Source of the DNA: a virus | Direction: 5' to 3' (one strand) | IMG/VR virus record: IMGVR_UViG_3300033144_000541 | Location: 1 to 24,766 of that record | Length of the DNA: 24,766 nt | Shown: positions 1 to 24,766 of the stretch, in pieces | Position numbering within the stretch: position 1 is the stretch's first letter | How the letters are laid out: every line of letters begins with the position of its first letter | Translations under genes and position numbers: made by a program | The notes under the pieces: model-generated | The model's input: the letters and a program-made list of their open reading frames with translations, nothing else | Told to the model about the DNA's origin: nothing | Databases searched by the model: none

Positions 1-2
1 TG

Positions 3-257
3 GCTCTTATGGATTCTTGGTTGGGTGGTATTAAGTATGACTGTAATGGACTACCAACTTATGTATATAAGGACTTCGAGGTTAGACGAGTCATATATTA
101 TCACGATGAGGCTGCATTTGATTGCAAGGAGGAGATAGCACAGGAGATACTAGACATGGGTATTAAGAGCATAGTTAAGGCAGGAGAGATGTTAAAGCTC
201 AATGTTCCTCTTGATGCAGACGGTAGTATAGGGAACGATTGGTCAAAAATTCACTAG
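3..257 (+). CDS. DNA polymerase, T7 gp5-like family A (C-terminal end, partial)
   Basis: This is the 3' end of a gene that enters from the left edge; the frame is open from base 3, so the ATG at 9 is internal. The product would be the replicative family A DNA polymerase. The visible part contains motif C of the palm, YYHDE (HDE about 24 residues after the ATG-encoded Met at 9, near codon 32), whose Asp binds catalytic metal. It also contains the characteristic end of T7 gp5: LDADGSIGNDWSKIH aligns with the T7 ending LDTEGKMGPNWAICH. That match also shows that the TAG at 255-257 is a genuine stop. The segment EEIAQEI after motif C also parallels T7 (EEIAQVV). The finger, thumb and exonuclease domains lie outside the window. 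The next gene follows after 10 bp, in the same operon. Confidence 0.88.
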   Translation, partial: ALMDSWLGGIKYDCNGLPTYVYKDFEVRRVIYYHDEAAFDCKEEIAQEILDMGIKSIVKAGEMLKLNVPLDADGSIGNDWSKIH

Positions 258-267
258 GAGAAGAGAA

Positions 268-498
268 ATGAATAATAAAATTGTAATTGGGTTAGCATTT
301 ATAGCAGCTTGTTTAAGCTTTATAGCTTGGACTTACGTATACAACGGAGTATTTGGGTTCTTTATTACACCTGACGATCCAGCAGTTGCAGGAGATAACT
401 TTGCAAGACTCGCACAGGTGATAGGTAGTGTTATCTTTGGAGGGGCAGTACTGGGAGTTGGAATGGAAGAAGTAACTAAAAAAGAAAACTTAAACTAA
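268..498 (+). CDS. Small two-helix membrane protein
   Basis: A 76-residue protein of unknown family. Two hydrophobic segments are visible: about residues 4-32 (IVIGLAFIAACLSFIAW and on) and about 46-66 (LAQVIGSVIFGGAVLGVGM), separated by an acidic loop containing TPDDPAVAGD. The C-terminus is short, charged and lysine-containing (EEVTKKENLN). Size and topology would suit a class II holin or another inner-membrane phage protein, but no lysis gene is adjacent and the neighbours are replication genes, so that is only a possibility. AGGAGAAGAG just after the polymerase stop serves as ribosome binding site. A strong promoter follows the gene, so it ends one transcription segment and precedes another. 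Confidence 0.65.
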   Translation: MNNKIVIGLAFIAACLSFIAWTYVYNGVFGFFITPDDPAVAGDNFARLAQVIGSVIFGGAVLGVGMEEVTKKENLN

Positions 499-501
499 AG
501 C

Positions 502-530
502 TTGACAAGGTGAGACAATGAGCGTATAAT
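502..530 (+). promoter_or_regulatory. Consensus sigma70 promoter
   Basis: TTGACA at 502-507 and TATAAT at 525-530 are both perfect matches to the bacterial housekeeping consensus and are separated by exactly 17 bp. Transcription should start near 537, about 25 bp before the ATG at 563. It would drive the 62-aa protein, the SSB gene and probably further rightward genes. It implies host RNA polymerase reads this arm. It is the only fully consensus promoter I found on the + strand. Confidence 0.88.
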
Positions 531-562
531 ACGCATAACAACTTAACAAAGGAAGAGAAGAG

Positions 563-751
563 ATGAGTACAGAAGAAACTGCAAGTAACGATGGCTACGA
601 GCCAGTTAGAGGTCCAAGACCAGCTCTTAGAGGATCTGATTCAGGTCACGATGATGGTTTGGAAGGTGGAGAGGCAGGAATTGTTATGAAAGACTTACAA
701 CCAGTAAGTAGTACAGAATCAGTAATCAATGGCGACTCAACAGGAATATAA
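563..751 (+). CDS. Small hypothetical protein
   Basis: A 62-residue hydrophilic protein with no recognised family. It is rich in Ser, Gly, Glu and Asp (for example ALRGSDSGHDDGLEGGEAG), has no hydrophobic segment and looks largely disordered. GGAAGAGAAGAG directly before the ATG serves as ribosome binding site. It is the first gene behind the consensus promoter at 502-530 and lies 2 bp before the SSB gene, so the two are co-transcribed and probably co-translated. A role as a small early or regulatory protein is only a guess from position. Confidence 0.6.
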   Translation: MSTEETASNDGYEPVRGPRPALRGSDSGHDDGLEGGEAGIVMKDLQPVSSTESVINGDSTGI

Positions 752-753
752 TT

Positions 754-1344
754 ATGAGCAATAAAGAATACGAGAAAAAAGCAACCACTGCTGAGATGGT
801 AATGGTGGACTTCGATACACAGGTAGAGAAGAGAAAAAAATCAGACGGGAGTTCTAATGGAAGTTACGAAGGTACGAACATTATCTTCAAGGCGTTCGGT
901 AAGGTTAATGAGAAGGGCTTCACTACGAAGACGTATGAATTTAAACCAGAACTACGCGCTCAACTTGAAGCTGTAAACAAGCCTAAAGCTCTCTTCACTC
1001 TCAATCAATATAGAGAGGTAGGCGGTCAGTTCTGGAACATTGATTCTGTAGACGTAGGACATACAGCTCAGGAAGCCCCTTCTAAGCCCTCTGGAGGCTC
1101 GTCACAAGCTTTTAACAGTGGTGTGAACCCCGCAGCGGTGGGGCAAGCTATAAACCTCGCTGTGGACGCTCTAGGGTACAAGCATGGAGACTTACAAGAT
1201 GTTAACAAAGTGAGGAAAGCTATTGATTGGTACAAGGAAGTGAAGGAGTTGTTCACAGATAATTGGGAAGCTGCTGATAAAGAGCCTAGCCCCCCTCTTT
1301 CTGCTAAAGAAGATGCACAGTTTGAGGAGGATATTCCCTTCTAG
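754..1344 (+). CDS. Single-stranded DNA-binding protein (SSB)
   Basis: A 196-residue protein. Residues about 10-105 are a mixed-charge, beta-rich region with aromatic residues (TNIIFKAFGKVN, GGQFWNIDSVDV) that fits an OB fold. Residues about 106-125 form a Ser/Pro/Gly linker. The C-terminus ends in an acidic tail with EEDIPF, nearly identical to the DDDIPF tip by which bacterial SSBs recruit partners; T7 gp2.5 likewise ends in an acidic tail. The role would be coating ssDNA at the phage replication fork and recruiting polymerase and exonuclease. The ending at TAG immediately after the Phe supports TAG as a true stop in this genome. The neighbouring polymerase and exonuclease genes fit. The call rests mainly on the tip, size and context; the OB fold was not tested. 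Confidence 0.7.
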   Translation: MSNKEYEKKATTAEMVMVDFDTQVEKRKKSDGSSNGSYEGTNIIFKAFGKVNEKGFTTKTYEFKPELRAQLEAVNKPKALFTLNQYREVGGQFWNIDSVDVGHTAQEAPSKPSGGSSQAFNSGVNPAAVGQAINLAVDALGYKHGDLQDVNKVRKAIDWYKEVKELFTDNWEAADKEPSPPLSAKEDAQFEEDIPF

Positions 1345-1355
1345 CAAGCGAAGCG

Positions 1356-1390
1356 CACAGGGCTTGAGTTCGCTCAATGCCCGAGTGTTT
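1356..1390 (+). terminator. Hairpin downstream of SSB, possible weak terminator
   Basis: GGGC-TTGAG (1360-1368) pairs with CTCAA-T-GCCC (1373-1382) around a TTCG loop, with one bulged T. The stem is extended by CAC (1356-1358) with GTG (1385-1387) across a small internal loop, and TTT follows. The stem is strong but the T run is short, so termination may be partial. It may instead be the first helix of the structured region that follows. Confidence 0.4.
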
Positions 1391-1616
1391 ATATGTGGTG
1401 GAGTTAGGTCGATATAGGTTTCACGAGCATCTATATTGAACGCCAAGCTAGCTCTACCAACATATAAACATTTCGATGAAAAGAACTATGTCAAGTCGGT
1501 GTTTTAGGCACTGTATGAGTTGGTAGATCTCTAAAACTACCGCTTTTTGGATGTACAACAACTCTTTTATTGCATAGAGATTTGTAGATAGGTCACTATG
1601 CCTTACGTTGTATGTC
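1387..1616 (+). ncRNA. Candidate structured RNA in the SSB-downstream intergenic region
   Basis: The 295-bp stretch between the SSB stop and the ATG at 1640 holds no convincing gene but is dense in helices. Helix II: 1387-1407 pairs with 1448-1469 (21 bp, one bulged A at 1459, two G-U pairs). It encloses a second helix of 1410-1417 with 1431-1438 (8 bp, one G-U) and a 13-nt loop. Helix III: 1501-1507 (GTTTTAG) pairs with 1531-1537 (CTAAAAC), competing with 1522-1526/1537-1541 (GGTAG/CTACC). Helix IV: 1550-1559 pairs with 1607-1616 (10 bp, two adjacent G-U pairs), enclosing 1572-1577/1596-1601 (GCATAG/CTATGC). G-U pairs within otherwise continuous helices favour function as RNA over a DNA palindrome. 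No tRNA, hammerhead or riboswitch consensus was recognised, so its class is unknown. It would be transcribed with the SSB operon. Confidence 0.55.
1522..1548 (+). terminator. Weak terminator-like hairpin with competing pairing
   Basis: GGTAG (1522-1526) and CTACC (1537-1541) form a 5-bp stem followed by GCTTTTT. The right arm shares C1537 with the alternative helix GTTTTAG/CTAAAAC (1501-1507/1531-1537), which would also remove the loop of the small hairpin. The arrangement resembles a terminator/antiterminator pair, but the stem is short and this is an inference from pairing alone. Confidence 0.3.
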
Positions 1617-1639
1617 ACTTTTATAACTGAGGAAACAAC

Positions 1640-1666
1640 ATGGCTAAGACAACACCAAAGAAATGA
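1640..1666 (+). CDS. Possible 8-codon leader ORF, ATGA-coupled
   Basis: ATG at 1640 follows a good ribosome binding site (GAGGA at 1629-1633, 6-nt spacing) and encodes MAKTTPKK before a TGA at 1664-1666 that overlaps the ATG of the next ORF at 1663. The next ORF has no binding site of its own, so ribosomes probably enter here and restart at the overlap. Alternatively MAKTTPKK is the true N-terminus of the next protein and a one-base difference separates the frames. Nothing in the sequence decides between these. Confidence 0.45.
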   Translation: MAKTTPKK

Positions 1667-1854
1667 GAAAGAAACAAACTCCTCATCTCTCTATTGTTAA
1701 TGAGTTAGAGATGAAGCTATGGGCTTATGATTATGACATTAGAGCTGAAGCTGGTTTACTCACTCAAGAAGAAGACGAGATAAAAGAAAAGAGTTTAATG
1801 ATTGAAGGAGAGGTAGTAGATGCAAACACAGAAGAACAACATGACTTGCACTAA
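1663..1854 (+). CDS. Small hypothetical protein upstream of sigma-like gene
   Basis: A 63-residue, highly charged, mainly helical protein of unknown family (for example LLTQEEDEIKEKSLMIEGEV). No membrane segment or metal motif is present. Its start codon overlaps the stop of a preceding 8-codon ORF with a good ribosome binding site, and it has no convincing binding site itself. The 3' end overlaps the next gene by 35 bp and contains that gene's binding site (AAGGAGAGG near 1805-1813). Tight coupling suggests it is made together with the sigma-like protein, possibly as a partner, but no function can be assigned. Confidence 0.55.
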   Translation: MRKKQTPHLSIVNELEMKLWAYDYDIRAEAGLLTQEEDEIKEKSLMIEGEVVDANTEEQHDLH

Positions 1855-2407
1855 CAATGTTATTAACCCATTAGACTATGAAGCCTTAGCTTGGAGTCAT
1901 GCTAATAAATCTAACAAAAGATTCTTAAAGGGTTCTAGCCTAGAAGATATTAAGCAAAGTGCTATGCTAGGTATATGTGAAGCTGCTAAGAACTACGACT
2001 GTAGTAAGGGTAAGAAGTTTGAGGTGTATGCTTTCTGGTATATTAGGAGAGCTATTAATCTTCTCTTCTATAAGAGTACACAAGTGGATGGTAAGCCTAC
2101 TCTTGTTGCTATAGCTGATGAAGCTTTGTATGGTGACTTACCTGAGACTGATGAATTTAACTACGAAGATTGTCAATTGATGGCTGCTGCTGATAACAAG
2201 GAAGGAGATTTATTTGTTCAAGAGTTCATGGAAGAACTTCCTCTTGAAGGGGTTGAGAAGCAATATTTTGTTGATATGGTGACAGAAGGTCCTTTGTTCG
2301 CTTCTAAGGCTTATAGAGAGACTACAGGTAACAGTATACAGAGAGCTGCACAGATTAAGAACAAGGTGAAGAGTATAGCTGCTGATTATTATGAGAGGTG
2401 TGTATAA
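1820..2407 (+). CDS. Phage sigma-factor-like protein (sigma70 family, regions 2 and 4)
   Basis: A 195-residue protein. Residues about 40-85 match sigma70 region 2: SLEDIKQSAMLGICEAAKNY parallels the region 2.1-2.2 DLIQEGNIGLMKAVDKFD block, and GKKFEVYAFWYIRRAI parallels the 2.3-2.4 GFKFSTYATWWIRQAI block used to bind core polymerase and melt the -10 element. Residues about 135-190 end in GNSIQRAAQIKNKVKSI, which resembles the region 4 recognition helix motif (GVSRERVRQIEAKAL). The middle is short and acidic, with no region 3 visible. It probably redirects host RNA polymerase to phage late or middle promoters. Start at 1820 is supported by AAGGAGAGG with about 7-nt spacing. The stop overlaps the next start (TAATG). 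An alternative is a sigma-like anti-host factor. Target promoters cannot be identified here. Confidence 0.72.
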   Translation: MQTQKNNMTCTNNVINPLDYEALAWSHANKSNKRFLKGSSLEDIKQSAMLGICEAAKNYDCSKGKKFEVYAFWYIRRAINLLFYKSTQVDGKPTLVAIADEALYGDLPETDEFNYEDCQLMAAADNKEGDLFVQEFMEELPLEGVEKQYFVDMVTEGPLFASKAYRETTGNSIQRAAQIKNKVKSIAADYYERCV

Positions 2408-3174
2408 TGTTATGTATAATTGATGGAGACTCTCCTGTCTTTGCTGCTTGTTTAGCTAATGAGGAAGATGGGGTAGTTAAGAAGAATGGTGATTTGTTTA
2501 TGTATAAGACTTTAGACAATCACATAGACAGGATATTACGAGAGACAGGAGCCACTGACTACAAGATCTTTCTAACAGGTAAGAAGAACTTTAGAACTGA
2601 TGTATGGGCTAATTATAAGGCCAATCGTGATCCAAACCTAAGACCTAAGCTACTAGAGAAAGCTAGAGATTTCTTAGAGATAACTCATAATGCTATTATG
2701 TCACAAGACAGAGAGGCTGATGACTTAGTATGCCAAGAACAGACCTTTTGTATAGCAAATGATATACCTTGTGTACTTGCCCATATAGATAAAGATATAG
2801 ATCAACAAGAAGGGAATCATTACAGATGGAAGACTCATAACAAGGAAGCTGCTCATTACACCATCACCAAAGAAGAAGGGCTGTACAATCTGTACGAACA
2901 AGCTCTCATGGGGGACAAGGGAGATAACATTATGTATTGGTTAGATCCTAACACAAAGACATGGAAGAAGGAATATGGACTAGGGAAGGTTGGAGCAGGG
3001 AAAGCTCTAGAGGGATGTAGTACGGAGAAGGAACTTCAACTTCGATGCTTGGAGGTTTATCAAACGTTAACTAGTAAGGTGACAGGTAAGCCTCCAACCA
3101 AAGAAGATTTTATTATTAATATGCAGCTCTTGTATTTAAAGAGAAGTCAAGACGATCAATGGGGAATGTTATGA
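2407..3174 (+). CDS. 5'-3' exonuclease / flap endonuclease (T7 gp6-like)
   Basis: A 255-residue nuclease of the FEN/PIN-like family, analogous to T7 gp6, which removes RNA primers and degrades DNA 5' to 3'. The metal-binding acidic set is visible in order: DGD at residues 6-8, YKANR at 70-74 (the basic segment that follows the first acidic strand), EADDL at 103-107, DKDIDQ at 128-133 and GDKGDNI at 169-175. GLGKVGAGKAL (about 191-201) is the helix-hairpin-helix-type DNA-binding loop. T7 gp6 is somewhat longer (300). I choose the ATG at 2407, which overlaps the sigma-like gene's TAA (TAATG), over the in-frame GTG at 2398, because the protein then begins LCIIDGD as the family does. The stop overlaps the next start (ATGA). 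All catalytic acids appear present. Confidence 0.85.
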   Translation: MLCIIDGDSPVFAACLANEEDGVVKKNGDLFMYKTLDNHIDRILRETGATDYKIFLTGKKNFRTDVWANYKANRDPNLRPKLLEKARDFLEITHNAIMSQDREADDLVCQEQTFCIANDIPCVLAHIDKDIDQQEGNHYRWKTHNKEAAHYTITKEEGLYNLYEQALMGDKGDNIMYWLDPNTKTWKKEYGLGKVGAGKALEGCSTEKELQLRCLEVYQTLTSKVTGKPPTKEDFIINMQLLYLKRSQDDQWGML

Positions 3175-3539
3175 ATGAACAATTTCAGAAATATCTTATG
3201 GATATATTAGAAAAAACAGGAGAATTTCTAGGTAATGAGGTTCCTGAAGTAGCACAGCAGATACTCACCTTTAGCGCTTACTCTTGCATCTTACACATTG
3301 TCACATTGTCCTGTGCTATTAGTGTTTTCTTATACGGTTGCCACTCATGGGATAAGTTTACTAAGACATGGGATTGTAAAGAGGATGCTCTAGGCGCTAG
3401 GGCTGTTGCAAAAGTAGCTCGTGCTGTTATCTTTGTAATCTTTATATATAAGGTGTTTGGACAACTATCAACTCTTATTAAGATATATGTAGCACCTAAA
3501 GTGTTCTTATTAGAATATGCTAGTGATCTTATTAAATAG
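3171..3539 (+). CDS. Small integral membrane protein
   Basis: About 122 residues from the ATG at 3171, which overlaps the exonuclease stop (ATGA) and has GGGGA 6 nt upstream. An in-frame ATG at 3159 would add four residues but lacks a good binding site. The N-terminal 30 residues are amphipathic. Hydrophobic segments follow at about residues 34-58 (YSCILHIVTLSCAISVFLYG) and about 85-105 (RAVIFVIFIYKVFGQLSTL). The C-terminus carries IYVAPKVFLLEYASDLIK, an ending I recall from uncharacterised small phage membrane proteins. A holin-type or membrane-anchoring role is possible, but no endolysin is adjacent, so function is left open. Confidence 0.62.
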   Translation: MNEQFQKYLMDILEKTGEFLGNEVPEVAQQILTFSAYSCILHIVTLSCAISVFLYGCHSWDKFTKTWDCKEDALGARAVAKVARAVIFVIFIYKVFGQLSTLIKIYVAPKVFLLEYASDLIK

Positions 3540-3593
3540 AAAGACTGAGAAAGCCAGTTTTGAGAAAATTGTTAAAAAATTGTTGGAGGTTTT

Positions 3594-3635
3594 ATGAAGA
3601 GATCGGAATTGAGAAATAGTTATGACTGTAGATAA
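3594..3635 (+). CDS. Possible 13-codon leader ORF before HNH gene
   Basis: ATG at 3594 has a textbook binding site (GGAGG at 3585-3589, 4-nt spacing) and encodes MKRSELRNSYDCR before TAA at 3633-3635. The HNH gene starts at 3622 in another frame, inside this mini-ORF, and has no good binding site of its own. Either translation couples from this leader, or MKRSELRN is the original N-terminus of the HNH protein separated by a frame change. The 54 bp upstream also hold a 9-bp direct repeat (AAAATTGTT at 3565-3573 and 3576-3584) of unknown meaning. Confidence 0.4.
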   Translation: MKRSELRNSYDCR

Positions 3636-4014
3636 GCCACACAATGGAGGAACTTGGACAACAGCAAGAAAGAAAGCCTTCATTATCTCAACCTTAAGGA
3701 GAGCAACGACAAAATGGGGGCCGAAGCAACAAGTAATACGTAACGCTAGAATAAGGAGAGGAATATATGTATGCGAGAAATGCAAGCAAGAAACTCCCGC
3801 TAGTCTCCCGCCTTTGGAAGGTAATAAAAGACGTAGGAAAGGGATCATTGCGGATCACATTAGTCCTATTGTTTCTCCTACTGATGGTTTTATTGACTAC
3901 AACACTTGGATTGATAGATGTTTTATTGAGATTGATGGGTTCCAAGCGCTCTGTTGGCAATGTGACCAAGAGAAACAAACAATAGAAAGAGCTATTAGAA
4001 AGGAGAACAAATAA
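3622..4014 (+). CDS. HNH endonuclease
   Basis: A 130-residue protein with a complete HNH (treble-clef) nuclease core. CEKC (Cys51, Cys54) and CWQC (Cys111, Cys114) form the zinc knuckles, and ADHISPI (Asp78-His79) carries the general-base His. The N-terminal half (TWTTARKKAFIISTLRRATTKW) is the basic helical lead-in typical of a phage HNH family common in T7-like genomes, where it ends in DGFQALCWQC or similar, as here. Such proteins nick or cut DNA and may be free-standing homing endonucleases or help recombination or packaging. It lies in the replication module, overlapping the next gene's start (TAATG). The start is uncertain because of the strong-binding-site mini-ORF at 3594. Confidence 0.82.
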   Translation: MTVDKPHNGGTWTTARKKAFIISTLRRATTKWGPKQQVIRNARIRRGIYVCEKCKQETPASLPPLEGNKRRRKGIIADHISPIVSPTDGFIDYNTWIDRCFIEIDGFQALCWQCDQEKQTIERAIRKENK

Positions 4015-4196
4015 TGGAGGTAGTAGACTTTACACCAGTTGATGTTCAAGCTAAGATAGATGAGCTACAAGCTGAAACACAGATGAAGATGACTAAACTA
4101 ATGGATGAGTTCTCTGTTGACTACAGAATAATAGTAGGTATGCTTGAAGAGTTGAAGATGCCTTATCTAGTAAGCTTTGAACTGGAGGAAGAATAG
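4014..4196 (+). CDS. Small coiled-coil hypothetical protein
   Basis: A 60-residue acidic, almost wholly helical protein. Residues about 10-45 show heptad-like spacing of hydrophobics (VQAKIDELQAETQMKMTKLM), so a short coiled coil is likely. There is no membrane segment or nuclease motif. The start overlaps the HNH stop (TAATG) and the stop is directly followed by the ATG of the exonuclease gene (TAG-ATG), so expression is coupled to both. It may be an accessory subunit of one of them, but this is inference from position only. Confidence 0.55.
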   Translation: MEVVDFTPVDVQAKIDELQAETQMKMTKLMDEFSVDYRIIVGMLEELKMPYLVSFELEEE

Positions 4197-5168
4197 ATGA
4201 GTAAAGTAAGAGATTTGTTTACAGAAGGTGAGATTGTTCAAGCTGTTACCGAGGCTTCAGGTAATAATTCTGTAGCAGCAGGGATATTATCTATAAGTAG
4301 TGGGCACAAGATAACTAGACAGCACATAGAATACTGGCGTAAGTCTATTGTCTTTGCAGAAGAAGGAGCTAAAGGTCCAAAGGTTCTCATCTTTGATATT
4401 GAGACAGCACCTATCAAACAATACATTTGGTCTTACTGGCACAAGTTCCACAACCTAGAGATGACCGTTAGTGATTGGTTCATCTTAAGTTATTCAGCTA
4501 AGTGGCTACATGCACCAGAAGAGGAGATTTTCTACGAGGACTTACGAGGGGTTGTTGGAAAAGAAGACGACTCTATATTACTTACAAGTATGCACAAACT
4601 GTTATCTGAAGCTGACGTTGTTATAACACAGAATGGTAACTCCTTTGACATTAAGAAGCTTAACGCCCGTTTCATACTTCAAGGTTTTGATAAACCAACG
4701 CCTTACAAGAAGATTGACACTCTTCTTATCGCTAAGAAGGAATTTGGATTCACCTCTAACAAGTTAGAATGGATGACTGAACATCTTTGTGTTAAGTACA
4801 AGAAGCTCAAGCATGGTAAGTTTGCAGGGTTTAAGTTGTGGTCTGAGTGTTTGAATGAGAACTTAGAAGCTTGGGAAGAGATGGAGCAATATAATAAATA
4901 TGATGTATTGTCTTTAGAAGAATTGTACCTGATCTTTAGACCTTGGGACAGTAAGCATCCTAACTTCAATTTGTTTGATGATGAAGAAGAGATGGCTTGT
5001 AATGCTTGTGGTTCAACTAGTCTAACTAAGAATGGTTTTGCTAGGACTAATCTGAGTAAGTTCCAGCAATATAAATGTAATGGATGCGGTAAGCCCGATT
5101 TAAGAGGACGTACCAATCTCTTGTCTAAAGAGCAAAGAGCATCGCTATTAATGAACGTAGGTTCTTAG
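4197..5168 (+). CDS. DEDDy 3'-5' exonuclease with N-terminal HTH-like and C-terminal zinc-ribbon domains
   Basis: A 323-residue protein in three parts. Residues about 8-50 look like a small helix-turn-helix (GEIVQAVTEASGNNSVAAGI then HKITRQHIEYWRKS). Residues about 62-250 are an RNase H-fold DnaQ-type exonuclease: LIFDIETAP gives Exo I acids Asp67 and Glu69, ITQNGNSFDIKKL gives Exo II Asp151, and YNKYDV gives Exo III Tyr232 and Asp236. All four acids and the Tyr (DEDDy) are present, so the enzyme should be active. Residues about 265-300 hold CNAC and CNGC (Cys268, 271, 294, 297), a four-Cys zinc ribbon resembling those in transposases. It probably processes DNA 3' ends during replication or recombination. 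If the upstream polymerase has its own exonuclease domain, which is outside this window, this would be an additional activity. Confidence 0.8.
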   Translation: MSKVRDLFTEGEIVQAVTEASGNNSVAAGILSISSGHKITRQHIEYWRKSIVFAEEGAKGPKVLIFDIETAPIKQYIWSYWHKFHNLEMTVSDWFILSYSAKWLHAPEEEIFYEDLRGVVGKEDDSILLTSMHKLLSEADVVITQNGNSFDIKKLNARFILQGFDKPTPYKKIDTLLIAKKEFGFTSNKLEWMTEHLCVKYKKLKHGKFAGFKLWSECLNENLEAWEEMEQYNKYDVLSLEELYLIFRPWDSKHPNFNLFDDEEEMACNACGSTSLTKNGFARTNLSKFQQYKCNGCGKPDLRGRTNLLSKEQRASLLMNVGS

Positions 5169-5179
5169 AGGAAGTATTT

Positions 5180-5542
5180 ATGATTATTATAAGAGATGAG
5201 CAATTAAAAAAGTTTACAAGTAGTATCTTTGGTGAATGGTGCAGTTCTTATCCGTTTGGCTACTCTCACGGAAAGATGATAGAGAAAGCTTTATTAAACC
5301 ACCTGAGTGACTGCATTGGTAACCATCTACAAGAGAAGCCAGAACTGTATGAAGACTTTATTAAGAGAGAAACAGAAAAAGCGCTTGGCGGGCCAATGAA
5401 AACTGTGATAACAAGAAAGATAAATCAGATAGTAGAGGCTAAGGTGCAAGAGGAGATGGAGAAGTCTTTTGATCTAACTCCTACGTTTATAGAAGAAGTA
5501 GTTAGTAAGCTTAACAAACTTCAGATGAGGAAAGAAGTATGA
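5180..5542 (+). CDS. Hypothetical protein
   Basis: A 120-residue soluble, predominantly helical protein with no recognised family. An aromatic N-terminal portion (SSIFGEWCSSYPFGYSHGKM, about 14-33) precedes a charged helical region (about 45-118). There are only two cysteines, far apart, and no evident zinc site. AGAGGAAG upstream of the ATG at 5180 is a good ribosome binding site. The stop overlaps the start of the next gene (ATGA), so it is translated together with the DUF3310-like protein. Confidence 0.6.
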   Translation: MIIIRDEQLKKFTSSIFGEWCSSYPFGYSHGKMIEKALLNHLSDCIGNHLQEKPELYEDFIKRETEKALGGPMKTVITRKINQIVEAKVQEEMEKSFDLTPTFIEEVVSKLNKLQMRKEV

Positions 5543-5922
5543 TTGAATACAAGACAAAACAAGAGAATGAATTGTTTGTTAAGCAAGGCTATAAAGGTCT
5601 TAATGATGTTACTGTTGATGAATGGAATACTAGTTCTAAGCTCTTAGATACTCTTGATTGTATTGAGCCTGACTTCAATGCTGTTGATTACTGTGAAGGC
5701 AAGCAAGTCTCATCTGACGGGGGTTCAACCTCTTACTACGAGATACCAGAAGGTTCTAAAGAGCTGTATGATTTGATCAACCACAGGAACATGAACTTCT
5801 CTATAGGTAGCATCTTTAAAGCTTGCTATAGAATTGGGCTAAAGAAAGGAAATGATGAATTGTATGACTTGAATAAGATATTGTTTTCTGTTAAACAAGA
5901 GATAAAGAGGATAAAAAAATGA
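5539..5922 (+). CDS. DUF3310-like protein (related to T7 gp1.7 domain)
   Basis: A 127-residue protein. The C-terminal half (about residues 66-125) follows the DUF3310 pattern: a Tyr-rich start (STSYYEIPEGSKEL), a helix with LINHRNMNFSIGSIFKACYR where the family has LNFxLGNAIKYxxR, then IGLKKGNDELYDLNKILFSV matching the G-K-x-D-L-x-K-A helix. In T7 the DUF3310 protein gp1.7 is a nucleotide kinase that phosphorylates dTMP and dGMP, so a role in nucleotide supply is plausible. The key Asn-Ala-Ile-Lys block is diverged here (GSIFKAC), so the activity is uncertain. The N-terminal half (about 1-60) is unassigned. Start and stop overlap the neighbouring genes by ATGA. Confidence 0.55.
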   Translation: MIEYKTKQENELFVKQGYKGLNDVTVDEWNTSSKLLDTLDCIEPDFNAVDYCEGKQVSSDGGSTSYYEIPEGSKELYDLINHRNMNFSIGSIFKACYRIGLKKGNDELYDLNKILFSVKQEIKRIKK

Positions 5923-6083
5923 GAGGAAGTAAAGCAAAGAAGCTAAGACGAGAAGCTAAAGAAATAAACATGTCACCTGTCACAACATATGAGAAGTTTC
6001 AGGAGACTCACAGAGGTTTGAGCGTAGCAAAAGGATGTACAAGATATGTTTATAAAAGATTAAAAGAGAGGATTGAGAAATGA
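5919..6083 (+). CDS. Small basic hypothetical protein (54 aa)
   Basis: A short gene supported by ATGA overlaps at both ends: its ATG at 5919 overlaps the preceding TGA, and its TGA at 6081-6083 overlaps the next ATG at 6080. It encodes 54 residues starting MRGSKAKKLRREAKEIN and ending YKRLKERIEK, strongly basic, helical at both ends, with no membrane segment. Small Lys/Arg-rich proteins of this kind are common in the replication arms of T7-like phages and may bind nucleic acid. No function is assigned. Confidence 0.6.
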   Translation: MRGSKAKKLRREAKEINMSPVTTYEKFQETHRGLSVAKGCTRYVYKRLKERIEK

Positions 6084-6295
6084 AATATTTACCATTAACC
6101 CTAGCAGTTTTACTAGGTATGGCTATAACCCTCAGTGTACTGTTTGTCAGTAGAGGGCTTGGGTTTATAGAAGGACAAGAAAGTATACAAGAGTTCTGTG
6201 ATGCAGAGGCCATCTTTAGATTTAAAGAAGAAGGGAGGAGATACTACTGTGTAGGGGAGGGGGTTGTTAGACCTCCTGCACCGAGGACTATATAA
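6080..6295 (+). CDS. Small membrane-anchored or exported protein
   Basis: A 71-residue protein. Residues about 3-24 (YLPLTLAVLLGMAITLSVLF) form a membrane anchor or uncleaved signal; no clear lipobox or signal peptidase site is seen. The rest is polar, with two cysteines (FCDAEA and RYYC, about residues 40 and 57) that could form a disulfide in the periplasm, and a Pro-rich end (RPPAPRTI). It is the last gene of the rightward arm. Its stop lies 3 bp from the stop of the opposing operon. A spanin-like or superinfection-exclusion role would fit the topology but nothing in the sequence proves it. Confidence 0.6.
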   Translation: MKYLPLTLAVLLGMAITLSVLFVSRGLGFIEGQESIQEFCDAEAIFRFKEEGRRYYCVGEGVVRPPAPRTI

Positions 6296-6298
6296 TGA

Positions 6299-6619
6299 TT
6301 AAGATTTCTTCTTAGGTTGTTTCTTAGTCTTACCTTTTCCTTGAGCACCACCTTTAGCACGATTAGCCTTACGACTCTCTACCTTAGTATTAGAGTCCTT
6401 CCTAGCCCCTCCTTTACTGAGGGGTTTTTTATGCCCAACATCCTTGCCATCCCCTTTCTTAGCAGTCCCCTTCTTAATAGCCGAAGCTCGCGCACGATTT
6501 CTCTCAGCTCTCTTCTTCTTTTCTTTAGGAGTTTTATCCTTCTTGAATTGAGCTGGTCTTTCCTTAGCCACCTTCGATTCACTCTTAGGCTTTCTTTGAG
6601 TTCTATTTCCTTTAGCCAT
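6299..6619 (-). CDS. Highly basic protein with HNH-like H-PLSKGG-N motif
   Basis: A 106-residue protein, about 39% Lys+Arg and without cysteine. The N-terminal half is lysine-rich and probably disordered or helical. Residues about 60-90 contain GHKKPLSKGGARKDSNTKV followed by ESRKANRA. The spacing His-x(3)-Leu-Ser-x-Gly-Gly-x(5)-Asn-x-x-Val-x(6)-Asn-Arg resembles the His/Asn core of HNH nucleases without zinc cysteines. This is a small family I recall in marine phages; a nuclease or DNA-binding role is inferred. It is the final gene of the leftward late operon and overlaps the preceding basic gene by TAATG. The rightward arm's terminator lies in antisense within it, at 6406-6430. Confidence 0.62.
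   Translation of the reverse strand: MAKGNRTQRKPKSESKVAKERPAQFKKDKTPKEKKKRAERNRARASAIKKGTAKKGDGKDVGHKKPLSKGGARKDSNTKVESRKANRAKGGAQGKGKTKKQPKKKS
6406..6430 (+). terminator. Rho-independent terminator of the rightward arm, inside an opposing gene
   Basis: CCCCTC (6406-6411) pairs perfectly with GAGGGG (6419-6424) around a 7-nt loop and is followed at once by six T (6425-6430), a classical intrinsic terminator for + strand transcription. It sits about 110 bp past the last rightward stop codon, within the antisense of the basic-protein gene 6299-6619. Read leftward the hairpin is preceded by A and followed by CTAGG, so it should not stop the late operon transcript. Confidence 0.85.
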
Positions 6620-6804
6620 TACTTCTTTCCTTTTTTCTTAGGTTTGTTACTAAACTTACCAGCAAGAGCAGCTTCAAGTTGCTTCTTACGTTTCTTCTTA
6701 GCATTGATAGCATTCTGAGCCATACCTTTACCTAAAGTACCTTTCTTAATACTCTTCTTCTTAGCCTTAGGTTTCTTTCCTCTACCATGTTTTAAATCAG
6801 CCAT
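6619..6804 (-). CDS. Very basic small protein
   Basis: A 61-residue protein with 24 Lys/Arg (39%) and almost no acidic residues. Lysine clusters at the start (GRGKKPKAKKKSIKKG), middle (AKKKRKKQ) and end (KPKKKGKK) surround a short alanine-rich helix. There is no catalytic motif. The composition fits electrostatic binding of DNA or RNA, for example packaging, genome condensation or host-nucleoid interaction. It is followed by a second basic gene through a TAATG overlap, so the two are a pair. Function is inferred from composition only. Confidence 0.6.
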   Translation of the reverse strand: MADLKHGRGKKPKAKKKSIKKGTLGKGMAQNAINAKKKRKKQLEAALAGKFSNKPKKKGKK

Positions 6805-6817
6805 AATGTTCTTCCCT

Positions 6818-7249
6818 TTAGTCTATAGGTACTCTATAGTATCCTATTGTTAGTTGTATATTATTATCATCTGTCTTAGCATTAACCCAAAAACCCTCAG
6901 TAACTAGAAAGTTTAGGCCAATAAGATCTCTACTAGTATTCTTTAACATCTCTATATCCAGTACACCCCCATCATTCAAAACTGTAGTACTATCTATAGC
7001 ACTAGCACAGTATACTTGCACAGAAGCTCCACCAGTACCGACAGATTTATCTGCTGTTAATACAATATCTGTTATAACTATCTGATGACTCGCTTCTGGC
7101 TCTATGTAGTTATAAGCTGTATCTACAATAACTAATGTATCTGTCACAGGTACACTATAAGCTATAGGAGCTGTTACAAGCTGTCCAAACTGAGTTACCC
7201 TAGCAGCTAGACCATTATGAGGGTCTATTATGTGAGATGGGACAGGCAT
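6818..7249 (-). CDS. Virion surface/fibre-associated protein
   Basis: A 143-residue, beta-rich protein without catalytic motifs. The N-terminus (HIIDPHNGLAARVTQFGQLV) resembles the beginnings of the two upstream proteins (IQDAATGKTARVNLDNTL and IQDGTGTGARAEVDSKNRL), suggesting a shared anchoring strand. The rest alternates hydrophobic and Thr/Asp residues as in a beta-sandwich (SHQIVITDIVLTAD, NIQLTIGYYRVP). It follows the 194-aa paralog with a TAATG overlap in the fibre block. It is probably a minor capsid-decoration or tail-fibre component. Which surface it sits on cannot be told from the sequence. Confidence 0.5.
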   Translation of the reverse strand: MPVPSHIIDPHNGLAARVTQFGQLVTAPIAYSVPVTDTLVIVDTAYNYIEPEASHQIVITDIVLTADKSVGTGGASVQVYCASAIDSTTVLNDGGVLDIEMLKNTSRDLIGLNFLVTEGFWVNAKTDDNNIQLTIGYYRVPID

Positions 7250-7833
7250 TATAGCACTGGTTCAATGTGACATACTAGTGCTGCCATACACTTCATACTA
7301 GTATTACTGTCGTTAGGTTCTACACTTACCGCTATAGACTTGCCTTTAGGGACAGTAACATCTATATTAAATGCTACTCTACTAGCAGGATTTACTAAGC
7401 TTTCAATGAGTGGGTCACCATCTGTAATAGTATCACCCTCAGCCCCTTTGTAGATATTACCAGTAAGAGCGGAGGTAGCTCCTACGTTCCTGTTCTGTAC
7501 GATATCAACATCAGTAGCTCCAGAGATAAGAGTGCCAGTTGTTGGGTTAGAATATATACGTACATGTGTAGTATCTGTAGCCGCACCACCTGCACTTGGA
7601 CCTAGTATAACTACAATAGAGTCTATGTGGACATTAATGTCTTCGTTATTCTTGAAGTAAAGAAGTCCACTCTCTCCTGCTGTTGTCAAAGTGATCAAGC
7701 CGGAGTTGATGTTGTAGCTTTGCCCTAAGTCGGTAGCGTGTTCTGCCTCTGATATAGTAATACTGTGAGCTGCTAGAGTATTATCTAGATTAACCCTTGC
7801 CGTCTTACCTGTTGCTGCATCTTGTATAATCAT
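7249..7833 (-). CDS. Beta-rich virion protein, tandem paralog B
   Basis: A 194-residue protein homologous along its length to the 195-residue product at 7842-8429. Shared blocks are the N-terminal IQD..TG..AR segment, YNIN(S/T)xxIxLT, SNPTTGTLIS versus ANPTTGTLIS, and NIYKGAEGDTIT versus LAYKGAEGSTIT, followed by a conserved beta-rich end (NDSNTSMKCMAALVCH versus QVSNTSMNIQVGANLH). The pair is a tandem duplication. The fold is probably a beta-sandwich, and position in the fibre block points to a receptor-binding or decoration function. There are only two cysteines (MKCMA, LVCH), near the end. Confidence 0.55.
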   Translation of the reverse strand: MIIQDAATGKTARVNLDNTLAAHSITISEAEHATDLGQSYNINSGLITLTTAGESGLLYFKNNEDINVHIDSIVVILGPSAGGAATDTTHVRIYSNPTTGTLISGATDVDIVQNRNVGATSALTGNIYKGAEGDTITDGDPLIESLVNPASRVAFNIDVTVPKGKSIAVSVEPNDSNTSMKCMAALVCHIEPVL

Positions 7834-7841
7834 AGTAATTC

Positions 7842-8429
7842 CTAGTCAGTAAATCTGTGTAGGTTAGCACCCACTTGAATGTTCATGGATGTGTTACTTA
7901 CTTGAGGAGTTATACGTACAGCAAAAGCACTCCCTGATTCAAGTATAATGCTGTCAAAACTAATCAACACTCTAGTACCTGCTGCTGGAATAATAGTACT
8001 TACTCTTACTACTCCATTTGTAATAGTAGATCCTTCTGCCCCTTTATAAGCTAAGCTTGTTAGAGAGTGAGTAGACCCAAAGTTTAAGTTGTGAGGAGTT
8101 GTTTCTGTAGCGTTAGAGATAAGAGTACCAGTCGTAGGGTTAGCTATAACTTCTGCTAAGAAATCTCCTGCACCTCCAGTACTTGGCCCTGCATTATAGA
8201 ACACTCTTGTTAGAACCCAAGGGACTGTATCTGTGTTCTTCATGTAGAGAAGAGAAGAAGCACTAGCTGATGTCAGTTCAATAGTCTCTGTATTTATATT
8301 GTAAAGGTCTCCGTTCAGAGCAGCTTCCGTAGCTCCTGTCTGACTAGTAGCAAAGGTATGTAACCTATTCTTACTATCTACTTCAGCCCTAGCGCCTGTA
8401 CCTGTGCCGTCTTGTATGTAATCACTCAT
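7842..8429 (-). CDS. Beta-rich virion protein, tandem paralog A
   Basis: A 195-residue partner of the 194-residue protein downstream. The N-terminus MSDYIQDGTGTGARAEVDSK is a recurring opening of virion surface proteins in tailed phages and probably anchors the protein to the particle. The body has strands such as NTDTVPWVLTRVFYNAG and RVLISFDSIILESGSAFAVR, and no cysteine. It overlaps the 76-aa gene by 4 bp (ATGA) and lies 8 bp before its paralog. Role in fibre or decoration is inferred from family style and position. Confidence 0.55.
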   Translation of the reverse strand: MSDYIQDGTGTGARAEVDSKNRLHTFATSQTGATEAALNGDLYNINTETIELTSASASSLLYMKNTDTVPWVLTRVFYNAGPSTGGAGDFLAEVIANPTTGTLISNATETTPHNLNFGSTHSLTSLAYKGAEGSTITNGVVRVSTIIPAAGTRVLISFDSIILESGSAFAVRITPQVSNTSMNIQVGANLHRFTD

Positions 8430-8656
8430 ATTATATCCTTCTTATCCAATTTAGTATCGTAAGCTTCTTCTGTTCGAGCATTAAGCAACTTAAGTTCTTC
8501 TTCTGTATGACCTGCCACAGATTCTATCCCTCTCAGTATATCTTGTGTAGAAACACCTTGAAGTAAGAGACTAGTAACAAGCTCCTCTATTGTTTGAGTT
8601 AAATCTTCTATAGCCATCTCTGTTGTTATCCCACCTAGTGTTAAGCACAGTGCCAT
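8426..8656 (-). CDS. Small helical protein of the fibre block
   Basis: A 76-residue, acidic and predominantly helical protein (IEDLTQTIEELVTSLLLQ, AGHTEEELKLLNARTEEAYD), possibly a short coiled coil. I chose the start at 8656, which overlaps the stop of the LamG-repeat gene (TAATG) and has GAGGG about 8 nt upstream; the alternative Met at residue 14 has no better site. The position just after the fibre gene would suit a small fibre chaperone or assembly factor, but that is a guess. Confidence 0.5.
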   Translation of the reverse strand: MALCLTLGGITTEMAIEDLTQTIEELVTSLLLQGVSTQDILRGIESVAGHTEEELKLLNARTEEAYDTKLDKKDII

Positions 8657-10059
8657 TAACCTACCCTCGAACTATAATATTGACCTTCATGTCCTAGCAC
8701 TAACGATCCTACGCCATTAATAAAATTAGGAACTGTTGTAGCTTCTCCACTCATTGTAGCTGCTTGACTCGAAAGAGTACCAGAAGATTCTAAACCACCT
8801 GAACTAGCTAAGCCATTCATTATCGCTGACTGAGATACTAAAGAACCAGAGCTTGTAACTACCCCTGCCACATTAGCTGTCCCAGACATAGTACTTGACT
8901 GAGCTTGTAGAACTCCAGAGCTTGTCTTACCAATCTCAGCAGTTCCTGCCATAGTAGCTACTTGAGACTGCATTGTACCAGTGGCATTAACACCGCCAAA
9001 GGTCGCTGCTGTTCCTAGCATTGTCGCTGAAGCGCTCTGTAAGGCTCCTGACGAGGTTTTAACTACAACCCCTACGCCTGACATGGTAGCTGACTGTGCG
9101 TTCAGTGAGCCGCTTGTAGTAAGCTCTCTCGTAGCACTTCCAGACATGGTAGCATCTTGAGAAGCTAGAGTTCCACTGGAAGTAAAGACAGCACCAGTAG
9201 CAGCTGTACCAGACATTAATGCAGATTGAGCAACGAGACTACCAGAGGAGGTAAGTTCTCGCTCTACTGTGCCACTCATTGTAGCACTCTGCGATGCTAG
9301 GGAACCAGAAGAGGTTGTTTCTATTAATGCTGTACCAGCCATAGTAGCTGATTGAGAAGTAAGAACACCGCTAGATGTTATAGCCCCCTCTACTGCTACA
9401 AACTGAGGCATCTCAACTTGATTACCCCAACTTATAGGAGGTGGTTCTTCATCTGACAGAGTACCGTTCTCTGTCCAATCTACCCCTACGTATGCTTCAG
9501 ATCTCTTCCCTGCTATATGAGGGCTAAATTGCACTAGATTAGCAAGGCGAACCGGCCTAGTGCTATTCATTTCTGAAAGTATTTCTTCATCAGTTAACGC
9601 AACTGACCATTCTTTGTTCGCAGATACCCTCCCGTTTAAAGGCACTGTTGTAACTGCAACCTGTCTACCTATAAATTGTATAGTTGGTGAAGGTCTAGTC
9701 CCTGCATTTATAGTATTACTAGTTTCACTAATACCATTAAGTAACACTTCTACACTAGTTGCACTATTTCTTCTTAGTGTGTAATGTTGCCAAGTCCCTG
9801 CTGTTACAGAAGTCCCTGATGTATTGCTAGGGCCTCCGCCGCCTGTTCTAGATGTTAATCTTACTGATGTACCATCTGTATCATGTCCAACTAAATCGAA
9901 ACTGTTTAAACTACCATCGCTCGTTGACAAGATTGTGGTCTGAGTATTAGTATCCGTAGAGATATAAGCCCAACACATCATCGTGTAGGCTGAAGTATAA
10001 TCTATGAGGTTAGTAGTTCTACTTAAAGATTCCGAACTACCATTGAACCTGACAGCCAT
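8656..10059 (-). CDS. Fibre/adhesin: LamG-like lectin domain plus ten tandem repeats
   Basis: A 467-residue virion adhesin. Residues about 1-175 look like a LamG/concanavalin-A-like jelly roll: MAVRFNGSSESLSRT, YTMMCWAYISTDT, GTWQHYTLRRNSATSVEVLLNGI, and the closing RVSANKEWSVALTDEEI that in such domains precedes LSEM. Residues about 226-443 are ten repeats of about 21-23 residues with consensus TSSGSLxSQSATMSGTA (for example TTSSGSLASQSATMSGT). A 24-residue tail ends HEGQYYSSRVG. The repeats probably form a beta-rich rod, and the lectin fold would bind cell-surface glycans. Repeat number could vary among relatives. No cleavage or enzyme motif is seen. It lies in the T7 gene 17 (tail fibre) neighbourhood of the operon. 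Confidence 0.65.
   Translation of the reverse strand: MAVRFNGSSESLSRTTNLIDYTSAYTMMCWAYISTDTNTQTTILSTSDGSLNSFDLVGHDTDGTSVRLTSRTGGGGPSNTSGTSVTAGTWQHYTLRRNSATSVEVLLNGISETSNTINAGTRPSPTIQFIGRQVAVTTVPLNGRVSANKEWSVALTDEEILSEMNSTRPVRLANLVQFSPHIAGKRSEAYVGVDWTENGTLSDEEPPPISWGNQVEMPQFVAVEGAITSSGVLTSQSATMAGTALIETTSSGSLASQSATMSGTVERELTSSGSLVAQSALMSGTAATGAVFTSSGTLASQDATMSGSATRELTTSGSLNAQSATMSGVGVVVKTSSGALQSASATMLGTAATFGGVNATGTMQSQVATMAGTAEIGKTSSGVLQAQSSTMSGTANVAGVVTSSGSLVSQSAIMNGLASSGGLESSGTLSSQAATMSGEATTVPNFINGVGSLVLGHEGQYYSSRVG
8731..9384 (-). repeat. Ten tandem ~65-bp coding repeats (about 21-23 aa each)
   Basis: Ten diverged copies encode the motif (T/S)SSGxLxSQSATMSGTA. The Ser-Gly and Ala-Thr-Met-Ser-Gly positions are best kept, and the two to four residues between copies vary (ERE, AATGAV, VGVVV, AEIG, NVAGV). 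Copies 6, 7 and 9 are the most degenerate (SASATMLG, SQVATMAG, SQSAIMNG). Codon differences among copies show an old array rather than a recent slippage product. Confidence 0.8.
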
Positions 10060-10542
10060 TTATGAACCGTCCTGTATCTCAATCCAAAGTAATTCTAAGT
10101 CTCCACTTGCTGTATCACTTGCAGCGTCACGATTAAACCTAATCCTTATCATATCCCCTGCTGCACTTGAATCATTATTAGTTAAGGTAATAGAAACTAC
10201 GTCTATATAACCTGCTGTAGCTGGTACAGTTGTATTATCTACACTGTTAACTGTATCGAAAGAACTAGTAGAATCAGTATCTAAAGCATCACCATTAGAG
10301 ATAGCCTCAACTTGTACATCTAAATCTACATCTCCACTAGTGGCACTAGCCATCCTGTAACAAACCTCTGCCGTAATAGTACCTGTCCATCCTGTAGGTA
10401 CAGGGAAGGTCCAATCACAAGATTCATTAGTAGAAGCATCAAAGGCTAAGTATTGTCTCTCTTGTCCATCTACCCCAAATTCAGGGTAGGCAGAGCCGAC
10501 AGGTTGTGCTGATTGAGGCATTAAAAAAGCTCTGCTTGACAT
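10060..10542 (-). CDS. Beta-sandwich virion structural protein
   Basis: A 160-residue acidic, beta-rich protein. The middle shows strands typical of a family found in tail-fibre regions of marine phages: DWTFPVPTGWTGTITAEVCY, ASATSGDVDLDVQVEAI, GYIDVVSITLTNNDSSAAGD and MIRIRFNRDAASD. I recall this style of domain but not a named family. There is no enzymatic motif. It is followed directly by the LamG-repeat gene, so it may form part of the same fibre or its attachment. Confidence 0.5.
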   Translation of the reverse strand: MSSRAFLMPQSAQPVGSAYPEFGVDGQERQYLAFDASTNESCDWTFPVPTGWTGTITAEVCYRMASATSGDVDLDVQVEAISNGDALDTDSTSSFDTVNSVDNTTVPATAGYIDVVSITLTNNDSSAAGDMIRIRFNRDAASDTASGDLELLWIEIQDGS

Positions 10543-10545
10543 AAC

Positions 10546-10800
10546 TTACTCCTGTAAAAATCTTTGTTTAACTACATATATTAAAGCTCTAGCTTTTTGT
10601 TTAGTAGTCATAAGCCCTCTAGTAGGTTGAGGGATTGCTTGGTTCATAGCAGACGCATTAGCATCTAAGTAGTCATCTAAAGAATCAATAAGGATCTTAA
10701 CCTCAGATTTAATACCAGCTATAGTATTCCTATCTCTACTTTCATCTCTCTGGAAAATAGAGGATAGCTCTGTTCTTTCTTGCTCTGTTAAGACAGCCAT
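10546..10800 (-). CDS. Small hypothetical protein of the fibre block
   Basis: An 84-residue, soluble, all-helical protein (ELSSIFQRDESRDRNTIAGI; KSEVKILIDSLDDYLDAN; LMTTKQKARALIYVVKQRF). Proteins of this size with a final TTKQKARALIYVVKQRF-like helix recur beside fibre genes of marine phages. No enzymatic or binding motif is visible. The start overlaps the preceding gene's stop (TAATG). Confidence 0.5.
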   Translation of the reverse strand: MAVLTEQERTELSSIFQRDESRDRNTIAGIKSEVKILIDSLDDYLDANASAMNQAIPQPTRGLMTTKQKARALIYVVKQRFLQE

Positions 10801-11162
10801 TACACTGGTGCTGTATATGTTAATGAGCTACAACTAACTGTATCTCCTGCACCTACCACTAGGCTAGACATGTTAATATCACCACCTGAAGTAAGTACAT
10901 TACCTCTAAGAACATCTGCTGCTCCTGAAGTCTGTATGGCGAATTCAGCTACAGTTCCTCCTGTTGCACTAGTGTCATCTGTTATAGCATTGAAGGTCAA
11001 GACTGCTCCTGATACCACTCCTGCTGTAGCAGATAAAGGTAAGGTAGCTACTTCTGCACCTCCACCTGTAGTTTCAAATACTAAAAGACCAGAAGCTCCT
11101 ATGTCTGTTAAGACTGCGTCTGCTATGTTGTTTCTTGTTGCTGCTACGTGAGTTACTGCCAT
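10800..11162 (-). CDS. Small virion structural protein
   Basis: A 120-residue Ala/Thr/Gly-rich beta protein beginning MAVTHVAATRNNIADAVLTD, an opening pattern (MAV-T-x-ATRN-A-DA) that I associate with small phage particle proteins. Strands such as GVVSGAVLTFNAITD and TVAEFAIQTSG alternate with polar turns. There is a single cysteine near the end. The binding site GGAG is inside the end of the 52-aa gene that overlaps it by 10 bp. Probably a decoration or tail component; the exact role is unknown. Confidence 0.5.
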   Translation of the reverse strand: MAVTHVAATRNNIADAVLTDIGASGLLVFETTGGGAEVATLPLSATAGVVSGAVLTFNAITDDTSATGGTVAEFAIQTSGAADVLRGNVLTSGGDINMSSLVVGAGDTVSCSSLTYTAPV

Positions 11163-11311
11163 AATAATTCTCCAGTTGTTCTATAAGTTATGATTGTTTG
11201 TTTTTCTTTCTCTGTGAGCATAGCCCAGTAACCTTCATGGATATTATTATAACTATCAAATTTAGGATTACCGTTCTTATCTCTTACGAGGAAGTAGTTT
11301 CCGATTGTCAT
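11153..11311 (-). CDS. Small hypothetical protein (52 aa)
   Basis: A short gene that fills the otherwise unexplained 150-bp gap between two late genes. Its ATG (11309-11311) overlaps the stop of the upstream gene (TAATG) and its 3' end overlaps the next gene by 10 bp and supplies that gene's GGAG binding site. The product starts MTIGNYFLVRDKNGNPKFDS and contains HEGYWAMLTEKEKQTII. The NYFLVRDKNGNPKFD segment looks like two short strands and a turn. No family is recognised. The double overlap argues that it is real. Confidence 0.62.
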   Translation of the reverse strand: MTIGNYFLVRDKNGNPKFDSYNNIHEGYWAMLTEKEKQTIITYRTTGELLWQ

Positions 11312-11973
11312 TACGATGACTCCTTACATATTGTGTATGTGCCTACTCCAGTGAACCCTTGCTTGATCTCAATGACCTTAGTACCAGTGTTCTCTGGTAG
11401 TGTTACTGTAATACCCGCAGACATAATGAGTACTACATTGTATTTGTTTGCTAGGAGTTTGTTCTGTGCTATAGTAGTATCTTCTGTTACCATTATAACA
11501 TTAGCTAAGTTCTGCTTAGAACCTCCTGCCCCACCACTATGATAAGTGATAGCATCTTGTATTCTTTCTAAAGCTTTTTTGAATTCTTTCTGACTAACAA
11601 AACCTTCTAACTTCTCATCTGATACATCTATAGTTATTTGTTCTACTTTAGGTCTATCTTCAATAGGTATCTCAGGTATCTTAGCGCTAATCATGGCATC
11701 TATCATACCTTCAAAATCACCTGCATCTATCTTCTGCTCTATAACCGTCTTTTCTACCTTATGTTCTATCTTTGTTTCAGGTAGTAGAGGAGTTATCTCT
11801 GTCAATATCTCATCCATCGTAGGAGCGTCCCTACCAGCCTTTCCTCGTTCAGGGATAGGAAGGGTAAGGGTACTCATCAATCGTTCAACGAGCGAGTCCT
11901 CAGAGGCCTTAGCAGAGGCTTTACGTGTACGTACAGCTACTATAGCCTTAGCTTTGAGCTTAAGGTCTATCAT
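11311..11973 (-). CDS. Fibre-type virion protein with trimer-like C-terminal beta domain
   Basis: A 220-residue protein. Residues about 1-35 are basic and helical. About 41-60 (PERGKAGRDAPTMDEILTEI) contain a short Gly-x-Lys-Ala-Gly-Arg-Asp segment of the kind that precedes coiled coils in phage fibres. About 65-140 are charged and contain probable coiled coil (FVSQKEFKKALERIQDAI). A glycine hinge (SGGAGGSK) is followed by a beta domain, about 155-220: VTEDTTIAQNKLLANKYNVV then AGITVTLPENTGTKVIEIKQ. That last pattern is common at the ends of fibres and head spikes. It comes directly after the large internal virion proteins, where T7 has tail fibre gene 17. It is much shorter than gp17, so it may be an adaptor to which the following fibre proteins attach. 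Confidence 0.55.
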   Translation of the reverse strand: MIDLKLKAKAIVAVRTRKASAKASEDSLVERLMSTLTLPIPERGKAGRDAPTMDEILTEITPLLPETKIEHKVEKTVIEQKIDAGDFEGMIDAMISAKIPEIPIEDRPKVEQITIDVSDEKLEGFVSQKEFKKALERIQDAITYHSGGAGGSKQNLANVIMVTEDTTIAQNKLLANKYNVVLIMSAGITVTLPENTGTKVIEIKQGFTGVGTYTICKESS

Positions 11974-13973
11974 TGTTGCTTAGTCTTTCGTCTATCTAGT
12001 TGTAGTTTCTGGTATACATCAAACTCTTCATCTGACATATCAGAAGTATCTTCTACTGGTCTTAGTACTTCGTCAGGAGTAGCTACAGGCGTAGGCTTAG
12101 ATAATGGTAAGGTGAAAGCAGGATCTACACTAAGACTACTAGTAGCTCCCATTTGTCTTAACAACTGTTCAGTAACAGCTTCTTTAGGTGTACCAGTTGA
12201 TTTAGATAAGGCATTGATAACTGAACTAGGCGCTTCCATTCTCTCTACTTTCTTAGCCCATCTTACCAGATCAAGCTTCATCTTTCTAACTCGTTCTTTC
12301 ACAGGTTTTAATGTACTGAGTGTAAACTGATTAGAACTTTCGTCTAATCTAGCTTGTTTTAATATCTCTGCATCACTAGATATAACAACTTTAAAGCCTT
12401 TAGTAACTGGGTCCATACCTATAGTATAAAGAGGCTTGCCTTCTACAGATACAATCTTCTTATAGGATTCAAGAACTGCTGGTACAAAAGCTCCAGAAGT
12501 ATTATCGCCAAAGTACCTAACAGTATAAGCCGGCATCTTATCTTTTATCTTTTCTTGCTGTTCAGGAGACATCTTCTCCCATCTCTGCATAACAGTATCT
12601 GTGACTAGCTTAACACTGTGCTTAGTGAAGTTTCCTTTAACAGGACTATCGATGATACTTTCCATTGTCTTAGAGACATCGTTAACACCCCAATCTAACT
12701 TTTGCCCATCTCTATCTCCTATAACACCTTTAGTTATATCATTCAGGACATCATTCTGAGCTTTTGCTGTAACATCTATTGCTTCTATAACTTCTGGACT
12801 ATCTACACCATCACTGTCTGCAAATTGTTTACTTAGATAACTTTGTCTTGATTGAAAAGAAGGGAGTGAAGAGGCATTCTTGGCTACTTTACTAACGTGC
12901 TTTGCTACATTCCCTAGTGATTCATAAACCAATCCTCCTACTTCTGCTAAAGCATTAGCATCTGGAGCAAGTTTTAAATCCATAGCTACTTTTAAAGCCA
13001 GTGTTGTTGGATCGGAAAGTATCTCCAATTCTATATCTTGCTGCTTGTTCTTTAACAGCCCTAACAATCCTTTCTGGTATCTAGAGCCTGAAGCAGAATC
13101 AATGTACTCTGTCTTTAACAATTCATAACTATCTAGAAATGCAGCTTGGTTAGCAAGTAATTTACTCTTGACTAGAGGAGGTTGTCCACCTGCCATAGAT
13201 GTAAGAGCAGTTGACATAGCAGCTCGTCCTCTATCCATAAGACCTATAACTTCTTCCTGAAACTGTTGCTGGTTGAGCTTACCTTCAGAGCCTTTTGGTA
13301 GATCTCTTTGCTTCTCTAGTTTTGTTATAGCTATATCTATATTCTGTCTAGAACTCACAGCTATCTCTGCCATCATAATATCAGCTTGCTGTCCTGCAAC
13401 TGCGGCATTATTTGTTATAGTAGCACCAGATAAAGACAACTGTCTCATCTTAAAATCATGCGCTCTCTTATCAGCTAACATACGAGCGTCTTCTGATAAA
13501 CCTCTCTCTACCTTATCCCTAACATCTCCATCAGACATAGTAGACTCACCAGCATATTTTACAGCCCATTCATCTTCTTGTTCTGATACAGCTTTAACTT
13601 CTGCTATCTCTGCTTGTCTCTTTTCATTAACAAACCTTCCTGACTTAGCTACCTCTTCTATAATAGTTAATTGGTCTACAGAAGAGAACCCTTCAAGAAA
13701 CTTTGTTTGTGCAGCTTGTCTTTTAATAGAGGAAAGTCCTTGACCTTCTGTCTCTATCTTAAAATTGTTTATCTTCAATACAGCGCCAGCCATCTTCTCT
13801 TGTTTGACAACTGCTGCTGCTTTAGCATCCTTAGCATTACTTCTGTCTAACACTTGTAATCCGAAAGTAGCTGCTGCTGTTACGTCACCTAATGTACTTC
13901 CTTGATTTGTCTGCAAAGGACTTACATCAGGAACATCTATAGAAGTTACTACATCTTTAGCAAAACCTGCCAT
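11970..13973 (-). CDS. Internal virion (ejection) protein, 667 aa
   Basis: A 667-residue, alanine- and lysine-rich, mainly helical soluble protein with no membrane segment or enzyme motif. Size and place, between the giant internal protein and the fibre block, suggest the counterpart of T7 gp15 (747 aa), one of the core proteins ejected into the cell to form the DNA conduit. Sequence similarity to gp15 could not be established by eye. The C-terminal region is Pro/Thr-rich and acidic (KPTPVATPDEVLRPVEDTSD) and probably flexible. In T7 the gp15 gene precedes gp16; here the larger protein comes first. The start overlaps the 1604-aa gene's stop (TAATG). Confidence 0.55.
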   Translation of the reverse strand: MAGFAKDVVTSIDVPDVSPLQTNQGSTLGDVTAAATFGLQVLDRSNAKDAKAAAVVKQEKMAGAVLKINNFKIETEGQGLSSIKRQAAQTKFLEGFSSVDQLTIIEEVAKSGRFVNEKRQAEIAEVKAVSEQEDEWAVKYAGESTMSDGDVRDKVERGLSEDARMLADKRAHDFKMRQLSLSGATITNNAAVAGQQADIMMAEIAVSSRQNIDIAITKLEKQRDLPKGSEGKLNQQQFQEEVIGLMDRGRAAMSTALTSMAGGQPPLVKSKLLANQAAFLDSYELLKTEYIDSASGSRYQKGLLGLLKNKQQDIELEILSDPTTLALKVAMDLKLAPDANALAEVGGLVYESLGNVAKHVSKVAKNASSLPSFQSRQSYLSKQFADSDGVDSPEVIEAIDVTAKAQNDVLNDITKGVIGDRDGQKLDWGVNDVSKTMESIIDSPVKGNFTKHSVKLVTDTVMQRWEKMSPEQQEKIKDKMPAYTVRYFGDNTSGAFVPAVLESYKKIVSVEGKPLYTIGMDPVTKGFKVVISSDAEILKQARLDESSNQFTLSTLKPVKERVRKMKLDLVRWAKKVERMEAPSSVINALSKSTGTPKEAVTEQLLRQMGATSSLSVDPAFTLPLSKPTPVATPDEVLRPVEDTSDMSDEEFDVYQKLQLDRRKTKQQ

Positions 13974-16900
13974 TACTTGTTCTCCTGTTGCATTTCTCTA
14001 TTATCCTCTAGCACCTTAAACAAAATCTCTATCTGTTCTACTTGTTCTGGTTTTGTATCGGGATGTCTTTTGTATTGTCTGAGAGCTTCTTCTGTTCCAA
14101 TAAGGGGAGTCATTCTCTTTAGCATATCCCTCATACCTTTGTTACCTTCTATAACTTTTAAAGCATGATCGAACATAGCTTTTTGAAACTTTGTTTGTTC
14201 TGAATCTGGCAATATAGAAGCTAAAGCATTTGCTCTTTTCTGCTGCTTCTCTCTCCACTGATCTAAACTATCTGGCTTGTCTGGATTAACCATTACTAAG
14301 AAATCTACTAATCCATCAGCCTTGGCTTGTTTAGCTATAGCATCTATGTTTAATTTGGTTAAGTAGCTGGTTTTGTTATCACCTCTACTTATAACCTCAC
14401 CTCTAGATCCCATACCAAAAGCTTTACCTATAGCTTCTTTTAATGTAGCATTACCACTAACTCTCCCAGTATTCTTACTGAACCTAGCTTCAAACATAGC
14501 TTGTGCATGAGAGAGATACAAATCTCCACCTAACTTGGTTGTTCTAACTATATCACCTGTAGTAGTCCCAAGTGCTTCACCTATGAAATTAAGAGTCTCT
14601 AAAGTATCTTCTGCGTTCATTGCCTCTTGAATCTCTATGGTATTAGGCAGTCCTCTAAATACTCTTGCTATCTTAGAGAAGGTACTCATTGAAGCACCTC
14701 CTAAAACATCAACCATGTCAAGTTCTAACTTACCTGCTGCATGACTCTTACGTATTACATCTAAGTAACCATTGTATATGTCAACTACACCTCCAGCACT
14801 AGTACCAGAGCTGATAGAAATATTACCTTCTGATCCTACATTAACTAGTAAGTCCAACATACCACCTAGTATAAAATTAGAGATGTTTCTATCTTGTTCA
14901 TTCTGAGGATTAGCTAAGAAGTCTGGTAGCTGTTCATTCATAAACTGCATACCGCTATTACCCATACCTGAAGCACCAAAGACACTAAAGTAAATACCCA
15001 CTGCTTGTAAAGCTTGAGCTTGTCTCTTAACTAAAACACTATTAGTCTTGAAGCCTAGCCCTTTACCTACTATTGCTACACCTTCTTGACCTAACTTCAT
15101 TAAATGCTGAGAGAACTGTAGGCCGAAAGCTAAGATGTTATTCTCTCTTTCAAAGGCTAAGAGGTCTGATTTGTTTTGATTCTGTCCAAACTTTCTTGTT
15201 TTGTTCCTAACAGCTTCCCAGAAATCTTGTGAATTAGTATCCTTCTTATTCTTAAGGAAGGTCTTTCTTACTTGTCTGTGTGCTGCTGTCCAGTAACCCA
15301 TGTTAGTTACATCAATGCTCTTACCTACAACACCACTTATCTTATTATTGATTGTCTTGATAGGAGAGAAGCCTAGCTTACCGCTAGAGATAGAATAAGT
15401 TAAGACGTTATCTAGATCTGAAGCTGAACCTTGTATGCCAGATTGCTTGAATCTTTTAACCCACTGCTCTGCTTCTGCTCTTGGAATACCTATACTCTTA
15501 GCTATACTATCAAAAGCTAAATCTTCATCAGCTCCTTTACCTAGCATTCTTAAACCATGATTAAGTCTAAGCATATCTTTCATAGCTCTCAATCCATCTA
15601 TACCTTGAGAAGCCATAATAGAGAAAGCACCTATAGTGTTCTGAGGTACTTGATAAGCTACGCCATAACCTATATTTAATAAAGCTGTAGTGTGTCTTAA
15701 CTGAACTGCTGGATTAGTCTTATTAAGTCTAGTTAAACTCTTGCTTGCTAGTTGTGAAACCAATCCATCACTAGCTCCAAACGATCTGGCTAGTCCTGCT
15801 AACCATCTTCTCTTAGCTCTTATTACTTCTCCTGCTGCTTGATGCTCCATACTAACAATATTGTGATGGAAGGTATTAGCATCATTCTTGAATACTTGAG
15901 GGTTAATACCATCAGCCTTAAGAGCTGCATTATCCCATGAGTTACGACCTAGAGACTCAGGTATCTTACCTTCTAATTTAGCTGAAGGAGAGAGGTACTT
16001 ACCAAACTGGTTCATCCATCTCTGTCTTAATATCACAGCTGTTTCTTGTAGAGGGAGAGAACCTGTGTTTTGTATACTTCTAGAAAAAGCTTCAGCTATG
16101 CTCAATGTGTTACCATCGGTAGGTAAACCATCTGCATCTAACTTGCCTAGTAAAGCTTCGTCTTGTCTTTTCTTAATCCAACTAGGACCACCATTACCAC
16201 CAGCAGACTCTTCTAGTAAACTATCTAATTCTCTTGATTGTTTCCATTCAAATTGTTGATCGGGATGTTTTCTCTGTAGATGTTTAATCAAAGCTTTAGC
16301 TTCTGAGATGGTACTTACAACACCTACTCCTTGACTTCCTATACCTTCTACACCGTTAAGCTTACGCTTAGCACCGACTTGCTGTATAACAAAGCCAGCA
16401 TCATCATAGAACCTCTCAACAGCATATCCCTTCCTACCAAAGGATGGGTACAAAGGTATCTCACTCACCTGTATATCATCTATATTTCTAACAATGACAT
16501 GAGAGAATGAGCCTGCATCTCCTGCTTCTAACTTAGAACTAAGTTTAATAACTCTTCCACCAGAGCTGTATACTTGATCAATAAGTTCTTGTGTCAATAT
16601 GATACTAGTTTGATTAACAGCATCATATATCTGATCGCCTTCTAGTGTCTTACCTTGTATAAGATTGTCTACTAGATGCTCACCTTTCTCATTAACAGCA
16701 AGCTTACCTACAACAGGCTTCTCTGAAATTACAGAACCAAATACTTGTGTAGTTCCTATATCAATTTGTTTGTATCCGCCCCTCGCAAGCTTCTTACCGA
16801 ACTCTACTGAGCGCATAAGTTGTATACCATCTACAGCAGCTCTATAACTATGATAGGCTTCTATTGCTGTACCACTTATCTCTGGGTATCTAGCTTGTAA

Positions 16901-18787
16901 TTGCTTAGTAGTGAATACTATTTGTTCTTTTTCACCTTCCATAACAGCTCTACTAGCTAAGTTATAGTCAGTCTTATCTATCTTTCTCTGTGCTTCAAAG
17001 AAAGGCTTAGCTATATCTTGTAGCTCTCTCTTAACAACACTACCTAGATCTCTAGCCCATGAATCCATAGCTTGAGGGTGCATACCTTCAGCTACGTTCT
17101 TTATAGATCGACTCCAAGGCATAAACCATTTGCTTATGCTGTGTATAGGGGTAGCAAGTCTTTGACCTGTTACATTGGAAAACACTCCTGCATCAGCTTC
17201 ACTTAGTACTTGTCTACGACTAACCTCCACCCAAGCTTTACCATTACCTTGGACTATATCTACTGTCTCGCCTTTAGCTTTAAAGATTTGCTGTAAGAAC
17301 TTAGCGTCCTCTAGATCATCAAAACCTTCATTAGCATTCTTTCCAAATCTAACTACAGAAGTTCCGAGACTAATGCTATCTCCTTCTTTAGGTGGTCTGA
17401 TAAAAGCCTTAGAAGGATGAGGGAAACCTTGTGTAGCTTCTACTAGTTCCTTATGGAACTCACTCATTATCTTACTTCTATTACCTGCACCACCAAGAAG
17501 ATTAACATCAAATCCTCCTTGAACTGTCTCTACTAATTCTCTTAGTCTTGGATTAGTAGCAGAAGGTGGTAAGCTAACTGGATCTATTGTACCAGATATA
17601 CTACCAGAACTCCTTTCTTGTAATGCTTTCTTATCTAGTCCTACAGAATCAAGAGATTCGTCTAGACTTTCTGGAGGGCTTTTCTTTACTATATCTTCTA
17701 CTACCCCTGCTTTAGATTTCTCTAATGTGTCTCCTAACGATCCTCTTTTACTTACTACATCTGAATTAGGCTTAAGAGGAGGAGCTACCTTAACTGCTAA
17801 GGTTTCTGTAGCATCTACAGCTATATCATCTGCTTTACCAAAGAACTTAAGTAAGATTTTCTTATAAACACTTTTTCCTGCTCTGCCTACTCCTCCAGCA
17901 CCAGCTATATCAAGTACAGCTAGAATATCTAAAGCTCCATCTCCTACGTTCTTAATACCTAAGAAGCCTTCTTGTGACCTGTTTTCATTAACAGTGTTTA
18001 AAAGAGTTTGAGCTATGTAAAGATTAGTAGCTTTGTTCTGTCCTACACCGAATTGGTTTTGTCTATCTATTGATCTATCTGTTATATCTTGTATAACCAT
18101 AGCTGCTTCTTCTAGAGGCATATCTAACAAATGGTCAGCAAGCAAATTGATAGAATTAGTAGGTAATAAATATCCAGATAAGTTAGCTTCACTTGTAAGT
18201 TCTGCTGTCACATTAGCTAGAGTAACTGTCTCTGCATGAGGCTCTATTATAGATAAACCAATATCCTCAAAGATCTCTCCCCAAGTATACTCTTCAAAAG
18301 CTACATCTATAGCAGCTTGACTTTTATTAATAGCGTCTTGCTTTACACTGAAAGCCGTTAAGTCTTTCAATGTTTTGTTAATATCTTGAGCTTGTTCTTC
18401 TGTCTGAATTTCTAATCCTTCAGAACCTATAGCCAAGCCTGAAGCTACAGCAGCTTGCCATTCTGGTACAGATAATTGGTACTGATCTAACTCTTTGTCT
18501 AAAGCTTCTAAATCAACTGTCTCTCCAGATGTAGCTCTATCCACTATACTTTGTTTATCTTCTGTCTCTTTATCAAACTTAGCCATAGTGACAAAGCTAG
18601 TATCACCTATAGACTGTTGATTCTGAACTTCCTTAGATATCTCTAAAGTATCAGGAGAGTTGAGTTCAAACCCTTTCTGTAAAAGAGCTGTAGTAATCTC
18701 ATCTGATTTAGGAACTTCATTGATAACACTAGGTGCATCAAAGCTAATTGATGAAGTATCAGTAGTGTCTTGTATTAGTTCAGCCAT
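13973..18787 (-). CDS. Giant internal virion (ejection) protein, 1604 aa (gp16-like by position)
   Basis: A 1604-residue protein, the largest gene in the window, in the position and size class of T7 gp16 (1318 aa), which enters the host envelope and helps draw in the genome. Much is helical. Hydrophobic or amphipathic stretches occur near residues 280-300 (ALDILAVLDIAGAGGVG), 1035-1065 (ALLNIGYGVAYQV, NTIGAFSIMA) and 1255-1280 (ALQAVGIYFSVFGASGMG). A beta-containing region near 780-850 includes YAVERFYDDAGFVIQQVG. I see no lytic transglycosylase motif at the N-terminus, unlike T7 gp16, so peptidoglycan cleavage must lie elsewhere. The N-terminal 200 residues are acidic and helical. No repeats or cysteine-rich site are seen. 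It lies 5 bp after the gp14-like gene. Confidence 0.62.
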   Translation of the reverse strand: MAELIQDTTDTSSISFDAPSVINEVPKSDEITTALLQKGFELNSPDTLEISKEVQNQQSIGDTSFVTMAKFDKETEDKQSIVDRATSGETVDLEALDKELDQYQLSVPEWQAAVASGLAIGSEGLEIQTEEQAQDINKTLKDLTAFSVKQDAINKSQAAIDVAFEEYTWGEIFEDIGLSIIEPHAETVTLANVTAELTSEANLSGYLLPTNSINLLADHLLDMPLEEAAMVIQDITDRSIDRQNQFGVGQNKATNLYIAQTLLNTVNENRSQEGFLGIKNVGDGALDILAVLDIAGAGGVGRAGKSVYKKILLKFFGKADDIAVDATETLAVKVAPPLKPNSDVVSKRGSLGDTLEKSKAGVVEDIVKKSPPESLDESLDSVGLDKKALQERSSGSISGTIDPVSLPPSATNPRLRELVETVQGGFDVNLLGGAGNRSKIMSEFHKELVEATQGFPHPSKAFIRPPKEGDSISLGTSVVRFGKNANEGFDDLEDAKFLQQIFKAKGETVDIVQGNGKAWVEVSRRQVLSEADAGVFSNVTGQRLATPIHSISKWFMPWSRSIKNVAEGMHPQAMDSWARDLGSVVKRELQDIAKPFFEAQRKIDKTDYNLASRAVMEGEKEQIVFTTKQLQARYPEISGTAIEAYHSYRAAVDGIQLMRSVEFGKKLARGGYKQIDIGTTQVFGSVISEKPVVGKLAVNEKGEHLVDNLIQGKTLEGDQIYDAVNQTSIILTQELIDQVYSSGGRVIKLSSKLEAGDAGSFSHVIVRNIDDIQVSEIPLYPSFGRKGYAVERFYDDAGFVIQQVGAKRKLNGVEGIGSQGVGVVSTISEAKALIKHLQRKHPDQQFEWKQSRELDSLLEESAGGNGGPSWIKKRQDEALLGKLDADGLPTDGNTLSIAEAFSRSIQNTGSLPLQETAVILRQRWMNQFGKYLSPSAKLEGKIPESLGRNSWDNAALKADGINPQVFKNDANTFHHNIVSMEHQAAGEVIRAKRRWLAGLARSFGASDGLVSQLASKSLTRLNKTNPAVQLRHTTALLNIGYGVAYQVPQNTIGAFSIMASQGIDGLRAMKDMLRLNHGLRMLGKGADEDLAFDSIAKSIGIPRAEAEQWVKRFKQSGIQGSASDLDNVLTYSISSGKLGFSPIKTINNKISGVVGKSIDVTNMGYWTAAHRQVRKTFLKNKKDTNSQDFWEAVRNKTRKFGQNQNKSDLLAFERENNILAFGLQFSQHLMKLGQEGVAIVGKGLGFKTNSVLVKRQAQALQAVGIYFSVFGASGMGNSGMQFMNEQLPDFLANPQNEQDRNISNFILGGMLDLLVNVGSEGNISISSGTSAGGVVDIYNGYLDVIRKSHAAGKLELDMVDVLGGASMSTFSKIARVFRGLPNTIEIQEAMNAEDTLETLNFIGEALGTTTGDIVRTTKLGGDLYLSHAQAMFEARFSKNTGRVSGNATLKEAIGKAFGMGSRGEVISRGDNKTSYLTKLNIDAIAKQAKADGLVDFLVMVNPDKPDSLDQWREKQQKRANALASILPDSEQTKFQKAMFDHALKVIEGNKGMRDMLKRMTPLIGTEEALRQYKRHPDTKPEQVEQIEILFKVLEDNREMQQENK

Positions 18788-18792
18788 ATAAC

Positions 18793-19185
18793 TTAAACCT
18801 GTGTTGCAACAAGAGAAGCAACATTAGAAAGATCTTGAGCGTTCCCTGTGTGACTAAAAGCACTTTCTCTTAATCTATTAGAAGATTGCTGTAGCCTAAA
18901 GATCTGTTGTGCAAAGGCTATGCTACCACCAGCTTGAGACTGTACACTTCCTGCACCTCCTACAGCTGCTGAGCTTCCTCCTACGCCCTGATTCTCTGCA
19001 CTTTGTATAATCTGTGCTCTTGCTATCTGAGCTTGTCTAACCTGCCCCACAGCGCTTCTCTGGGACTCTAGCTTACCTCTCTTCTCATCTACCTTCCTAG
19101 CTCTTGCATTAGCTTTACGACTCTTACGAGACTCTGCTGCTGCTGCTGCACCTAGTACTACAACTGCTGTTATAAGTCCCGACAT
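18793..19185 (-). CDS. Internal core protein, gp14-like
   Basis: A 130-residue protein. The N-terminus SGLITAVVVLGAAAAAES is a hydrophobic helix. A charged coiled-coil-like region follows (KSRKANARARKVDEKRGKLE; RQAQIARAQIIQSAENQGVG), then a Gly/Ser stretch (GGSSAAVGGAGSVQSQAGG) and a Gln-rich helix (FAQQIFRLQQSSNRL). The pattern RQAQIxRAQxxQxAxxQGxxGSS...GSxxSQ is one I associate with internal virion protein gp14-type proteins of marine podoviruses, which insert in the outer membrane during DNA ejection. Order supports this: it precedes the giant internal proteins. AGGAG for this gene lies inside the end of the cupin-SET gene, overlapped by 16 bp. Confidence 0.62.
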   Translation of the reverse strand: MSGLITAVVVLGAAAAAESRKSRKANARARKVDEKRGKLESQRSAVGQVRQAQIARAQIIQSAENQGVGGSSAAVGGAGSVQSQAGGSIAFAQQIFRLQQSSNRLRESAFSHTGNAQDLSNVASLVATQV

Positions 19186-19973
19186 AGGTTACTCCTATAA
19201 TTCATTGTTATTTCTTCATCTTTTTCAATATCTCTGAGAGCTATTAACATTGTACCGTGTACTCCACCATTTGGGTACAAGGCGTGATTGCTATACCTGC
19301 CAGCTGTTGTTTTGGTTTCAGATAGTATAAGAGGACAGATAATATCTCCAGACTTAAAGGCTAATGAGCTAAACAATCCCGTCCCTTGTATCTTTGAATC
19401 AGACAAATACATATGAGGATGAGAAGATTCCAGATCTATAACATTATGGTTCTCCATATCTAATTGAACATCTTCGTTAGTTAATTCTAAATCTTCTAAA
19501 AGATATTGGTAGTCAAGAGTATTTATAGTTTTATAAAAAGATTCTAATTCTTCAAATGTTTCAGCTGTTATGAATTTCTGAACTGAATCTCCGTCTTCAC
19601 CGTCAAAAGGATGTACTGTTATCCAAGTAGTCTCTTCGTGAACATATCCAGCTCTTTTCTTACCTAGCATGCCATTTAGAACTTGATAACCAGTTAGTCT
19701 TTTAGATTCTCCTGTATCTGTTGAAACAGTTACATCTCCACTTATCATAATATCGAAATGATCAAACTTATATATAGCACCAGTTATAACGGTATTCTTA
19801 GGAATAGTAATTTCCCTGATATACATACCGCCATGTATATAATGTTTAACAGGTACTTGTAACTGAGGCATGGTTTTTGTTATGCTTTCTAATTCAAGAA
19901 TTTTTTCTCTGTTAAGAGTTTTACTTCCTATGCAAATATTGTCTATAACATCCTTTGTCATTAACTCTCCCAT
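19170..19973 (-). CDS. Cupin-like plus SET-domain protein (putative lysine methyltransferase)
   Basis: A 267-residue two-domain protein. Residues about 38-125 look like a cupin-type beta barrel: HGGMYIREITIP, FDHFDIMISGDVTV, GKKRAGYVHEETTWITVH, with possible metal ligands His48, Glu54, His72, His112 and His121. A charged linker (about 130-185) follows. Residues about 186-262 match a SET methyltransferase core: SKIQGTGLFS (the G-x-G-L-F strand), GRYSNHALYPN (the NHxxxPN SAM-binding knot, Asn229-His230, Pro234-Asn235) and LRDIEKDEEITMNYR (catalytic Tyr259). All three hallmarks are present, so it may methylate lysines on virion or host proteins. It is coupled by TAATG to tail tubular B and overlaps the gp14-like gene, in the place of T7 gene 13, so it should be made late. 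Pre-SET and post-SET zinc cysteines are absent, as in small bacterial SET proteins. Confidence 0.72.
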   Translation of the reverse strand: MGELMTKDVIDNICIGSKTLNREKILELESITKTMPQLQVPVKHYIHGGMYIREITIPKNTVITGAIYKFDHFDIMISGDVTVSTDTGESKRLTGYQVLNGMLGKKRAGYVHEETTWITVHPFDGEDGDSVQKFITAETFEELESFYKTINTLDYQYLLEDLELTNEDVQLDMENHNVIDLESSHPHMYLSDSKIQGTGLFSSLAFKSGDIICPLILSETKTTAGRYSNHALYPNGGVHGTMLIALRDIEKDEEITMNYRSNLCRDL

Positions 19974-21250
19974 TACATTCTTCCTTTAACACTAAACTGA
20001 ACTGTGTAACCTAACAACTGCATATCCTTACCTGATTCTTGTTCAAATCTTATACTAAGAGCATTACCTCTACCTAGCATCTTACTCTTGGTTGTAATTA
20101 CTGATTCACCTGAGTCAAATACTCCTGCACCTGTTGGTACAAATAATCTTCTAAATCTATAAGCTTGTTGAGCTGGACTCCATCTACCATTGGCTACGCT
20201 ATTATTCCAATCCCATTTAGCTCTCATCTGACAACCTGATTGTAAGTCCAATTTAAAACCACCTGAACCATCTGCAATAAAGTTCTCTTCTGTTTGTAAG
20301 AAATGAGTAGTAATATAAGGGGCTGTTTTCTTATTACTTGGTTTATCTAATGCTTCATAGCCTGTCTCTATATAAGCTGTAGTATAGTCTGTACCAAAGT
20401 CTTGAAATCCTGTATCGGTCTTCTGAGCAAAGTTAGCGCTGTAGTTCTGAGTAGAAGTTGGATTACCTAATGTAATCATTGGGTAGACTACATCTAGAGC
20501 TTCTGTACCTTTGTTAGTATTAACTGAAGTAGCTATAAACTGTCCTAGCGCTTCTGTGAGGGTTGCATTATATTGTTGGGGCCATAGTCCACCTAGTCTA
20601 GTATCTAGCACTAACGCTCTGTCTATAGCGTGTTTGTACTCTGTTGCACCAGTTTGTGTATCACTACCATATAACCACTCTACTTGCTTCTTAATCCTGT
20701 TGTAAGACCCTGAAGTCTTCTTCTTAGAGATAAGTGGTATATCATTGTAGAAGGTTTGCATGGTTTGTTCTATTATATTACTTGCTTCTGGTTGACCAAA
20801 CTTATTAATAGCTATTACAATTATACCATCTAAACTCCAATAGTAATGAGCATCTTCTACAACAACTACACTCTCTGGAGATAAGCAACCCGAATTGGAT
20901 ATTTGATCTAAACTGAAATTAGTAGCGTTGAAGCCTGTATCTGGACCACTTAAATACCATACTCCATTGCTGCTGTAAATCATTACACCATTTCTGAATT
21001 TAGTGATTTGTATTATATTAGTAGCATTATCTATTTGTATAGAACCTCCATCTGTTGCTAGAAGGTCTGAAAGCTGTTCTGCTGTTGGATCGTTCTGCTG
21101 ATAACATCTGCTTAACTTATCTATACTCTCTCCTTCCATCACTTGAGAATAGTATACATTGTTCTTAGCGCCATAGAAAACTCTACCGCTTGTGTACTCA
21201 CAGCAAGTAGGTCTTTCATCTATAGTTTCTTGTAGTATTGTTAAAGCCAT
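19973..21250 (-). CDS. Tail tubular protein B (gp12-like nozzle), C-terminal part
   Basis: A 425-residue protein matching the C-terminal two thirds of podovirus tail tubular protein B: SGRVFYGAKNNVYYSQV, then LSRCYQQNDPTAEQLSDLLA, TDGGSIQI, FRNGVMIYSSNGVWYLSG, and SDQ-like blocks after SPESVVVVEDAHYYW. In T7, gp12 (794 aa) forms the tail nozzle. Here the family is split: the N-terminal part is the preceding ORF, in the same frame, separated only by TAG and two sense codons (GTA CAC). The ATG at 21250 has a weak AGG at about 5-nt spacing. The protein may be made by reinitiation, by amber read-through as part of a full-length product, or as an independent subunit. The stop overlaps the cupin-SET start (TAATG). 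Confidence 0.72.
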   Translation of the reverse strand: MALTILQETIDERPTCCEYTSGRVFYGAKNNVYYSQVMEGESIDKLSRCYQQNDPTAEQLSDLLATDGGSIQIDNATNIIQITKFRNGVMIYSSNGVWYLSGPDTGFNATNFSLDQISNSGCLSPESVVVVEDAHYYWSLDGIIVIAINKFGQPEASNIIEQTMQTFYNDIPLISKKKTSGSYNRIKKQVEWLYGSDTQTGATEYKHAIDRALVLDTRLGGLWPQQYNATLTEALGQFIATSVNTNKGTEALDVVYPMITLGNPTSTQNYSANFAQKTDTGFQDFGTDYTTAYIETGYEALDKPSNKKTAPYITTHFLQTEENFIADGSGGFKLDLQSGCQMRAKWDWNNSVANGRWSPAQQAYRFRRLFVPTGAGVFDSGESVITTKSKMLGRGNALSIRFEQESGKDMQLLGYTVQFSVKGRM

Positions 21251-21259
21251 GTGTACCTA
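21251..21259 (-). other. In-frame amber codon dividing tail tubular protein B
   Basis: Reading leftward, CCG-TAG-GTA-CAC-ATG joins the two halves of the tail tubular B homolog in a single frame. TAG is also the true stop after the DNA polymerase (KIH-stop) and the SSB (DIPF-stop), so TAG is not a sense codon genome-wide. Suppression at this one codon, a genuine gene split, or a point mutation or sequencing error would all look like this. Confidence 0.75.
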
Positions 21260-22240
21260 CGGTAAAACGTATGTTGGTTGATCTGTGCCATCTGTTGGAC
21301 CTGATCCTGCTGTGCCATCTCCACCTACACCACTTGAACCACCACCTACTGCTCCAGAGTTCAAAGGATCTGATAAGATTGCATCTCTATCTATGTTGAA
21401 TATATCAATTACATAATGCCCTCTAGCAGAAGGAGTGCTTCCAAAAGTACTATCTCTTAATAGTTCTGCATCAAACACGAGATCACCACTATCATCTACC
21501 ATACCTACCCATACAACATCTGCATTGCTTGGGTATTCACTGTTCTGTGTATTATACTCTGCTATAGGATCTGATTCTATCTTGCTTCCAGAAGTTAGTC
21601 TTCTTTGTTTGTGCCAGCCTTGGTTCAAGAGATTATAAGTGTGATCATCAGTTAAAGTAGCAGGGTGTTCATCTACCTTAAGGCCATCAGATATACCTAA
21701 TATATCTCTAGCTGTAAGTGTAAGGGAAGAGATGGTTAGATCTGTTCCATCAAACTGAACTAAGGTAGGATCTATTTGTTCAGAACAAACAAGTAACTTA
21801 CCTTTTATATTAGCAAAGTTCATCCTAGTTGGTTCAAGGAGAGCTAACGTACCTTTTGCTGTTCCACTAAGTGATTCATTGAGATCTATTCTCTCAATAT
21901 GAACTGAAGCTGTTGGGTCTGTTATCCCATCATCATCAAACAAATAAATATATCTGCCAACCTGTAGAACTACAAAGTTAAAATCTGGATCACCATTCAC
22001 AGCTTCCCATAAAAAAGAACTAATAGCTATATCGTGATCACTAGCATTTCTGGTTTCCACTAATCTAGGAGAAGCAGCAGTCTTTATACCTTTACGTGGA
22101 CGTACAACTTGAGGACTATAATCAATCTCCATGTTCAATACATCTGGTGAAAACTGTTGAGGGAAGTGTAATATATTAGCCTCGGTATTTAAACCGTTAG
22201 TAGGTAATATATATTCCTTATCTCCGCGACTTAAAGGCAT
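21257..22240 (-). CDS. Tail tubular protein B (gp12-like), N-terminal part
   Basis: A 327-residue protein that matches the N-terminal third of podovirus tail tubular B. It opens with the particle-attachment pattern PTNGLNTEANILHFPQQFSP followed by DVLNMEIDYSPQVVRPRKGI, and contains a GHYVIDIFNIDRDAILSDP block that in full-length relatives directly precedes the segment starting the next ORF. It ends in a Gly/Ser linker (GAVGGGSSGVGGDGTAGSG) and TYVLP before TAG. Thus the break falls in an interdomain linker. It begins directly after the 91-aa gene's TAG (TAG-ATG) in that same frame. AAAGG lies about 10 nt upstream. Confidence 0.7.
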   Translation of the reverse strand: MPLSRGDKEYILPTNGLNTEANILHFPQQFSPDVLNMEIDYSPQVVRPRKGIKTAASPRLVETRNASDHDIAISSFLWEAVNGDPDFNFVVLQVGRYIYLFDDDGITDPTASVHIERIDLNESLSGTAKGTLALLEPTRMNFANIKGKLLVCSEQIDPTLVQFDGTDLTISSLTLTARDILGISDGLKVDEHPATLTDDHTYNLLNQGWHKQRRLTSGSKIESDPIAEYNTQNSEYPSNADVVWVGMVDDSGDLVFDAELLRDSTFGSTPSARGHYVIDIFNIDRDAILSDPLNSGAVGGGSSGVGGDGTAGSGPTDGTDQPTYVLP

Positions 22241-22516
22241 CTACTTAGCCTTTAACTTACTTGGTCTTTTAGCAGCAGCCTTAGCACCTTTCTCCACATC
22301 TAAATCAGATTGTAAAGCAGCTTCTTGGCCTAGGTAAGCTTCAGCAGCTAATTTAGCATACTTCAATGTAGAATATCCACCGCTCCATGCTTCAGGTAAT
22401 TTACCACCACCTTGGAAATGTAACTTATATAAAGCTTCACCTTCTGGCTTCTGTGCGTAAACCTTCTTACCGCCTTTACTCTTTGCTACTACTTCTTTGT
22501 CGTTGTATGAACTCAT
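22241..22516 (-). CDS. Small structural-module protein between tail tubular A and B
   Basis: A 91-residue basic protein. The centre has SGGYSTLKYAKLAAEAYLGQ after GGGKLPEAW, a Trp-(Ser)-Gly-Gly-x-Tyr-(Ser)-x(3)-Ala pattern I associate with small proteins lying between gp11 and gp12 homologs in marine podoviruses. The C-terminus is Lys/Ala-rich (GAKAAAKRPSKLKAK). It may be a tail-assembly or head-completion accessory. The start overlaps the tail tubular A stop (ATGA) and the stop abuts the next start (TAG-ATG), in the same frame as tail tubular B. Confidence 0.55.
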   Translation of the reverse strand: MSSYNDKEVVAKSKGGKKVYAQKPEGEALYKLHFQGGGKLPEAWSGGYSTLKYAKLAAEAYLGQEAALQSDLDVEKGAKAAAKRPSKLKAK

Positions 22517-23265
22517 CGTCCGTATTTCCTTTGTCTTGTATCTTCGATGCCAATACGTTGTTTACGTTTAGCTTTAATAATCCCAGTACGAGCCAATCTA
22601 GCTGCATGGAAAATTGGTTCTTCTCTTAGAGCTGCACTTGCTTCAGCTATAACAGCGTTTAAATATGTTGGATGGAACCATTCAGGGAAGTCTATAACAT
22701 AAGTGTCTGACTGAGTGAATGATCCTTGGAGAGTAGCAATGATACCACTCTTACTTGATTGCAATACTGAATCTACATTTGAATCAAAAGAGTCAAATAC
22801 TAAATGTTCATCATCGAAATCTGTATAGAAGGTTGGTGCTGCATTATTAGTGACTACTAACCTATAACCTGAAAAGTCTGTTACTATCTGGCTGTTAGGA
22901 AGGGTAGAAGGTCTTTGTCCTATTTCATCTAAGAACTGTTGAGGAGTGATGTAATCAATCTCTCTCATATCTAGACCTGTATCTCTAGTAACATTGTACA
23001 TAACTTTGTTATCAACTGTATGGATAACATCGGCAGGTAGTTTGAGATAGTTGGGTTTAGTTGAATCAGCTAATGATTCTAATTGGATTATATTCTGTGT
23101 AACATCTGAGGAAAAGGATAGATCTGCATGGAGATCATTATACACCTTCTCAGCGATTGAAGCTAACTGTTGAGACTCTATAGTATCATCTATAGTAGCT
23201 ACTCTGAAGCCATCCATTTGATCGAGAGCTGAGTTAACAACTGAGAGTAGTGTTAATAGTGCCAT
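22513..23265 (-). CDS. Tail tubular protein A (gp11-like, head-to-tail gatekeeper)
   Basis: A 250-residue protein in the place of T7 gene 11 (196 aa), directly after the capsid gene and before tail tubular B. The N-terminal pattern (LTLLSVVNSALDQMDGFRVA, then IESQQLASIAEKVYNDLHAD) matches the alpha-helical gatekeeper family, in which short helices follow a L-x-x-VN-x-x-L opening. The C-terminal half contains FPEWFHPTYLNAVIAEASAA and AARLARTGIIKAKRKQRIG, the long helix that packs on the tail. It joins the portal to the nozzle. It is preceded by a terminator-like hairpin (23319-23334) and a possible promoter. Confidence 0.68.
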   Translation of the reverse strand: MALLTLLSVVNSALDQMDGFRVATIDDTIESQQLASIAEKVYNDLHADLSFSSDVTQNIIQLESLADSTKPNYLKLPADVIHTVDNKVMYNVTRDTGLDMREIDYITPQQFLDEIGQRPSTLPNSQIVTDFSGYRLVVTNNAAPTFYTDFDDEHLVFDSFDSNVDSVLQSSKSGIIATLQGSFTQSDTYVIDFPEWFHPTYLNAVIAEASAALREEPIFHAARLARTGIIKAKRKQRIGIEDTRQRKYGR

Positions 23266-23292
23266 AATATATCTCTTTTCCTAAAATGTCAA
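23264..23292 (-). promoter_or_regulatory. Possible leftward sigma70-type promoter overlapping tail tubular A start
   Basis: Read leftward, TTGACA (23292-23287) is followed after 17 bp by TATTAT (23269-23264), five of six matches to TATAAT. The -10 overlaps the ATG of tail tubular A, so a transcript would begin a few codons inside that gene and would mainly serve the genes beyond. It sits just after a terminator-like hairpin, which makes a terminator-then-promoter arrangement plausible but unproven. Confidence 0.38.
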
Positions 23293-23318
23293 GTACTTTT
23301 ATAATAAAGATCTAGAAA

Positions 23319-23334
23319 GGGACTCGTCAGTCCC
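23319..23334 (-). terminator. Hairpin between capsid and tail tubular A genes (T7 T-phi position)
   Basis: GGGACT and AGTCCC form a perfect 6-bp stem with a four-base loop (leftward GACG), followed leftward by TTTCT. It lies 18 bp past the capsid stop codon. T7 has its late terminator T-phi at just this point, between genes 10 and 11, to make capsid mRNA most abundant. The short T run suggests partial termination. An RNA processing or mRNA 3'-end-protecting hairpin would look the same. Confidence 0.55.
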
Positions 23335-23351
23335 AAACTAGTTCTAGCCTA

Positions 23352-24311
23352 CTATGCTATTGGAGAAGCCAAGATAATAGTTAAGCTTTCTGGACGATAT
23401 GCAGCAAAGCCGAAACGACTAGTTGCAGACCACTCATCACGCTTTAACTTTGTATCACGGAAATGTTCAGCTTCAGGCTTCTGACGGATAACACCCATCA
23501 TAGCCTTGCTGTCATCATCAGCAACAGAGAAAGCAATACAAGTGTGATGGTTAGCGGCAGCAATAACACTGTCTACTGTCTCAGCACCAGCGCTTGCAGG
23601 TAGTAAGTTAGAAGTGAAGATATCAAATCCTAAGATGTTGCGTAAGAAATGATGGTTCTTAGAGAAACCACTTTCAGCCAATCCTTCAAAACGAGGACTG
23701 TCTAATACGATAAGACCGTTAGATCCAATAGTATTAAGTACACGTTCTACGTTAGGAGCGACTACTAACATACGTCCAGCTTCAGGAACATTAGAAACAT
23801 CCCAAGACTCTTTAATTACAGCTAGAGTATTGTAGAAGTCTTCACCTGTATAAGCAGCAGCTAGAGCAATACGATGAGGCAATCCATCAATATCGTTCGG
23901 GTTAGATACTGTTTGAGAAGCATCAGCAGCTACGTAAAGCTTAGATTCAAAATCTTCAGCAAAAGCAACCATAGAACGCTTGATACGCTTAGAGAAGAAT
24001 AGGTCAGACTTCCATGAATCCATCTGCATAGCATCTGACATGTAGAAACCGTCTTGTCTATAATCGCTGATAGTTAATTGGATACGTGATAGAGTGATAG
24101 CAGCGTAGTTTACCGCAGCATTCTCTGTGTAATCGGTTAGAGTTGCATCAGCAATCTGATCGACATCGAACGTGTCACCGTCTGGAAATTCAGCAGTTAC
24201 ATCATTCATCATAATAAGACCTGCGACAGCATTGTCGAAGCCTTCTTGTAAACCAGCAGAATAAATAATCTGTCTAGTTATGTTAGCACTGTTGCTTGTT
24301 AGTTGAGCCAT
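23352..24311 (-). CDS. Major capsid protein
   Basis: A 319-residue protein in the place and length range of T7 gene 10 (345 aa) between scaffold and tail tubular A. It shows the style of HK97-fold podovirus coats: a long N-terminal arm with MMNDVTAEFPDGDTFDVDQI, the AALTL-like beta-hinge and spine-helix region around DYRQDGFYMSDAMQMDSWK, SKRIKRSMVAFAEDFESKLY, then a P-domain core with NVPEAGRMLVVAPNVERVLN, and a C-terminal strand (FGFAAYRPESLTIILA). It forms the icosahedral shell. No frameshift minor form is evident, unlike T7 gp10B. AAAGG about 11 nt upstream of the ATG is the ribosome binding site. Confidence 0.78.
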   Translation of the reverse strand: MAQLTSNSANITRQIIYSAGLQEGFDNAVAGLIMMNDVTAEFPDGDTFDVDQIADATLTDYTENAAVNYAAITLSRIQLTISDYRQDGFYMSDAMQMDSWKSDLFFSKRIKRSMVAFAEDFESKLYVAADASQTVSNPNDIDGLPHRIALAAAYTGEDFYNTLAVIKESWDVSNVPEAGRMLVVAPNVERVLNTIGSNGLIVLDSPRFEGLAESGFSKNHHFLRNILGFDIFTSNLLPASAGAETVDSVIAAANHHTCIAFSVADDDSKAMMGVIRQKPEAEHFRDTKLKRDEWSATSRFGFAAYRPESLTIILASPIA

Positions 24312-24327
24312 TGTGTTATACCTTTAG

Positions 24328-24766
24328 TTATTGTTGCCTTGCAGCTTGCAAAGCTTCAAATATATGTTTAGATCCGCCCTTAGTCCAATCAATACCTTCA
24401 GCAGGAGCCACTTCTTGTACTGAATGTTGAGCGAAGTTGAGCTGTTACCGGATCACTAGCCATTTGAGTCATACGATTTAGATCTACACCAAGCTTAGTA
24501 GCTTGTAGTTGAACTGCCTCTTTGTACTTATCCCCATATTTAACTTTCAACCTGGCTTCAGTTTCATCAAAGGTTTTGTCTGCAAGAGCTTTCACTGTTG
24601 CTGCATTAGCCTTTACTTGTCTATCTGCTAGGACTGCTTCTATCTGCGTTGCTGCAATAACTCCGATCTGTTCCTCACTAACTGAAGGGGTAACTTCTGT
24701 AGGTTGGCTATCCTGAGATGGTTGCTGTTGTAGGTTTAGCTTAGCTAAGGCATCATCAATCTTAGT
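24328..24766 (-). CDS. Scaffold (gp9-like) protein, C-terminal part, frame broken by 10-bp duplication; partial
   Basis: An open frame enters from the right edge and encodes a Gln/Asp/Lys-rich helical protein (KIDDALAKLNLQQQPSQ, DKTFDETEARLKVKYGDKYK) ahead of the capsid gene, as T7 scaffold gp9 does. It stops early at 24398 after TAQLRSTFSTRSGSC. Immediately after codon DPVTA the DNA contains an imperfect 10-bp tandem duplication (24423-24432 and 24433-24442, seven bases identical). Removing one unit gives TAQHSVQEVAPAEGIDWTKG and a further 17 residues ending LQAARQQ at TAA 24328-24330, 16 bp before the capsid ATG. DWTKGG-x(5)-EAL-x-AAR is the expected end of this family. The interrupted copy would make a protein lacking that C-terminus. 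The N-terminus is outside the window. Confidence 0.68.
24423..24442 (-). repeat. Imperfect 10-bp tandem duplication in scaffold gene
   Basis: Read leftward, GCTCAACTTC is followed directly by GCTCAACATT; the first seven bases are identical. Ten extra bases shift the frame by +1 and produce an early TGA. Deletion of one unit restores an uninterrupted reading frame to the stop just before the capsid gene. Confidence 0.82.

Follow-up and report, generated by a model that had tools for sequence, protein, structure and literature searches.

The window analysed here is the whole of IMG/VR virus record IMGVR_UViG_3300033144_000541 (24,766 bp, positions 1-24,766). Its major capsid protein shares 40% identity with those of the Pseudoalteromonas phages HP1 and RIO-1 and has more distant kin among other Zobellviridae-like podoviruses. 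The RNA region lies downstream of an ORF which a sequence-only reading had named SSB; the DIPF-type tail of the product fits this name, but the ORF (754-1344) has no Pfam or PHROGs match, so that the label is owed to the tail only and we refer to the gene as SSB-like. On the 3' side, a small ORF is followed by a gene called sigma-like in the same reading, an assignment upheld by profile matches (Sigma70_r2, 2e-8; PHROG sigma factor, 3e-13), and by a 5'-3' exonuclease gene. Scans with the sigma-like and exonuclease proteins retrieved no relatives. As judged from its motif, the perfect promoter at 502-530 likely drives the transcript containing the RNA, and no promoter of comparable quality adjoins the RNA itself. 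The near-identical contig L003 carries approximately 60 extra bases at window position 24435, close to the ORF that precedes the capsid gene; this contig is 99.9% identical in the overlap, but was set aside as a source of relatives because it spans structural genes only. The features of the locus are as follows.

502..530, + strand: perfect sigma-70 type promoter, TTGACA-17-TATAAT (motif match)
754..1344, + strand: upstream ORF, SSB-like, with an acidic DIPF tail; relatives at 65% and 54% identity
1360..1382, + strand: TTCG-loop hairpin immediately preceding the clamp (z -2.68; not found as such in relatives)
1384..1472, + strand: long helix overall, referred to as the clamp; its invariant strand is TGTGGTGGAG
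1384..1395, + strand: 5' strand of the outer clamp stem, AGTGTTTATATG, pairing with 1461-1472 (pair probabilities 0.78-1.00)
1390..1405, + strand: invariant 16-mer TATATGTGGTGGAGTT of the 5' arm, common to unrelated phages (viral contig scan)
1400..1406, + strand: 5' side of the inner 7-bp acceptor-like stem, GGAGTTA, pairing with 1449-1455
1407..1448, + strand: variable insert, here a hairpin of 9-10 bp (1410-1419 with 1429-1438)
1449..1459, + strand: 3' side of the acceptor-like stem plus ACCA (TAGCTCTACCA), the 3' arm of subtype B
1461..1472, + strand: 3' strand of the outer clamp stem, CATATAAACATT (pair probabilities, covariation)
1501..1537, + strand: GTTTTAG/CTAAAAC helix (z -0.43, not above chance; no relatives)
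1550..1616, + strand: 10-bp helix around GCATAG/CTATGC (z -1.17, not above chance; no relatives)

The region 1340-1640 folds with -91 kcal/mol on the + strand (z -3.4, none of 100 shuffles as good), compared to z -2.2 on the - strand. It had been described as built almost entirely of four successive RNA-like helices. All four can be drawn at their places and the G-U pairs ascribed to them are present, but only the first two fold better than shuffled sequence. Folded alone, the long helix (1381-1477) reached z -7.05 (0/200 shuffles as good), with nearly all clamp pairs at probability 0.99-1.00 in the predicted ensemble, and the segment with the TTCG hairpin (1355-1384) reached z -2.68 (2/200). 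The GTTTTAG/CTAAAAC segment (1477-1548) scored z -0.43 (54/200), the segment with the 10-bp helix (1548-1614) z -1.17 (25/200), and both together z -0.63 (51/200); moreover, the whole-region ensemble prefers other pairings in this 3' half. Since the third and fourth helices do not exceed shuffled sequence we discarded them, and the description as almost entirely helical is not supported for the 3' half. The fold signal of the region comes from the long helix and, less so, from the TTCG hairpin. Of the four, helix 2 alone could be traced in relatives: in L010, the closest of them, another hairpin takes the first position, and helices 3 and 4 are missing. The clamp 3' arm (1453-1466) is also complementary to 1514-1527 (TCTACCAACATATA/TATGAGTTGGTAGA), making an alternative fold possible, but the predicted ensemble favours the clamp.

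Eighteen further copies of the long helix were found in public contigs. L010 encodes an SSB-like protein 65% identical to that of the window and carries the same 17-mer TTATATGTGGTGGAGTT 3' of this gene. The 16-mer TATATGTGGTGGAGTT was scanned against 2.9 million viral contigs, and the opposite arm AGCTCCCCTTCATATA was scanned independently; both scans recovered largely the same loci. The 3'-arm scan, which left the 5' arm unconstrained, returned 14 true clamps with 5' arms that were identical or carried one change (L040, L041). An extra copy resides on a short phage-like contig within a Thalassotalea MAG, and among 395 genomes of the order of this MAG the only match was in that contig. The alignment (A3) comprises 18 elements including the window, with the shorter L017 as a nineteenth. 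Several 16-mer matches without partner arm were rejected as chance, and a degenerate two-arm scan gave no true new member among its new loci. BLAST against cultured phages detected no clamp element, and a search of phage DNA with the whole region gave chance matches only; a BLAST match in Vibrio phage K30 was rejected as it lies inside a coding region. Likewise discarded were L011 (the 54% SSB-like relative), which has no gap behind that gene, the 530-nt gap of the Zobellviridae-like phage MW202697, which folds no better than chance, and two gap regions of phage HP1. The latter (L009, 21710-21980 and 22484-22765) are group I introns (RF00028, 75.5 and 57.9 bits) that are absent from the annotated features of the HP1 record; the same model found no match in the window or the clamp loci. 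No Rfam 15 family matched the window or 14 relatives at gathering score, and the window slice gave only noise up to E 10. No description of the clamp RNA was found in the open-access literature, and the nearest kinds to this family, undescribed there, are phage tRNA-island RNAs.

The clamp consists of a near-identical duplex of approximately 21 bp that encloses an exchangeable insert of 36-149 nt. Two subtypes share an identical 5' arm. Subtype A, which accounts for 16 of the 18 aligned elements, has the arms AGTGTTTATATG-T-GG-T-GGAGTTA ... TAGCTCC-CC-TT-CATATAAACACT; it contains a small asymmetric internal loop in the duplex and ends in UAGCUCC-CCUU with no encoded CCA. In subtype B, represented by the window, L030 and L017, the same 5' arm is combined with TAGCTCY-ACC-AA-CATATAAA. 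The invariance of the inner clamp is partly imposed by the search patterns, with the exception that the 3'-arm scan left the 5' arm free.

The evidence for an RNA comes above all from the outermost 6 bp of the outer stem, which lie outside all search patterns and covary across the 18 elements. Here 105 of 108 cells are paired, G.U occurs in 8 cells versus A.C in 1 on the + strand, and four positions change on both sides, as seen in the variants AGTGTT/AACACT, AGTATT/AATATT, AGTTTA/TAAACT, AGATGA/TCATCT and AGATAA/TTATCT. Pairing fades past 6-7 bp outside, which indicates that the length of the clamp duplex is fixed. Over the whole structure 98.7% of the pair cells are paired and 24 cells changed on both sides; the covariation score of 0.234 compares with 0.089 in shuffles and was reached by none of 500, and slid-alignment controls were paired at 38-58%. 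To judge by the flanking ORFs, every copy is co-directional with its neighbouring genes. Covariation, the preference for G.U over A.C and the orientation together strongly support helix 2 as the phage-encoded structured RNA that the sequence-only reading had suspected. We consider it almost certain that the clamp-and-insert element is a real RNA family.

The carriers are largely unrelated. In an all-versus-all protein comparison the window shared 15 proteins with G001, the genome of L010, and 0-1 with each other carrier; G001 is also the only carrier with a homologue of the window capsid protein. The same comparison revealed no protein family common to all carriers, so that no phage-encoded partner can be named; L027 encodes a RecT-like annealing protein. 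Genomes hold one or two clamp copies each. The clamp is thus spread among phages that share essentially no proteins with the phage of the window. Of the roles suggested earlier, regulation of the sigma-like gene is not supported as a general function, since different genes follow at other loci, and replication priming finds no support, most copies not being beside replication genes.

In the window, L010, L017, L030, L033 and L040 the clamp stands alone between genes, and several loci, including the phage of the window, have no tRNA array nearby. Eleven copies are part of a tandem RNA array (L013, L019, L020, L021, L023, L025, L027, L035, L038, L041 and L066), in which most RNAs are enclosed by a long outer stem of their own and true tRNAs lie beside some clamps. 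One outer stem can hold different contents in different phages: the stem AGTGTTTATA/TATAAACACT encloses a clamp in L019, L021, L025, L027 and L038, but in L041 an oversized tRNA-Leu-like RNA; the stem AGATGATATA/TATATCATCT surrounds the clamps of L035 and L041, but in L021 it contains two tRNA-Arg genes and in L038 a tRNA-Leu-like RNA. The tRNA-Leu-like RNAs keep a CCA end and the D and T arms, with a long or broken anticodon/variable region; that of L041 scored 39.9 bits with the tRNA model. They reach up to approximately 175 nt (L023 10850-11026, - strand; L038 3284-3405; L041 880-1000, - strand), and in L038 and L041 an outer stem encloses them.

The arrays show conserved parts of their own at both ends. 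They begin with a conserved leader RNA (L013 10480-10580; L020 2800-2900, - strand; L025 1010-1165, - strand; L038 2935-3075; L041 1225-1385, - strand; L066 3095-3260, - strand), consisting of a terminator-like hairpin of 23-27 bp that ends in a T run and encloses a second hairpin, with which it competes for a shared 3' segment (AGAGCCTTAG/CTGAGG). From its sequence, this leader looks like an attenuator heading a non-coding operon. Two conserved non-coding stretches are found at the 3' ends of arrays, one in L021 (2240-2460, - strand), L041 (400-600, - strand) and L038 (3590-3790), the other in L023 (10285-10465, - strand) and L035 (520-700); both measure approximately 180-250 nt, are 74-95% identical between phages and have no Rfam match.

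The constant part of the clamp resembles tRNA-Ala. Its inner stem has 7 bp and is followed in subtype B by ACCA; 7-bp acceptor plus NCCA are present in the window and L030, and subtype A has the 7 bp and no CCA. Compared to ARAGORN-called tRNA-Ala from two genomes of the host order, acceptor stem and ACCA match at 16-17 of 18 positions in L030 and at 15-16 of 18 in the window (11-12 of 14 for the window acceptor stem alone), whereas seven other tRNAs match the clamp at 4-12 positions; this comparison, of nine tRNAs in all, was made after the fact. Relative to the closer tRNA-Ala (GGGGUUA/UAGCUCC), all clamps have A for G at position 3 and thus A3-U70 in place of G3.U70, the established identity element for alanyl-tRNA synthetase. 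Furthermore, the leader of one host tRNA-Ala gene pairs with CCA and trailer (ATGATGTG...CACATCAT). These similarities lend moderate support to a derivation of the clamp from precursor tRNA-Ala. The sequence-only reading had seen no recognisable tRNA: indeed, neither the tRNA covariance model (RF00005) nor ARAGORN called any clamp, yet the long helix is similar to the acceptor stem of tRNA-Ala together with its precursor ends. A search for T arms among the clamps found a complete one within the L020 insert only, and most inserts have neither T nor D arm. L020 also contains a tRNA-like RNA with the acceptor GAGUUA/UAGCUC, which remained below threshold with the tRNA-Sec model.

The inserts of the 18 elements do not align with each other beyond chance except for one marginal pair, and with a mean fold z of -0.25 they are no more structured than shuffles. 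L035 and L041 occupy the same slot of related phages: both arms match, and a stretch of 192 nt that covers the 3' arm and the flank downstream of it shows 95.8% identity, yet the two inserts are unrelated. The simplest reading is replacement of the whole insert rather than drift. Used as guides against their own genomes, the inserts gave no excess of long matches.

As a tentative interpretation, which we favour while regarding it as somewhat short of probable, the clamp may be an RNA scaffold of tRNA-Ala origin that is exchanged between phages and serves to protect and release a variable RNA. The inner 7 bp would correspond to the acceptor stem (GGAGUUA/UAGCUCY, followed by ACCA in the subtype of the window) and the outer 12 bp to the leader-trailer stem of precursor tRNA-Ala; the alanine identity pair G3.U70 would have been swapped for A3-U70 and the tRNA body replaced by the insert. 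The RNA would be transcribed inside a phage polycistronic transcript together with the upstream gene, the clamp would fold at once, and host enzymes acting on tRNA ends or two-turn duplexes (RNase P/Z/E or RNase III) would excise it, releasing a stable, uncharged RNA with tRNA-like ends on which the insert is displayed. The RNA family, its covarying clamp, the unrelated inserts, the spread among unrelated phages and the association with tRNA arrays are observed; we infer transcription, excision and the insert as the working part. Several points speak against such a scaffold: the majority subtype A (16/18) has no encoded CCA, several loci including that of the window have no tRNA array nearby, the likeness to tRNA-Ala was noticed post hoc in a comparison of only nine tRNAs, and the conservation of the 5' strand exceeds what pairing or an acceptor stem alone needs, which the scaffold model does not explain by itself. 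Recognition by RNase P is uncertain because most inserts lack a T or D arm.

A rather unlikely alternative is that the element marks a site of RNA processing between cistrons, comparable to the RNase III sites of T7. Host RNase III would then cut the two-turn hairpin and thereby determine where the downstream mRNA starts and how stable it is, and the insert would be no more than a loop. Such a signal would be in keeping with the fixed duplex of approximately 21-22 bp and the small asymmetric internal loop of subtype A, and in six loci (L010, L013, L017, L030, L033 and L040) the clamp ends 13-38 nt before a co-directional start codon. However, RNase III is only weakly sequence-specific, whereas the clamp sequence is near-invariant across unrelated phages; around a dozen elements including that of the window have no ORF start within 60 nt, and a neutral loop should shorten or drift rather than be replaced whole between 96%-identical flanks.

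The element could also be a counter-defence RNA, in which a fast-evolving insert mimics or occupies a variable host target, such as a toxin that cuts tRNAs, a type III antitoxin partner or another defence protein that binds RNA; the clamp would serve as common handle. The constant stem with its unrelated inserts, the replacement of inserts between close relatives, the neighbouring tRNAs and anticodon-less tRNA-like RNAs, and the spread among unrelated phages are consistent with such a role. We nevertheless judge it improbable, given inserts that are not unusually structured, no known target and no defence-related partner gene found.

Conserved arms around a variable spacer, inserts exchanged between otherwise conserved flanks and the SSB-like gene adjoining the window copy could also point to an element acting at the DNA level, namely an imperfect inverted repeat that folds as a single strand in recombination or replication like attC or REPIN. 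This is quite improbable in view of stem changes that favour G.U over A.C on the sense strand by 8 to 1, copies co-directional with neighbouring ORFs and numbering one or two per genome, and outer stems that hold tRNAs in other phages. Finally, a cis-acting leader controlling translation or transcription of the next gene, compatible with the position near the ribosome-binding site in several loci and with the pairing of the window 3' arm to 1514-1527, is very unlikely, as the following genes differ by locus, other RNAs follow in arrays and the alternative pairing is not favoured in the predicted ensemble of the window.

Under the scaffold interpretation, a wider reading can be considered, although we think it unlikely as a whole: unrelated lineages would share a constant tRNA-Ala-derived holder with swapped cargoes, often within tandem arrays in which each slot is taken by a tRNA, an oversized tRNA-like RNA without anticodon or an insert held by a clamp. 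Such cassettes at the RNA level would be under diversifying selection and directed at host factors that vary. Should the derivation from tRNA-Ala be true, phages made an uncharged RNA holder by dropping the identity pair of alanyl-tRNA synthetase. To judge from the tRNA-like RNAs arrayed next to the clamps, phage 'tRNA islands' may contain more than components of translation. To our knowledge, few well-defined structured RNA families are present in phage genomes and most known ones have no assigned function; the clamp family is easily recognised, and its constant and variable parts separate so cleanly that its role is testable by insert swap.

The design of a constant holder with variable cargo is unlike any described phage RNA known to us. 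With phage tRNAs and precursor tRNA-Ala the clamp has in common a 7-bp acceptor-like stem, in subtype B followed by ACCA (15-17 of 18 matching positions), the leader-trailer pairing and, in many copies, the position in tRNA arrays; it differs from them in lacking an anticodon and in most cases a T or D arm, and in having A3-U70 in place of G3.U70 and an insert of any sequence. The tRNA cluster of phage T4 encodes the stable non-tRNA RNAs RNA C and RNA D; these are likewise encoded among phage tRNAs, but we know of no constant clamp with exchanged inserts in them. The RNase III hairpins of T7 are intercistronic and span roughly two turns of helix interrupted by an asymmetric internal loop; the clamp is likewise a duplex of approximately 21 bp, with an internal loop in subtype A and an intercistronic position in the window and several loci, but unlike the T7 sites it hardly varies in sequence between unrelated phages, and its inserts are long and unrelated to one another. 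Integron attC sites and REPINs are conserved imperfect inverted repeats around a variable spacer, from which the clamp differs by its sense-strand RNA signature, low copy number and outer stems shared with tRNAs; by inspection, the attC cores RYYYAAC/GTTRRRY are absent from the clamp ends, which read AGTGTT..AACACT, AGATGA..TCATCT and similar. GOLLD and ROOL, the covariance models of which matched neither the window nor 14 relatives, are structured phage and prophage ncRNAs of unknown function that frequently lie close to tRNA islands; they are elaborate and several hundred nt long (PMC12286853). The clamp element measures approximately 80-200 nt.
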